A DNA stretch of 64,000 bases from Cedecea davisae DSM 4568 (lineage in GTDB: Bacteria > Pseudomonadota > Gammaproteobacteria > Enterobacterales > Enterobacteriaceae): contig NZ_KE161030.1 of the NCBI RefSeq assembly GCF_000412335.2, forward strand, positions 282,014-346,013, written 5' to 3'. The translations under genes were made by a program, and so were the position numbers. A model generated the notes under the pieces. It did not search any database. It saw nothing but the letters and a program-made list of their open reading frames with translations, and was not told the origin of the DNA. Shown piece by piece: positions 1 through 64,000 of this stretch; the first letter of the stretch is position 1, and every line of letters begins with the position of its first letter.

Positions 1-348
1 CCAGAACACCTGTAGCAGTTGCTCATAGCTGACGACTTTCGGGTCATACACCACACGCACCGCTTCCGCATGGCCGGTCTGGCCGCTACAGACTTCACGG
101 TAGGTTGGGTTTGGGGTATAGCCGCCGCTGTAGCCCGCAGCCGTGCTGTAAACGCCGGGAATCTCCCAATACAAACGCTCGACGCCCCAAAAACATCCCA
201 TCGCAAACAGGGCGATTTCCATCCCATCTGGTACATTTGTCATAGAGTGTTCATTAACCGCATGAAGCGTGGCGACCGGCATTGGCGTGTTTCGCCCCGG
301 CAGGGCTTCGGACTGAGCAACAGGGTGAGTTTTTTCGAACAAATGCAT
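1..348 (-). CDS. msrA: Peptide methionine sulfoxide reductase MsrA (C-terminus cut by window edge)
   Basis: Reduces methionine-S-sulfoxide in oxidised proteins, in the cytosol, with thioredoxin as reductant. The first 116 residues are present and the frame is open to base 1. They include the GCFWGVE active-site motif with the catalytic cysteine at about residue 51, and the downstream [23 protein letters not shown]-type region that is conserved in MsrA. The ATG at 348 follows a GGAG ribosome site and gives an N-terminus that matches E. coli MsrA closely. It is divergent from tamA, as in E. coli. Only the partial state is notable. Confidence 0.95.
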
Positions 349-561
349 GGTGTTTTTCTCCGGGAAATCGATAAAAAAGCGAGCGGTTGTCATCAGTCCT
401 GCAATTTCAGACAATACACACAACTTAAAGACTACATTACATATAAGAAAGATTTAGGCTAGTGAGTTATTTTCAACCCTTAATGTTAGGGTTTTGTTAA
501 TCCGCGGAGCGGTAATGACGTTTCCTTCCAGGGGTGGGAACAAGGATATTCAGGAGAAAAC

Positions 562-2298
562 GTGCCAGCAATCCGTACTTTATGTATTACCAGCCTGTGT
601 GTGGCGAGCACATGGGCCAGCGCAGCGAACGTGCGTTTGCAGGTTGAGGGACTCAGCGGCGAGCTGCAAAAAAACGTACGTGCCCAGCTTTCAACTATCG
701 AAAGTGATGAAGTCACGCCGGATCGCCGTTTCCAGGCGCGCGTGGACGACGCTATTCGTGAAGGGCTAAAAGCCCTGGGCTATTACGAGCCGACAATTGA
801 TTTTACCCTTCGTCCGCCTCCTGCAAACGGCGGCAGACAGGTACTGCTCGCGAAAGTAGACGCAGGCCCGCCGGTGTTAATTGGCGGCACTGATGTTATT
901 TTGCGCGGCGGCGCACGTACCGACAAAGACTATCTCGAGCTGCTCACCAAGCGGCCAAAAATCGGCACCGTTCTCGATCACGCCGATTACGACAACTTCA
1001 AAAAAGGGCTTTCCAGCGTTGCGCTGCGTAAAGGCTACTTCGACAGTGATTTCCGCAAAAGCCAGCTAGGCGTTTCGCTGGACAGGCACCAGGCGTTCTG
1101 GGATATCGACTACGACAGCGGCGAGCGCTACCGCTTTGGCGACGTCACTTTCGAAGGCTCGCAAATTCGCGAAGAGTACCTGCAAAATCTGATCCCGTTT
1201 AAGCCGGGTGACTACTACAAGTCGAGCGATCTGGCCGAGCTTAACCGCCGCCTGTCGGCAACCGGCTGGTTTAACTCTGTGGTTGTGGCGCCAGAATTTG
1301 AAAAGTCCCGGCAGACCAAAGTGCTGCCTCTGCACGGCGTAGTTTCTCCCCGTACCGAGAACACGATAGAAACCGGTGTGGGTTATTCAACCGACGTAGG
1401 CCCACGCCTGAAAGCCAGCTGGAAAAAGCCGTGGATGAACTCGTACGGCCACAGCCTGACGACCAGCACCAGCCTCTCCGGCCCGGAGCAGACGCTGGAC
1501 TTCAGCTATAAAGTGCCGCTGCTCAAAAGCCCGCTGGAGCAATACTACCTGGTGCAGGGCGGCTTCAAACGCACCGATCTGAACGATACAAAATCTGACT
1601 CAACAACCGTGGCGCTTTCCCGCTACTGGGATATGTCGAGCGGCTGGCAGCGCGCGGTTAACCTGCGCTGGAGCCTCGACCACTTTACCCAGGCGGACGT
1701 CACCAACACCACGATGCTGCTCTACCCGGGCGTTAGCCTGAACCGTACGCGTTCGCGCGGCGGCCTGATGCCTACGTGGGGTGATTCACAGCGGTATTCG
1801 ATTGATGTTTCCAACACGACATGGGGTTCAGACGTCGACTTTGGCGTTTTCCAGGCGCAAAACGTCTGGATCCGCTCGCTGTATGAAAAACACCGCTTTG
1901 TGGTGCGCGGCAACCTTGGCTGGATAGAAACCAACAACTTCAAGAAAGTCCCGCCGGACCTGCGTTTCTTCGCCGGTGGCGACCGCAGCATTCGCGGCTA
2001 CAAATACAAATCTATCTCGCCTGAGGACAGCAACGGCAAGCTGACCGGTGCATCCAAGCTGGCAACCGGCTCGCTGGAATACCAGTACAACGTAACCGGA
2101 AAATGGTGGGGCGCGGCGTTTGTTGACTCCGGCGAAGCGGTTAACGACATCAAGCGCAGTAATTTCAAAACCGGCGCGGGCGTCGGGGTTCGCTGGCAGT
2201 CTCCCGTTGGCCCAATCAAGCTCGATTTTGCGGTGCCGGTTGGCGATAAAGAAGAGCACGGTTTACAGTTTTACATCGGTTTGGGGCCTGAATTATGA
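562..2298 (+). CDS. tamA: Translocation and assembly module outer membrane protein TamA
   Basis: Omp85-family outer-membrane barrel that works with TamB in envelope assembly (autotransporter insertion, phospholipid traffic). The 578 residues match the E. coli length: signal peptide to about residue 21 (ending in ASA), three POTRA domains to about residue 265, then the 16-strand barrel. The loop-6 signature (DRSIRGY) is near residue 476. The start is GTG, preceded by AGGAG at ideal distance; the signal peptide fits only this start. The stop overlaps the tamB start by 4 bp (ATGA), so the two are translationally coupled. Confidence 0.97.
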
Positions 2299-5200
2299 GT
2301 CGTTGGAAGAAAATAAGCCTCGCGGTGTTGGCTGTTATTGTCTTGTTGGTTGCGGCGGTAGGTTTCCTGGTCGGCACTACACCGGGCCTGCATTTGCTAT
2401 TTAAAGGGGCTAACCGCTGGGTGCCGGGGCTTCACATCGCCCAGGTCGATGGCGGCTGGCGCAACCTGACGCTGAAGAACCTGAGCTACGAGCAGCCGGG
2501 TGTTGCGGTGCGAGCGGGCGAAGTGCATCTTGCGGTTAAGCTCAACTGCCTGTGGCACAGCAGCCTGTGCGTGAATGACTTCTCGCTAAAAGATGTCGAT
2601 GTCGCTATCGACAGTAAAAAAATGCCGCCGTCTGCTCCAGTCGAAGAGCAGGACAGCGGCCCACTCAACCTCTCCACGCCATATCCCATCACCCTCAGCC
2701 GCGTGGCGCTGAATAACGTCAACGTTAAAATCGACGACACCACCGTTTCGGTGATGGATTTCTCCAGCGGCCTGAGCTGGGAGCAGCGAAATCTCACGCT
2801 GACGCCAACCAGCCTTGAAGGCTTGCTTATTGCCCTGCCGAAAGCCGCGCAGGTGGCAAAAGAAGAAGTGGTGGAGCCGAAGATCCAGAACCCGCAGCCT
2901 GGCGAAGCTCCGCTTGGGGAAACGCTCCAGAAGCTCTTCGAGAAGCCGCTGCTGCCGGAAATGGCAGACGTAAACCTGCCGGTGAATCTGAATATTCAGG
3001 AATTCCGCGGCGCGCGCCTGCGCCTGACGGGCGACACCGATTTGATGATTAATTCGCTGTTGCTCAAAGTCAGCAGCATCGACGGCAACCTGAAGCTGGA
3101 TGCGCTGGACGTGGACTCGTCCCAGGGGCTGGTGAACGCCACCGGCAGCGCCCAGCTGCGGGATAACTGGCCGGTAGACCTGACCCTTAACAGCACGCTT
3201 AACATTGACCCGCTGAAAGGCGAAAAGGTGAAGATGAAAGTCGGCGGCGCGCTGCGCGACGAGCTGAAAGTCGGCGTTAACCTTTCAGGGCCGGTGGGCA
3301 TGCAGCTGAATGCTCAGGCGAAGCTTGCGGAGGCCGGACTGCCGCTGAATATCGCGCTGGACAGCAAGCAGCTTGCCTGGCCGCTGAGCGGTGAAAAACA
3401 GTACCAGGCGGATGACATCAAGCTGCGCCTGACCGGCAAGATGACCGACTACAAGCTTTCGTTCAGCACCGCCGTGAAGGGCGACCAGGTTCCACCCGCC
3501 ACGATAACGCTCGATGGCAAAGGTAACGAGCAGCAGTTTAGCCTCGACAAACTGCGGGTGGCTGCGCTTCAGGGCAATACCGATCTGAAGGCGCTGGTGG
3601 ACTGGAGCAAAGCGATTAGCTGGCGCGGCGAACTTACCCTCGCAGGAATCAATACCGCGAAGCAGTTCCCGGACTGGCCCGCGAAGCTGGACGGCAATAT
3701 CAAAACCCGCGGCAGCCTGTACGGCGGCAGCTGGCAGATGGATATTCCCGAGCTGAAGCTCAGCGGAAACGTGAAACAGAACAAAGTTAACGTTCAGGGC
3801 GCACTCCAGGGCAACAACTACATGCAGTGGAAAGTGCCAGGCCTGCACATTGAGCTGGGGCGCAACACGGTTGATGTGAAGGGCGAGCTGGGCGAGAAAG
3901 ATCTCAACCTGGACGCCAACATTAATGCGCCAAACCTGGATAATGCGCTGCCGGGCCTCGGCGGCACGGCGAAAGGCATCATCAAGGTGCGTGGCGATGT
4001 GAAAGCGCCGCAGTTGCTGGCTGACCTCACGGCAAATAGCCTGCGCTGGCAGGAACTGACCGTTGCCCGCGTGCTGCTCAAAGGTGACGTGAAGTCGAGT
4101 GAGCAAATCGGCGGCAACCTCAACCTGCGCGTAGAGCGCGTTGTTCAGCCCGGCGTGAAGGTCGATTTGGTTACGCTGGATGCGAAAGGCGATGAAAAGC
4201 AGCACCAGCTTCAGCTGCGTATTCAGGGCGAACCCGTTTCCGGGCGGCTGAACCTCAGCGGCAGTTTTGACCGCAATGAAGAGCGCTGGCGCGGCAAGCT
4301 GACCGATACGCGCTTCGACACGCCGGTTGGCCCGTGGGCGCTGAACCGCGAGCTAACGCTGGACTTCCGAAATAAAGAACAGAAGATTGCGATTGGCCCA
4401 CACTGCTGGGTTAACCCGAACGCTGAGCTTTGCGTACCGCAAACCATTGACGCCGGAGCTAAAGGCCGCGCGGTGGTGAACCTTAACCGCTTCGACCTGG
4501 CGATGCTAAAACCGGTGATGCCGGAAGAGACTCAGGCCAGCGGCGTGTTTACCGGTAAAGCGGATGTGAGCTGGGACAGCGAGTCCGGCGGCCTGCCTCA
4601 GGGCCAGGTCACGCTTAGCGGGCGCGGCGTGAAGGTCGCGCAGGTGGTTAACGGAAATACGCTGCCGGTCGCCTTCGATACGCTAAACCTGAACGCGGAA
4701 CTGAAGAACAATCGCGCCCAACTGGGCTGGTTGGTCAAAGTGGCGAACAACGGGCAGTTCGACGGCCAGGTGCAAATAACCGACCCGCAGGGGCGACGTA
4801 ACCTGGGCGGCAACGTCAATATTCGTAACTTCTCGCTGGCTATCGCCAACGCTATCTTCTCGCGCGGCGAGAAAGCAGACGGCACGCTGAATGCTAACCT
4901 GCGTCTTGGCGGCAACCTTGAACGTCCGCAGATGTTCGGCCAGATGCAGCTCAACGGCGTTGATGTTGAAGGCAACTTTATGCCGTTCGAAATGCAGCCG
5001 AGCCAGATTGCAATGAACTTCAACGGCATGAATTCAACGCTGCAAGGCGTGGTGCGAACCAAACAGGGGCAAATAGTCCTCAGCGGCGACGCAGACTGGA
5101 CGCAAATCGACAACTGGCGGGCGCGTATTGCCGCGAAGGGCAGCAAGGTGCGTATCACCGTGCCGCCGATGGTGCGGCTGGACGTTTCCCCGGATATCGA

Positions 5201-6071
5201 GTTTGTGGCAACCCCGAGCCTGTTCACCCTTAACGGCAATGTTGACGTGCCGTGGGCGCGTATCGTGGTCCACGATGTGCCGGGCAGCGCGGTGGGCGTC
5301 TCCAGCGATGAAGTGATGCTGGATAAAGATCTGAAACCGGTGAATCCGAAGTCGGCAAGTATTCCAATCAACAGCAATCTGACGATTCACGTTGGCAATA
5401 ATGTCCGGCTGGATGCCTTCGGCCTGAAAGCCCGCCTCACCGGCGACCTGAAAATGGTGCAGGATAAGCAGGGGCTGGGTCTGAACGGCCAAATCAGCAT
5501 TCCGCAGGGGCGCTTCCATGCTTATGGGCAGGATCTTATCGTGCGCAAAGGCGAGCTGCTGTTCTCCGGCCCGCCGGATAACCCGTATCTCAACATTGAG
5601 GCAGTGCGTAACCCGGAAGCGACGGAAAACGACGTCACGGCGGGCGTTCGGGTTACCGGGCCTGCCGACGAACCGAAAGCTGAAATCTTCTCTGACCCGG
5701 CGATGTCACAGCAGGAAGCCTTGTCCTACCTGCTTCGCGGCCAGGGATTAGACACTTCCGGCAACGATGGCGACGCGATGACTTCAATGCTTGTGGGTCT
5801 GGGGGTTGCACAAAGTGGTCAGGTTGTGGGTAAAATCGGCGAGACGTTTGGCGTAAGCAACCTGGCGCTCGACACCGCAGGGGTAGGAGACTCTTCCCAG
5901 GTGGTCGTCAGCGGCTATGTACTGCCGGGTCTTCAGGTTAAATATGGCGTAGGTATTTTTGACTCTCTGGCGACGTTAACGCTGCGTTATCGTCTGATGC
6001 CTAAGCTATATCTGGAAGCGGTGTCTGGCGTAGATCAGGCACTAGATCTGCTCTATCAGTTTGAGTTTTAG
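2295..6071 (+). CDS. tamB: Translocation and assembly module inner membrane protein TamB
   Basis: Large AsmA-like, periplasm-spanning partner of TamA, thought to form a hydrophobic groove for lipid transfer between membranes. It has 1258 residues, the normal family length. An uncleaved N-terminal membrane anchor (about residues 8-28) is followed by a long beta-helical repeat region and the C-terminal DUF490/TamB domain (about 930-1258), ending in the aromatic LLYQFEF. It overlaps tamA by 4 bp and is followed after 2 bp by ytfP, giving a tamA-tamB-ytfP operon. Long antisense ORFs inside it are codon-bias shadows. Confidence 0.97.
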
Positions 6072-6073
6072 CA

Positions 6074-6418
6074 ATGCGAATATTTGTTTACGGCAGTTTA
6101 CGACGCAAACAAGGTAACAGCCACTGGATGACCAACGCCCAGTGGCTGGGCGACCACACGCAGGAAAACTACGTGTTGTATAGCCTTGGACATTATCCAG
6201 GCGCCGTGCCGGGCGATGGCATAGTATCGGGTGAAGTTTACCGGATAGACGCCTCCACACTTTCCGAGCTTGATGCACTGCGCACCAAAGGGGGCGAGTA
6301 CCGACGCCAGCTGATTCAGACACCTTACGGCGGAGCCTGGATGTACGTTTACCAGCGCCCGGTGGACGGGCTAACGCGCATCGACAGCGGGAACTGGCTG
6401 GATCGAGAAAAGTATTAA
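6074..6418 (+). CDS. ytfP: Gamma-glutamylcyclotransferase-like protein YtfP
   Basis: Small cytosolic protein of the GGCT/AIG2-like fold. The 114 residues start with the family's YGSLRR substrate-loop motif (residues 5-10), and an acidic residue that could act as general acid/base lies in the central region (SELDALRTKGGEYRR). The physiological substrate is not established; a gamma-glutamyl-amine cyclotransferase is the usual guess. It is the last gene of the tamAB operon (2-bp gap to tamB) and is followed by a strong intrinsic terminator. Confidence 0.92.
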   Translation: MRIFVYGSLRRKQGNSHWMTNAQWLGDHTQENYVLYSLGHYPGAVPGDGIVSGEVYRIDASTLSELDALRTKGGEYRRQLIQTPYGGAWMYVYQRPVDGLTRIDSGNWLDREKY

Positions 6419-6430
6419 GCACATCTAAAG

Positions 6431-6460
6431 CGGCTACCCCAACAGGTAGCCGTTTTTTTA
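6431..6460 (+). terminator. Rho-independent terminator of tamA-tamB-ytfP
   Basis: Perfect 8-bp stem CGGCTACC / GGTAGCCG with a 6-nt loop, followed by seven T. It lies 13 bp after the ytfP stop. Confidence 0.9.
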
Positions 6461-6603
6461 TCCCTGCGGCCTTCCATTATTTTGTCATCTTCCTCCGCCG
6501 TACATTTTTCCGTGGGAAGCCCATTCCAAAATTAAACTCTGCTCACATTTTGTTCTGTTCATGCGTCTGAATCAGTTTTATAACTGGCGCAGTTTCATGT
6601 CGT

Positions 6604-6627
6604 TGTGTTTATACTTTGTATAACACA
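6604..6627 (+). promoter_or_regulatory. Putative autoregulatory operator of chpSB
   Basis: Inverted repeat TGTGTTTATAC - TTT - GTATAACACA (arms match except for one extra T), ending 17 bp before the chpS start. AbrB/MazE-type antitoxins repress their own promoter at such palindromes, and it sits where the promoter should be. TATAC/GTATA sequences also resemble a -10 element. Confidence 0.6.
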
Positions 6628-6644
6628 CCCGACAGGAGAGAGAG

Positions 6645-6896
6645 ATGCGCATCACCATCAAAAAATGGGGGAACAGTGCTGGTATGGTCATTCCCGGTGC
6701 ATTAATGGATGAGCTAGGGCTCAAGATTGGGCAAAGTATGGAGGCGGAAGTGTTTAACAATCAGTTGATTATGAAACCCGTAAGGAAAAAGTACACTCTG
6801 GACGAACTGCTGGCTCTGGGTGACCCATCGGCGCCAAAAGTGTCTGAAGAAGAGATTTGGGGCAAGGATAACCCGGTCGGGAAAGAAGTATGGTAA
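6645..6896 (+). CDS. chpS: Antitoxin ChpS (MazE/AbrB family)
   Basis: Antitoxin of the ChpSB type II module. It has 83 residues, the same length as E. coli ChpS. The N-terminal AbrB-type DNA-binding hairpin carries KKWGNSAGMVIP (residues 6-17). The acidic C-terminal tail (EEEIWGKDNPVGKEVW) is the toxin-binding segment in this family. An AGGAGAG ribosome site precedes the ATG. It overlaps the toxin gene by 7 bp, the coupled antitoxin-first order expected of a functional pair. Both parts look intact. Confidence 0.95.
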   Translation: MRITIKKWGNSAGMVIPGALMDELGLKIGQSMEAEVFNNQLIMKPVRKKYTLDELLALGDPSAPKVSEEEIWGKDNPVGKEVW

Positions 6897-7240
6897 GACG
6901 TGGGGGGTTTGAAAGGGGCGATATCGTTCTCGTGGGGTTCAATCCCGCCGTTGGCCGGGAGCAGCAGGGGGAAGGCCGTCCTGCTCTGGTGCTTTCAACC
7001 CGGGCATTTAACCAGACGGGCACGGTGCTGGTGGCACCCATCACTCAGGGCGGAAATTACGCAAGGGACGCAGGTTTTGCCGTTTCCCTGAGCGGATGCG
7101 GGACGGAGACCTGCGGCGTGGTGCTGGTTAACCAGGCCAGAATGGTCGATCTTGAATGCCGCGGGGCACAAAAACTTGAGGCCGCTCCGCTAGATGTTGT
7201 TGAGGAAGTTTTAGCCAGGCTTCAGGCCATCCTCGAATAA
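6890..7240 (+). CDS. chpB: mRNA interferase toxin ChpB (MazF/PemK family)
   Basis: Endoribonuclease toxin that cleaves mRNA and is neutralised by ChpS. It has 116 residues, as in E. coli ChpB. The PemK fold motifs are complete: ERGDIVLVGFNP at the start, GRPALVLS with the conserved arginine near residue 30, and LVAPITQGG with the conserved threonine. The middle differs from E. coli (GCGTETCGVV) but the fold residues remain. The last gene of the pair; a hairpin lies just downstream. Confidence 0.95.
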   Translation: MVRRGGFERGDIVLVGFNPAVGREQQGEGRPALVLSTRAFNQTGTVLVAPITQGGNYARDAGFAVSLSGCGTETCGVVLVNQARMVDLECRGAQKLEAAPLDVVEEVLARLQAILE

Positions 7241-7244
7241 ACAA

Positions 7245-7268
7245 AAACACCGCCCGGAGGCGGTGTTT
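7245..7268 (-). terminator. Terminator of ppa (possibly bidirectional with chpSB)
   Basis: Perfect 10-bp stem AAACACCGCC / GGCGGTGTTT with a 4-nt loop between convergent chpB and ppa. On the minus strand it is followed by a T-rich tract (TTTTTGTTT); on the plus strand the tract is poor, so ppa is the main client. A near-identical hairpin follows yqjK at 14463-14487. Confidence 0.8.
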
Positions 7269-7291
7269 GCTCTTTACTCGCAGGCTGAGAA

Positions 7292-7822
7292 TTACTTCTT
7301 AGCGGCGCGTTCGAAAGAGGCGATGATTTCTGCTTTAGCAGCTTCGGCATTGTCCCAGCCGTCAACTTTCACCCATTTGCCTTTTTCGAGGTCTTTGTAG
7401 TGCTCGAAGAAGTGAGTGATCTGCGCTTTCAGCAGTTCTGGCAGGTCGTTCACATCTTTAATGTGATCGTACTCTTTGCTCAGTTTGGTGTGCGGAACAG
7501 CAACCAGTTTAGCGTCTTCACCAGACTCGTCGGTCATTTTCAGCACGCCAACAGGGCGGCAACGAATCACGCTGCCTGGCTCCAGCGGGTATGGAGTTGG
7601 GACCAGAACGTCTACCGGGTCACCGTCCAGAGACAGGGTGTGGTTGATGTAACCGTAGTTGCACGGGTAGAACATCGCGGTAGACATGAAGCGGTCAACA
7701 AACAGCGCGCCGCTATCCTTGTCTACTTCGTATTTGATTGGGTCAGCGTTAGCCGGGATTTCAATAACAACGTAGATATCTTCCGGCAGATCTTTACCCG
7801 CTGGAACGTTGAGTAAGCTCAT
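7292..7822 (-). CDS. ppa: Inorganic pyrophosphatase
   Basis: Soluble Mg-dependent family I pyrophosphatase that hydrolyses PPi and so drives biosynthetic reactions. It has 176 residues, as in E. coli. The signature [12 protein letters not shown] with its metal-binding aspartates is near residues 65-76. An upstream in-frame extension exists, but the ATG at 7822 (MSLLNVPAG) is preceded by AAAGGA and matches the highly conserved N-terminus, so it is the start. Its usual E. coli neighbours ytfQRT are absent; a chemoreceptor gene lies upstream, divergent. Confidence 0.97.
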
Positions 7823-8030
7823 GTCTCTTTCCTTTAAACTGGTGTATTTCAAGTGCCCGATATTATAGCCAACTGCGGTTAAATGTCTTTTGCTGTTTTT
7901 CCCCAACGGCCTAAGACGCTAAGCTAAACGGCCCTCCGGCGCGGCCGCCTGCCCGGATAACCGTGCGAACCTGCCTGCGCTAAACGTCATGGCAACAAGC
8001 ACTTAACGTATGCAAATAACGCAAATTGAT

Positions 8031-8057
8031 TAAACATTTTCCTAAAATTGCCGATAA
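8031..8057 (+). promoter_or_regulatory. Sigma-28 (FliA) promoter of the chemoreceptor gene
   Basis: TAAACATT - N11 - GCCGATAA: the -10 element is a perfect match to the flagellar class 3 consensus, the spacing is exactly 11 and the -35 keeps TAAA. It lies about 50 bp before the start of the MCP gene and places that gene in the flagellar regulon. Nothing else is visible in the rest of the 7823-8105 gap apart from the ppa promoter region. Confidence 0.9.
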
Positions 8058-8105
8058 CACGCTCACTACTTTATTCATGAGCCATCGTTAAACCGGGAAT
8101 TAAGC

Positions 8106-9659
8106 ATGTTGAGAAATTTGTCGATTCGCACGGGGCTGCTGACGCTGTTGGCAGTTATGACGTTCCTGCTGTTGGTTGTTAGCGGCATCGGCATTTATGC
8201 CCTGCAGCAAAGTTCCGCTTCTCTTGAGCGCATTAATCGCCTGCAGGGTGAGCAAATGGTGCGCGTTAGCGATGGCTATATTCTGCTGCTGCGCGCCCGT
8301 AATGAGGCCGGTCAGTCGGTACGGCAGATGGAAATCGGCATGCTGGATGATGCGACGAAGTCGGCTAAAAATGTGACCGCCGAAGTAGACCAGGCGCAGA
8401 AAAATCTAAAATCTGTTATCGACAGCGGCGTGAGCGACGAGCAGGGCGATGCTCTTCTGGCAAGTCTGGGCAAAAGCTATGCAGCCTATCAGGCTCAGGG
8501 GATTGCTCCGATGCTGGCGGCGCTGCAAAAGCAAAGCCCGGACGACTATTACGATCTGCTGGAAAAAAGCCTGATCCCGCTTGGGCAGAAATTTGATACC
8601 GACGTGCAGGCGTTTCAGCGCTGGGGTGAAGCCCGCGGCAACAGCGAAGTGGCTGGCGTCCAGCTGCATAAGAAAATCGTGCTTGGCTTTATTATCCTTG
8701 CCGCGCTGCTGACTGCCGCCATCATTGTGCTGGTGTGGCTGGCGCTGCGCCATCTGCTGCTTAAGCCGCTGGATGAAGCCATTCACCAGCTGGAGTTTGT
8801 CGCCGAAGGTGATTTAACCCAGCCGCTGCCGCAAACCGGCAACAACGAATTTGGCCGCCTTGCCGGAGCGATTGTGGCGATGCGGACCTCTCTGGTGGAC
8901 TCGGTAAGCCGCGTGCGCGACGCATCATCGCAGATTGATACCGGCAGCCGCGAGCTGGCTGCGGGCAACCTCAACCTCTCCCAGCGTACTGAATCCACTG
9001 CAACCTCGCTGGAAGAAACCGCAGCCAGCATGGAGCAAATCACCGCCACCGTGAAGCAAAACGCCGATAACGCCGAGCAGGCCCATAAGCTGGCGAAAGT
9101 GGTTTCCGACACGGCCGACCGCGGCAGCGAAATGGTTTGCTACGTGATTGAAAAAATGCGTGATATTTCAGGAAGCGCCGGCCGTATCGCAGATATTCTT
9201 AGCGTTATCGACGGCATTGCTTTCCAGACCAATATCCTGGCGCTCAACGCCTCGGTGGAAGCGGCTCGTGCCGGGGAGCAGGGGCGTGGTTTTGCCGTGG
9301 TAGCCGGTGAAGTTCGCACTCTGGCAAGCCGTAGCGCCGAAGCGGCCAAAGAGATCCGCACCCTGATTTCTGACTCTCAGACACATGTAGGCGAGGGCAG
9401 CGACCTCGCCCAGCAGGCCGGTGAAACAATGGATGAAATCGCCGAAGAAATTATGCGTATGACCAGGCTGGTACGTGAAATTGCCAACGCTTCTAACGAG
9501 CAAAGCCACGGAATTGAGCAGGTGAATATTGCCGTGAGCCAGATGGATGAAGCGGCTCAGCAGAACGCGGCGTTAGTGGAAGAGTCTACGGCGGCAACCC
9601 GTTCGCTGGAAGAGCAGTCTCAGCAGTTGGTTACGGCGATGGCGTCATTTCGCTATTAA
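8106..9659 (+). CDS. Methyl-accepting chemotaxis protein (Tsr/Tar type)
   Basis: Inner-membrane chemoreceptor. Of 517 residues, TM1 is at about 10-32, the periplasmic four-helix-bundle ligand domain at about 35-188, TM2 at about 192-214, HAMP at about 215-267, then the cytoplasmic signalling domain. The hairpin tip contains the canonical [20 protein letters not shown] segment near residue 380 and a [15 protein letters not shown] stretch. The C-terminus ends in ASFRY with no NWETF-like pentapeptide, so it probably relies on other receptors for efficient CheR/CheB adaptation. The ligand cannot be read from sequence. Transcribed from a sigma-28 promoter. Confidence 0.93.
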   Translation: MLRNLSIRTGLLTLLAVMTFLLLVVSGIGIYALQQSSASLERINRLQGEQMVRVSDGYILLLRARNEAGQSVRQMEIGMLDDATKSAKNVTAEVDQAQKNLKSVIDSGVSDEQGDALLASLGKSYAAYQAQGIAPMLAALQKQSPDDYYDLLEKSLIPLGQKFDTDVQAFQRWGEARGNSEVAGVQLHKKIVLGFIILAALLTAAIIVLVWLALRHLLLKPLDEAIHQLEFVAEGDLTQPLPQTGNNEFGRLAGAIVAMRTSLVDSVSRVRDASSQIDTGSRELAAGNLNLSQRTESTATSLEETAASMEQITATVKQNADNAEQAHKLAKVVSDTADRGSEMVCYVIEKMRDISGSAGRIADILSVIDGIAFQTNILALNASVEAARAGEQGRGFAVVAGEVRTLASRSAEAAKEIRTLISDSQTHVGEGSDLAQQAGETMDEIAEEIMRMTRLVREIANASNEQSHGIEQVNIAVSQMDEAAQQNAALVEESTAATRSLEEQSQQLVTAMASFRY

Positions 9660-9673
9660 GTGAAGCGCTAAAA

Positions 9674-9697
9674 ACCCTCTCCCCGATGGGAGAGGGT
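9674..9697. repeat. Palindromic repeat / bidirectional hairpin between MCP and fbp
   Basis: Perfect 10-bp stem ACCCTCTCCC / GGGAGAGGGT with loop CGAT, between the convergent MCP and fbp genes. It belongs to the CCCTCTCCC...GGGAGAGGG family also seen at 35167, 38145-38292, 43352 and 59732. It may end transcription from both sides. Confidence 0.8.
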
Positions 9698-9710
9698 GAT
9701 AAGAAAGAAA

Positions 9711-10709
9711 TCAGGCGTCCGGGTATTCGCGAATAAAGCGCTCGACGTCTTCAACCATGTGCTGAGTGCCGACAAAGAACGGGCGGCGCTGGTGCAGGGT
9801 GGTTGGGATGATGTCCAGAATACGCTCTTTACCGTCGCTGGCTTTACCGCCTGCCTGTTCCGCAAGGAACGCCATCGGGTTGCCTTCATACAGCAAACGC
9901 AGTTTGCCTTCAGGGTGGCTGGCGGTGCTTGGATAAAGGTAAATCCCGCCTTTCAGCAGGTTACGGTGGAAGTCCGCAACCAGAGAGCCAATGTAGCGCG
10001 AGGTGTAAGGGCGCTTGCTGGCCGCATCTTCTTCCTGGCAGAATTTGATGTACTTCTTCACGCCGTTCGGGAATTTAATGTAGTTGCCTTCGTTAATGGA
10101 GTAGGTGTTGCCTCTCTCCGGGAAGCGCATACGTTCCTGGCTCAGGCAGAATACGCCGAGTGAAGGATCGTAGGTGAAGGCGTGAACGCCGCAGCCGGTG
10201 GTGTAAACCAGCATCGTCGAGGAGCCATAAACCACATATCCCGCTGCAACCTGCTTGTTGCCGGGCTGCAGGAAGTCCTCTTCGGTTACCGGAGTGCCTA
10301 CGGGAGTGATACGGCGGTAGATAGAAAATATGGTGCCAACCGAGACGTTGACATCAATGTTAGAAGAGCCGTCAAGCGGGTCCATCAGCACCACGTATTT
10401 GGCCTGCTCCGCGCCCTCGAAGACGACAATGTCATCCTCTTCTTCGGAGGCAATACCTGCCACAATGCCGCGTGCCTTCAGCGCTGCCTTGAGTTTTTCA
10501 TTCGCAAACAGGTCGAGTTTTTGCTGCTCCTCGCCCTGCACGTTTTCGGCACCGCTCGCACCCAGGATATCGACCAGACCGGCCTTATTGATATCGCGGT
10601 GGATGATTTTAGCGCCCAGCTTTATCGCCGACAGTAAAGCCGTAAGCTCACCGGTAGCATGAGAAAACTCGTGCTGCTTTTCGACAATAAATTCACCTAA
10701 CGTTTTCAT
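9711..10709 (-). CDS. fbp: Fructose-1,6-bisphosphatase class I
   Basis: Gluconeogenic hydrolysis of fructose-1,6-bisphosphate to fructose-6-phosphate in the cytosol. It has 332 residues, identical in length and almost in sequence to E. coli Fbp. The metal and substrate motif [13 protein letters not shown] is near residues 110-122, and the C-terminal [21 protein letters not shown]-like end is conserved. It is divergent from mpl across a 175-bp gap, as in E. coli. Confidence 0.98.
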
Positions 10710-10884
10710 AACACTTTCCCTGCATCATTATGTTGGATAAAGCGATCGCAACAATCTTAACAAATATTCAAAACATCGCGCACAGGTGAATCGCGCCAGC
10801 AAGTTAAGGAATATCCTGAAATGCGTTTCGCCCCGGAGGCCATACGGTTAGAATGTGCGCCAAACAAAGAAAGGATAGTTTCGT

Positions 10885-12270
<1,386 letters not shown>

Positions 12271-12294
12271 GCCAAGCCCGTGTAGCATGCGGTC

Positions 12295-12322
12295 AAGGGC
12301 GTACTTCGGGTACGCCCTTTTT
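12295..12322. terminator. Terminator between convergent mpl and yhaH
   Basis: Perfect 10-bp stem AAGGGCGTAC / GTACGCCCTT around TTCGG, followed by TTT then G on the plus strand. It ends 2 bp before the yhaH stop. It also marks the synteny break with E. coli. Confidence 0.85.
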
Positions 12323-12324
12323 GT

Positions 12325-12714
12325 TTAAAGCGAGCCAGCCACTTTAAATGTGTCTGTTACCTTAGGATCCACACCGAAGCGGTTAACGCCTGGCGTCCCG
12401 TTCTGGCAGTTGAACGCCAGAATAATCAGCCAGCCAACGACAGGGATCAGCAGCAGCAGAAGCCACCATGCGGAACGATCGGTATCGTGCAGGCGGCGGA
12501 ACTGTACTGCCCAGAGCGGCAGGAAAACCAGGATGCTGTAAATTGTGGTGAGCGCTCCTTCATCTTTATAGATATGAAGTCCAAGCATTCTGTCCAGCAC
12601 GCTGAGTACGCCAGCCAGAATGAAGTTCACCAGATGGAACATCCAGTACTCTTTGCGGCGTGCACGGCCGCTAAAACCAAGATAATTTCTTAATGCTTTG
12701 AAATACCAATCCAT
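12325..12714 (-). CDS. yhaH: DUF805 inner-membrane protein YhaH
   Basis: Small inner-membrane protein of unknown function. The 129 residues carry the family's N-terminal NYLGFSGRARRKEYWMF motif (about residues 9-26), three hydrophobic segments (about 27-45, 55-75, 82-105) and the central RRLHDTDRSAWW signature. Slightly longer than E. coli YhaH at the C-terminus. It follows yqjG in the same direction after 104 bp, as in E. coli. Confidence 0.9.
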   Translation of the reverse strand: MDWYFKALRNYLGFSGRARRKEYWMFHLVNFILAGVLSVLDRMLGLHIYKDEGALTTIYSILVFLPLWAVQFRRLHDTDRSAWWLLLLLIPVVGWLIILAFNCQNGTPGVNRFGVDPKVTDTFKVAGSL

Positions 12715-12818
12715 TTACGGCCCGCCTTGATTATCCGAAAATCACCCGATAGATAAGCGATCGTTTCAAGAATAGTCGTGAAAATCTGGGCCGTAAATCA
12801 TTGTTGTGGTGAATATTC

Positions 12819-13811
12819 TTAACCCCGGCTAAACCGGACATCGCGCCCGTGCGGCTGGTCTAAATCCTGCGCAGGGCCGACGGAAATAACGCCGGTTGGG
12901 TTAATCGTTTTATGGCTGCGATAGTAGTGGTTGCGAATATGCGGGAAGCTCACCGTTTCGCTTATCCCCGGCAACTGATAGATGTCGCGCAGGAAGCCGT
13001 AAAGATTGGGGTAGTCGCTGATGCGGCGTTTGTCGCACTTGAAGTGGGTGACATACACCGGATCAAAGCGTACCAGCGTCGTCCACAGGCGAATATCCGC
13101 CTCGGTCAGCTGGTTACCGGTTAAATAGCGGTGCTGGCCGAGGATTTGCTCAAGGCGTTCCAGAGAGATGAAAAGCTTGTCGACGGCTTCGTCATAGGCT
13201 TCCTGCGAAGTGGCGAATCCTGCCTTATACACGCCGTTATTCACCGAGTCGTAGATCCAGCCGTTTAGCTCATCTATCTCACTTCTCAGCGCTTCGGGGT
13301 AGTAGTCTCCTGCTCGCGCACCAAGCGCATCAAACGCCGTGTTGAACATGCGGATGATTTCAGCCGACTCGTTGCTGACGATGGTTTGATTTTTCTTATC
13401 CCACAGCACCGGCACCGTAACGCGCCCGGTATAGTTCGGGTCTGCCTGAAGATAGAGCTGATAGAGAAAATCGTGCTGATAAAGAGTGTCGCCGGTTGCG
13501 TCCGGAAAGTCTGTGCCAAACGTCCAGCCATTTTGCAGCATCAGCGGGTGTATTACGGAAACAGAGATAAAGGGCTCGAGACCTTTCAGCTTGCGAACCA
13601 TCAGGGTGCGGTGCGCCCACGGGCACGCCAGGGAGACATACAGATGATAGCGATCTTTTTCGGCTGCAAAGCCTTTGCTACCGTCTGGACCGGCGGTGCC
13701 GTCTGCGGTCAGCCAGTTGCGGAAGGCGGATTCGGTGCGCTTGAAGCGGCCGCCGGTCGATTTGGTGTCGTACCAGACGTCATGCCAGACGCCGTCGATG
13801 AGTTGCCCCAT
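12819..13811 (-). CDS. yqjG: Glutathionyl-hydroquinone reductase YqjG
   Basis: Xi-class glutathione transferase that reductively removes glutathione from glutathionyl-hydroquinones. It has 330 residues. The catalytic CPWAHR motif has Cys63; the thioredoxin-like N-domain continues to about residue 160 and the helical C-domain carries GQHRYLTGNQLTEADIR. The C-terminus extends two residues past the GRDVRF end. The terminator after yqjF separates it from that upstream gene, so it probably has its own promoter. Confidence 0.96.
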   Translation of the reverse strand: MGQLIDGVWHDVWYDTKSTGGRFKRTESAFRNWLTADGTAGPDGSKGFAAEKDRYHLYVSLACPWAHRTLMVRKLKGLEPFISVSVIHPLMLQNGWTFGTDFPDATGDTLYQHDFLYQLYLQADPNYTGRVTVPVLWDKKNQTIVSNESAEIIRMFNTAFDALGARAGDYYPEALRSEIDELNGWIYDSVNNGVYKAGFATSQEAYDEAVDKLFISLERLEQILGQHRYLTGNQLTEADIRLWTTLVRFDPVYVTHFKCDKRRISDYPNLYGFLRDIYQLPGISETVSFPHIRNHYYRSHKTINPTGVISVGPAQDLDQPHGRDVRFSRG

Positions 13812-13835
13812 TTTTTTCTCCTCCTCAATAGCAAA

Positions 13836-13860
13836 AAAGCGAAGACAATGTCTTCGCTTT
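13836..13860 (-). terminator. Terminator of yqjF
   Basis: 11-bp stem AAAGCGAAGAC / GTCTTCGCTTT with a 3-nt loop. On the minus strand it is followed by a T run (six in a row, counting the end of the stem). It lies between yqjF and the start of yqjG. Confidence 0.85.
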
Positions 13861-13885
13861 CTCAGTGTTCATCAGTATAGAACGC

Positions 13886-14278
13886 TTACCACTTTTTATT
13901 CAGTACGCGGTCGAGGCTGATTGCGCCCGGGCCGAAGACGGCCAGCAGCAGGTAACCACCCGCGATGGTGAAGTTCTTCATAAACATGATGGAGTTCGCG
14001 CCTTCAGCAAAGTTGCTGTGGAACAGGAACGCCGTCAGCAGAGTAAACAGCGCGGTGATAAGCGCGGTGGTACGGGTCAGGAAACCGAACAGGATAGCCA
14101 GACCGCCGCCGAACTCCAGCAGGATAGTCAGCGGCAGCAGTGCGCCCGGCACGCCCATCGCTTCCATGTATTGCTGAGTGCCAGCATAACCGGTGATTTT
14201 GCCCCAGCCAGCGGTAATAAACAGGATTGGCATTAAAATACGAGCAACCAGGACGCCAACATCTTCTAATTTTTTCAT
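13886..14278 (-). CDS. yqjF: DoxX family inner-membrane protein YqjF
   Basis: Four-helix membrane protein of the DoxX/quinol oxidase subunit family; in E. coli yqjF responds to nitroaromatics through YhaJ, but its enzymatic role is not established. The 130 residues have hydrophobic segments at about 9-28, 50-67, 72-90 and 103-122. Conserved RILMPILFITAGWGKI sits near the N-terminus. A 216-bp gap and a terminator separate it from yqjK, so it is transcribed on its own. Confidence 0.93.
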   Translation of the reverse strand: MKKLEDVGVLVARILMPILFITAGWGKITGYAGTQQYMEAMGVPGALLPLTILLEFGGGLAILFGFLTRTTALITALFTLLTAFLFHSNFAEGANSIMFMKNFTIAGGYLLLAVFGPGAISLDRVLNKKW

Positions 14279-14462
14279 TTTACTCTCCAGCGGTTCTTTT
14301 TTCCGGCGTTCATTGCCAGGACTTAAAGGGGGCGCAAACTCCAGTGATTACCGGTGCTTGCCGTCGATGGAGAGGATAATAGACGGGGTGAAAAAGGATT
14401 GTTAGCAAGGAAAACTGTCTAAGTCCTTCAAATATCCTGAGTGAACTAAGCGGCAAAAGTAA

Positions 14463-14487
14463 AAACACCGCCATCGAGGCGGTGTTT
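14463..14487 (-). terminator. Terminator of yqjCDEK
   Basis: 10-bp stem AAACACCGCC / GGCGGTGTTT with a 5-nt loop and a TTTTT tract on the minus strand, just after the yqjK stop. Its stem is identical to that of the ppa terminator. Confidence 0.85.
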
Positions 14488-14494
14488 GTGGGGT

Positions 14495-14785
14495 CTAGCG
14501 TGGGTTTTGATTCAGCGCGTTGCGGATCATTCGCCAGGCGCTCCAGGCGCCAAAACCTCGCTTCGCCCAGCGCATCAGCAGGCTTGGGTGCCGTACCGAC
14601 CAGATAGCCAGCACGCTACTGGCTATCATGGCGTAGCTGCGCAGGCTTAGCAGAGTATTCCAGCCGCGATCGTAAGGGCCGGTCACCTGCAACCAATCCC
14701 GCCTTGTGGCGCTGAGGTCGAGACGCTGTTGCTGGATTTGGCTGAGCAGATGCGCCTTACGCTTAGTGCGTTCTGCATCGCTCAT
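14495..14785 (-). CDS. yqjK: YqjK-like protein
   Basis: 96 residues, similar in length to E. coli YqjK (function unknown). The N-terminal half is charged and helical (RKAHLLSQIQQQRLDLS); a weakly hydrophobic segment follows at about residues 46-64. It is the last gene of yqjC-yqjD-yqjE-yqjK and shares one base with the yqjE stop (TAATG), which implies coupled translation. Likely part of the same stationary-phase membrane function as YqjD/E. Confidence 0.9.
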   Translation of the reverse strand: MSDAERTKRKAHLLSQIQQQRLDLSATRRDWLQVTGPYDRGWNTLLSLRSYAMIASSVLAIWSVRHPSLLMRWAKRGFGAWSAWRMIRNALNQNPR

Positions 14786-15180
14786 TACTTATCCTCTTCC
14801 AGCAGGGTCCGGTCGTTTTCCAGCTCGCGCCGGGTATGGCGCAGCAAAGTCGACTGCCGGGATTTTCTCAGCGTCCAGATACCGCCGATCAGCGCCAGGG
14901 AGAGCAGCACCACGGTGGTCGCAATCATGGCGTTGAGGCGATACTGCGGATCAACGGCCCAGATAACCAGCACCATCAGGCTCATCAGGCCAAAAGCGGC
15001 AAACAGCATCGTCAGGCCGAGCATCAGCAGCAGCTGAACGAGATGCGCTTTTTCCTCTTCCAGCTCAACCACGGCAAGGCGCAGGCGTGTTTCAACCATT
15101 CCAACCAGAATGGTGACCAGACGCTGACCAATGCCGAGCACGCTCTTGCCCGGCCCCTGGCTTTGATGAGAATCAGCCAT
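14785..15180 (-). CDS. yqjE: Phage holin family protein YqjE
   Basis: 131-residue inner-membrane protein of the putative Actinobacterial holin-X family; function unknown. Two hydrophobic helices at about residues 46-70 and 78-99 follow a conserved ETRLRLAVVELEEEKAHL segment. The start at 15180 (MADSHQSQGPGK) fits the E. coli homologue and begins one base after the yqjD stop; an upstream extension would overlap yqjD. Confidence 0.93.
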   Translation of the reverse strand: MADSHQSQGPGKSVLGIGQRLVTILVGMVETRLRLAVVELEEEKAHLVQLLLMLGLTMLFAAFGLMSLMVLVIWAVDPQYRLNAMIATTVVLLSLALIGGIWTLRKSRQSTLLRHTRRELENDRTLLEEDK

Positions 15181-15181
15181 C

Positions 15182-15487
15182 TTAGCGGCGAGCCAGCAGC
15201 ACACCCAGTACGACGCCTACCGCCGCACCAATCCCAACGCCTGTCCACGGGTTCTCGCGAACATAATCGTCAGCTTTTGCCGCGGCTTCACGGGTTTGCT
15301 GGGCGATGGCTTCGCTGGTTTCGCCGAGACGAGAGCGGCTCTCTTTCAGCGCTTTTTCAGCTTTGGTGCGCAGCTTATCCAGTTCGGTTTTCGACTTGTC
15401 CGTGGAAGCACTCAGGACTTCTTCAAGCGTATCTGCCAGGGATTTCAACTCAGCGCGCAAATGTTCTGACGTAGTATCTTTTGACAT
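15182..15487 (-). CDS. yqjD: Membrane-anchored ribosome-binding protein YqjD
   Basis: ElaB/YqjD/YgaM family. The E. coli member binds 70S and 100S ribosomes through its N-terminus and anchors them to the inner membrane in stationary phase. It has 101 residues: a charged helical domain (about 1-75), then DDYVRENPWTGVGIGAAVG and a single C-terminal transmembrane helix ending in ARR. Immediate 1-bp gap to yqjE. A sigma-S link is expected from E. coli but I do not read it from this sequence. Confidence 0.95.
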   Translation of the reverse strand: MSKDTTSEHLRAELKSLADTLEEVLSASTDKSKTELDKLRTKAEKALKESRSRLGETSEAIAQQTREAAAKADDYVRENPWTGVGIGAAVGVVLGVLLARR

Positions 15488-15538
15488 AATTCTCTCCGAG
15501 TGTTTGAGGTGGATCCTTAAAGTCTGCGACTACCTGTC

Positions 15539-15907
15539 TCAGTAATCACGCTTCTCTAAAGCTTTCAATTCGTCTTCAGCTTCTGCCAGTTTTTTCTCGC
15601 GTTTAGCAATTTTTTCCGGGTCACCCTTCTGGCGGGCTTCATTGAGATCGGCTCTACGTTCTTCAATTTCTTCTTTTTGATGGGTGATTTTTTTCTGGTG
15701 TTCGGCGCGCAGGCTGCTGTCGCTGCAATTTGCGCGCACTTCGCTCAACGCTTTTTTCAGGCCATCAATACGATGCTGGTTATTGTGTTTTTCCGCATAG
15801 CCAATCTCGCGTTGAATATCCTGCTCTTTTTCACCGCAAAGCGAAGCGGCCTGAGCGGCAGAAGTCAGGGTGAGTAAAGCAAGAGCCAGTACGGTGCGGT
15901 ATTTCAT
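15539..15907 (-). CDS. yqjC: DUF1090 periplasmic protein YqjC
   Basis: Secreted helical protein of unknown function. It has 122 residues from the ATG at 15907: a signal peptide ending at AQAA (about residue 20), then a highly charged coiled coil with two cysteines (SLCGEKEQ and RANCSDS) that probably form a disulfide. The ATG chosen matches E. coli YqjC and puts the signal peptide at the very N-terminus; the upstream in-frame extension would bury it. First gene of the yqjCDEK operon. Confidence 0.93.
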   Translation of the reverse strand: MKYRTVLALALLTLTSAAQAASLCGEKEQDIQREIGYAEKHNNQHRIDGLKKALSEVRANCSDSSLRAEHQKKITHQKEEIEERRADLNEARQKGDPEKIAKREKKLAEAEDELKALEKRDY

Positions 15908-16083
15908 GATTTGACCTTCCATTGTAAGACGATGCACAAATTATCGGGTGATAATACCCTATGCGTCGTTCCAGAGTTTCGTTTAAAAGCGCTGATAATG
16001 AGCGGTAAAAACAGATAAAGCATAGTCATGAATCAACTAAAAACCCAGAGGGTAATAACAAATTCAGACTCAGAGAAGGGTAG

Positions 16084-16461
16084 TTAACCGAGATGATTGT
16101 GGTCAGGACGCAGGATGGAGAGCCATGCCAGCGCGTCGCTATCGCCGTCCTGCTGGGCCACAACATAGCCCTGCGGCAACGTACGGTTCAGCACTTCCTT
16201 TGCGGCTTCACTCTGTGCGCTGGAATCAAAAGTAACCAGCAGTGTGTTATTCAGCGGCGTAATACTTTTGAAGCGGATGCCGTTGGCGTCGAGATGATGC
16301 CAGACGTAAAAACCGTCAGGTATGCTCCCGCCCTGCCGCGAGGCACGTATCTCAAGAGTGGAATCTTTATTCTGCATGCCGGACCACATAACCAGCGCGA
16401 CCAGCGCCAGCGCACCCACAAGCAGCGCCGCCCGAAGGCGGCCTGTGAAAGCTAATTTCAT
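16084..16461 (-). CDS. mzrA: EnvZ/OmpR modulator MzrA
   Basis: Small bitopic inner-membrane protein; the E. coli homologue binds EnvZ and links CpxAR to EnvZ/OmpR signalling. The 125 residues include one TM helix (about 10-26) and a periplasmic domain with the conserved GFYVWHHLDANGIRFKSITP stretch near residues 48-67. It follows yqjA after 9 bp in the same operon. The N-terminus differs from E. coli but the periplasmic domain is well conserved. Confidence 0.92.
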   Translation of the reverse strand: MKLAFTGRLRAALLVGALALVALVMWSGMQNKDSTLEIRASRQGGSIPDGFYVWHHLDANGIRFKSITPLNNTLLVTFDSSAQSEAAKEVLNRTLPQGYVVAQQDGDSDALAWLSILRPDHNHLG

Positions 16462-16470
16462 CGAATCTCT

Positions 16471-17133
16471 CTAACTGCTTTGACCGCGTTTTTTACGCCA
16501 GAGCACAATTAATGAACCTACGAGGCCGATGACAAGGAGCACCACCGGGATAAGCATCAGGCACGACATTAATGCGTCTTCGTATTTCTGGAACACAGGG
16601 GTTTTGCCCAGCAAATAGCCCAGCGTGGTGAGAATCAATATCCACAACAGGCCGCTCATCCAGTTAAAGAACTGGAAGCGTGTGCTGCTAAGACCCGATA
16701 ACCCGGCAATAGTTGGCAGCAGGGTACGAACAAATGCGATAAAACGGCCCACCAGCAGCGCCGACAGGCCGTGCTTATGGAATAACTGGTGTGAACGCTG
16801 GTGGTAGTGCGCAGGCAGATGAGAAAGCCAGTTTTGTACCAGCCTCGTATTTCCCAGCCAGCGCCCCTGAATGTAGCCCAGCCAGCTGCCGAGGCTTGCC
16901 GCTATGGTGAGCAGAGCGATAGTTTCCGCAAAGCCCAGAGACCCTTTCGCTATCAGAACGCCAACCAGAACCAGCAGGCTGTCACCGGGCAAAAATGCCG
17001 CCGGAAGCAGGCCGTTTTCGAGAAATAAAATCATGAACAGCACAAAGTAGAGCATGCCAACCATCGAGGGGTTAGCGAGCGTTTCAAAATCCTGGCTCCA
17101 GAGAGCGGAGAGCAGTTGCGTCAGTAGTTCCAT
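16471..17133 (-). CDS. yqjA: DedA family membrane protein YqjA
   Basis: Proton-dependent DedA/VTT-domain membrane protein needed for alkaline tolerance and envelope homeostasis in E. coli, with likely lipid-carrier flippase activity. It has 220 residues, the E. coli length. Visible motifs: [15 protein letters not shown] near residue 37 and the [16 protein letters not shown] motif with essential arginines near residues 130-136. Operon with mzrA. Confidence 0.95.
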
Positions 17134-17453
17134 TCAGTGTTCCTGGCACTTCGTTTAGGCCGCCGGTGTAAACGGATGAGCAGAATGCAGCATGGTTTTT
17201 ATAGTTAGTTGCTGGCTACAATCCACTGCCCCTACTGTGGTGTCGGAATAACATCGTGTGAAACGACAGCCAGAAGGACGGAAACCCGTACAGACGGTGA
17301 AATTGCATCTAATTGTAACAAAACTACGCGTTATACGTCACAGTATTTGCAGTTTGTTGAGGAATGATTTTGCTTACTGGCGGGGAGGCTGGCGAGGGTA
17401 TTTACAAACGCTGACACTATTTATGGTTTGCTTACCCTCGGGCGGAAAAATGA
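17134..17453. other. 320-bp intergenic region between yqjA and exuR
   Basis: Contains the yqjA promoter, with a minus-strand TATAAA about 65 bp upstream of the yqjA start. I looked for CpxR boxes (paired GTAAA) and found none convincing. An AT hairpin (AAAAAT-AGTC-ATTTTT on the minus strand) follows the exuR stop and may be a weak terminator. The open frame starting at 17258 runs into exuR antisense and has no coding support. Confidence 0.5.
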
Positions 17454-18230
17454 CTATTTTTGACCGTTTGCCGCTTTATCAAGATGAACTACCGGATTTT
17501 CAGCAAACAAATAGCGGTCTGCGTTGAACTCGAAATCATCGCTGGTGGCGTTAAACAGCACCTGGCGAGTATTTTCCAGATGCTGCCACATGGCCAGTTT
17601 AGCCGCAGAAGGGTCTTTGCGAATCAATGCCTTAAGGATTTGGTCATGATCGTCGCACCAGTTATCAACCGGGCGCATATCCATGTGTTCGTGTAATTTT
17701 TTCCAGTACGGGTTGTAAATGCGGTGGCTCCACATTTTTTCCACGATAGTGGCCAACGCGCCGTTTTGCGTAGCCAGCGCCACCTGCACATGGAACTGAA
17801 GATCCCATTCTGAATCACGGAAGGTTTGCTCTTTTCTCGCTTTTTCCTGAATCTCCATCAGCTTAACAATGTCCTGCTTGGTCACCTGAGTGGCGGCAAA
17901 CTCGGCAATATTGCTCTCAATCAGCTGGCGGGCCTGCAAAAGCTCGAAAGGACCATAATTGGCAAATTCAAAGCGCTCGTCCGGCACCGTCATATATTTT
18001 GCCTGGCTGGAAATGACGTGGATCCCGGAACCCTTGCGGACTTCAACGTAACCTTCAACCTCCAGCATGATTATCGCCTCGCGCACGACTGTACGGCTGA
18101 CGTTTTTCTCTTCCGCGATATAGCGCTCCGCAGGCAGTTTTTCTCCGACCTGGTAAACCCCGGACTCGATACGATGTTTAAGTTCAGCGGCCAGCTGCTG
18201 ATACAGGCGGCGGGGTTCTATGGCGTCCAT
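17454..18230 (-). CDS. exuR: Hexuronate regulon repressor ExuR
   Basis: GntR/FadR-subfamily repressor relieved by hexuronate catabolites. It controls exuT and uxaCA and overlaps with UxuR. It has 258 residues: winged-helix domain (about 8-75, [21 protein letters not shown] recognition region) and an FCD ligand-binding domain (about 95-235). The ATG at 18230 (MDAIEPRR) has GGAG eight bases upstream; a TTG four codons earlier is less likely. A palindromic site just upstream suggests autoregulation. Confidence 0.95.
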
Positions 18231-18262
18231 AAGTTGCTCCAAAAAAGGGCTGCGGCGTGAGT

Positions 18263-18282
18263 AAATTTGTTATACCACTTTT
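18263..18282 (-). promoter_or_regulatory. Candidate ExuR/UxuR operator upstream of exuR
   Basis: On the minus strand AAGTGGTATAACAAATTT closely resembles the TTGGTATACCAA palindrome I recall for ExuR/UxuR in enterics. It starts about 33 bp upstream of the exuR ATG. The consensus is from memory. Confidence 0.5.
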
Positions 18283-18314
18283 TCAGATAACGCTCTAGCA
18301 AGCATCGGGATTAA

Positions 18315-18332
18315 AGCCGCCCGAAGGCGGCT
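18315..18332 (-). terminator. Putative terminator of exuT
   Basis: 7-bp GC stem AGCCGCC / GGCGGCT with CGAA loop, directly after the exuT stop. On the minus strand it is followed by TTAAT only, so termination may be partial, but exuR has its own upstream region. Confidence 0.55.
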
Positions 18333-18336
18333 AAGT

Positions 18337-19638
18337 TTAAGACTGCACGACGGCTTTTGCCGGAACGATTTCGGGCGTCAGCTCACTGGCGGGCTGATTT
18401 TTCAGTACCGTCCAGATAACGATAGCGCCCAGCAGGTCGAATACCGCCAGCGCGGCAAACAGCGGGCTAAAGCCCATGGTGTCAGCCAGCGCGCCGACGA
18501 CCAGGGCAAACAGCGTGCTGGCGGTCCAGGCTGCCATCCCCGTCAGGCCGTTTGCTGTCGCCACCTCGTTGCGCCCGAAAACGTCGGAAGAGAGCGTGAT
18601 CAATGCGCCGGATAGCGCCTGGTGAGCAAAGCCGCCCACGCACAGCAGGGCAATGGCGACGTAAGGGCTGGTAAACAGGCCGATGGTGCCGGGGCCAATC
18701 ATCAGCACCGCGCCCATGGTAACCACCAGCTTGCGGGAAACAATCAGGTTAACGCCAAACCAGCGCTGGAACAGCGGGGGCAGGTAACCGCCAAGAATGC
18801 AGCCGAAGTCGGCAAACAGCATCGGCATCCAGGCGAACATCGCGATTTCTTTCAGGTTAAAGCCGTAGGCCTTGAACATAAACAGCGGGATCCATGCGTT
18901 AAAGGTGCCCCAGGCCGGTTCCGCAAGAAAGCGCGGCAGGGCAATGCCCCAGAACTGGCGGTTACGCAGGATCTTCCAGGCCGACATTTTTTTGGTGTTA
19001 TCGGTCTGATGATGAGCTTCCTGGCCGCTGATAATGTATTCGCGCTCTTCGCTGCTGAGTTTCTTCTGGTCGCGGGGGTTTTTATAGAACCAGAGCCAAA
19101 CCATCGCCCAGATAAAACTCAGGACGCCCGTCACGATAAACGCCATCTGCCAGCTGTGCATGACGATTGCCCAGACCACCAGCGGCGGAGCTATCATCGC
19201 GCCGATTGAGGAGCCAACGTTGAAATAGCCCACCGCAATGGAACGCTCTTTTGCCGGGAACCATTCGCTGCTGGCCTTAAGCCCCGCCGGGATCATCGCC
19301 GCTTCGGCCGCACCAACCGCGCCGCGGGCAAGCGCCAGCCCGCCCCAGCTGCCCGCCAGCGCGGTGGCGGCACAGAAAACGGCCCATACAACGGCGAAGA
19401 CCGCGTAGCCTATTTTAGTACCCAACACGTCCAGCACATAGCCCGCAACCGGCTGCATCACGGTGTAGCAGGCGGAATAGGCGGCAATTATCCACGAATA
19501 TTGCTGGGTGGTGATATGCAGCTCGCTCATCAGCGTGGGTGCCGCAACGGCGACCGTATTGCGGGTCAGATAGCCCAGCACGGTGCCCAGGGTCACCAGC
19601 GCTATCATGTACCAGCGTAAACCTTTTATCTTTCGCAT
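18337..19638 (-). CDS. exuT: Hexuronate transporter ExuT
   Basis: MFS anion:cation symporter for galacturonate and glucuronate in the inner membrane. From the ATG at 19638 it has 433 residues, matching E. coli ExuT: 12 predicted helices, the DVLGTKIGYAVFAVVW loop 2-3 region and the GNRNVATANG-like motif in the C-half (DVFGRNEVATANGLTG). An ATG four codons upstream is possible but the E. coli homologue begins with MRKIKGLRW. Divergent from uxaCA, with shared control region. Confidence 0.95.
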   Translation of the reverse strand: MRKIKGLRWYMIALVTLGTVLGYLTRNTVAVAAPTLMSELHITTQQYSWIIAAYSACYTVMQPVAGYVLDVLGTKIGYAVFAVVWAVFCAATALAGSWGGLALARGAVGAAEAAMIPAGLKASSEWFPAKERSIAVGYFNVGSSIGAMIAPPLVVWAIVMHSWQMAFIVTGVLSFIWAMVWLWFYKNPRDQKKLSSEEREYIISGQEAHHQTDNTKKMSAWKILRNRQFWGIALPRFLAEPAWGTFNAWIPLFMFKAYGFNLKEIAMFAWMPMLFADFGCILGGYLPPLFQRWFGVNLIVSRKLVVTMGAVLMIGPGTIGLFTSPYVAIALLCVGGFAHQALSGALITLSSDVFGRNEVATANGLTGMAAWTASTLFALVVGALADTMGFSPLFAALAVFDLLGAIVIWTVLKNQPASELTPEIVPAKAVVQS

Positions 19639-20008
19639 TTCTAACCCCATCCCGTCTTCATTTGAACGTTTTCAGGTAAACCGGCATCCATCGTTATTTT
19701 TGTCACCCAGGCCTGCGGCTGGCTTTCCATAGCAAGAAGGACATCGACGGCTGAAAGATAACTTGTCATACATCTTTATAAGTTGAGTGATATCACAAAA
19801 GCTTTTTCCGGAAGAACGGCGTGATAAAGCGCCTTTGCGGCCAGATCTGATGCGGGTTGTAGCGGGGTTTGGGGCCGTTTGTGGCGAATTAATCTGCTAT
19901 TTTTGTGAGCTTATACGCAAAAATCAGGTCGTTGCTGAAAAATTGGTGTGATAACTTTGTTCCATCATGCACAAGCATAGAATAGTTATTTGCAGAGGAC
20001 GCCCGACC
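19639..20008. promoter_or_regulatory. 370-bp divergent control region of exuT and uxaCA
   Basis: Holds no gene. Candidate sites: (1) a CRP-like site at 19782-19797, GTTGA-N6-TCACA, one perfect half; (2) a minus-side ExuR-like element around 19770-19788 (ACTTGTCATACATC); (3) an ExuR-like element at 19940-19957, AAATTGGTGTGATAACTT, with one strong half-site. This fits catabolite-activated, hexuronate-inducible divergent transcription known for E. coli exuT/uxaCA. Each single site is a weak call. Confidence 0.5.
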
Positions 20009-21421
20009 ATGGCCCAGTTTATGACTGAAGATTTTCTTCTTGATACCGAATTCGCCCGCCGTCTTTATCACGACTACGCAAAACAGCAGCCGATTTTTGA
20101 TTACCATTGCCACCTGCCGCCGCAGCAAATCGCCGACAACTATCGCTTTAAAAACCTGTATGACATCTGGCTGAAGGGCGATCACTACAAATGGCGCGCG
20201 ATGCGTACCAACGGCGTTGCGGAAAGGCTGTGTACCGGGGATGCGAGCGACCGCGAAAAGTTTGACGCCTGGGCCGCCACCGTACCGCATACTCTCGGCA
20301 ACCCGCTCTATCACTGGACGCACCTCGAGCTGCGCCGCCCGTTCGGCATCACCGGGAAGCTATTCTCCCCGGCAACGGCGGATGAAATCTGGCACCAGGG
20401 CAACGACCTGCTGGCGCAGGACTCCTTCAGCGCTCGCGGCATCATGAAGCAGATGAACGTGAAAATGGTCGGCACCACTGACGATCCGGTTGATTCTCTC
20501 GAGCACCATGCCGCCGTGGCAAAAGATGCCGATTTTGACGTCAAAGTGCTGCCGAGCTGGCGTCCGGACCGGGCATTTAACATTGAACAGGCGACCTTTG
20601 CGGAATACATCTCAAAACTGGCCGCCGTTTCTGATACCGATATTCGCCGCTTCGGCGATCTTCAGGCTGCCTTAAGCAAGCGGCTGGATCACTTTGCCGC
20701 GCACGGCTGTAAAGTTGCCGACCATGCCCTGGACGTCGTGCTGTTCGCCGAGGCCGATGAAGCCACGCTGGACGCTATTCTGGCCCGTCGCCTGGCGGGC
20801 GCTCTGCTCAATGAAACCGAAGTTGCACAGTTTAAAACCGCCGTGCTGTCCTGGCTGGGAACCGAGTACGCGCGCCGTGGCTGGGTGCAGCAGTACCACA
20901 TCGGTGCGCTGCGCAATAATAACCAGCGCCAGTTCAAGCTGCTGGGGGCGGACGTGGGCTTCGACTCAATCAACGACAGGCCGCTGGCCGAGCCGCTGTC
21001 AAAACTGTTGAGTAAGCAAAACGAAGAGAACCTGCTGCCGAAAACCATTCTCTACTGCCTGAACCCGCGCGATAACGAAGTGCTGGGCACGATGATCGGT
21101 AATTTCCAGGGCGAAGGGATGCCGGGCAAGATGCAGTTTGGCTCAGGCTGGTGGTTTAACGATCAAAAAGACGGCATGGAGCGGCAGATGACCCAGCTTG
21201 CCCAGCTCGGCCTGCTCAGCCGCTTCGTTGGTATGCTCACCGACAGCCGCAGCTTCCTCTCCTACACCCGCCATGAATATTTCCGCCGGATTTTATGCCG
21301 CATGCTTGGCCACTGGGTGCAGGCGGGCGAAGTGCCGCAAGATCTACCGCTGCTGGGCGAGATGGTAAAAAACATCTGCTTTAACAACGCCCGTGACTAC
21401 TTTGCCATTGAGCTGAATTAA
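20009..21421 (+). CDS. uxaC: Glucuronate/galacturonate isomerase
   Basis: Isomerises D-glucuronate to fructuronate and D-galacturonate to tagaturonate, the first cytosolic step of hexuronate catabolism. It has 470 residues from the ATG at 20009, exactly the E. coli length. The amidohydrolase-like HxH metal motif is at His33/His35 (DYHCHLPP). The ATG at 20009 is preceded by AGAGGA; an upstream in-frame ATG at 19967 has no homology support. Operon with uxaA (18 bp). Confidence 0.96.
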
Positions 21422-21439
21422 CCCGCGACCGAGGCCGAT

Positions 21440-22927
21440 ATGCGATACATCCAGATCCACCCCCGGGACAATGTTGCCGTCGCGCTGGTAGACCTGCCGG
21501 AGGGAGAGACGATAACGTTCGGGCAAAGTGAATTTTCGCTGCCCCAGCCGGTAGCTCGTGGGCACAAATTTGCCCTTCGTGCGCTCGCCGCCGATGAAAA
21601 TGTTGTGAAGTATGGCCTGCCGATAGGCCATACGCTGTCTACGATCGCCGTCGGCGAGCATCTGCATTCGCATAACCTGCGCACCAACCTTAACGACGTT
21701 GATGAGTATCGCTATCAGCCTGAATTTCTCTCTGCGTGCAAACGGACGAGCGATCGCGAAGTTAATCTTTATCGCCGGGACAACGGCGCGGTGGGCGTGC
21801 GCAATGAGCTATGGATCCTGCCAACCGTCGGCTGCGTAAACGCCATAGCGCGCCAGATGCTGAACCGCTTTTTGAAGCAGACCAACGACGCGGAAGGCAT
21901 TGACGGAGCGTATCTGTTCAGCCACCAGTTCGGCTGTTCCCAGCTGGGAGACGATCACCTCAACACCCGTACCATGCTGCAAAATATGGTGCATCATCCT
22001 AATGCCGGAGCGGTGCTGGTGGTGGGGCTTGGGTGTGAAAACAATCAGATAGCCGCCTTTTGCGAAACGCTGGGCGAGTATGACCCGAGCCGCGTGCGTT
22101 TTATGGCTTTGCAGCAGCAGGATGATGAAGTTGAGGCGGGGCTGGAGCACCTTCACGCCCTGTATCAGGTTATGCGCCACGACACCCGCCAGCCGGGCCG
22201 GCTCAGCGAGTTGAAGTTCGGCCTTGAATGCGGCGGCTCCGATGGTCTTTCCGGCATTACGGCCAACCCAATGCTGGGCCTCTTTTCCGACTATGTGGTG
22301 GCGAACGGCGGCACCACGGTGCTGACGGAAGTGCCGGAAATGTTTGGCGCAGAACGCATTCTGATGAGCCACTGTCGCGATGAAGAAACGTTTGAGAAAA
22401 CTGTCGCCATGGTTAACGACTTCAAACGCTATTTTATCGAGCATCACCAGCCGATTTACGAAAACCCTTCTCCGGGAAACAAGGCGGGCGGCATCACCAC
22501 GCTGGAAGAGAAATCCCTCGGCTGCACGCAGAAAGCCGGAGGCAGCCAGGTTGTTGACGTGCTGCGCTACGGAGAGCGGCTAAAAGAGGCCGGGCTGAAC
22601 TTGCTTAGCGCGCCCGGAAATGATGCGGTAGCGACCAGCGCGCTGGCCGCAGCGGGCTGCCATATGGTGCTGTTCAGCACCGGGCGCGGCACGCCTTATG
22701 GCGGCTTTGTGCCCACGTTGAAAATCGCCACTAACAGCGAGCTGGCGGAGAAAAAACCGCACTGGATTGATTTTGACGCCGGGCGCCTGCTGCACGGCAG
22801 CACCATGCCAGAGCTGCTGGAGCAGTTTATTGATGTAATTGTTCGCACGGTAAACGGGGAAAGCACCTGCAACGAGAAAAACGACTTCCGCGAGCTGGCG
22901 CTGTTTAAGAGTGGCGTAACGCTTTAG
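21440..22927 (+). CDS. uxaA: Altronate dehydratase
   Basis: Dehydrates D-altronate to 2-keto-3-deoxygluconate in galacturonate catabolism; Fe-dependent. It has 495 residues, as in E. coli: SAF domain (about 1-85), then the UxaA catalytic domain with the conserved GCSQLGDDHLNTRTMLQN and LGCENNQ motifs. It follows uxaC closely. uxaB is not adjacent, which is also so in E. coli. Confidence 0.96.
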   Translation: MRYIQIHPRDNVAVALVDLPEGETITFGQSEFSLPQPVARGHKFALRALAADENVVKYGLPIGHTLSTIAVGEHLHSHNLRTNLNDVDEYRYQPEFLSACKRTSDREVNLYRRDNGAVGVRNELWILPTVGCVNAIARQMLNRFLKQTNDAEGIDGAYLFSHQFGCSQLGDDHLNTRTMLQNMVHHPNAGAVLVVGLGCENNQIAAFCETLGEYDPSRVRFMALQQQDDEVEAGLEHLHALYQVMRHDTRQPGRLSELKFGLECGGSDGLSGITANPMLGLFSDYVVANGGTTVLTEVPEMFGAERILMSHCRDEETFEKTVAMVNDFKRYFIEHHQPIYENPSPGNKAGGITTLEEKSLGCTQKAGGSQVVDVLRYGERLKEAGLNLLSAPGNDAVATSALAAAGCHMVLFSTGRGTPYGGFVPTLKIATNSELAEKKPHWIDFDAGRLLHGSTMPELLEQFIDVIVRTVNGESTCNEKNDFRELALFKSGVTL

Positions 22928-22948
22928 CTCCCCGCCGGTGGCGGGGAG
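22928..22948. terminator. Hairpin between convergent uxaA and sstT
   Basis: Perfect 9-bp stem CTCCCCGCC / GGCGGGGAG with a 3-nt loop directly after the uxaA stop. Neither strand has a good T tract after the stem, so it may act as an RNA 3'-end stabiliser rather than a strong terminator. Confidence 0.55.
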
Positions 22949-22955
22949 GAAAAAA

Positions 22956-24200
22956 CTATCCTCGCAGCGGATCGCTCTTCGCAAGACGAGCATCCTCCGC
23001 CTGGCAAACGGCGGCGGTAAAGATAACGTCGGTCGAAGAGTTAAGCGCGGTTTCGCAAGAATCCTGAAGCACGCCGATAATAAAGCCCACGGCAACCACC
23101 TGCATGGCAATCTCATTCGGGATGCCAAACATGCCGCAGGCCAGAGGGATCAGCAGCAGCGATCCACCCGCCACGCCAGAAGCTCCGCAGGCGCACAGCG
23201 AAGCCACTACGCTTAGCAGTAGCGCGGTAGGTAAATCGACCGGTACGCCCAGGGTATGCACCGCCGCCAGCGTCAGCACGGTGATGGTGATAGCCGCCCC
23301 GGCCATATTGATGGTTGCCCCCAGAGGAATCGAAACCGAGTAGGTATCGCGGTCGAGATTCATTTTCTGGCACATGCTCATATTCACCGGAATATTCGCC
23401 GCCGAGCTGCGGGTAAAGAATGCGGTAACGCCGCTCTCGCGCAGGCAGGCCAGTACCAGCGGGTAAGGATTGCGGCGGGTGGTGATAAATACCAGCAGCG
23501 GGTTAATTATCAGCGCCACGCCGAACATACAGCCGAGCAGTACCAGCAGCAATTGCGCATAACTCCACAGCGTGGAAAAGCCGGTTGTCGCGAGCGTTGA
23601 AGCCACTAGCCCAAAGATCCCAATCGGCGCAAAGCGGATAACCACCTTTACGATGAAGGTCACCGCGTCGGAAAGATCGTTAACCAGATTTTTGGTGGTT
23701 TCATTACCGTGGCGCAGGGCAAAGCCCAGCCCGACGGCCCAAACCAGAATGCCGATGTAGTTGGCGTTTAACAGAGCGTCTATCGGGTTAGAAATAATGC
23801 TCATCAGCAGGCCATGAATAACCGCCACAATACCGGAAGGCGGCGTAATATCGGTCGCGCCGGTGGTCAGATGCAGCGTGGAAGGGAACATAAAACTGAC
23901 CACAACCGCCGTTAACGCAGCGGAAAAAGTCCCCAGTAAATAGAGCACCAGAATCGGGCGAATATTGGTCTTCTGGCCGTGCTGATGGTTGGCAATAGAA
24001 GCGATGACCAGCGTCAGTACCAGCACCGGCGCTACCGCTTTAAGTGCGCCAACAAACAGCGTGCCGAGCAGGCCGGTGGCGGTAGCCGCCGGCTCAGAGA
24101 TAAGCGCCAGCGCGATGCCGAGCACCAGGCCTATCAGAATTTGTTTAACCAGGCTGCCGCGCGCAATGCGCTGCAATAATCCAGAAGCTTGCGGATCCAT
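22956..24200 (-). CDS. sstT: Serine/threonine:Na+ symporter SstT
   Basis: DAACS-family (glutamate transporter fold) inner-membrane symporter for serine and threonine. It has 414 residues, as in E. coli. Conserved hairpin motifs: [10 protein letters not shown] near residue 269 and [11 protein letters not shown] near 291. The E. coli neighbour ygjV is absent here and sstT directly meets uxaA tail-to-tail. Confidence 0.96.
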
Positions 24201-24425
24201 GAATACCTTCCTGTATATCAGTGATGTCGTTGCGTACCGCGTGCGTAGTGGGCTACGTCTGAGCGGATGTAAGAAAATGTGTTTGCCCGCTGAGTATAAG
24301 GAAAATGTCCGAAGGACAAAGCAATTCGCGCTGGAATTGCGCTCAGCGTTAGATTTTGCAACTGATCATTAACATCTGTGTGACATAAACGGCAGTTCAG
24401 GCTTTTAGCGATTTGCCAGAATGAC

Positions 24426-24446
24426 AAAGGGGCATTACGCCCCTTT
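24426..24446 (-). terminator. Putative terminator of alx
   Basis: 8-bp stem AAAGGGGC / GCCCCTTT with a 5-nt loop just after the alx stop; the minus strand continues TTTGTC, a short T tract. The remaining 24201-24425 gap carries the sstT promoter region; a small antisense frame there looks non-coding. Confidence 0.65.
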
Positions 24447-24465
24447 AAAGTGAATTGAGCCCGGC

Positions 24466-25434
24466 TTATTGAGCCGAGTTTTTACGGTCGTTACGGTGGT
24501 TAACCCAGGCGTTGATTATCAATGTTCCCGCCAGAATACCGCCCACTACGCCCAGAGAAACGGCAATCGGGATATGGTAGAAGTCGACAATCAGCATCTT
24601 CACGCCGATAAACACCAGGATAACCGACAGGCCGTACTTCAGCATTGAGAAGCGCTCCGCAACGCCTGCCAGCAGGAAGTACATAGCGCGCAGGCCGAGG
24701 ATAGCGAACAGGTTCGAGGTCAGCACGATGAACGGGTCGGTGGTGACGGCGAAAATTGCCGGAATGCTGTCTACCGCGAAGATGACGTCGCTCAGCTCAA
24801 CCAGAATCAGCACCAGCAGCAGCGGAGTGGCGTACAGCAGCCCGTTATGGCGAACGAAGAAACGCTCGTTCTCGATTTTATCCGTCATGCGCAGATGGCC
24901 GCGCAGCCAGCGAACCAGCGGCTTCTCGCCGATGCCGGTATCGTCTTCCTTCGCCAGCGCCATTTTGACCCCGGTGAACAGCAGGAACGCGCCGAACACG
25001 TACAGCAGCCACTCAAACTGAGTAATCAGCCAGCTACCGCCGAAGATCATAATAGTTCTCAGCACAATCGCGCCCAGCACGCCGTAAACCAGCACCCGAC
25101 GCTGCAACGCAGCGGGCACGGCAAAGTAGCTGAACAGCATCAGCCAGACGAAGACGTTATCGACCGCCAGCGCTTTTTCAATCAGGTAACCGGTGAGGAA
25201 GGCCAGCGCCTGGGTGTCCGCCACTTCGCGGCCAGCGGTGCCGCTGAGATACCACCAGAAGGCGAGGTTAAACAGCAGGGAAAGAGAGACCCAGACCAGC
25301 GACCAGATGGCCGCCTGTTTCATGGACATGGTTTGCGAGCCGCGACGGCCCTGAACCAGCAGATCGATAGCCAACATGATGGCGACCACGACCGCAAAGC
25401 TGCCCCAGAGGAGGGGGGTACCGACAGTATGCAT
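24466..25434 (-). CDS. alx: TerC family membrane protein Alx
   Basis: Inner-membrane protein linked to manganese export/homeostasis and induced by high pH in E. coli. It has 322 residues from the ATG at 25434 ([10 protein letters not shown]). TerC motifs: [13 protein letters not shown] near residue 85 and [14 protein letters not shown] near 222, with acidic residues in membrane helices that bind metal. Seven or more helices. It is preceded by a yybP-ykoY riboswitch with its own promoter. Upstream in-frame codons lie in the riboswitch leader. Confidence 0.95.
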
Positions 25435-25456
25435 AATGAGATTCCTTAAAAACAAA

Positions 25457-25614
25457 AAACGGCTAACGTCAGAAGACGCCAGCCGCTTTCGCTTGCAACA
25501 GGGATCTCGCCTTCCGGCAAGGTCTCACTTACAACGTCTGCGACGTTGCCCGGCAACCGGATGCTTGCGCATCGTAATGACGATTAACCGGCAATGAAGT
25601 TACTCCCCTTTGCG
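25457..25614 (-). promoter_or_regulatory. yybP-ykoY manganese riboswitch (PRE / SraF leader of alx)
   Basis: On the minus strand the leader has the family's GGGGAGTAACTTC near the 5' end, a central GC-rich arm, the GTGAGACCTTGCCGG segment and then a strong hairpin (CGGCTGGCGTC / GACGTTAGCCG) followed by TTTTTTGTTTTT, which can act as a terminator. In E. coli the PRE responds to Mn and alkaline pH. The hairpin ends about 25 bases before the alx ATG. Confidence 0.88.
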
Positions 25615-25620
25615 GGTAAC

Positions 25621-25649
25621 AAAATATGACAGGCCGCCGTCGGCGTCAA
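25621..25649 (-). promoter_or_regulatory. Sigma-70 promoter of the alx riboswitch transcript
   Basis: On the minus strand TTGACG - N17 - TATTTT with optimal spacing. The predicted start at about 25614 lies just upstream of the riboswitch core. The -35 side is 28 bp from the ygjR stop. Confidence 0.75.
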
Positions 25650-25676
25650 TATCCCGTTACGCTTTTTTGCCGCTCA

Positions 25677-26675
25677 TCATGCCGGAAGCTGCTCTGGTAC
25701 GTCATCCGCCGGGAACTTCACGCCCGTCTGGCGGCGAATTTCGGTGGCAAGCGCCGAAGTGCCGCGCGAGGTCGCAAGGCCCGGATGATTCACTTCGTTC
25801 TCTTCAACCAGCCGCGCAAAGGTCTCCGCTTCATACAGCATAGTGTTGATATGCTGCGGCAGCGTAAGATCCTGCGGTTTTCCGCCGCGCGGGATAAAGG
25901 TCAGGCGCTGGCATTCCGAGATTTTCTCGATAAGCAGCGAACCGGCTTCACCCTGGATCTCGCTCGGAATAGCGGAGTCGCTCACTTTAGAGTGCAGCAG
26001 GGTGACGTCGAAATCGCCGTAGTTCATCTGCACGCTGCCGTGGGCATCCACGCCGCTGTCGAGCAGCGAGGCTGTGGCCTGAACGGAATGAGGCTCGCCC
26101 CACAGCGCCACCGCAGAGGCCAGCACGTAGAAGCCGATGTCCATAATTGAGCCGTTAGAAAACGCCGGGTTGAAGGTATTCGGGTTTTCGCCGTCCAGAT
26201 AGCGCTGGTAGCGCGAAGAATACTGGCAGTAGCTGAGCAGCGCTTTGCGGATCTTCCCGATCTTCGGCAGCGCCTGCTGTAAGGCAATAAAGTTCGGCAG
26301 GCTGGCGGTTTTAAACGCCTCGAACAGCACGACCTGATTCTCGCGGGCGCAGGCGATAGACGCTTCCACTTCGCGCAGGTTCGAAGCCAATGGCTTTTCG
26401 CAAATCACATGTTTTTTGTGGCTGAGGAACAGCAGGCTTTGCGGGCCGTGCAGCGAGTTAGGGCTGGCAATATATACCGCGTCGATGGCGTCGCTTTGGG
26501 CCATTGCTTCAAGCGATGTGAACAAGTGCTCCACCGGGTAATCATTGGCGAAAGCCTGAGCCTGCTCAAGGCTGCGCGAGTAAACCGCAGTGAGCTTATA
26601 TTTGCCGCTTTCATGAGCGGCATCCACGAACTGACGGGTTATCCAGTTGGTGCCAACCACAGCGAAACGTATCAT
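25677..26675 (-). CDS. ygjR: Gfo/Idh/MocA family oxidoreductase YgjR
   Basis: Putative NAD(P)-dependent dehydrogenase; substrate unknown. It has 332 residues: Rossmann domain (about 1-120; its nucleotide-binding loop after VVGTNWITR is atypical because the usual GxGxxG glycines are largely missing) with the CEKPLASN motif near residue 93, whose lysine is conserved in the family. The C-terminal beta-sheet substrate domain follows. Same position as in E. coli between alx and ygjP; 46 bp from ygjP. Confidence 0.92.
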   Translation of the reverse strand: MIRFAVVGTNWITRQFVDAAHESGKYKLTAVYSRSLEQAQAFANDYPVEHLFTSLEAMAQSDAIDAVYIASPNSLHGPQSLLFLSHKKHVICEKPLASNLREVEASIACARENQVVLFEAFKTASLPNFIALQQALPKIGKIRKALLSYCQYSSRYQRYLDGENPNTFNPAFSNGSIMDIGFYVLASAVALWGEPHSVQATASLLDSGVDAHGSVQMNYGDFDVTLLHSKVSDSAIPSEIQGEAGSLLIEKISECQRLTFIPRGGKPQDLTLPQHINTMLYEAETFARLVEENEVNHPGLATSRGTSALATEIRRQTGVKFPADDVPEQLPA

Positions 26676-26721
26676 AGACAGGGGCGTTCTCCGGAAGGTT
26701 GATAAAGGGGCACGGGTTTAA

Positions 26722-27222
26722 TCAGGCCGTGCCGCTGAGCGACAGCTGCGTCAGCCAAAGCCGCGTGTCGAATTCTAACTGGTGATACTGCGGTTCCATA
26801 TGACAGCACAAGGAGTAGAACGCTTTGTTGTGATCTTTCTCCTTAAGATGCGCGAGCTCATGCACTACGATCATGCGTAAAAACGCTTCAGGAGCGCCGC
26901 GAAAAACGGTCGCCACGCGGATTTCCGCTTTAGCTTTCAGCTTGTTGCCCTGCACGCGCGAAATAGCGGTATGCAGCCCAAGCGCGTTATTCAGAACGTG
27001 GATTTTGCTGTCATAAGCGACTTTATTTATCGGCGGAGCATTACGCAGAAACTGGCTTTTCAACTCCTGAGTGTAAGCGTAAAGCGCTTTATCTGTAGCG
27101 ATATTGTGGCTCTGCGGGTAGCGCTTCTCCAGCACTTCGCCCAGGCGCTGCTCGGCAATCAGGATACGAACCTGGGAGAGCAAATGCTCGGGATAGCCGC
27201 TTAAATAAATCAGTTCGCTCAT
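26722..27222 (-). CDS. ygjP: SprT-like metal-dependent hydrolase YgjP (UPF YgjP-type)
   Basis: DUF45/WLM-related putative zinc metalloprotease. The E. coli protein is called UTP pyrophosphatase UpgP in some reports. It has 166 residues from the ATG at 27222 ([12 protein letters not shown]). The zinc motif HELAH with a third ligand in KEKDHNKAF is at about residues 117-129. A long upstream extension is open but lacks homology and would overlap the rlmG promoter; rlmG is divergent. Confidence 0.9.
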
Positions 27223-27306
27223 GCTTGTCTCAGGTTGAAGGAAAAAAAGGTATACTCTCGCCCCCGCTATGGGGATATCACCAAATTTTACCATCCAGGA
27301 GGGCCG

Positions 27307-30479
<3,173 letters not shown>

Positions 30480-30490
30480 TTATTGTTATG

Positions 30491-30501
30491 TGGTCGGATG
30501 A
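30491..30501 (-). promoter_or_regulatory. Possible FadR-like half-site upstream of fadH
   Basis: TGGTCGGATGA resembles the FadR core TGGTNNGACCA in one half and sits 33 bp before the fadH start. E. coli fadH belongs to the FadR regulon. The second half is degenerate, so this is only a suggestion. Confidence 0.3.
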
Positions 30502-30592
30502 GTTCTAATTTAGCCGTCGCGGCGTAAAAGGGAAAAGGGGAGTGCGGCGAATGTGATGTGATTCAAATTCCCACCTCCCCGGAGGCGAAAAA

Positions 30593-31783
30593 TCAGGTAT
30601 GCGCTTCCTGCAACAGCTTCTGTATTACCTGCTCTTGCTGCTCATAGTTGCCTTCGCCGAACGAGACATTGCGTAGCTGGCCGCGGGCGTCAAAGTAATA
30701 GTGAGCGGGCCAGTATTGGTTGCCGAACGCATTCCAGATTTGGTAGTTGTTGTCGGTGACCACCGGGTACGGCAACTGCCACTTAGCCACCGCTTTTTTC
30801 ACCGAATCGAGATCTTTTTCCCACGGATATTCCGGCGTATGAACGCCAATCACCACCAGTCCCCGATCTTTGTACTTATTCGCCCACTCGCGGACGTGCG
30901 GCAGAGAATGCTGGCAGTTAATGCAGTCGAAGGTCCAGAAGTCGATAAGCACCACCTTGCCCTTCAGCGCTTCGGGCGTTAGCGCCGGGCTGTTTATCCA
31001 GGCCGTTCCTCCCGCCAGCGAAGGCATGGCGCTGCTCGGGGCTGTATCGACGATGGGCTGTAGCTTTGGTGCTGTCGTCGTTACGGGGGAAAGCGCTAAT
31101 AAACGTTGCTCCAGCTTCGCACCCGCGCCGTTAGCATTTTGTAGTGCCGAAGTGGTGCCGGAGGCGATAAGGACTACCGTTGCCAGCATCGCAACCCCGG
31201 CCACGCGGCGCAGCTGCTCCATCAGCGCCATTTTTTCACGCAGGCGAGCCAAAATCCGGTAGCCGCAAAACCACAACAGAGCCAGCATCAGCGCGCAGCC
31301 TGAACCATAGGCGGCAAGCAACAAACCGGCGGCCACCGTCGAGGAGCCGGACAGGCCGATGCCGAGGATGGCACCCAGGATTGGCCCCGCGCAGGGGGAC
31401 CAGAGCAGGCCGACGGCCAGCCCGGCCAGAAATGCCGACAGCGTGCCGCGAGTGCGATTGCTTTTGTCGTTGATGGCGTTACCCAACTGCACGGCGGGGC
31501 GCGTAATCCGCCCGGCGAGGTGAGGGAAGATTAGCGTCAGGGCGGCAAGCGCCAGCATTGCCAGGGCGACCCAGCGGCCAACCAGCGTAGCCTTAACAAT
31601 CCACTCTCCGGCGGCAGTCACCAGCAGGGCAACGGCGGTAAACATGCTTACCATCCCGAGAAAAAGAGCGGCAATTTGCTGCTTCTTGCCCCTAAATGCG
31701 GCGAAAAGTAACGGAATGACGGGCAGGGTACAGGGGCTTAATAAACTCAGTATGCCGCCAAGAAAGGCAATCAGAACGGTCAT
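30593..31783 (-). CDS. DipZ-type fused CcdA/DsbD membrane protein with periplasmic thioredoxin domain
   Basis: Predicted electron carrier from cytosolic thioredoxin to a periplasmic thioredoxin-like domain. Of 396 residues, about 1-215 form a CcdA/DsbD-type bundle with the paired cysteines Cys18 (SPCTLP) and Cys131 (SPCAGP). A linker follows. From about 255 to 396 there is a TlpA/AhpC-like domain with redox motif CINC (287-290). The ATG at 31783 follows GAGG; a GTG four codons earlier is the alternative. It lies downstream of a histidine kinase gene in the same direction and carries a RATACA tandem motif upstream. The substrate is unknown. The other DsbD-like proteins have an extra N-terminal domain, missing here. 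Confidence 0.85.
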   Translation of the reverse strand: MTVLIAFLGGILSLLSPCTLPVIPLLFAAFRGKKQQIAALFLGMVSMFTAVALLVTAAGEWIVKATLVGRWVALAMLALAALTLIFPHLAGRITRPAVQLGNAINDKSNRTRGTLSAFLAGLAVGLLWSPCAGPILGAILGIGLSGSSTVAAGLLLAAYGSGCALMLALLWFCGYRILARLREKMALMEQLRRVAGVAMLATVVLIASGTTSALQNANGAGAKLEQRLLALSPVTTTAPKLQPIVDTAPSSAMPSLAGGTAWINSPALTPEALKGKVVLIDFWTFDCINCQHSLPHVREWANKYKDRGLVVIGVHTPEYPWEKDLDSVKKAVAKWQLPYPVVTDNNYQIWNAFGNQYWPAHYYFDARGQLRNVSFGEGNYEQQEQVIQKLLQEAHT

Positions 31784-31901
31784 AACACACCTCACGGTTA
31801 AAGGATGATTGAATGGCTCGGGCCATTAAAACGTCCTGATGTGTTCGCGGTATGTGGGGAAACCGGCCTGATTGTCAGTTTGTTTGTCGCCGTCGTGCAG
31901 G

Positions 31902-31917
31902 CATACAGAGCGATACA
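31902..31917 (-). promoter_or_regulatory. Tandem motif CATACA-GAGC-GATACA upstream of dipZ-like gene
   Basis: Two six-base units 10 bp apart, the geometry expected for a head-to-tail OmpR-type dimer. It sits 118 bp upstream of the dipZ-like ATG, at the end of the kinase gene. A copy with the same spacing lies upstream of the hydrolase gene at 35137. Confidence 0.55.
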
Positions 31918-31918
31918 A

Positions 31919-33223
31919 TCACGCGATCGGCAGGGTAATGCTGGCCTTCAGCCCGCCCTGCGGCAGGTTAGCGAGGGTTAACGAGCCGCCCAGTTGGCCG
32001 ACGAGTTGAGCGGCAATAGCCAGCCCCAGCCCGGTGCCGCCGGTATCGCGGTTTCTTGAATTTTCGATGCGGTAAAACGGCTGTAACACCGCGCTAAGCT
32101 CTTCATCGGGGATGCCGGGACCGTTATCGGTAATCGTCAGCGTGACCTGATTTTCACCCTGGCGTTCCAGGCTCAGTTCAGCGGCAGTGCCGAATTTCAA
32201 TGCGTTATCCAGCAGGTTGGTCAGGATACGGCGCAGCGCCTGCGGGCGGGTCGAGAGCGCAAGCGCTGCCTGAGGTGCGGCAAACTGCACCGGCTTACCC
32301 ACGTCCTGGTAGTCGCAGGCCAGGCTGTCGACAAAGGCTCTCAGTTCGATACGTTGCTGCGGTTCTTCAAGCGTTTCTGAGGATCTCGCATAGGCGATGC
32401 CTTCGCGCACCAGATGGGTCATGTTGTCGAGATCCTGCATTAGCTTGTCGCGTAGCTCCGGCTCGTCGCTCATTTCCAGGCGCAGCTTCATGCGGGTGAT
32501 CGGCGTTTGCAGATCGTGAGAGATCGACGCCAGAATTTGCGTACGTTCTTTCAGGTGCATCTGGATCCGCGCCTGCATGGCATTAAACGCTTTGGCGGCA
32601 TGTTGTACTTCAACCGGGCCGCTCTCCGGCATGGCGGAAGGGGCCGATGCCGCAGGCTCCAGCGCCTCTACTGCATGGGTAAAGCGGGTAAACGGCAGGA
32701 CAACCTGGCGCACCGCAAACCACGCACACAGCGCTAATAGCAGGAGCTGAATAACAATTACCACCGGCAGCCAGCTCTCAATCGGCGGCATTCTCGGCGT
32801 GATATCAATCGTGAGCGGAGAGCCGTCGGCCAGGGTCAAATGAGCCTGAACGTGCGATGCCGCACCGGGCAGGGCGGTAAAATTCAGCGCGTAGCTGCCG
32901 CCGAGCGCTTCTTTTAGCGAGTTAATTGCATCTTTTGAACGCTCGTCGACGGGCGTTTTCCCCGGCGTGCCCGGCCCGAGAATATAGTGATAATTTTCGC
33001 GCGCCAGGCGCTCAAGCCATCCCGGGCGTTCGTCTGCCGGAAGCTTGTCGAGAATTGCCACGCTGGTGGCAACGTTGTTTTGCAGATTATCCAGCATGAC
33101 GTTTCGGGCGCTGCTCATGCGCTCGGCGGTCGTCAGCGAGAGCGTCAGCGCGTTTGCGAGCACCAGTCCCAGCAAAACGATGAGAAACAGGCGGTAGAGC
33201 AGGGAGCGTGGCCAGAGCCTCAT
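31919..33223 (-). CDS. Two-component sensor histidine kinase
   Basis: Inner-membrane EnvZ-like kinase of 434 residues. TM1 at about 10-30, a periplasmic sensor of about 120 residues without recognisable fold, TM2 at about 151-171, HAMP to about 225, H-box SISHDLQTPITR with His236, N-box near NLLDNALKFG, G-boxes DNGPGIP and GGTGLGLAI. All catalytic motifs are intact. It shares the ATGA overlap with the upstream response regulator gene. The signal is unknown; neighbours suggest an envelope redox or chemical stress. Confidence 0.9.
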   Translation of the reverse strand: MRLWPRSLLYRLFLIVLLGLVLANALTLSLTTAERMSSARNVMLDNLQNNVATSVAILDKLPADERPGWLERLARENYHYILGPGTPGKTPVDERSKDAINSLKEALGGSYALNFTALPGAASHVQAHLTLADGSPLTIDITPRMPPIESWLPVVIVIQLLLLALCAWFAVRQVVLPFTRFTHAVEALEPAASAPSAMPESGPVEVQHAAKAFNAMQARIQMHLKERTQILASISHDLQTPITRMKLRLEMSDEPELRDKLMQDLDNMTHLVREGIAYARSSETLEEPQQRIELRAFVDSLACDYQDVGKPVQFAAPQAALALSTRPQALRRILTNLLDNALKFGTAAELSLERQGENQVTLTITDNGPGIPDEELSAVLQPFYRIENSRNRDTGGTGLGLAIAAQLVGQLGGSLTLANLPQGGLKASITLPIA

Positions 33224-33960
33224 TCTCGCGCCTCGACAATCACCACCGGGACGGAGAGCACGTAGCCTTCGCTGCGCACGGTTTTGATATAGGCCGGCGT
33301 TCGCGCGTCTTCATTCAGGCGCTGACGCACGCGGCTTACCAGCAGATCGATAGAACGCTCGAATAGCTCGGCGTCGCGGCCCTGCGTCAGGTTTAAAAGC
33401 TGATCCCGGGACAGCACGCGCTGAGGGTGATCCAGAAATACGCGCAGCAGGCGATATTCCGCGCCGCTAAGCGCGACAATGGTGCCCTGATGGTCAATCA
33501 GGTGGCGGGCTGAAGTATCAAGCTGCCATTCGCCGAAAGCGATGATCCGCCCGGCTTCGGTAACCTGCAAATTAGGCGGCAGGGCGCGGAAACGGCGCAG
33601 GATCGCCTTGATCCGTGCCAGCAGCTCGCGGGCGACAAAGGGTTTGACCACGTAGTCGTCGGCACCCATTTCCAGGCCGAGGATCCTGTCCGTATCTTCG
33701 TTTCTTGCGGTCAGCATCAGGATCGGCAGGTCTTTATGTTTGTCGCTGCGCAGCTGGCGGCACAGCGTCAGCCCGTCGTCGCCCGGCATCATGACGTCCA
33801 GCACCACTAAATCGACGTGCTGCTTATCCAGCGTCGCCCGCATCTCTTTACCGTTGGCCGCACCGCTAGCGCGGTAGCCGGACTTCTCCAGATAGCTGAC
33901 AATGAGTTCGCGAATGTCGCGGTCATCGTCCACAACGAGAATATGATCAATGTGTTCCAC
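33220..33960 (-). CDS. OmpR-family response regulator
   Basis: 246 residues: receiver domain with acidic pocket DDD (11-13), phospho-acceptor Asp55 (LVVLDVMMPG) and the Lys of VVKPF near 105; then a winged-helix trans_reg_C domain (about 140-240) with FERSIDLLVSRVRQRL as recognition helix. Close in type to KdpE/OmpR but no E. coli orthologue comes to mind. Cotranscribed with the kinase (4-bp overlap). Probable target sites are the tandem RATACA motifs upstream of the hydrolase and dipZ-like genes. Confidence 0.92.
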   Translation of the reverse strand: MEHIDHILVVDDDRDIRELIVSYLEKSGYRASGAANGKEMRATLDKQHVDLVVLDVMMPGDDGLTLCRQLRSDKHKDLPILMLTARNEDTDRILGLEMGADDYVVKPFVARELLARIKAILRRFRALPPNLQVTEAGRIIAFGEWQLDTSARHLIDHQGTIVALSGAEYRLLRVFLDHPQRVLSRDQLLNLTQGRDAELFERSIDLLVSRVRQRLNEDARTPAYIKTVRSEGYVLSVPVVIVEARE

Positions 33961-34040
33961 CTGGGGCTCCTGGCGCTAAAAAATGGGGGGCTGAAACCAG
34001 CATAGCCGCTCGCTGCGGAACGGCCGTGCTTCTTTTTGTA

Positions 34041-35024
34041 CTACAGCTTGCTGGCATCCACCACTGCCTTAACAAAGGCCTCCGGTGCTTCCTGCGGCGG
34101 GTTATGACCGATATTGCCGCTGAAGGTGCGGTGCTCGTACTTGCCGGTAAACTTTGCGGCATAGGCTTGCGGTGCAGGATGCGGCGCGCCGTTGTTATCC
34201 CCTTCGATGGTGATAGTCGGCACGCTGATGTTCGGCAGCGCCGCCAGCTTTTCCTCGTCTGCCGCGTATTTCTGCTCACCGTTTTCCAGCCCCTGACGCC
34301 AGCGATAATTACTTAACGTAATGGCGACGTGGTCCGGGTTATCCAGCGATTTGGCGCTGGTGTTAAACGTCTCGTCGCTGAACTTCCAGCCCGGAGAAGC
34401 CTGCTGCCAGATAAGTTTGGCGAAGTCGTGAGTATTCTGCGCATAGCCCGCCGCGCCGCGCGGAGTCGCGAAATAGAACTGATACCACCATTGCAGCTCG
34501 GCCTTCGGCGGCAGCGGTTTTTTGCCCGCCTGTTGGCTACTAATCAGATAGCCGCTGACCGAGACCAACGCTTTAACTCGCTCAGGGTGCAGCGCCGCGA
34601 CGATATCTGCGGTGCGTGCGCCCCAGTCATAACCGGCGAATACCGCCTGCCTGATATGCAGCGCGTCCATTAGCGCCAGGGTGTCGTCTGCAATCGCGAC
34701 CGGCTCGCCGTTACGTGGCGTGGTGGCCGAAAGGAAGCGAGTGCTGCCGAAGCCGCGCAGGTCAGGGACGATAACCCGGTAGCCCTGCTTCGCCAGCTCC
34801 GGCGCTACCGTGGCGAAGCTGTTGATGTCGTAGGGCCAGCCGTGCAGGAGAATAACCGGCTGGCCGTCTTTCGGGCCGAGGTCGACATAGCCGACGCTCA
34901 GCACGCCCGCATCGATCTGTTTTATCTGCTTTGAGTCAAAACCAGCAGCTTCCGCCTGGCAGGCGAAAACCACCGAGAGGAAAAGTGGAGCAATCAGTGC
35001 AGACAGGGTGAGTTTGTTGAACAT
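34041..35024 (-). CDS. Exported alpha/beta hydrolase (epoxide hydrolase / dehalogenase type)
   Basis: 327 residues. A signal peptide (about 1-27, ending AEA) predicts a periplasmic location. The alpha/beta-hydrolase core shows HGWPYD (61-66, oxyanion hole), PDLRGFGST and the nucleophile elbow GYDWGA with Asp123. An aspartate nucleophile is typical of epoxide hydrolases and haloalkane/fluoroacetate dehalogenases rather than esterases. The catalytic His is in NIGHNPPQEAP near the C-terminus. GGAG eight bases before the ATG. It lies 80 bp upstream of the response regulator gene. Natural substrate unknown. Confidence 0.85.
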   Translation of the reverse strand: MFNKLTLSALIAPLFLSVVFACQAEAAGFDSKQIKQIDAGVLSVGYVDLGPKDGQPVILLHGWPYDINSFATVAPELAKQGYRVIVPDLRGFGSTRFLSATTPRNGEPVAIADDTLALMDALHIRQAVFAGYDWGARTADIVAALHPERVKALVSVSGYLISSQQAGKKPLPPKAELQWWYQFYFATPRGAAGYAQNTHDFAKLIWQQASPGWKFSDETFNTSAKSLDNPDHVAITLSNYRWRQGLENGEQKYAADEEKLAALPNISVPTITIEGDNNGAPHPAPQAYAAKFTGKYEHRTFSGNIGHNPPQEAPEAFVKAVVDASKL

Positions 35025-35136
35025 GATGTTTTCTCCGAAGCCGTAACAAAGTGTTTGGCTATCACATCATGGGATTGTAGGCGGCGTGTTTTCCAAACCA
35101 CCCTTTTTGCATGGCGGCGTATCTGGCCGGGTTCTG

Positions 35137-35152
35137 GATACAGTGTGATACA
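35137..35152 (-). promoter_or_regulatory. Tandem motif GATACA-GTGT-GATACA upstream of hydrolase gene
   Basis: A perfect direct repeat with 10-bp period, 112 bp upstream of the hydrolase ATG and upstream of a plausible minus-strand TACAAT -10. It matches the 31902 motif in sequence, orientation and distance to the start codon. Confidence 0.6.
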
Positions 35153-35166
35153 AAGCGGTTTGTTTT

Positions 35167-35204
35167 CCCCCTCGCCCCTTTGGGGAGAGGGCCGGGGTGA
35201 GGGG
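35167..35204. repeat. REP-like palindromic element
   Basis: CCCCCTCGCCCC-TTT-GGGGAGAGGG followed by CCGGGGTGAGGGG; same family as 38145-38292. It lies between the hydrolase promoter and the lsrK stop and may terminate lsrK or protect its 3' end. Confidence 0.75.
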
Positions 35205-35209
35205 AAAGA

Positions 35210-36790
35210 TTACACCGGCGTTCTTGGCGCAAGCCCCGGAGCCTGCCACATCGAGGTCGTTAAGCCGCTGTCCACCAACGTCAACTGGTCGGCATAAACC
35301 TTCTGCCATTTGTGTTTCATTTCGTTGTACAGTTCGCGGTGCTCCGGATTTGGCGTGAATTCGCGCTGCCACTGCACCAGGCTTTCTCCCGTAGCGGCCA
35401 GCGAGTCAAACAGCCCGGCCCCCACGCCCGCCGCAATGGCGCAGCCTAATGCCGTTGCCTCTTTAACCACCGGAACGCGAACCGGCAGCCCGGTTACGTC
35501 GCTAAGGATCTGGCTCCAGAGCGCACCTTTTGAGCCGCCTCCGGCAAACACCAGCGAATCAAATTTTACCCCTGAAAATCCGGATATTTGTTCGAGATTG
35601 CAGGCCGAAACAATTGCCGCATTCTCTTCAAGCGCGCGGAACAGCGTCGCCTTGTTGCATTTCTCAGGGTCAATGGAGAGGTTAATAAACGACGGCGCGG
35701 CGTGATACCACTGCTTGAAATGCATCGCGTCGGAGAAAATCGGCATCACGCCGTGGGAGCCTGCCGGAACGCGGCTGGCCATCTCTTCCATCAGGGCGTA
35801 AGTGTCTACGCCCAGCCGCTCGGCCAGCAGCTTTTCTTCCGCGCAGAAGGCGTCCCGGAACCAGCGCATCGTCAGGCCGGTAAAGAAGCTGATGGACTCC
35901 GCCTGCACCATATTTTGGATGACGTGCGGGTTAATGCGGATGTTCATTTCCGGATCGGTTTTGATCGCCGGAAGGTTAACCACCTGCTGCCAAAAAGTCC
36001 CGCCCAGCACCGCGGTTTGCCCCGCTCTGACAATGCCCAGCCCGAGGCACCCAAGCTGCACGTCGCCGCCGCCCATCACTACCGGCGTGCCTTTCAGCAG
36101 GCCGCTTTCCTCTGCCGCCTGTTGCGTCACGCCGCCAAGCACCGTCCCGGTTTCTTTCACCGGGGAAAGAATATCTGCCCGCAGCCCGGCCATATCCAGC
36201 AGCGCGGGGCGCCAGTCTCTGGTCGCCAGATCAAGCATGCCGGTGGTGCCAGCATTAGAAGGATCAACGGCCAGCTCGCCGGAGAGTCTGGCCGCCAGCC
36301 AGTCGCTGATCATCGTGACGGTTGCGGCGTTGCGATAAATATCCGGGCGATGATGAGCCAGCCACAGCAGGCGCGGCATGGCGCTCAGGGCAAGCGTCTG
36401 GCCGGAAACGTGATACACCTCGGACTCAAACCGGAAGTCGTGGATCTCTTTAAGCTCGCTGACCTCGCGGCTGGCGCGGGCATCAACGTTGGCGCAGGCC
36501 CAGATAGGTTCACCGCCGCTGTCGTACAGCACGATCCCTTCGCGCATGGAACAGCAGGAAACCGCGCTAATCGCGGCGGAGGAAAGATTGGCTTTATGCA
36601 ACGCTTCGCGAATGCAGCGGCAGGTTAGCTGCCAGTTGACGGCAAGATCGAACTCCATAGAGCCCGGCACATTATCCACGCTGAGATGCTTCCACTCTGC
36701 CTGGCCGACGGCAATCTGCTGGCCTGCGGTATCGAAGATAACGGCGCGAATGCTGCCCGTCCCGGCGTCCAGTGCAAGTAAATAACTCAT
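35210..36790 (-). CDS. lsrK: Autoinducer-2 kinase LsrK
   Basis: FGGY-family kinase that phosphorylates the AI-2 precursor DPD in the cytosol, trapping it. It has 526 residues from the ATG at 36790; homology to E. coli LsrK runs full length ([17 protein letters not shown] at the start, [13 protein letters not shown] mid-protein, [14 protein letters not shown] near residue 435). Of two ATGs six bases apart, the second (36790) has AGAGG at the better distance; the first is at 36796. Divergent from lsrFG, while lsrR and lsrACDB that normally lie between are missing. Confidence 0.94.
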
Positions 36791-36913
36791 TAGCATGCCT
36801 CTTGCGTCATCCGTTCAATAGATAAACTCTTAGCCATAGCGAGCGATCTGACCGATCTATTTGAATGTTTTGTGATCGCTGCACGGTTGCAATCGCCGAT
36901 CCATGACTAAGTT

Positions 36914-36937
36914 TTTGAACACTATCTGTTATTCAAA
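36914..36937. promoter_or_regulatory. Possible remnant LsrR operator between lsrK and lsrF
   Basis: Imperfect palindrome TTTGAACA ... TGTTATTCAAA, 24 bp before the lsrF ATG. It resembles TGAACA-type half-sites I associate with LsrR. The whole 36791-36960 gap is only 170 bp and shows no leftover lsrR or lsrB coding sequence. Confidence 0.3.
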
Positions 36938-36960
36938 GACGAATTCCGGGAGAGGACATC

Positions 36961-37851
36961 ATGGCAGATCTGGATGACATCAAAGACGGAAAAGACTTCG
37001 GCATTGGCCGTCCGCAGGAGAACCGGGCCTTTTACCTGAAGGGTAGCGGCGCGCTGGACTGGGGCATGCAGTCGCGGCTGGCGCGCATTTTCAATCCGGA
37101 CACCGGGCGCACCGTGATGCTGGCTTTTGACCACGGCTATTTTCAGGGGCCGACCACCGGGCTGGAACGTATCGACCTGTCCATCGCCCCGCTGTTTCCT
37201 GAAACCGATGTGCTGATGTGTACCCGCGGCATCCTGCGCAGCGTAGTGCCTCCGGCCACCAACAAACCCGTGGTGCTTAGGGCTTCCGGCGGGAACTCAA
37301 TTCTTAGCGAGCTCTCTCGCGAGAGCGTGGCCGTCACTATGGAAGATGCGCTGCGCCTGAACGCCTGCGCGGTGGCGGCGCAAATTTATATTGGCAGCGA
37401 ATATGAGCACCAGTCGATCAACAACATCATCAAGCTGGTGGATGAAGGAACCCGCTACGGCATTCCTACGCTGGCGGTTACCGGCGTAGGCAAAGAGATG
37501 ACGCGTGACGCCCGCTATTTTTCGCTGGCGAGCCGCATTGCGGCTGAGCTTGGCGCGCAGTTCGTGAAAACCTACTTTGTAGAAGAAGGCTTTGAGAAAG
37601 TAGCGGCCAGTTGCCCGGTGCCGATAGTCATCGCCGGAGGCAAAAAGCTGCCGGAGCTGGAAGCGCTGGAGATGTGCTTTAAGGCGATAGACCAGGGCGC
37701 GTCCGGCGTGGATATGGGGCGCAATATCTTCCAGTCAGAAGCCCCGCTCGCCATGCTACAGGCGGTGAAAAAGGTGGTTCACGAAAACTTTTCCGCCCGG
37801 GAGGCTTATCAGCTATGGCTTGAAGCAAAACATCAGGGAGTGAAAGCATGA
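36961..37851 (+). CDS. lsrF: 3-hydroxy-5-phosphonooxypentane-2,4-dione thiolase LsrF
   Basis: Class I aldolase-fold enzyme that transfers an acetyl group from isomerised phospho-AI-2 to CoA, ending AI-2 breakdown. It has 296 residues, near the E. coli 291; [13 protein letters not shown] matches its start and the catalytic lysine region [13 protein letters not shown] is at about residues 219-231. GGGAGAGGA precedes the ATG. It overlaps lsrG by 4 bp. In E. coli it is preceded by lsrACDB; here it is the first gene. Confidence 0.95.
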
Positions 37852-38138
37852 ACGTGACGCTGGTAGAGATAAACATTAAGCCCGAACGCGTGGACGAGTT
37901 TCTGGAAGTGTTCCGCGCCAATCACGAAGGGGCGATTAAAGAGCCGGGAAACCTGCGTTTTGACGTGTTGCAGGACCCGGAAGTTGCCACGAGGTTTTTT
38001 ATTTACGAAGCTTATCAGGATGACGACGCGGTGCTGGCGCATAAGAAAACCCCGCACTATCTGGCCTGCGTTGAGAAGCTGGATGAGATGATGTCGGAGC
38101 CGCGTAAGAAGCGGAGTTTTATCGGACTGCTGCCTTAA
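37848..38138 (+). CDS. lsrG: (4S)-4-hydroxy-5-phosphonooxypentane-2,3-dione isomerase LsrG
   Basis: ABM-fold enzyme that isomerises phospho-AI-2 to the LsrF substrate. It has 96 residues, as in E. coli, with conserved [11 protein letters not shown] (41-51) and [14 protein letters not shown]. Translationally coupled to lsrF by the ATGA overlap. Followed immediately by the palindromic repeat array at 38145. Confidence 0.95.
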
Positions 38139-38144
38139 GGGCTG

Positions 38145-38292
38145 CCCCTCACCCTGGCCCTCTCCCCGGAGGGGAGAGGGGATAAACAAAGAGGACACTG
38201 AATACGCCCTCTCCCCGGAGGGGAGAGGGGATAAAGCAAAGTGGGAGCTGAAAACTCCCTCTCCCTTTCAGGGAGAGGGTTGGGGTGAGGGT
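38145..38292. repeat. BIME-like array of three palindromic repeats
   Basis: Three hairpins at 38158-38181, 38207-38230 and 38257-38279, each CCCTCTCCC...GGGAGAGGG, spaced 49 and 50 bp apart. The two spacers are related (ATAAACAAAGAGG... and ATAAAGCAAAGTGG...). The array is bounded by inverted outer tails (CCCTCACCCTGG on the left, TTGGGGTGAGGG on the right), the layout of a bacterial interspersed mosaic element. It sits between convergent lsrG and patA. Confidence 0.85.
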
Positions 38293-38295
38293 CAA

Positions 38296-39792
<1,497 letters not shown>

Positions 39793-39899
39793 TTAAATAT
39801 CATGCTGTGCAATAATTAATCACATCGGATTACATTTTGCGTGCTTTCCTGCTGTCGGAATTTGCAGCAGGAAGCGCTGAAGTTCACCTCTATGCACTG

Positions 39900-40628
39900 T
39901 TAAGGTGCAGAGTTTTCCATCCGGTGCTCACCGGCAACCAGCGCAGCGCGGTCGAAGCTGCGCTCAATGACGCCGTTTGCCATAAACGCCGCGCGGTCGG
40001 ACATGTGGGCAATCACATCCGCATCGTGGCTGACCAGCAAATAGGTCATGCCGTGCTGCTGTTTCAGGCGGTTTAGCAGGTTAAGAATTTCGGCCTGTAC
40101 CGACATATCCAGCGCCGATGTTGGCTCGTCCAGTAGCAGAATTTTTGGGCGCAACAGCAGCGCTCTGGCAATCGCCACACGCTGGCGCTGGCCGCCGGAA
40201 AGCTGATGCGGGTAGCGTTTAGCCGCGTCCGCCGGGAGGCCCACCTGGCTTAATGCTTCTTCCACCCGCGCCTCAATATTGCTCTCCCCGTGGATCTTCA
40301 GCGGCTCGGCCAGCGTGCGCCAGAGCGTGTGATTCGGGTGCAGCGAGGCATAAGGGTCCTGAAAAACCATCTGTACATCCCGGCGCAGCGCACCTTGAAA
40401 ACGTTTGCCGGGAGCGATGTTGTTACCCAGCAGCGCCACGGAACCGTGCCACTCGCGCTGTAGACCGGCAAGCACGCGCAGAATAGTCGATTTTCCGCAG
40501 CCGGAAGCGCCTATCAGGCTAAAGGTTTCCCCTTGCTCAACCTCAAAACTGGCACCGGCCACGGCGGTTTTTACGCCGCCTTTTGCCGCAAACTGTACGT
40601 TCAGGACGCTGACATTAACGAGTGCCAT
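39900..40628 (-). CDS. ABC transporter ATP-binding protein (peptide/nickel type, F-like)
   Basis: Cytosolic ATPase subunit of a five-gene importer. 242 residues from the ATG at 40628, which has GGAG six bases upstream; a slightly longer frame exists. Walker A GASGCGKST, Q-loop QMVFQDPYASLHP, signature LSGGQRQRVAIARAL, Walker B ILLLDEPTSALD, H-loop VSHDAD. Shorter than OppF/DppF, like NikE. Overlaps the previous gene by 14 bp. Last gene of the operon; substrate unknown. Confidence 0.92.
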   Translation of the reverse strand: MALVNVSVLNVQFAAKGGVKTAVAGASFEVEQGETFSLIGASGCGKSTILRVLAGLQREWHGSVALLGNNIAPGKRFQGALRRDVQMVFQDPYASLHPNHTLWRTLAEPLKIHGESNIEARVEEALSQVGLPADAAKRYPHQLSGGQRQRVAIARALLLRPKILLLDEPTSALDMSVQAEILNLLNRLKQQHGMTYLLVSHDADVIAHMSDRAAFMANGVIERSFDRAALVAGEHRMENSAP

Positions 40629-41448
40629 TCGTTTCTCCTTGCTGGAATTCACCGCGGTTTAGCGTCGGCAGCATATGCCCATAAGTGTCCGCATTCGGGC
40701 GGCAGGTCCAGAGCGTTCTGGTGTAAGGATGCTCTGCCTGCGGTAGCTTGCCGGCGGCCATTTCATCCACCTTCTGGCCCTGATACATCACCAGAACGCG
40801 CTGGCAATGTTCAGCCACCAGAGGCAGGTCATGGCTGATTAGCAGGAGTGCCATCTGCCGCTGCTCGCACTGTGCTACGAGTAACTCAAGGATCTGGTTA
40901 CGCAGGCGCGCGTCCAGCGCCGAGGTGGGTTCGTCGGCAATCAGCACTTTAGGGTTGTTAGCAAGCGCGATGGCAATCATCACGCGCTGACCCATGCCGC
41001 CGGACAGCTCACCAGGGTAGCGCGCGAGTACCGCATCCGGCAGGCCAACGGAGCGCACCAGCTCGTGGCAACGCTCGCGGCGCTCTGCGGAAGACAATTT
41101 CTGATGCAGGCGCAGCGCTTCGTCGATTTGCTGCGCCACGTTTTTCACCGGGTTCAGCGCATAGCGCGGGTCTTGCAGCACCATCGAAATCTCGCTCCCG
41201 CGCAGTTGGTTCCAGGCGCGGGCATTCATATCCAGCAGATCATGCCCCAGCAGGTTTAATTGCTCCGCACTCACCTTGCCGGGCTTACGCACCAGGCCCA
41301 TTAGCGCTCTGGCGGTCATTGATTTGCCGGAGCCAGATTCGCCCACCAGCGCCAGGCGTTCGTTGCCCAGCGTAAAAGAGAGGTTGCTGACCACACGGCT
41401 GCCCGGATAGTCGATATTCAGCCCCGAAACGCTAATTCTGTTAGTCAT
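40615..41448 (-). CDS. ABC transporter ATP-binding protein (peptide/nickel type, D-like)
   Basis: 277 residues from the ATG at 41448 (MTNRISVSGL). Walker A GESGSGKS, LQDPRYALNP Q-loop, signature LSGGMGQRVMIAIAL, Walker B VLIADEPTSALD, and the C-terminal oligopeptide-transporter extension (AEHPYTRTLW). Partner of the neighbouring ATPase. Overlaps the permease gene by 8 bp and the next ATPase gene by 14 bp, so the operon is tightly coupled. Confidence 0.92.
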   Translation of the reverse strand: MTNRISVSGLNIDYPGSRVVSNLSFTLGNERLALVGESGSGKSMTARALMGLVRKPGKVSAEQLNLLGHDLLDMNARAWNQLRGSEISMVLQDPRYALNPVKNVAQQIDEALRLHQKLSSAERRERCHELVRSVGLPDAVLARYPGELSGGMGQRVMIAIALANNPKVLIADEPTSALDARLRNQILELLVAQCEQRQMALLLISHDLPLVAEHCQRVLVMYQGQKVDEMAAGKLPQAEHPYTRTLWTCRPNADTYGHMLPTLNRGEFQQGETNGTR

Positions 41449-42274
41449 GTTGCGGCTCCAGTACATCACGCAGGCCGTCGCCCAGCAGATTAAAGGCCAG
41501 GCTGCTCAGCAGAATGGCGGTGCCCGGGATTGCGGCAATCCACCACTGGTCGAAAATGACCTGCATGCCGTCGGCAATCATCGCGCCCCATTCCGACATC
41601 GGCGGGCGAGCGCCCAGGCCGAGGAAGCCAAGCCCGGCGGCTGCCAGAATAATTCCCGCCAGATCCAGCGCCAGGCGCACGATGGCCGACGGCAGGCAAA
41701 GCGGCAGAATATGGCCGCCCAGCAGGCGTAATCCTTTAATGCCCATCATCTCGGCGGCGGCGAGATAGTCGCTATGGCGCAGCCGCTGAATTTCGCTTCG
41801 GGCCTGACGTGCGTAGGCAGGCAAGGTGGTCAAAGCCAGCGCCAGCGCGCCGTTAACCAGCCCTGGCCCGAGCATCGCCACGAAAGCAAAAGCCAGAATC
41901 AGGCGCGGCATCGACATCACCACGTCGGTAAAGCGCATCAGGATCCGCTCAAGCCAGCCGCCGTAATAGCCGGAAAGAATACCGATAAGCAGGCCCACCG
42001 GCAGGGTAATGACCGTGACCAGCAGCACCAGGCCAAGCGCCGGACGGGTGCCGTACAGCAGGCGAGAAAGCAGGTCGCGGCCGTAGCTGTCCGTGCCCAG
42101 CAAATGATGGGCGTTCGGGGCCTGAAGGCGAGCCGCAGCGTCCTGCCAGTTGGGATCAAACGGGGCCAGCAGCGGGGCAAAAATCGCGATAAGCACCAGC
42201 ACGGCGATAATCAGCAGCCCGCTGAGGGCGGCCGGGGAGCGCAGCATGCGTCGCAGAAAAAGAGAAGACGGCAT
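41441..42274 (-). CDS. ABC transporter permease (DppC/NikC type)
   Basis: Inner-membrane permease of 277 residues with about six helices and the N-terminal OppC_N segment. The EAA-like coupling loop (EIQRLRHSDYLAAAEMMGIKGLRLLGGHILP) is at about residues 165-198; LLGTDSYGRDLLSRLLYG near residue 57 is typical for C-type subunits. Its ATG shares a base with the stop of the upstream permease (TAATG). Confidence 0.93.
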   Translation of the reverse strand: MPSSLFLRRMLRSPAALSGLLIIAVLVLIAIFAPLLAPFDPNWQDAAARLQAPNAHHLLGTDSYGRDLLSRLLYGTRPALGLVLLVTVITLPVGLLIGILSGYYGGWLERILMRFTDVVMSMPRLILAFAFVAMLGPGLVNGALALALTTLPAYARQARSEIQRLRHSDYLAAAEMMGIKGLRLLGGHILPLCLPSAIVRLALDLAGIILAAAGLGFLGLGARPPMSEWGAMIADGMQVIFDQWWIAAIPGTAILLSSLAFNLLGDGLRDVLEPQHD

Positions 42275-43317
42275 TAGCGGATCCTCGGGTCGGTGGCACG
42301 CACCAGAATGTCGGTCAGGTTATTGATAATCACAAACGACACGCCAATCACCAGCGTACCGCCCATGATGGCGGTAGTATCACCGGCAAACAGCGCGGTA
42401 GTGAGATAGCGGCCAATGCCCGGCCAGGAGAAGACGGTTTCCGTCAGCACCGCGCCTTCGAGCATGCTGGTATAGGCGAGGGCGATAACGGTAAGCAGCG
42501 TGCCGCGAATATTCGGCAGCACGTGGCGGAACAGGATGGCCATATCACCGGCGCCCTTGGCGCGTGCCAGGGTGATGTACTCTTTGTTCATTTCGCTCAG
42601 GCAGGCGGTGCGCGTCAGGCGCGTAATGCTGGCAAGCGAGTAATAGGCCAGCAGCAGCACCGGCAAAATCATGTGGCTGACGGCGTTGATAAGCGCGCCT
42701 TTGTCGCCGGAAAGCCAGGTATCGATCAGCACGAAGCCGGTTTTGGCTTCGACGCTGTACTGGTAAATATCGTCCAGCCTGCCGGGGCCAGAGCTCCATT
42801 GCAGGCGGGCATAAAATAACGCCAGCATCAGCAACCCTAACCAGAAAATGGGCACCGAGTTGCCGAGCAGGGTAAAGGTGCGAACCGCCAAATCCCACGG
42901 TGAACCGGCAAAGCGCGCGCAGAGCACGCCAAACAGCACGCCGAGTACGCTACCGATAATCAGCGCCAGAGTAGCCAGCTCCAGGGTCGCGGGGAAGGCG
43001 GCAAGCAGGTCATGCAGCACCGGCTGGCCGGTGGAGCTTGCCGTGCCTAAATCACCATGGGCGAGGTTCACCAGATAGTGCCAGAACTGGACGGGAAGCG
43101 ATTGATCCAGCCCGAGCTGGTGGCGAACCTGATCGTAAGTGGACTGGCTGGCGTGATCGCCGACAATTTGCAGCACCCGGTCGACCGGTGAAAGGGCGGA
43201 CAAAGCGAAGGTGATGAGCAGCAGGCCGAGCAGGGTAAGAGCGAGGGTAAATATTCCCTGCAACAGGGTTAGCAGCGGTCGCCGCAGGCGGTGCGACGAA
43301 GGCGAAACTTCGGACAT
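42274..43317 (-). CDS. ABC transporter permease (DppB/NikB type)
   Basis: 347-residue permease. N-terminal helix, periplasmic loop with SPVDRVLQIVGDHAS, five further helices, coupling loop with KEYITLARAKGAGDMAILFRHVLPN near residue 245, and a C-terminal NLTDILVRATDPRIR end typical for B-type subunits. It is separated from the upstream substrate-binding protein gene by a palindromic repeat. Confidence 0.93.
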   Translation of the reverse strand: MSEVSPSSHRLRRPLLTLLQGIFTLALTLLGLLLITFALSALSPVDRVLQIVGDHASQSTYDQVRHQLGLDQSLPVQFWHYLVNLAHGDLGTASSTGQPVLHDLLAAFPATLELATLALIIGSVLGVLFGVLCARFAGSPWDLAVRTFTLLGNSVPIFWLGLLMLALFYARLQWSSGPGRLDDIYQYSVEAKTGFVLIDTWLSGDKGALINAVSHMILPVLLLAYYSLASITRLTRTACLSEMNKEYITLARAKGAGDMAILFRHVLPNIRGTLLTVIALAYTSMLEGAVLTETVFSWPGIGRYLTTALFAGDTTAIMGGTLVIGVSFVIINNLTDILVRATDPRIR

Positions 43318-43351
43318 GGGGTACTCTTTTTATGCGCTGAGGGTAATAAAA

Positions 43352-43410
43352 CCCTCACCCCGCCCTCTCCCGGTCAGGAAGAGGGGAACAATCTGGGTAG
43401 AGTGAGGGTT
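43352..43410. repeat. REP-like element inside the ABC transporter operon
   Basis: CCCTCACCCCGCCCTCTCCC-GGTCAG-GAAGAGGGG with a distal GAGTGAGGGTT tail. It lies between the binding-protein gene (upstream) and the permease genes. In other operons such placement lets the binding protein be made in excess by protecting or terminating the upstream message. Confidence 0.75.
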
Positions 43411-43416
43411 GTCTGA

Positions 43417-44985
43417 TTACTTAGTGACGTTGTCGTAATACACCATATCCGCATTCAGACCTTGCTGGTAGCCTTTAATGTTATCGCGGACCACCACCTG
43501 GGTTTTACCCTGGTCAACAAACACATACGGGGAGCTACGCTGCAATTCTTCCTGCAGTTTGGTGTAGAGCGTTTTGCGTTTGGCCGGGTCAGCTTCGGCA
43601 ACTGCCGCCAGCGTTTGCTTGCTCAGCTCTGGTATCTGCCAACCGTTCAGTCCGGCAACGGTGCTGGCCTTGCCGTCGTTATAGGCGAAGGCGCTGGCGT
43701 TGGAGTGGGCGTCGAAATAGTCAGGGATCCACAGGCGAATCGCCGCCTGGTGCTGTTTGGCGCGAACGCGGGCGTAAACCTGGCTACCGGCGGCAGGCAG
43801 TAAATCAACCTTCACGCCGCCCTGGGCGAAGCTCGCCTGCATGGACTGGGCAATGGTGATAAACGGCGGCTTGTTTTCCACGTCCAGAGAGAAGTGAGCG
43901 TCTTTAATTCCCGCTTTGGCGAGGATCTCTTTGGCTTTAGCCGGGTCAAATTTAAACGGTGAGTTCTCCAGCGCGCCCGGGAAACCGACCGGCAGGAAGC
44001 TCTGATGCACGAAATACTGGCCTTTCAGCAGATCTTTAGTAATCCCCTGGTAGTCCACGAGGTAGCGAGCCGCTTCCCACAGCGCCGGGTTTTTCAGCAG
44101 TGGGTTAGCGTTATTGCCGACGTTAAATACCAGATAGTTTTGCTCGGCGCTCGGAATGCTCAGCACTTTCACGCCCGGTTTACCTTCCAGAGCGCTGGTC
44201 TGGTCAGAGCCTAAATCACGGGCGATGTCGGCGTCACCTTGCTGGATAAGCAGGCGGCGAGCGGCCGGATCGGGCACGTTTTTAATGATGATGTTTTTAA
44301 CTTTTGGCGCGTCGCCAGGCGAGGTTGGGTTGGCGTCCAGCACGATGGCCTGGTGCGGCTGATAGACGCGCATTTTGAACGGGCCGCTACCGGCGGAGTG
44401 CATTTTCAGCCACTCGTTACCGAAGTCGCCAGCTTTAACATTAGGCTCTACCGCCTTTTCATCGACGATGGAGGCGATTGGCGTGGAGAGAATATTCAGC
44501 GCTACCGCCGGGCTGACGTCCGCCGTCCAGTGTACTTCCAGCGTGTGCTCATCGACCTTTTTCAGCTGGCTTGCGATGTTATCCGGCTGCCAGCCGAGCA
44601 CGTTGAGAATAAAGGCCGGGGACTTGTTCAGCGTCACCGCGCGGGTGTAAGAGAAAATAACGTCTTCCGGGCGCAGCGGGTTGCCGGAGGCAAATTTGGC
44701 ATCCGGACGCAGCTTAATAGTCAGCTTTTTATGGGCGGCATCGCCTTCCCAGCTGGCGGCCAGAATTGGCACAACTTTAGCCGGGTCGGTACGGTCGGCC
44801 TGCACCAGGCGCTGGTAAAGGCTTGGCACGGTCTGAATGCTGGAAAGCTCGTTGGCTTCGGCCGGGTCGAGACTGACGATATCGTCCAGTCCCTGAGCGA
44901 CAACCAGGGTATCCGGCGGCGTGGCGGCATGAGAAGCCGCGGACAGCGCGGCAAGCAGCAGTAATGGCAGAACTTTTCTTTGCAT
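43417..44985 (-). CDS. ABC transporter substrate-binding protein, SBP family 5
   Basis: Periplasmic binding protein of 522 residues with a signal peptide cleaved near residue 20 (ASHA). Family 5 hallmarks: LDPAEANE... near residue 40, a LTIKLRPDAKFASGNPLRPEDVIFS-like segment, and ANPTSPGDAPKVKN mid-protein. It resembles dipeptide/nickel-type binders but I cannot assign the ligand. First gene of the five-gene operon; location next to patA hints at nitrogen compounds, without proof. Confidence 0.92.
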   Translation of the reverse strand: MQRKVLPLLLLAALSAASHAATPPDTLVVAQGLDDIVSLDPAEANELSSIQTVPSLYQRLVQADRTDPAKVVPILAASWEGDAAHKKLTIKLRPDAKFASGNPLRPEDVIFSYTRAVTLNKSPAFILNVLGWQPDNIASQLKKVDEHTLEVHWTADVSPAVALNILSTPIASIVDEKAVEPNVKAGDFGNEWLKMHSAGSGPFKMRVYQPHQAIVLDANPTSPGDAPKVKNIIIKNVPDPAARRLLIQQGDADIARDLGSDQTSALEGKPGVKVLSIPSAEQNYLVFNVGNNANPLLKNPALWEAARYLVDYQGITKDLLKGQYFVHQSFLPVGFPGALENSPFKFDPAKAKEILAKAGIKDAHFSLDVENKPPFITIAQSMQASFAQGGVKVDLLPAAGSQVYARVRAKQHQAAIRLWIPDYFDAHSNASAFAYNDGKASTVAGLNGWQIPELSKQTLAAVAEADPAKRKTLYTKLQEELQRSSPYVFVDQGKTQVVVRDNIKGYQQGLNADMVYYDNVTK

Positions 44986-45160
44986 GTGTGCACCCTGTAA
45001 ATTGTGTTTTTTATCGGCTTTTTCTAAGTGTATTTACGTTAGGTGAGTTATCGCAATTCACAAAGTCAAAATTGCGCTTTGCATATAAATATACGATATA
45101 TCCAATGCCATAAAGTGCTGAGAATCCTCATTCCTTCAGTTTTCCTCGCAGGGAAAAGGC

Positions 45161-45195
45161 GCAAAAAAAAGCCTCCACGCAAAGGCGGAGGCTTT
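45161..45195 (-). terminator. Terminator of proP
   Basis: On the minus strand, stem GCCTCC / GGAGGC (45171-45176 with 45187-45192, extendable by AAA/TTT) followed by a run of eight T. It lies 42 bp after the proP stop. The rest of 44986-45160 is AT-rich and holds the binding-protein promoter; an ATATATCG-type near-palindrome at about 45089-45105 may be an operator. Confidence 0.85.
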
Positions 45196-45234
45196 CTCAT
45201 TCTTTCCCTGTACCCCTTAGTCAGGAGGGAAAAA

Positions 45235-46736
45235 CTACTCGTTTATGCGCGGGTGCTGCTGCACCAGCAGGGTACGTTTCGCCTGTAAGTCTTCGATTTC
45301 CTTATCCAGGTCCTCGATCTTCTGCTCGATATTATCGTGATGCTCCTGAACAATCTCACGAGCTTCGGCAATATCAGAGGCCGCCGGCGTTGCGCCTTTC
45401 AGCGGTTTATTCGCCGTCTCTCTCATGGTGATGGCGGTGATAAAGCCGATAATCGCCACGACCATCAGGTAGTAAGCAGGCATCATCAGGTTCTGGGTAG
45501 TTTCTACCAGCCAGGCCGCAAGCGTAGGCGTCACGCCCGCAATCAGCACCGAGATGTTAAAGGCGCTGGCAAGGGCGCTATAACGAATATGGGTCGGGAA
45601 CATCGCCGGCAGAGTGGATGCCATTACGCCGATAAAGAAGTTCAGCACCACCGCCAGTATCAGCAGACCGGCAAAAATCAGCCCAATTTCGTTGCTGTTA
45701 ATCAGCATAAACGCCGGAATAGACAGCAGGAACAGGCCGAGACTGCCGAGGAAGATAAACGGACGGCGGCCAAAACGGTCGCTCAGCAGGCCAATCATCG
45801 GCTGTACGAACAGCATCCCCACCATAATGGCGATGATTATCAGCACCCCATGCTCTTCCGAATAATGCAGGTTATGGGAGAGGTAGCTCGGCATGTAGGT
45901 CAGCAGCATGTAGTAGGTTACGTTGGTGGAAATCACCAGACCGACACACACCAGCAGGCTGCGCCAGTGTTTGGTGGCAATCTCTTTAAACGATACCTTC
46001 GGCCCTTCAGCCAGGCCTTCGCGGTCGCCCTGTTCCATTTTCTCAACGTGCTGCTGGAACGCCGGAGTCTCTTCCAGCGCGTGGCGCAGGTAGAGGCCGA
46101 TGATGCCCAGCGGCAGCGCCAGGAAGAACGGAATACGCCAGCCCCATTCGAGGAAGCTTTCCTCGCCGACAATCGCGGTAATCAGCACCACGACGCCCGC
46201 GCCGCAGACAAATCCGGCTATTGAACCGAAGTCCAGCCAGCTGCCCATAAAGCCGCGTTTTCGGTCGGGTGAGTATTCGGCCACAAAGATAGACGCCCCG
46301 GTATATTCGCCGCCTACCGAGAAGCCCTGGGCCATTTTGGCCAGCAGCAGCAGGATAGGTGCCCAGATGCCGATGGTGGCATAAGACGGGATAAGCCCGA
46401 TGGCGAAGGTACTGAGCGACATGATGACGATGGTGATAGCCAGAATTTTCTGACGACCGTATTTATCCCCTAGCATCCCAAAGAACAGGCCGCCCAGCGG
46501 GCGAATCAGGAAAGGAACAGAGAAGGTCCCCAGCGCGGCAATCATCTGCACGCTTGGGCTGGCATCCGGGAAGAAGACTTTACCCAGGGCGTAAGCAACA
46601 AAACCATAAACACCAAAATCAAACCATTCCATCGCGTTACCGAGTGAGGCGGCAGTGATGGCTTTTTTCAGGCGCGCATCGTCAATGATAGTGACATCAC
46701 TGACCTTAATCGGCCTGACTTTTTCCTTTTTAACAT
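45235..46736 (-). CDS. proP: Proline/glycine betaine transporter ProP, with apparent frameshift at codon 6-7
   Basis: MFS osmosensory proton symporter for proline and betaine. The protein is conserved with E. coli ProP from VRPIKVSDVTIIDD to the C-terminal coiled coil (NIEQKIEDLDKEIEDLQAKR). The homologous ATG at 46736, preceded by GAGG, encodes MLKRKK but then is one base out of frame: GGAAAAAGTC has five A where six would restore MLKRKKVRPIKV. The main frame has no in-frame ATG with a ribosome site upstream, only a GTG at 46869. So this is either a homopolymer sequencing error, a real 1-bp deletion, or a site of -1 slippage. The span is not a multiple of three for this reason. Terminator downstream. 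Confidence 0.8.
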
Positions 46737-47041
46737 TTTTTATCCTCGAGTTTTCCTTGCGGGGGTAAAAATTCCCTCTGTAAGTGTAGTGTGCCGATGA
46801 ACAAACGCTGGCGAAAACAGCAGCACTCAGTTCAGGTGCCAGCAAAGAGAGGTGAACAAGTAATAACACATTGAAACTATTTAAAATGCAATGCTTAAGC
46901 TAGTCTCATTAATATTGTGGCTAATACTTGGAAGTGTGATCAATATCAAATTTTTTAACTAAAGTAAAATTTCACTGCGCCGACATAACATAGATACCAC
47001 TAAAGCATTAACATCTGGATAACCTCTCAAAGGGAGTTGCT
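46737..47041. promoter_or_regulatory. 305-bp divergent region between proP and aer
   Basis: Contains the proP promoters on the left and the aer sigma-28 promoter on the right. On the proP side a GTGTTATTACTTG-type segment at 46857-46869 could be part of a CRP or Fis region, but I see no clear palindrome. No gene is supported. Confidence 0.5.
46960..46986 (+). promoter_or_regulatory. Sigma-28 promoter of aer
   Basis: TAAAGTAA-N11-GCCGACAT: -35 matches TAAAGT, spacing is 11, and the -10 has GCCGA. It lies 55 bp before the aer start. E. coli aer belongs to the FliA regulon. Confidence 0.8.
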
Positions 47042-48562
47042 ATGTCCGCCCATGTGCCGGTCACCCAGCGCGAATACACGCTCGATGACGATACGACCCT
47101 GATGTCCACCACCGATCTGCAAAGTTACATTACCCACGCTAACGATACCTTCGTGCAGGTCAGCGGTTACCAGCTTCATGAACTGAGCGGCGCTGCACAC
47201 AACGTCGTGCGGCATCCCGATATGCCGAAAGCGGCATTTGCCGACATGTGGTTTACCCTGCAACAGGGCGAGCCGTGGACCGGCATCGTGAAGAATCGCC
47301 GTAAAAATGGCGACCATTATTGGGTGCGGGCCAATGCCGTACCGGTGGTGCGCAACGGCAAAACGACCGGCTATATGTCGATTCGCACCAAGGCCACGCC
47401 GGAAGAAATTGCCGCCGCCGAGCCGCTGTATAAGGCCCTGAACGAAGGGCGCAGCAACAAGACCGTTTACAAAGGCCTGGTACTGCGCAAAGGCCTGTTT
47501 GGCAAGCTGCCGACGCTTTCCCTGCGCTGGCGTATTCGCGGGCTGATGGGCGGGCTGTTTGTGCTACTGATGGCCGCCGCTTTTGCGTTCGGCGAGAACC
47601 CGCTGCAAATGCTGGCCATTACGGCGTTTACCGCACTTGCCTGTATCCTGCTGGAGTGGCAAATCGCACGTCCCCTGGAAAACGTTAAACGCCAGGCGCT
47701 GGAAGTAGCGACCGGCAACAGCCACCGCGTTAAGCACCTACAGCGTAGCGACGAAATTGGCACCATTTTGCGCTCTATCGGCCAGCTTGGCCTGATGTGC
47801 CGCTGGCTGATTAATGATGTCAGCAGCCAGGTGGCAAACGTGCGTACCGGCAGCGAAGCCATGGCCAAGGGTAATGACGATCTTAACGAGCGTACCCGTC
47901 AGACGGTGGTCAACGTGCAGCAAACCGTGGCGACCATGAACCAAATGGCGGCTTCGGTACAAACCAACTCGGAAACCGCGGCGGCGGCAGACAAACTTTC
48001 CAGCTCCGCCAGCGATGCAGCCACCCAGGGCGGCCACGCGATGGAAACCGTGGTGACCACCATGGACGATATCGCAGACAGCACGCAGCGCATCGGCTCT
48101 ATCACTACCCTTATCAACGACATCGCCTTCCAGACCAATATTCTGGCGCTTAACGCGGCGGTAGAAGCGGCCCGCGCCGGTGAGCAGGGTAAAGGCTTTG
48201 CGGTGGTTGCCGGTGAGGTTCGCAATTTGGCTCAGCGCAGCGCCAGTGCGGCCAACGATATCCGTAAGCTTATCGACGCCAGCGCCAGCAAGGTACAGTC
48301 GGGCACGGTACAGGTTCACGAGGCGGGCCGAACCATGCAGGACATCGTGGCTCAGGTACAAAACGTGACCCAGCTTCTCGGCCAGATTAGCCATGCCACT
48401 TCGGAACAGGCCGATGGCCTGGCGGATATCACCCGCGCGGTGGCGGAATTAAATTCCATCACTCAGAAAAACGCCGCGCTGGTGGAAGAAGGTGCGCAGG
48501 TTTCAGCGATGGTTAAACACCGCGCTACCCGCCTGCAGGATGCGGTAACCGTGCTGGGATAA
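47042..48562 (+). CDS. aer: Aerotaxis receptor Aer
   Basis: FAD-binding energy taxis receptor. It has 506 residues, as in E. coli: N-terminal PAS domain (about 15-120, with [14 protein letters not shown] and [17 protein letters not shown]), membrane anchor (about 168-205), HAMP-like segment, and the MCP signalling domain with [20 protein letters not shown] near residue 360. No periplasmic domain and no methylation pentapeptide, as usual. Divergent from proP; in E. coli aer neighbours patA, so the ABC operon and proP are inserted here. Confidence 0.96.
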
Positions 48563-48569
48563 CGACGTA

Positions 48570-48590
48570 GAGCGGATAAATTATCCGCTC
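48570..48590. terminator. Hairpin between convergent aer and dpiA
   Basis: 9-bp stem GAGCGGATA / TATCCGCTC in the gap, touching the dpiA stop. No T tract on either strand, so a weak call. Confidence 0.4.
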
Positions 48591-49278
48591 AGCTGCGCTT
48601 ATATAAACGGCGGGGGTGACCAATTTTGCCGTACAGCATCTCTACGCTGAGAAAACCTTTTTCGACGCAGTGCTCCAGGTAGCGGCGGGCGGTGGTTTTA
48701 CTCAGTTTGGTTTCGCTTACCACGTCGTCCACTGAAAAACAGCGCTGCGCTTCGCCCTCGCGAAACAGGCGCTGCACCAGCTCTAAGGTATTTTCCTCAA
48801 TCCCCTTGCTGCCCGCGTCGAGCGGGGCGTTTCTTGCCTGTAGTTCATAAAGCTTATCGACGTTTTGCTGATCGACCACTTTCCATTCGCGCTGCTGCTG
48901 GCTGAACTGTACGAAGCGCTCCAGAGAGTGGCTCAGACGCTTCCACGAAACGGGCTTCAGGATGTAGTCAAACGCGCCGCTGCGGATGGCCTGGCTACAG
49001 GTATCCATATCGCTGGCGGCGGTAATGAAAATGACCGAGCACGGATACTGCTTGAGCAGGTCGCTGCCGAACAGCGTGATGCCTTTGCCGTCGGGCAAAT
49101 AGTTGTCCAGCAGCAGCAACTGAGGCTGCTTTTCGCGCATCAGGCGCTGGGCGGCGGCCAGGCTGCTGGCAATGCCAACCAGATGGAGGTGAGGGTGCTT
49201 ATCGATAAGCTCCGCATGGAGGGCGGCAAGTTCGCTCTCATCCTCCACGATCAGCACATTAATCATTTCATTCTGCAT
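48589..49278 (-). CDS. dpiA: Response regulator of the CitB/DpiA family
   Basis: Two-component regulator for citrate fermentation genes. 229 residues: receiver domain with phospho-acceptor Asp58 (LLLLDNYLPDG) and Lys in YILKPVSW; C-terminal helix-turn-helix (about 165-225: VVSETKLSKTTARRYLEHCVEKGFL). Family members bind AT-rich DNA. Start at 49278 (MQNEMINVLIVED) because the sensor gene ends 11 bp upstream; MINVLIVED at 49266 is the alternative. Likely activates the divergent citrate operon. Confidence 0.9.
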   Translation of the reverse strand: MQNEMINVLIVEDESELAALHAELIDKHPHLHLVGIASSLAAAQRLMREKQPQLLLLDNYLPDGKGITLFGSDLLKQYPCSVIFITAASDMDTCSQAIRSGAFDYILKPVSWKRLSHSLERFVQFSQQQREWKVVDQQNVDKLYELQARNAPLDAGSKGIEENTLELVQRLFREGEAQRCFSVDDVVSETKLSKTTARRYLEHCVEKGFLSVEMLYGKIGHPRRLYKRS

Positions 49279-49288
49279 ACTAAAAGCC

Positions 49289-50905
49289 TTACGTTGGGTT
49301 GAGGTTGCTGCCCGGAACGACAACGTCTGGAATAAAGACCGAGAAAACGGTTCCGCTCGGCAGGTTGTCGGAAACCTCCACGCTGCCTTTTGCCAGCGCA
49401 ACATAACTGGCGATAAGGTGCAGCCCCAGCCCGTGATCGCCGTGGGTTTTGGTGGTGACGCCGGGGGTGAAAATATGCTCACGCAGCTCCGGGGCAATGC
49501 CTACGCCGTGATCGGCCACTTCAATCACCAGTTCTCGTTCGTTGAGCACGATATACACTTCAACCGGCTGGTGTTCGCCTTCGGCGCGCTGCGTGGCTTC
49601 AATTGCGTTATCCAGCAGGTTGCCAATTATCGAAATCAGCTCTGACTCCGGCACGTTAGCGGGCATGCGGGTCATGCTGCAGGCCGGGTCGAACGCCAGC
49701 ACCACCCCTTTTTCTCTCGCTCTGGCATATTTCCCGAGCAGCAGCCCGCAAAGCGTGGCGGAGCAGAAACGTGCTGAGACAAAATCCAGCACTTCCTGAG
49801 CATGTTCAGACTGGGCTTTGATGTAGCGTTTTGCCTCGTCGTAGCGTGCCATATGCAGCAGCCCGGCAAGCGTTGCCATACGATTTAACTGCTCATGACG
49901 CATGATGCGCAGGTTATCGACATAACGCTTTACCTGGCTTAGCTGGAAGCTCAGGCTGTCGATATCCTTGCGGTCGCGGAAGGTGATAACCCATCCCTGC
50001 AACTTGCCCTCCAGTTCGATGCGCACCCGGCTTGCCACCACGCTGAGATCGTTGAAGGCGCAAATTTCGTCGTGGGTATCGCGAGCCAGCATCACTTCGG
50101 GGTTGAAGAACGCGACCGGGTTAATCACCTCGGCAAGCTGCCTGCCTCTGATCTCGCGCGAAGGCTGGTTCAGTCCGAGCAGTTTTTTCGCCGCCTTATT
50201 GATAACCTCAATATGCGACTGGCTATCAATGGCTATCACCCCTTCATAAATCGACTCCATCATCGCCTTCTGCTGGCGCACCAGCAGGCTTATCTGCCTG
50301 GGCTCCAGGGAAAACATCTGCTTTTTAATGCTGCGGGTGAAGTACCAGGAAAAAACGAATAAGGCGACCAGCAGAAAAGCGGCGGCCAGCAGAATATTAA
50401 TCACTTTGCCGGAGGTGACATCGTCGAGATAGCTTTTCAGGTAGCCGACGGAAACGATGCCGATGACTTTGCCGTGTTGGTCAAAAATCGGCGCTTTGCT
50501 GCGTAATGAAAGACCAAGGCCGCCCTGGCGCAAAGTGGTAATGCTTTTGCCCTGTAAAACCTCTTCGTTATCGCCGCCGACCAGGGTTTTGCCCACCCGG
50601 TCTGCGTAGGCCGAGTGGTAGAGATGGATGCCGTGGTCATCGCCAATAACGATAAAGCTGGCGTCGCTGTGGCTAACCAGTTTTTGCATAAAGCTATGGA
50701 TTGCCGGAATATCCTTTCTGGCTACAGAATCCTCTAATGTGGGAATTAAGGCAATATCTTCTGCCTGAATTCTGGCGCGGGTGCTCATTTCCTGATAAAG
50801 CTGGCGGCCAACGTCGAAATAGTAATAGGTGCCGAGCATGCAAAATAGCACCGAAAAAAAGGCGACGAGGTAGATAAATAAGCGTATTTGAAAAGAGACT
50901 TTCAT
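49289..50905 (-). CDS. dpiB: Sensor histidine kinase of the CitA/DpiB family
   Basis: 538 residues: TM1 at about 8-28, periplasmic PAS (PDC-like) domain (about 30-168), TM2 at about 172-190, cytoplasmic PAS (about 210-315), DHp with H-box IMRHEQLNRMATL, then HATPase (NLLDNAIEA, DHGVGI, GDHGLGLHL). In the ligand site the RxxH pair of CitA (Arg66/His69) reads His94-LY-His97 here, so the first arginine is lost; the later Arg/Lys pair (Arg135, Lys137) is kept. This may alter ligand choice. ATG at 50905; longer frame is unsupported. Confidence 0.9.
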   Translation of the reverse strand: MKVSFQIRLFIYLVAFFSVLFCMLGTYYYFDVGRQLYQEMSTRARIQAEDIALIPTLEDSVARKDIPAIHSFMQKLVSHSDASFIVIGDDHGIHLYHSAYADRVGKTLVGGDNEEVLQGKSITTLRQGGLGLSLRSKAPIFDQHGKVIGIVSVGYLKSYLDDVTSGKVINILLAAAFLLVALFVFSWYFTRSIKKQMFSLEPRQISLLVRQQKAMMESIYEGVIAIDSQSHIEVINKAAKKLLGLNQPSREIRGRQLAEVINPVAFFNPEVMLARDTHDEICAFNDLSVVASRVRIELEGKLQGWVITFRDRKDIDSLSFQLSQVKRYVDNLRIMRHEQLNRMATLAGLLHMARYDEAKRYIKAQSEHAQEVLDFVSARFCSATLCGLLLGKYARAREKGVVLAFDPACSMTRMPANVPESELISIIGNLLDNAIEATQRAEGEHQPVEVYIVLNERELVIEVADHGVGIAPELREHIFTPGVTTKTHGDHGLGLHLIASYVALAKGSVEVSDNLPSGTVFSVFIPDVVVPGSNLNPT

Positions 50906-51091
50906 AATCCAGCGTGTATTCAGCAGAGCAAGACGCCAGCTTAACACTGATGAGCCGCAGTCTACGTGGCTTTGAGTGAAAGTTTGAACAACCTCACGCA
51001 ACGGCGTTTTTCATCCTCTATCTGCTGTTTTTTAGGCCAGCTTAAGGTTTCTCTAAGCCTATTAATAAAAACCATAAAAACCACGCCAACA

Positions 51092-51138
51092 ATTAAAACC
51101 ATTAACGCCATAGATGCCTTTAAATTAACGGTTTTAAT
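51092..51138. promoter_or_regulatory. AT-rich inverted repeat between dpiB and the citrate operon
   Basis: Arms ATTAAAACCATTAA (51092-51105) and TTAACGGTTTTAAT (51125-51138) pair with one mismatch across 19 bp. Further ACCATAAAAACC units lie just left. DpiA/CitB regulators bind AT-rich sites, so this is the best candidate operator in the 51002-51211 gap. Confidence 0.55.
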
Positions 51139-51211
51139 CTGCTTGCCCTCACATTACATGGGTATTTAATCTTTTAGTCTGCTCCGACAAATTAAAATAA
51201 GGAGCTTGATT

Positions 51212-52576
51212 ATGAGCACGACCGATGATTCCTACAACATCATTCCAGAACCTATTGATATTAATAAGCCGTCGATGAAGGAGCGCTGGTGGCATATTCT
51301 CGACAGCTGGAAAGTGGGCATTATCCCGCTGCCGCTGTTTGTTCTGGCCGGTGCGCTGATAGCCATTGACTGCCTGGGCGGCAAGCTGCCGAGCGACATC
51401 GTGGTGATGGTGGCCACTCTGGCTTTCTTCGGCTTCGCCTGCGGCGAGTTTGGTAAGCGCCTGCCGGTTATCGGCAAAATGGGCGCCGCCGCCATCTGCG
51501 CCACCTTTATCCCTTCCGCGCTAGTCTATTACGGGCTGCTGCCGGATGTCGTGGTAGAGTCCACCACCAAATTCTACAAATCCACCAACATTCTCTATCT
51601 CTACATCTGCTGCATTATCGTCGGCAGCATCATGAGCATGAACCGCACCGCGCTGATTCAGGGCTTCCTGCGCATTTTCTTCCCGATGCTGTGCGGTGAA
51701 GTGGTCGGCATGGTTGTTGGCATGGGCGTTGGGCTGGCGTTAGGCCTTGAACCCTTCCAGATCTTCTTCTTCCTGATTTTGCCTATTATGGCCGGCGGCG
51801 TGGGCGAAGGGGCTATTCCGCTTTCCATCGGCTATGCCACCCTGCTGCATATGGACCAGGGCGTGGCGCTGGGCCGCATTCTGCCTATCGTGATGCTGGG
51901 TAGCCTGACGGCGATTGTTATCTCCGGCTGCCTGAACCAACTGGGTAAGCGCTTCCCGCATCTGACCGGGGAAGGGGAGCTGATGCCGGGCAAAAAAGCC
52001 AACGGTGAGAAAGAGCCCTCCACGTCGATGTTCAGCGGTAAAGCGGATGTTACTACTATCGCTTCCGGCGCGCTGCTGGCGGTGCTGCTCTACATGGTCG
52101 GCATGCTGCTGCACAAACTGATTGGCCTGCCTGCACCGGTCGGCATGTTGTTTGTTGCCGTTCTTATCAAGCTTTGCCACGGCGTTTCTCCGCGCATGCT
52201 TGCCGGTTCGCAGGTGGTTTATAAATTCTTCCAGACCGCCGTCACCTACCCAATCCTCTTCGCCGTGGGCGTGGCGATTACGCCGTGGAACGAGCTGGTT
52301 GACGCTTTCACCATCAACAACCTGCTGGTCATCGTCAGCACCGTCAGCGCGCTGGTGGCGACCGGCTTCTTCGTCGGTAAAAAAATCGGTATGCATCCTA
52401 TCGACGTGGCGATTGTCTCCTGCTGCCAGAGCGGGCAGGGCGGCACCGGCGACGTTGCGATTCTTACCGCAGGCAACCGCATGTCGCTGATGCCGTTCGC
52501 ACAAATTGCCACCCGCATCGGCGGCGCAATTAACGTTTCGGTGGCGCTGCTGGTGCTTGGCAACTTTCTTGTCTGA
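51212..52576 (+). CDS. 2-hydroxycarboxylate transporter (CitS/CitW family), likely citrate carrier
   Basis: Inner-membrane secondary transporter of 454 residues with about 11 helices. Both family GGxG loops are present: MAGGVGEGAIPLS near residue 196 and GQGGTGDVAILTAGNRM near residue 412, where the arginine of the latter binds citrate in CitS. The sequence is clearly diverged from Klebsiella CitS, and may be closer to the citrate/acetate exchanger CitW. ATG at 51212 has GGAG seven bases upstream; an in-frame TTG at 51206 is less likely. First gene of the operon. Confidence 0.88.
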   Translation: MSTTDDSYNIIPEPIDINKPSMKERWWHILDSWKVGIIPLPLFVLAGALIAIDCLGGKLPSDIVVMVATLAFFGFACGEFGKRLPVIGKMGAAAICATFIPSALVYYGLLPDVVVESTTKFYKSTNILYLYICCIIVGSIMSMNRTALIQGFLRIFFPMLCGEVVGMVVGMGVGLALGLEPFQIFFFLILPIMAGGVGEGAIPLSIGYATLLHMDQGVALGRILPIVMLGSLTAIVISGCLNQLGKRFPHLTGEGELMPGKKANGEKEPSTSMFSGKADVTTIASGALLAVLLYMVGMLLHKLIGLPAPVGMLFVAVLIKLCHGVSPRMLAGSQVVYKFFQTAVTYPILFAVGVAITPWNELVDAFTINNLLVIVSTVSALVATGFFVGKKIGMHPIDVAIVSCCQSGQGGTGDVAILTAGNRMSLMPFAQIATRIGGAINVSVALLVLGNFLV

Positions 52577-52599
52577 TTTTTGATTAACCAGGAACTGTT

Positions 52600-53469
52600 A
52601 TGAAACTCGCGAGTTATTTACTGCAGGGTCAGCGTAGCTACGGCATCGTTACGCCGGAAGGCATTGTTGATCTTGGCCGTCGCTTAGGCACCCGCTTTGC
52701 GGATCTTAAGGCCCTGTTGGCGGCGGATGCCGTACACGAAGCTCTGCCGTTTGCCGGGCAGGCCGCCGACTTCTCTCCCGCCGATGTCAGCTGGCTGCCG
52801 GTGATTGAGCGCCCGGAAAAGATCCTCTGCGTTGGCATGAACTACGCCGACAAGCGCAAAGAGTTTGACCAGCACAACCCGGCTCCCACGCTGTTCGTGC
52901 GCTTTGCTGATTCCCAGACCGGACATAACGGCCCGGTGGTTAAACCGCACCACTCCAGCGAATTTGATTACGAAGGCGAGCTGGCGGTGATCATCGGCAA
53001 AGGCGGAGTGAATATCGCCGCCGCAGATGCTCTGAGCCACGTTGCCGGTTACAGCTGCTACATGGACGGTTCGGCACGGGACTGGCAGCACAGCTGGTTT
53101 ACCGCCGGAAAAAACTGGCCACAGACCGGTTCCTTTGGGCCGTGGATGACTACCGCCGACGAAATTACCGATCCTCACGATCTGGCGATCCGCACCTGGC
53201 TTAACGGCCGCATGGTGCAGGAAGACAACACGAGCAGCATGATCCACAAAGTGGCGGAGCTTATCGAATACATCAGCACCTTCACTTCGCTCGGCGCTGG
53301 CGATGTGATCATTACCGGATCTCCGGGCGGGGTAGGTAAAAAACGCACGCCGCCGCTGTTTATGAAACCGGGCGATTGTATTGAAGTTGAAATTGAACGC
53401 ATCGGCCATCTCAGCAACGTGATCGTTGAAGCGCGTGCGCCGCAGGCCGCCGTGGCGGTGGCTCACTAA
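52600..53469 (+). CDS. Fumarylacetoacetate hydrolase family protein, candidate oxaloacetate decarboxylase
   Basis: 289 residues: N-terminal domain (about 1-65), then the FAH fold with KILCVGMNYADKRKEF (74-89), metal ligands in EFDYEGELAVI (two glutamates, near 123-133) and the MDGSARDWQ segment that carries the third acidic ligand; GDVIITGSPGGVG near 237-248. Members act on beta-diketo acids or oxaloacetate (FAHD1). It sits between the citrate carrier and citC, only 4 bp before citC, where other citrate loci have oadGAB. Oxaloacetate decarboxylation is inferred from this position, not proved. Confidence 0.85.
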   Translation: MKLASYLLQGQRSYGIVTPEGIVDLGRRLGTRFADLKALLAADAVHEALPFAGQAADFSPADVSWLPVIERPEKILCVGMNYADKRKEFDQHNPAPTLFVRFADSQTGHNGPVVKPHHSSEFDYEGELAVIIGKGGVNIAAADALSHVAGYSCYMDGSARDWQHSWFTAGKNWPQTGSFGPWMTTADEITDPHDLAIRTWLNGRMVQEDNTSSMIHKVAELIEYISTFTSLGAGDVIITGSPGGVGKKRTPPLFMKPGDCIEVEIERIGHLSNVIVEARAPQAAVAVAH

Positions 53470-53473
53470 CGCC

Positions 53474-54517
53474 ATGTACCACTCCACACCCATTGAGTTC
53501 AGAACCGTCGATCCTCTAAGACAGCCGCAGGAGCTGGCGGCGATCCGTGAGCTACTGGAATGCAATCAGCTCGGCCTCGACGGCGATATTCAGCTGTTTG
53601 TGGTTGCCGCTGCGGGACGCCGGATCGTGGGCTGTGCGGGGCTGGCGTGGCGCACCATCAAATGCGTGGCGGTGGATGAGGCCTGGCGCGGCGATAACCT
53701 CAGCGTTCGTTTGCTGGGCGAGATACAGCACATGGCGATGGAGCGCGGCAATGCGCATCTGTTTCTGTTTACTCGCCCGCACAATCTTGAGCGCTTTCGC
53801 CAGGGCGGCTTCTGGCCGCTGGTGCAGGTGGAAGAGACGGCGGTGCTGATGGAAAACACGCCCGTCGGCATTAGCCGCTACTGCGCCGGGCTGGAAAAAA
53901 AGCGCAAGCCCGGGAGCCGCATCGGCTCGATTGTGATGAACGCCAACCCGTTCACCCTGGGCCACCGCTATTTAGCGGAGCAGGCGGCGGCGCGCTGCGA
54001 CTGGCTGCATCTGTTCGTGGTACGTGAAGACGCCTCCTTTTTCCCGTTTGAAGAGCGCTGGGAGATGGTTTGCCGGGGCGTGGCGCATTTGCCGAACGTC
54101 ATCGTGCATCGGGGTTCCGACTACCTGATTTCCCGCGCCACTTTTCCGGGCTATTTCCTGAAGGAGAGCGGCCTTATCGACAAAACCTGGAGCGCGATGG
54201 ACTTGATGATTTTCCGCGACTACATCGCTCCCGCGCTCGGAATCACCCACCGTTTTGTTGGCAACGAACCGTTTTGCGCCGTCACGCGTGAGTACAACCA
54301 GGCCATGCGCTACTGGCTTGAGGTACACCGCAACCATAGCGCGGCCTCGCTTCAGGTGGTGGAGCTGCCGCGTAAATGCCATGCCGCCGGGCGGGCGATA
54401 TCCGCCTCGGAAGTCCGTGCCTTACTCAAGAGCCAGCAAATGGCCCGCATCCGGGAAATAGTCCCGGAAACAACCTTTAGCCATCTCCAGCGTTATTACG
54501 CTCTGGATGTGGCCTGA
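53474..54517 (+). CDS. citC: [Citrate (pro-3S)-lyase] ligase CitC
   Basis: Acetylates the thiol of the CitD prosthetic group to activate citrate lyase, using ATP and acetate. 347 residues: N-terminal GNAT-like domain (about 1-130), then a nucleotidyltransferase domain with MNANPFTLGHRYL (HxGH-type motif, near 155-167). ATG at 53474 follows the FAH gene after 4 bp; upstream frame is FAH in another frame. Operon with citDEFXG. Confidence 0.94.
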   Translation: MYHSTPIEFRTVDPLRQPQELAAIRELLECNQLGLDGDIQLFVVAAAGRRIVGCAGLAWRTIKCVAVDEAWRGDNLSVRLLGEIQHMAMERGNAHLFLFTRPHNLERFRQGGFWPLVQVEETAVLMENTPVGISRYCAGLEKKRKPGSRIGSIVMNANPFTLGHRYLAEQAAARCDWLHLFVVREDASFFPFEERWEMVCRGVAHLPNVIVHRGSDYLISRATFPGYFLKESGLIDKTWSAMDLMIFRDYIAPALGITHRFVGNEPFCAVTREYNQAMRYWLEVHRNHSAASLQVVELPRKCHAAGRAISASEVRALLKSQQMARIREIVPETTFSHLQRYYALDVA

Positions 54518-54540
54518 TTTTTTAACCAGGACAAAGCCTT

Positions 54541-54834
54541 ATGAAAATAGTTAAGGAAGCTTTAGCCGGCACGCTCGAGTCCAGCGATCTGCTGGTGCGG
54601 GTGGCTCCCGCCGAAGGGGAATTCAGCCTGATTACCCACAGCGAAGTGCAAAAGCAGTTTGGCGAGCAGATTCGCAAAGTAGCGGAGCAGACCCTGCAAC
54701 AGCTCGGGGTGAAAGAGGGCATTTTTATTCTTGAAGACAAAGGCGCGCTGGACTGCGTGATCCGCGCCCGGCTGCAAAGCGCGGTGCTGCGTGCGGCCAA
54801 CGTCGAACAAATTGACTGGGAAAAATTACAATGA
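54541..54834 (+). CDS. citD: Citrate lyase acyl carrier protein CitD (gamma subunit)
   Basis: 97-residue carrier protein of citrate lyase. [12 protein letters not shown] (residues 10-21) includes the serine (about Ser14) that receives the 2'-(5''-triphosphoribosyl)-3'-dephospho-CoA group. The DDKGALDC-like region reads [13 protein letters not shown]. Overlaps citE by 4 bp. Confidence 0.95.
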
Positions 54835-55706
54835 AAAAACTCCGTCGCAGCATGCTATTTCTCCCCGGCGCCAATGCCGCCATGCTTTCAACCGCTTTTA
54901 TCTACCGCCCGGACTCGATCATGTTCGATCTGGAAGATGCGGTTGCCCTGCGCGAGAAAGATACCGCCCGCGTGCTGGTATTCCACGCGCTCCAGCATCC
55001 GATGTACCGCGATATTGAAACCGTGGTACGCATCAATCCGTTGAATACGCCTTTTGGTCTTGCCGATCTTGAAGCTGTAGTTCGCGCCGGTGTGGACGTA
55101 GTGCGCCTGCCGAAAACCGATACGCAGGAAGATATCTTCCTGCTTGAATCGCACCTTGAACGCATTGAAAAAGCGTGCGGGCGCGAGCCGGGTTCCACCA
55201 AATTAATGGCGGCGATTGAGTCCGCCGTGGGCGTGATAAACGCCGTGGCTATTGCTCGTTCCTCCCCGCGCCTTATCGGTATTGCGCTGGCGGCGTTTGA
55301 CTACGTGATGGATATGCAGACCGAACGCGGCGACGGCACGGAGCTTTTCTATGCTCGCTGTGCGGTGCTGCATGCCGCTCGTGCCGCAGGAATTGATGCC
55401 TTCGATGTGGTTTGGTCGGACGTGAATAACGAAGCGGGATTCCTGCGCGAAGTCGAGCTGATCCGCAAGATGGGCTTCAACGGGAAATCGCTGATTAACC
55501 CACGGCAGATTGAGCTGCTGCATAACGCCTACGCGCCGACTCAGGAAGAGGTTGATTATGCTCGCCGGGTGATTGCCGCGGCGGATGAAGGCGAGCGTAA
55601 CGGGCTGGGCGTGGTGTCGCTCAACGGCAAGATGATTGATGCGCCAATTATCAATCACGCGCAGGTGGTGCTGGAACGCGCTTCTGCTTCCGGCGTGCGT
55701 CGCTAA
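54831..55706 (+). CDS. citE: Citrate lyase beta subunit (citryl-ACP lyase) CitE
   Basis: Cleaves citryl-ACP to acetyl-ACP and oxaloacetate; HpcH/HpaI TIM-barrel. 291 residues with [13 protein letters not shown] at the start, [14 protein letters not shown] near residue 24-37 (Mg-binding acidic residues), and the [14 protein letters not shown] strand. Four-base overlap with citD. Confidence 0.96.
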
Positions 55707-55716
55707 GGATAAAACA

Positions 55717-57240
55717 ATGAGCAATATGACTGAACTTTTGCACCTCGATTACCCGCATCTTTCGCATCTCACTGATTTTGAAGGTGCGCACCAGATTACC
55801 CCGTGGCTTAAGGACGCTGAGGCGAAGAAAAACCGCAAACTCTGCGGCACGCTGGAGCAGGCGATTGCCCAAAGCGGGCTGAAAGACGGCATGACCATTT
55901 CCTTCCATCACGCGTTTCGCGAGGGAGACCGCGTGATTAACCACGTAGTCGCCACGCTCGCTCGCCTCGGCTTTAAAAACCTCACTCTGGCCTCCAGTTC
56001 GTTGATGACCTGCAATGAAGCGCTTATCGAGCACATCCGCTCCGGCGTTATCACCCGTATTTACACCTCGGGCATGCGCGGCAAGCTGGCGGAGGCTATT
56101 TCTCACGGCCTGATGGACGAGCCGGTGCAAATTCACTCCCACGGCGGCCGCGTGAAGCTGTTGCAGGACGGCGAGCTGAACATCGACGTGGCGTTTCTGG
56201 GCGTGCCGTGTAGCGATGAGTTCGGCAATGCCAACGGCACTCACGGTAAATCCTGCTGCGGCTCGCTTGGCTATGCCAAAGTGGACGCCCACTTTGCCCG
56301 CAAAGTTGTGCTACTGGCCGAAGAACTGGTGCCGTTTCCCAATATGCCCGCCAGCCTGATACAGGACGAAGTGGATTACATCGTCAAGGTCGATACCGTC
56401 GGCGATCCGGCCAAAATTAGCGTGGGCGCGGCCCGCGTCACCAGCAACCCGCGCGAGCTGATGATTGCCCGTGCGGCCGCCGAAGTCATCGAGCACTCGG
56501 GGTATTTTCGTAACGGTTTCTCAATGCAAACCGGCTCCGGCGCGGCGGCTACCGCCTGCACGCGCTTTATGGAAGAGAAAATGGAACGCAACGGCGTGGT
56601 GGCTCGCTTCGCGCTGGGCGGGATCACCGGGAGCCTGGTTGATCTGCATGAGAAAGGCCTGATCGAAAAGCTGCTCGATACTCAATGCTTTGACGGACAG
56701 GCAGCGGCCTCGCTGGCGCGTAACCCGAACCACGTTGAGATCTCCACCAACGTCTACGCCAACCCGACGGCAAAAGCCGCCAGCTGCGACCAGCTGGACG
56801 TGGTTATTCTCAGCGCCTTAGAGATAGATATCGATTTTAACGTCAATGTAATAACCGGCTCCGACGGCGTCATGCGCGGCGCTTCCGGCGGCCACTGCGA
56901 CGTAGCCAGCGCCGCAAACCTGACGATTGTGGTCGCGCCGCTGCTGCGCACCCGCATTCCGACCGTAGTCAAACGCGTCACCACGCGGGTAACGCCGGGT
57001 GAAAGTATCGACGTCCTGGTTACCGACCACGGCATTGCCGTGAATCCGGCGCGCCCGGAGATCCGCGAACGGCTGCTGGCCGCGGGCGTGAAAGTTGTGG
57101 ATATCGCAGATCTCTACAAACGCGCCATTTCCCTGACCGGGGAGCCAAGGCCTATCGAGTTCACCCGGCGTATTGTCGGCGTGATCCGCTACCGTGACGG
57201 CAGCGTGATCGACGTGGTGCGCCAGGTCAAAGAGGAGTAA
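55717..57240 (+). CDS. citF: Citrate lyase alpha subunit (citrate:acetyl-ACP transferase) CitF
   Basis: Exchanges acetyl for citryl on CitD. 507 residues, close to the E. coli 510, with the family's GLKDGMTISFHHAFREGDRV region and SHGGRVKLL mid-protein. ATG at 55717 (MSNMTELLHLDYP); upstream extension lies within citE. 10 bp after the citE stop. Confidence 0.95.
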   Translation: MSNMTELLHLDYPHLSHLTDFEGAHQITPWLKDAEAKKNRKLCGTLEQAIAQSGLKDGMTISFHHAFREGDRVINHVVATLARLGFKNLTLASSSLMTCNEALIEHIRSGVITRIYTSGMRGKLAEAISHGLMDEPVQIHSHGGRVKLLQDGELNIDVAFLGVPCSDEFGNANGTHGKSCCGSLGYAKVDAHFARKVVLLAEELVPFPNMPASLIQDEVDYIVKVDTVGDPAKISVGAARVTSNPRELMIARAAAEVIEHSGYFRNGFSMQTGSGAAATACTRFMEEKMERNGVVARFALGGITGSLVDLHEKGLIEKLLDTQCFDGQAAASLARNPNHVEISTNVYANPTAKAASCDQLDVVILSALEIDIDFNVNVITGSDGVMRGASGGHCDVASAANLTIVVAPLLRTRIPTVVKRVTTRVTPGESIDVLVTDHGIAVNPARPEIRERLLAAGVKVVDIADLYKRAISLTGEPRPIEFTRRIVGVIRYRDGSVIDVVRQVKEE

Positions 57241-57245
57241 ACACC

Positions 57246-57785
57246 ATGAGCGAAGCCCTGCTGGAGCATGAAGGCATTACCCTTGAAGCGCTGCTGGAGG
57301 CCAAAGAGAAGCGCGCCCGCAGGCAGCATGACTGGCTGGTGCGCCACCGGCAGCCGGTGCTTTCCCTGACGCTGGTGACGCCCGGTCCGGTTAAAGACAG
57401 CATTCGCTACCGCAACTGCATGGCGGTGGCTTTGCAGGCGTGCGATCAGCTGCTGTGGCAGCGTCACTGGCCGGTGCTGGAGAGGCAGGTATTTTGGCTG
57501 CCAACCGGGGCGGAAGCGATGTGGAGCGTGGCACATGCGGCTAGCGAGCTGAAAGCGGCAACGGTAGAGCTGGAGCAAACTCACCCGCTCGGCAGGCTGT
57601 GGGACGCAGATGTTATCTGCCCGGAGAACGGCCCGGTGGGGCGAAGCTCGTTGGATATGGCGGGGCGACGTTGCCTGGTATGTAACGAACCGGCTCATGC
57701 CTGCGCCCGTTCCCGCCGCCATCCGCTGGATGAGGTGACTCAACGCGTAGAGAGGCTAATAGATGGCTGGTTTGCCAGAGATTAA
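57246..57785 (+). CDS. citX: Apo-citrate lyase phosphoribosyl-dephospho-CoA transferase CitX
   Basis: Attaches the prosthetic group to apo-CitD. 179 residues with conserved RQHDWLVRHRQPVLSLTLVTPGP (N-terminal third) and the C-terminal GRRCLVCNEPAHACARSRRH segment whose cysteines are family-typical. Five bp from citF; overlaps citG by 23 bp. Confidence 0.94.
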   Translation: MSEALLEHEGITLEALLEAKEKRARRQHDWLVRHRQPVLSLTLVTPGPVKDSIRYRNCMAVALQACDQLLWQRHWPVLERQVFWLPTGAEAMWSVAHAASELKAATVELEQTHPLGRLWDADVICPENGPVGRSSLDMAGRRCLVCNEPAHACARSRRHPLDEVTQRVERLIDGWFARD

Positions 57786-58608
57786 TCCCGTCGCCGCGTC
57801 GCTGCCGGACGTTCCGGGGCTGGTGCGGCAGGCCCTGCTGGATGAAGTCTGGCTGACGCCAAAGCCTGGGCTGGTGGATAGCGCAAATAACGGCTCGCAT
57901 CGGGATATGGACTTGCCGATGTTTCTTCGCAGTATCGCCGCTATATCGCCGTGGTTCGGCACTTTTCACGCGCTTGGGCTTGAGCACGCCGGGCGCGGGA
58001 GCGGTGAAATGCTGCGGCTGATCCGCCCGGCCGGAATAGCCTGCGAGCAGGCGATGTATCAGGCCACCGGCGGGGTGAACACGCATAAAGGCGGCGTGTT
58101 CTCTCTCGGGCTGCTGTCTACCGCCGCAGGCCGCCTGCTGGGGCAGGGGGAAAAATTGACCGCCGCGAAGCTGTGCGCCACGGTGGGTGAGATGTGCAGC
58201 GGCCTGGTGGAAAGAGAGCTGGTTATGGCGCGTAAGGCGGCAACCGTTGGTGAAAGGCTGTATCAGCAGTTTGGTTTGACCGGGGCGCGTGGCGAAGCCG
58301 AAAGCGGATTTTTGACGGTACGCCAACATGTGCTGCCTTACTGGCATCAGGAAGCCGACCCGCAGCGCCGTCTTTTGAATGCGATGCTGCGCCTGATGGC
58401 GGTTAATCCTGATACCAATCTGGCGTCGCGAGGCGGGCTGACCGGCCTGCGCTACGTGCAGCGCTATGCCGCTCGCCTGCTGAAACAGGGCTGGACGACA
58501 GAAGATTTACAGCAGATGGACTCGGAGCTGATGGCCCGTAATCTCAGCCCCGGCGGCAGCGCCGATCTGCTGGCCGTAAGTATCGTTTTAGCGGAAGTTG
58601 CGGCATAA
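57763..58608 (+). CDS. citG: Triphosphoribosyl-dephospho-CoA synthase CitG
   Basis: Makes the prosthetic-group precursor from dephospho-CoA and ATP. 281 residues with LDEVWLTPKPGLVDSANNGSH at about 27-47, GGVNTHKGGVFSLGLL near 104, and NPDTNLASRGG near 220. It overlaps citX by 23 bp. Last gene of the citrate operon; a hairpin covers its stop. Confidence 0.94.
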   Translation: MAGLPEINPVAASLPDVPGLVRQALLDEVWLTPKPGLVDSANNGSHRDMDLPMFLRSIAAISPWFGTFHALGLEHAGRGSGEMLRLIRPAGIACEQAMYQATGGVNTHKGGVFSLGLLSTAAGRLLGQGEKLTAAKLCATVGEMCSGLVERELVMARKAATVGERLYQQFGLTGARGEAESGFLTVRQHVLPYWHQEADPQRRLLNAMLRLMAVNPDTNLASRGGLTGLRYVQRYAARLLKQGWTTEDLQQMDSELMARNLSPGGSADLLAVSIVLAEVAA

Positions 58609-58621
58609 ATCCTATGCCGCA
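58599..58621 (+). terminator. Hairpin at the end of the citrate operon
   Basis: 9-bp stem TGCGGCATA / TATGCCGCA overlapping the citG stop; only a short T-poor tail follows, so termination is probable but not certain. Confidence 0.45.
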
Positions 58622-58693
58622 CGAATTTCATGCTGCCCCAGCCCGATTTTGACTAGTCTGAAGTTTTCACTCTGGAAAACTAAGGAGCTCCTG

Positions 58694-59725
58694 ATGGCCC
58701 AGTCTGCTGATAAAAACCGTCGCTTCGTCCTGGCACAGCGCCCGCAGGGCATGCCAACTCGCGAAGATATTCATCTGGAAGAGATCGCCGTGCCCGCGCC
58801 CGGTAAAGGCGAGGTGCTGCTGCGCACTCTTTATCTTTCACTCGACCCGTATATGCGTGGGCGCATGAGTGACGCCAAATCTTACTCTGCACCCATTGGT
58901 ATCGGCGAAGTGATTGTTGGCGGGACCGTTAGCCGCGTGGAAAGCTCTCAGCATCCCGATTATCAGCCCGGCGACCTGGTGCTGTCCTATGCTGGCTGGC
59001 AGGACTACGCTATTTCGAACGGCGAAGGGCTCCGCAAGCTGGATAAAAATATGGCGCATCCTTCCTGGGCGCTGGGGCTGCTTGGGATGCCGGGCTTTAC
59101 CGGCTATATGGGGCTGACCGATATCGGCAATCCGCAGCCGGGTGAAACGGTGGTGGTAGCGGCGGCCAGCGGAGCCGTGGGTTCCGTTGTCGGGCAAACC
59201 GCTCGCCTGCGTGGCGCGAAGGTCGTTGGTATTGCAGGCGGGGAAGAGAAATGCCGCTATGTAAAAGAGACGCTGAAGTTTGATGTTTGTCTCGATCACC
59301 GCGCCAGCGGCTTTGCCGAACAGCTGGCAAAAGCCTGCCCGAACGGCATCGATGTCTATTTTGAAAACGTCGGTGGCGCGGTGTTTGACGCGGTGCTCCC
59401 GCTGCTTAACACCAAAGCGCGCATCCCTGTTTGCGGCATGATAAGCCAGTACAACGGTGAAAATAGCGCCTTTGAACAAGACCGTTTGCCGCTGCTGATG
59501 TCGACCATTCTGAAAAAACGCATGCGCGTGGAAGGTTTTATCATCAGCCTGGATTACGGCCATCGTTACGAAGAATTCTTTAAACAGATGAGCGAATGGA
59601 TTGCTGCCGGTGAGATTGAGTTCCGCGAAGATATTGTGGACGGCCTGGAGAAAAGCGTCGAGGCGTTCCAGGGCCTGCTTTCCGGGAAGAACTTCGGCAA
59701 GTTGATTGTTAAGGTGGCTGAGTAA
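58694..59725 (+). CDS. curA: NADPH-dependent curcumin reductase / 2-alkenal reductase CurA
   Basis: Zinc-independent MDR-superfamily reductase acting on alpha,beta-unsaturated carbonyls. 343 residues; YLSLDPYMRGRM near residue 49, nucleotide-binding AAASGAVGSVVGQ near 154, and the C-terminal GLLSGKNFGKLIVKVAE end. ATG at 58694 follows GGAG; the longer open frame upstream is not conserved. Not part of the citrate operon (own leader with TTGACT-like -35 at about 58649). Confidence 0.94.
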   Translation: MAQSADKNRRFVLAQRPQGMPTREDIHLEEIAVPAPGKGEVLLRTLYLSLDPYMRGRMSDAKSYSAPIGIGEVIVGGTVSRVESSQHPDYQPGDLVLSYAGWQDYAISNGEGLRKLDKNMAHPSWALGLLGMPGFTGYMGLTDIGNPQPGETVVVAAASGAVGSVVGQTARLRGAKVVGIAGGEEKCRYVKETLKFDVCLDHRASGFAEQLAKACPNGIDVYFENVGGAVFDAVLPLLNTKARIPVCGMISQYNGENSAFEQDRLPLLMSTILKKRMRVEGFIISLDYGHRYEEFFKQMSEWIAAGEIEFREDIVDGLEKSVEAFQGLLSGKNFGKLIVKVAE

Positions 59726-59731
59726 TACAAC

Positions 59732-59757
59732 CCCCTCTCCTCCGCGGAAGAGAGGGC
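59732..59757. repeat. REP-like hairpin after curA
   Basis: CCCCTCTCCTCCGCGGAAGAGAGGG, an imperfect member of the CCCTCTCC...GGAGAGGG family, 7 bp after the curA stop. Likely also its transcript end. Confidence 0.65.
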
Positions 59758-59806
59758 CCATTTCCCGGGAAATTAAATGAGAATATTTTTTATTTGAAAG
59801 TTGTTC

Positions 59807-59835
59807 TTGATAAATGAGTAAGGACGTGAGAGATT
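59807..59835 (+). promoter_or_regulatory. Promoter of the cold-shock gene
   Basis: TTGATA-N17-GAGATT with an extended -10 (TGA before GAGATT). It places the start near 59842, at CGGTTTGG, which corresponds to the start of the cspA leader of E. coli. Confidence 0.6.
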
Positions 59836-59841
59836 AGCTCT

Positions 59842-60019
59842 CGGTTTGGAACACAGACCTTATGAAAGCAGTTTTAGTAAAGCAGTCCTCAGTTCAAGCG
59901 CTATCTTAGATATCCCTTCTTCTCGAGTCTCCTCCTAAGTGCCCGAATAAGTCCAACTCTGCTGAACAGACCATGTTCGCCGCGTTTAGTGGCTCAAGAT
60001 AATGAAAAAGGTAATATCT
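59842..60019 (+). promoter_or_regulatory. Long cold-shock 5' leader with cold box
   Basis: About 178 bases of untranslated leader. Its first bases (CGGTTTGGAACACAGACC) resemble the cspA cold box, and the last part holds AAAAGGTAAT as ribosome site. Leaders of this family fold differently at low temperature and control translation. An in-frame ATG at 60002 overlaps the ribosome site and is unlikely to start the protein. Confidence 0.7.
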
Positions 60020-60232
60020 ATGTCTAACAAAATGACTGGTTTAGTAAAATGGTTCAACGCTGAGAAAGGTTTCGGTTTTATCTCTCCTGCTGACGGCAGC
60101 AAAGACGTGTTCGTACACTTCTCTGCAATCCAGAGCGATAACTTCAAGACTCTCGACGAAGGCCAGAAAGTTGAGTTCTCTATCGAGAACGGCGCTAAAG
60201 GCCCAGCTGCTGCTAACGTTGTTGCGCTGTAA
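60020..60232 (+). CDS. Cold-shock protein, CspA family (CspG/CspI-like)
   Basis: 70-residue single-stranded nucleic-acid binding OB-fold protein, an RNA chaperone. RNP1 KGFGFIS (about 16-22) and RNP2 VFVHFSAI (about 30-37) are complete. The [13 protein letters not shown] start is that of E. coli CspB/CspG/CspI rather than CspA. ATG at 60020. Own promoter and terminator; ends in NVVAL. Confidence 0.93.
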
Positions 60233-60256
60233 TCCAGCCTGACGTTTCAGTAGTTA

Positions 60257-60282
60257 AAAAACCCGCTTAGGCGGGTTTTTTT
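60257..60282 (+). terminator. Terminator of the cold-shock gene
   Basis: Stem AACCCGC-type (ACCCGC / GCGGGT, flanked by A and T runs) with TTAG loop and seven T. Confidence 0.9.
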
Positions 60283-60353
60283 GTGCCCGCAGTTTATAGA
60301 TGTCCTATAGCTTTTCGCGATTTATCCTCAATGTTGTGTGCTAAATTGTGATT

Positions 60354-60365
60354 TTGGTTAACCAA
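60354..60365 (+). promoter_or_regulatory. UxuR/ExuR-type operator 1 upstream of uxuA
   Basis: Perfect 12-bp palindrome TTGGTTAACCAA within AATT-rich flanks, 124 bp before the uxuA start. Confidence 0.7.
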
Positions 60366-60455
60366 TTATTCTTCTCTGATTGACAGCCTGGCTAAATTAG
60401 CCGAATTTGTTCGTCATAGAGTGGATGAATCATGGTGCTCAGTCGCGAGATTGGG

Positions 60456-60465
60456 TGGTCAACCA
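60456..60465 (+). promoter_or_regulatory. UxuR/ExuR-type operator 2 upstream of uxuA
   Basis: TGGTCAACCA, followed by ATT, 24 bp before the uxuA ATG, in a position to block transcription. Same TGGT-ACCA pattern as operator 1 and the uxuR site. Confidence 0.65.
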
Positions 60466-60489
60466 ATTAAAAGCTATCGAGGATGCTAC

Positions 60490-61674
60490 ATGAAACAAAC
60501 CTGGCGTTGGTATGGTCCGAACGATCCGGTAACGCTGGCCGATGTGCGCCAGGCCGGTGCCACAGGCGTTGTCACCGCACTGCATCACATTCCAAACGGC
60601 GAAGTCTGGCCGGTGGACGAGATCCTCAAGCGTAAAGCGATGATTGAGACGGCTGGGCTGGAGTGGTCGGTGGTTGAAAGCGTGCCAATCCACGAAGAGA
60701 TCAAAACCCACAGCGGGCAGTACGACCTGTGGATTGAAAACTACCGCCAGAGCCTGCGCAACCTGGCGCAGTGCGGCATATATACCGTGTGCTACAACTT
60801 TATGCCGGTGCTGGACTGGACGCGAACCGACCTCGAATATCAGCTGCCGGACGGCTCCAAAGCGCTGCGCTTTGACCAAATCGAATTTGCCGCCTTTGAG
60901 CTGCACATCCTGCAACGCAAAGGTGCGCAGGCGGACTACAGCGCCGAAGAAATTGAGCAGGCGAACCGGCGTTTTGCCGAAATGAGCGATGAAGAAAAAG
61001 CCCGTCTGACGCGCAACATCATTGCTGGCCTGCCCGGAGCGGAAGAAGGCTACACGCTGGATCAGTTCCGCGCCCGGCTTGATACCTACAAAGATATCGA
61101 CAAAACAAAGCTGCGCGAGAACTTCGCTTACTTCCTGCGCGGTATTATTCCTGTTGCCGAACAAGTGGGGCTTCGCATGGCGGTGCACCCGGACGATCCT
61201 CCGCGCCCAATTCTCGGCCTGCCGCGCATTGTTTCTACCGTGGAAGATATGCAGTGGATGGTCGAGGCGGTTAGCAGCGAGGCGAACGGTTTCACTATGT
61301 GTACCGGCTCTTACGGCGTGCGCGCCGACAACGATCTGGTCGGGATGATTAAACGCTTCGGCCCGCGCATCTACTTCACCCATTTACGCTCCACGCTGCG
61401 GGAAGATAACCCGAAGACCTTCCATGAGGCGGCTCATCTGTATGGCGATGTGGATATGTATGAAGTGGTGAAGGCTATCGCAGAAGAAGAGCAGCGCCGC
61501 AAGGCTGCCGGGCGGGAAGACCTGATCCCCATGCGCCCGGATCACGGCCACCAGATGCTCGACGATCTGAAAAAGAAAGTGAATCCGGGTTATTCGGCGA
61601 TTGGCCGCCTGAAAGGGCTGGCGGAGGTTCGTGGGGTTGAGCTGGCTATCCAGCGGGCCTTCTTCCCGAAATAA
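60490..61674 (+). CDS. uxuA: Mannonate dehydratase UxuA
   Basis: Dehydrates D-mannonate to 2-keto-3-deoxygluconate in the glucuronate branch; Fe/Mn-dependent TIM barrel. 394 residues, exactly as in E. coli, with conserved [18 protein letters not shown] near 19-36, [11 protein letters not shown] near 231 and RPDHGHQML near 351. ATG at 60490 (MKQTWRW); the upstream frame overlaps operator 2. uxuB does not follow; the next gene is uxuR. Confidence 0.96.
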
Positions 61675-61704
61675 AGCCTGCACACGTTCACCGGGGCAAG
61701 GGAA

Positions 61705-61728
61705 TGGGTCAACCAATTATGCTATAGT
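61705..61728 (+). promoter_or_regulatory. uxuR promoter with overlapping operator
   Basis: GGGTCAACCAATT (61706-61718) is a half-perfect copy of the TGGTCAACCA operator, and a TATAGT -10 follows at 61723-61728. This arrangement predicts uxuR autoregulation. The uxuR ATG is at 61757. Confidence 0.6.
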
Positions 61729-61756
61729 CTGGCGCATTCCCGGCCTGTTGTGAGCA

Positions 61757-62545
61757 ATGATGAAACCTCAAACCCACGAAAAATCCGCCGTCCCGCCGCA
61801 GCGCCCTTACCAGGAAGTGGGCGTGATGCTGCGCGAGATGATAGCCGGGCAGCAGTATGCCCTGGGCGACAGGCTGCCGCCGGAGCGGGAGATTGCCTCT
61901 TTACTGGCGGTTAGCCGCACCGTAGTGCGTGAAGCGCTGATCATGCTGGAAATCGAGGGGCTAATTGAAGTCCGGCGCGGTGCGGGTATTTTTGTTATTG
62001 CTATGCCCCGCCAGGCGATTGCCGGAGAGACGGTTTCCGCCACGCAGTGCAACGATGCCGGGCCGTTTGAGCTATTGCAGGCTCGCCAACTGCTGGAGAG
62101 CAATATCGCCGAGTTCGCCGCGCAGCAGGCCACCCGCGAAGACATCATGAAAATGCGCCGTGCTTTGCAGGTTGAAGAGCAGGAGCTGGCGTCGGAAGAG
62201 GGGGAAAGCGGCGACAGGCAGTTTCACCTGGCGATTGCCGAGGCGACCCATAACAGCATGCTGGTGGAGCTGTTCAGGCAATCCTGGCAGTGGCGCGAGA
62301 ACAACCCGATGTGGGTTCAGCTGCACAGCCATCTGGAAAATAATCACTATCGCAGCGAGTGGCTTAGCGACCATAAGCTTATCCTGGCTGCGCTTATCAA
62401 AAAAGACGCCAAAGCCGCCAAACATGCCATGTGGCAGCATCTGGAAAATGTAAAAAACCGGCTGCTGGCACTGTCCGACGTCGATGATATTAATTTCGAC
62501 GGCTATCTGTTCGAGTCCTGGCCGCTAAACGAAACGGAACGTTAA
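61757..62545 (+). CDS. uxuR: Uxu operon transcriptional regulator UxuR
   Basis: GntR/FCD repressor of uxuA and overlapping hexuronate genes. 262 residues: winged helix (about 15-85, [23 protein letters not shown]), FCD domain (about 105-245) with [23 protein letters not shown] matching E. coli UxuR. Two adjacent ATGs at 61757 and 61760. Very close paralogue of ExuR at 17454. Own promoter; 82 bp after uxuA. Confidence 0.95.
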   Translation: MMKPQTHEKSAVPPQRPYQEVGVMLREMIAGQQYALGDRLPPEREIASLLAVSRTVVREALIMLEIEGLIEVRRGAGIFVIAMPRQAIAGETVSATQCNDAGPFELLQARQLLESNIAEFAAQQATREDIMKMRRALQVEEQELASEEGESGDRQFHLAIAEATHNSMLVELFRQSWQWRENNPMWVQLHSHLENNHYRSEWLSDHKLILAALIKKDAKAAKHAMWQHLENVKNRLLALSDVDDINFDGYLFESWPLNETER

Positions 62546-62554
62546 GCGCCCGTG

Positions 62555-62581
62555 AGGCCAGCCGATGAGCTGGCCTTTTTT
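62555..62581 (+). terminator. Terminator of uxuR
   Basis: 8-bp stem AGGCCAGC / GCTGGCCT with CGATGA loop and a T run, overlapping the end of the convergent anti-sigma gene. Confidence 0.88.
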
Positions 62582-63374
62582 AGATCTGCTGTTGCAACAG
62601 TTCGCCGCTATTTTGCAAGTCCTGCTGCGGGTTACGGCCAATCAGCACGTATTCAAAACCTTTCTCGCGCCACCAGACCAGGTTCAGGCCTCTGCGTACC
62701 TCATGTTTCAGCCCGCCCGATCCGGCGGTTTTAGCCCGCGAAATACAAAGCGCCATCGGCCCATAGCTGGCATGCAGCCAGGCGATTTGCGCGATGGATG
62801 TGCTGTCATAACGCAACATGCGCACGCTTTTTAGCTCGGCTTCCGGTAGCTGGATTTCGTCCTGAGCAAGCGTCAGCCCGATGTCCTGCTGCATTCGGTT
62901 TAGCCCCTGCTGTAGCGCCTGCGGAGTGACGTTGATATCCGCCAGCGTTTCGGCGCTGTACAGCGACATGTACTGGGCTATCAGGTCACGGATTTCCGGC
63001 TCACCGCTAAGCTCTTTCTCCTCAGGATGAATAAAGCGCCCGGCCAGCACGCCTACGGCAAGGAAGCTGAGCGAGGCGGCAATCAGGCTGCGGCGGCTGA
63101 CCCCTTCAGGCTGCGGTTTTACCTTCACCGGCTGGTGAAGCAATATCTGGAGTTTGGCCTGCATTTTTTCCAGCGGCGCATCCTGTAGCAGCGGGGCAAA
63201 AGCCTGCTCCCACGGCTGGTTGCTTTGCATCAGCTGTTCCACGCGAGCGGCAAGCCCGGCGTCTTCGTTCAACTGTTGGTCAAAGGTGCTGCGCTCTGCT
63301 TCGTTCATCTCGCCGTCCAGCCAGGCAACGATGGCCTCATCGCTCCACGGAGCGGAGAAGGATTGACGTGTCAT
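62580..63374 (-). CDS. Putative transmembrane anti-sigma factor
   Basis: 264 residues. N-terminal cytosolic part (about 1-90) starts with WSDEAIVAWLDGEMNEAER, the pattern of zinc-less anti-sigma domains that bind ECF sigma factors. One transmembrane helix at about 95-113 (SLIAASLSFLAVGVLAGRF), then a periplasmic domain of about 150 residues of unknown fold with GLNRMQQDIGLTLAQDEIQLP-like sequence. Overlaps the sigma gene stop by 4 bp (ATGA). The signal is unknown. Confidence 0.85.
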   Translation of the reverse strand: MTRQSFSAPWSDEAIVAWLDGEMNEAERSTFDQQLNEDAGLAARVEQLMQSNQPWEQAFAPLLQDAPLEKMQAKLQILLHQPVKVKPQPEGVSRRSLIAASLSFLAVGVLAGRFIHPEEKELSGEPEIRDLIAQYMSLYSAETLADINVTPQALQQGLNRMQQDIGLTLAQDEIQLPEAELKSVRMLRYDSTSIAQIAWLHASYGPMALCISRAKTAGSGGLKHEVRRGLNLVWWREKGFEYVLIGRNPQQDLQNSGELLQQQI

Positions 63375-63919
63375 TTAAGCTCCTTCTTCATCGTCGGCAT
63401 CAGCTGTTTTGCCAGCGTCAGGCGCGCGGCGGCCAGGCGGCTCATCACGGTGCCGATGGGAATAGCCAGCGTGTTGGCGGCTTCCTGATAACTAAAACCT
63501 TCTACATAAACCAAAAATACCGTGTTGCGCTGCGCTTCGGGAAGCTCGCTGACCTGCTGTAGCAGGGCGTGATACTGGTGGCGATCCTCGGTGCTTTCCA
63601 CGTCGGCCAGGGCGCTGAGTTCGTCGCCGTCGACAAAGCCCTGGCCCTGGCGAACGCGCAGGGCGCGGATTTCGTTGATCCAGATAGAGTACAAAATCGC
63701 AAACAGCCAGCGGTCGATTCGGGTGCCGGACTGAAACTGGTCGCCGCGCTCAAGGGCGCGCACGCAGGTAGACTGAACCAAATCCTCAGCCACATCGCGA
63801 TTGCGGGACAGCACCATGCCGTAGCGCCAGAGGCGGGCAAGATGCAGTCCCAGCTGTAAACGAACTTCGTTGACGGTGATTTTTATGCCCTCAAGCTTAT
63901 GACTCCGGGTGCCCGTCAA
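63371..63919 (-). CDS. ECF-family RNA polymerase sigma factor
   Basis: 182 residues or slightly fewer. Sigma region 2 (NRDVAEDLVQSTCVRALERGDQF and WLFAILYSIWINEIR, about 40-85) and region 4 (LPEAQRNTVFLVYVEGFSYQEAANTLAIPIGTVMSRLAAARL, about 129-170). No ATG or GTG precedes region 2 in frame; the only ordinary alternative is TTG at 63919, without a clear ribosome site. A GAGGG at about 63885-63890 precedes ATAAAAATC, so the true start is uncertain. Coupled to the anti-sigma gene. Confidence 0.8.
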   Translation of the reverse strand: MTGTRSHKLEGIKITVNEVRLQLGLHLARLWRYGMVLSRNRDVAEDLVQSTCVRALERGDQFQSGTRIDRWLFAILYSIWINEIRALRVRQGQGFVDGDELSALADVESTEDRHQYHALLQQVSELPEAQRNTVFLVYVEGFSYQEAANTLAIPIGTVMSRLAAARLTLAKQLMPTMKKELK

Positions 63920-64000
63920 TGGCGGCTTTCAAATCGCGATACTCCTCGCAGCCGGTTCCGCAGAGCGTTTTAATCGTCGCCAGCTGGGCTTTAGCCAGGT
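63897..64000 (-). CDS. Unknown protein, C-terminal fragment at window edge
   Basis: Only the last 33 residues are visible (ends ...CEEYRDLKAAIDGHPES) with two nearby cysteines (LCGTGCEEY). The frame stops at 63897-63899, within the 5' end of the sigma gene as I place it, so it is probably the first gene of the same operon. I do not recognise it. Confidence 0.5.
   Translation of the reverse strand, partial: LAKAQLATIKTLCGTGCEEYRDLKAAIDGHPES

What the first reader, a model, noticed from the sequence alone, without database searches (positions are those of the whole stretch)
31902..35152. Two copies of a 10-bp-period tandem motif upstream of hydrolase and DipZ-like genes
CATACA-GAGC-GATACA (31902) and GATACA-GTGT-GATACA (35137) have the same orientation, spacing and nearly the same distance to the start codons they precede (118 and 112 bp). 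The genes they precede lie at the two ends of a block containing an OmpR-family regulator, a family that typically binds direct repeats with about 10-bp period. This predicts one regulator and a two-promoter regulon. I did not notice a third copy while reading the window.
Basis: partly seen in the sequence, partly recalled or inferred. Interest (0 to 1): 0.7.

Follow-up and report, generated by a model that had tools for sequence, protein, structure and literature searches.

The report
Shared three-part promoter of BfmR-type regulon
The two repeats are the outer part of a roughly 80-base control element that marks promoters next to, and far from, a BfmR-like regulator gene in many Proteobacteria, pointing to one shared set of probable envelope-protection genes whose trigger is still unknown.

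Summary
Both repeats lie at the stated positions, upstream of the alpha/beta-hydrolase and DipZ-like genes on the - strand, flanking an OmpR-family regulator and its kinase. They are the only two ATACA-N4-GATACA matches in the 4.89-Mb genome. With at most one mismatch the repeat is in 74 of 80 loci of other named species and 25 of 26 genus/family loci; the reversed control gives 0.

The repeat is one arm of a conserved ~80-bp promoter: box A, inverted half-box B at +29, block C at +61/+72. A model built without the window finds both window promoters and a third, unlinked one before a BhsA-like/hydrolase/DUF2282/MNIO operon. At E<=0.001 it hits 23 of 23 family genomes with the regulator and 1 of 272 without.

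The box is not new: it matches the P. aeruginosa BfmR motif TACAA-N3-GATACA (PMC8025907, PMC4148453; passages read). What looks new is the three-part layout and a recurring target set (DipZ, hydrolases, OsmC/Ohr, DUF6130, MNIO) across alpha-, beta- and gammaproteobacteria. Signal unknown; no binding measured.

The parts
35137..35152 (-). Box A of the hydrolase promoter, TGTATC-ACAC-TGTATC (direct repeat, 10-bp period)
   Evidence: conserved in relatives
35075..35155 (-). Whole composite promoter of the hydrolase gene as scored by model R1 (44.4 bits, E 6.8e-11)
   Evidence: G000:C1:317088-317168 converted with the stated window offset
35118..35123 (-). Inverted half-site B of the hydrolase promoter (GATACG), +29 from box A
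35105..35112 (-). Distal part of block B (ATGCAAAA), hydrolase promoter
35074..35092 (-). Block C of the hydrolase promoter (AAAACACG ... CCTACAAT); its downstream half may double as the -10 (inferred)
31902..31917 (-). Box A of the DipZ-like promoter, TGTATC-GCTC-TGTATG (one mismatch)
   Evidence: conserved in relatives
31836..31920 (-). Whole composite promoter of the DipZ-like gene as scored by model R1 (34.2 bits, E 1.1e-7); it begins at the very end of the kinase gene
   Evidence: G000:C1:313849-313933 converted
31883..31888 (-). Half-site B of the DipZ-like promoter (GACAAA), +29 from box A; a weak match
31870..31877 (-). Distal part of block B (TGACAATC), DipZ-like promoter
31839..31857 (-). 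Block C of the DipZ-like promoter (CCACATAC ... GAACACAT)
34041..35024 (-). Alpha/beta hydrolase (Abhydrolase_1), predicted target; the N-terminus looks like an export signal (not tested)
33220..33960 (-). OmpR-family response regulator (Response_reg + Trans_reg_C), BfmR-like
31919..33223 (-). Sensor histidine kinase (HisKA + HATPase_c); predicted periplasmic domain resembles RisS
30593..31783 (-). DipZ-like protein (DsbD_TM + AhpC-TSA/Redoxin), predicted target; ATG at 31783

Best explanation
The two repeats are operator halves of a BfmR-type two-component system. Inferred working: the kinase senses an envelope stress and phosphorylates the regulator. A regulator dimer binds box A (TTTGTATC-N4-TGTATC). 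Further dimers bind the inverted half-box B about 29 bp downstream and block C, 61-77 bp downstream, next to or over the -10. Together they activate the hydrolase-regulator-kinase genes (autoregulation), the DipZ-like gene, and an unlinked BhsA-like/hydrolase/DUF2282/MNIO operon. The products suggest protection of the envelope: thiol reduction (DipZ), hydrolases and an MNIO/DUF2282 peptide system, with OsmC/Ohr added in relatives. Shown here: conservation, fixed spacing, co-occurrence with the regulator gene, recurring target families. Taken from papers: binding of P. aeruginosa BfmR to the same core motif and activation of its targets. Inferred: that this regulator belongs with BfmR, activation rather than repression, stoichiometry, the position of the -10, operon limits, and the nature of the signal.
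For: Box with <=1 mismatch in 74 of 80 and 25 of 26 loci, reversed control 0. Over 114 nonredundant sites, at least 5 of 6 letters with one base of slack: GATACA at +29 in 77, GACACA at +61 in 76, GATACA at +72 in 77; control offsets average about 1.4-1.5 with maxima of 6-9. Model R1, from 83 promoters without the window, scores the window promoters at 44.4 and 34.2 bits and a third site at 36.5; the next hit is 13.9. R1 at E<=0.001: 23 of 23 genomes with the regulator, 1 of 272 without; at E<=0.01 with more candidates scored: 22 of 22 against 1 of 15. Unlinked promoters precede recurring families: BhsA-like/hydrolase/DUF2282/MNIO, DUF6130 plus hydrolase, OsmC, hydrolase. P. aeruginosa BfmR: motif TACAA-N3-GATACA, three footprints in the bfmR promoter, and loss of phoB induction when GACACA is deleted (PMC8025907, PMC4148453; passages). 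L114 has regulator>kinase>Ferric_reduct>DoxX then <DUF2063<MNIO, the order described for bfmRS-PA4103-PA4107. In 90 regulators, 14 of the 16 positions 200-215, which I take for the recognition helix, are at least 98% conserved.
Against: 28 of 114 nonredundant boxes did not reach my threshold for the composite (86 did); 6 of 80 loci have no box. Some promoters match only from block B on: ohr in G001, G004 and G006 (model 31-87) and single hits in G115, G024, G169, G175 and G258 (starting at 24-29), so box A is not needed everywhere. ohr of this type was not found in the window's genome, whose best match is 45% identical. In L032 and L033 the gene after the kinase is the OYE enzyme, with no box at <=1 mismatch. 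15 of the 23 regulator-bearing genomes supplied rows to R1, so their hits are partly by construction; the window's genus supplied none. The count of 1 in 272 has limits: only 15 candidates per genome at most were scored, with stricter filters; 103 of the 272 are genomes under 3 Mb (my count's list); 'without' means no match at E<=1e-90 among the 9 or fewer candidates scored. In the window's own genome 150 of 566 candidates were scored, so weaker sites may be missed. P. aeruginosa BfmR itself was not compared letter by letter.
Confidence: 0.85

Rival explanations
1. Box A alone is the operator; blocks B and C are ordinary promoter parts (-35 and -10) that are conserved because the promoters share ancestry.
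For: Block B has TTGCAA- or CTGACA-like sequences resembling a -35 in several promoters, and the downstream hexamer of C reads TATACAT or TACAAT in some enterobacterial promoters.
Against: B and C carry GATACA/GACACA, the core of box A, at fixed distance and in one orientation (0 of 114 have TGTATC at +29). The -35-like hexamer of B lies about 26 bp from C's last hexamer, too far for a sigma-70 promoter (general knowledge). Some promoters keep B and C but lack A. BfmR protects three regions of one promoter.
Confidence: 0.25
2. Another OmpR-family regulator of the same genome, not the neighbouring one, is the main binder.
For: The genome has 47 candidate stretches resembling the regulator at first look, only one of them at E<=1e-60, and in P. 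aeruginosa BfmR shares promoters with CzcR and PhoB.
Against: The promoter tracks this regulator gene, 23 of 23 against 1 of 272 genomes, although the 11 listed genomes of 4 Mb or more without it show 20-46 such candidates. The one exception carries a truncated regulator gene.
Confidence: 0.06
3. Chance resemblance or a repeat without regulatory role.
For: In the window alone, 4 of 100 shuffles reach the count of loose matches.
Against: Conservation at comparable places across three proteobacterial classes, with 0 matches for the reversed control.
Confidence: 0.01

Closest known systems
BfmR of Pseudomonas aeruginosa (PA4101) and its binding motif
   Same: OmpR-family regulator beside its kinase; the motif TACAA-N3-GATACA has a 10-bp period and both window sites match it at 10 of 11 fixed letters; several GATACA sites per promoter; an operon with a DUF692 (MNIO) gene is a major target (PMC4148453, PMC8025907, PMC4053335; passages read).
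   Different: The window system adjoins an alpha/beta hydrolase and a DipZ-like gene instead of PA4103-PA4107. The passages seen do not describe a fixed three-part promoter or a DipZ/hydrolase/OsmC target set. The quorum-sensing and biofilm roles reported there were not tested here.
EnvZ/OmpR
   Same: Same protein families; the kinase and the regulator score best against these models among those listed.
   Different: Both fall below the equivalog cut-offs (regulator 249.5 of 331 bits, kinase 180.7 of 415).
RisS periplasmic sensor domain of Burkholderia
BfmRS of Acinetobacter baumannii
   Same: Shares the name (search listing only).
   Different: A different system as far as I recall; not compared here.

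Membership tests
OmpR/PhoB-type response regulators | Receiver domain plus winged-helix Trans_reg_C domain | tested here: met
   PF00072 and PF00486 over their cut-offs
OmpR proper (EnvZ/OmpR equivalog) | NCBIfam NF007005 curated cut-off of 331 bits | tested here: not met
   249.5 bits
BfmR group | Orthology to P. aeruginosa PA4101 | tested here: inconclusive
   The PA4101 sequence was not at hand. L114 (Pseudomonas wayambapalatensis), 70-71% identical to the window regulator, lies in the gene order described for bfmRS-PA4103-PA4107; the tree holds only this family and has no outgroup
BfmR group | Target promoters carry TACAA-N3-GATACA / GATACA cores | tested here: met
   Both window sites match 10 of 11 fixed letters, TACAG for TACAA
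BfmR group | Protein binds these sites in vitro | not testable with these tools
   Needs purified protein; reported for P. aeruginosa BfmR in PMC4148453 (passages)
BfmR group | Control of biofilm and rhl quorum sensing | not tested
   Not examined for the window's organism
RisS-type periplasmic sensor domain | Same fold | tested here: inconclusive

The most novel reading that the evidence does not exclude
A single envelope-protection regulon, run by BfmR-type regulators, is spread over alpha-, beta- and gammaproteobacteria. It is recognised by one ~80-bp three-site promoter of fixed geometry and links periplasmic thiol reduction (DipZ/TlpA), alpha/beta and epoxide hydrolases, OsmC/Ohr, DUF6130, BhsA-like proteins and MNIO-modified (bufferin-type) peptides. 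The biofilm and quorum-sensing roles known from P. aeruginosa would then be a derived layer on an older stress response to an oxidant, electrophile or copper-like signal.
Probability: 0.5. Interest if true: 0.75.

Novelty: new variant of a known kind. Interest (0 to 1): 0.6.

Why it matters
In the papers seen, BfmRS is studied as a biofilm and virulence switch of P. aeruginosa with an unsettled signal and 174 ChIP peaks. A composite promoter that can be scored in any genome separates a small conserved core of targets from these, can be studied in soil and plant bacteria, and gives functional hints for orphan families (DUF6130, the hydrolases, DUF2282/MNIO operons). It turns the question of what the kinase senses into a reporter test.

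Tried and rejected
Chance was not excluded by the window alone; conservation settled it. The simple 16-bp pattern misses the third promoter, so exact patterns understate the regulon. Four exact matches in regulator-bearing genomes lie away from the module; judged by eye three (L064, L072, L074) lack blocks B and C and were set aside as chance, the fourth (L075) has them. A chlorite or hypochlorite signal was looked for in print: PMC9751292 (passages) tabulates an OmpR-family regulator and hydrolases near chlorite dismutase genes, but has 0 occurrences of DipZ, redoxin, organic hydroperoxide and two-component; PMC7950407 (passages) has 0 occurrences of PA4103, PA4106, PA4100, efhP and copper. 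PMC8719888 (passages) cites others for DUF692/DUF2063 in metal or oxidative stress. The signal stays open. blastn of the region finds no match in 20,395 E. coli records. Among 85 kinases the periplasmic part has no conserved Cys and one well-kept His (H128, 88%), so no metal-type cluster is evident. Novelty of the layout and the target set rests on ten searches: no listed paper was seen to report them, but only open-licence papers are held and all but the six read in passages were seen as listings.

Of the 14 unlinked ones, 3 precede a family seen elsewhere in the set (L249 OsmC; L250 and L261 hydrolase), 2 have one further downstream (L247 MNIO, about 1.4 kb; L259 DUF2063, about 2.3 kb) with no first gene resolved, 1 precedes a cupin (L253), and 8 gave no clear first gene with my simple ORF caller.

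Rows dropped before counts: one search reduced 156 boxes to 114 by likeness and left out L049; R1 used 83 of the 86 promoters over the threshold (the two window rows and one L042 row left out).
Full report
Observation. The window reads as described. The two repeats lie upstream of the alpha/beta hydrolase (34041-35024) and the DipZ-like gene (30593-31783); between them lie the regulator (33220-33960) and the kinase (31919-33223), all on the - strand. The gaps of 112 and 118 bp are right (start codons). The 31902 copy has one mismatch. In the whole genome ATACA-N4-GATACA has two matches, these two, and its reversed control none. In the window with two mismatches allowed there are 7 matches against 3.28 expected, reached by 4 of 100 shuffles, so the case rests on conservation.

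Conservation. All 8 genomes of the genus that were searched carry the regulator at 97-100% identity. In the family 23 of 295 sampled genomes, in 14 of 154 genera, have a close regulator (E<=1e-90). The box is there with at most one mismatch in 25 of 26 genus and family loci (L004-L029). In 80 loci of other named species (Lelliottia, Enterobacter, Pseudomonas, rhizobia, Microvirga, Burkholderiales, Lysobacter and others; regulator 65-90% identical, the best 80 of a capped list) it is there in 74. The reversed pattern gives 0 matches in both sets. Exact box by regulator: 20 of 23 genomes with, 33 of 272 without (Fisher p about 5e-14). Leaving out 103 genomes under 3 Mb, the second figure is 25 of 169 (p about 5e-12).

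The larger element. I aligned 114 nonredundant boxes (of 156) without gaps. Conserved blocks lie at fixed distances. A is TTTGTATC-nCAn-TGTATC. B is GATACA at +29 followed by TGCAAAA or TGACAAA at about +41, i.e. an inverted and degenerate copy of the box. C is GACACA at +61 and GATACA or TATACA at +72. Counts with at least 5 of 6 letters and one base of slack are 77, 76 and 77 of 114, against means of about 1.4-1.5 and maxima of 6-9 at control offsets; CAAAA at +43 (4 of 5 letters) is in 58, control mean 2.8, maximum 11; TGTATC in the opposite orientation at +29 is in 0 of 114. 86 of 114 passed a combined threshold, 28 did not. The window promoters follow the layout, the hydrolase one more closely than the DipZ-like one.

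Genome-wide test. A sequence-only model (R1) from 83 promoters, window left out, finds three sites in the window's genome: the hydrolase promoter (44.4 bits), an unlinked site at G000:C1:896364-896442 (36.5 bits) and the DipZ-like promoter (34.2 bits); the next hit has 13.9 bits and is the hydrolase promoter region read on the other strand (150 of 566 candidates scored). The third site precedes a BhsA-like gene, an alpha/beta hydrolase, a DUF2282 gene and an MNIO (DUF692) gene. Over 295 family genomes at E<=0.001, R1 hits all 23 with the regulator and 1 of 272 without. With more candidates scored and E<=0.01 the figures are 22 of 22 and 1 of 15; I chose these 15, some because they hold the exact box. 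The exception in both, G169, carries a truncated regulator gene. Limits: 15 of the 23 genomes supplied rows to R1 (rows of G251 and G263 were dropped as near-duplicates; the window's genus supplied none), and one search scored at most 15 candidates per genome with stricter filters.

Regulon. Unlinked promoters in relatives precede DUF6130 plus hydrolase (G244, G150, G198), OsmC/Ohr (G001, G004, G006; blocks B and C only), the first hydrolase (G175, G258; from block B on) and a BhsA-like gene plus hydrolase (G018) (Pfam for some of these, the rest by likeness to proteins scanned). The ohr gene of this type was not found in the window's genome (best 45% identity). In 14 genomes of other groups R1 gives 3 to 11 matches each at E<=0.001, some overlapping on both strands. 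I read 20 of these regions: 5 are the regulator's own locus, 1 is near one, and of 14 unlinked ones 3 precede OsmC or a hydrolase, 2 have MNIO or DUF2063 genes further downstream, 1 precedes a cupin and 8 were not resolved. Beside the regulator itself the genes found with or near boxes include DipZ/TlpA, hydrolases, DUF6130, epoxide hydrolase, OsmC and MNIO genes.

Known relatives. A paper search for GATACA led to P. aeruginosa BfmR. In passages of PMC4148453 BfmR protects three regions of its own promoter, each with GATACAnnGC, and binds the PA4107 and PA4103 promoters; seven genes at or near the locus rise more than tenfold without BfmS. In passages of PMC8025907 the ChIP motif from the top 30 peaks is TACAA-N3-GATACA, and deleting GACACA from the phoB site removes the induction. 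PA4107-PA4105 encode an EF-hand, a DUF692 and a DUF2063 protein (passages of PMC4053335). In Pseudomonas wayambapalatensis (L114) the relative of the window regulator is followed by a kinase, a ferric-reductase-like and a DoxX gene, with DUF2063 and MNIO genes facing them behind a box; in L121 an EF-hand gene stands in about the PA4107 place. This is the described bfmRS neighbourhood. In 90 regulators 14 of 16 positions in 200-215 are at least 98% conserved. Enterobacterial regulators form one clade beside Pseudomonas and rhizobial ones (no outgroup). I therefore call the window system BfmR-like; PA4101 itself was not aligned.

Mechanism. Binding of the regulator to box A is likely; binding to B and C follows from their sequence and from the three BfmR footprints. 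Activation is inferred from P. aeruginosa. The sensor domain models well (mean pLDDT 86) and resembles RisS weakly; no metal-type Cys/His cluster is seen in its periplasmic part, only one well-kept His. The signal is unknown; the targets suggest envelope redox, electrophile or copper stress, which is inference.

Verdict. The motif belongs to a known type. The three-part promoter, the third operon and the cross-class target set are the parts not seen in print in ten searches of an open-licence library.

Noticed in passing
window 35210-38138: lsrK (-) stands next to lsrF (+), followed by a small ORF at 37848-38138 that I take from memory for lsrG; no transporter or lsr regulator gene lies between lsrK and lsrF.
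   Followed up: no
L204 (G169): The regulator gene is truncated and runs into what looks like hydrolase sequence, yet part of a composite promoter (model 27-84) survives: probably a decayed copy of the module.
   Followed up: partly
L032 and L033 downstream of the kinase; window 28440-30470: The OYE/FadH-like flavoenzyme that follows DipZ in the window directly follows the kinase in two relatives, without DipZ and without a box.
   Followed up: partly
L087:5887-5930, L119:5890-5934; for L089 and L122 one search lists both boxes too: Two boxes face each other upstream of the regulator, one pointing at it and one away, so one composite could serve both directions.
   Followed up: no
L160 (CP125156.1): A 5.37-Mb Klebsiella pneumoniae record filed as a plasmid; its size suggests a chromosome. 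It carries the hydrolase-regulator-kinase genes.
   Followed up: no
window 21444-21459: GATACATCCAGATCCA, a one-mismatch match on the + strand, is not among the promoter model's hits and is probably chance.
   Followed up: no
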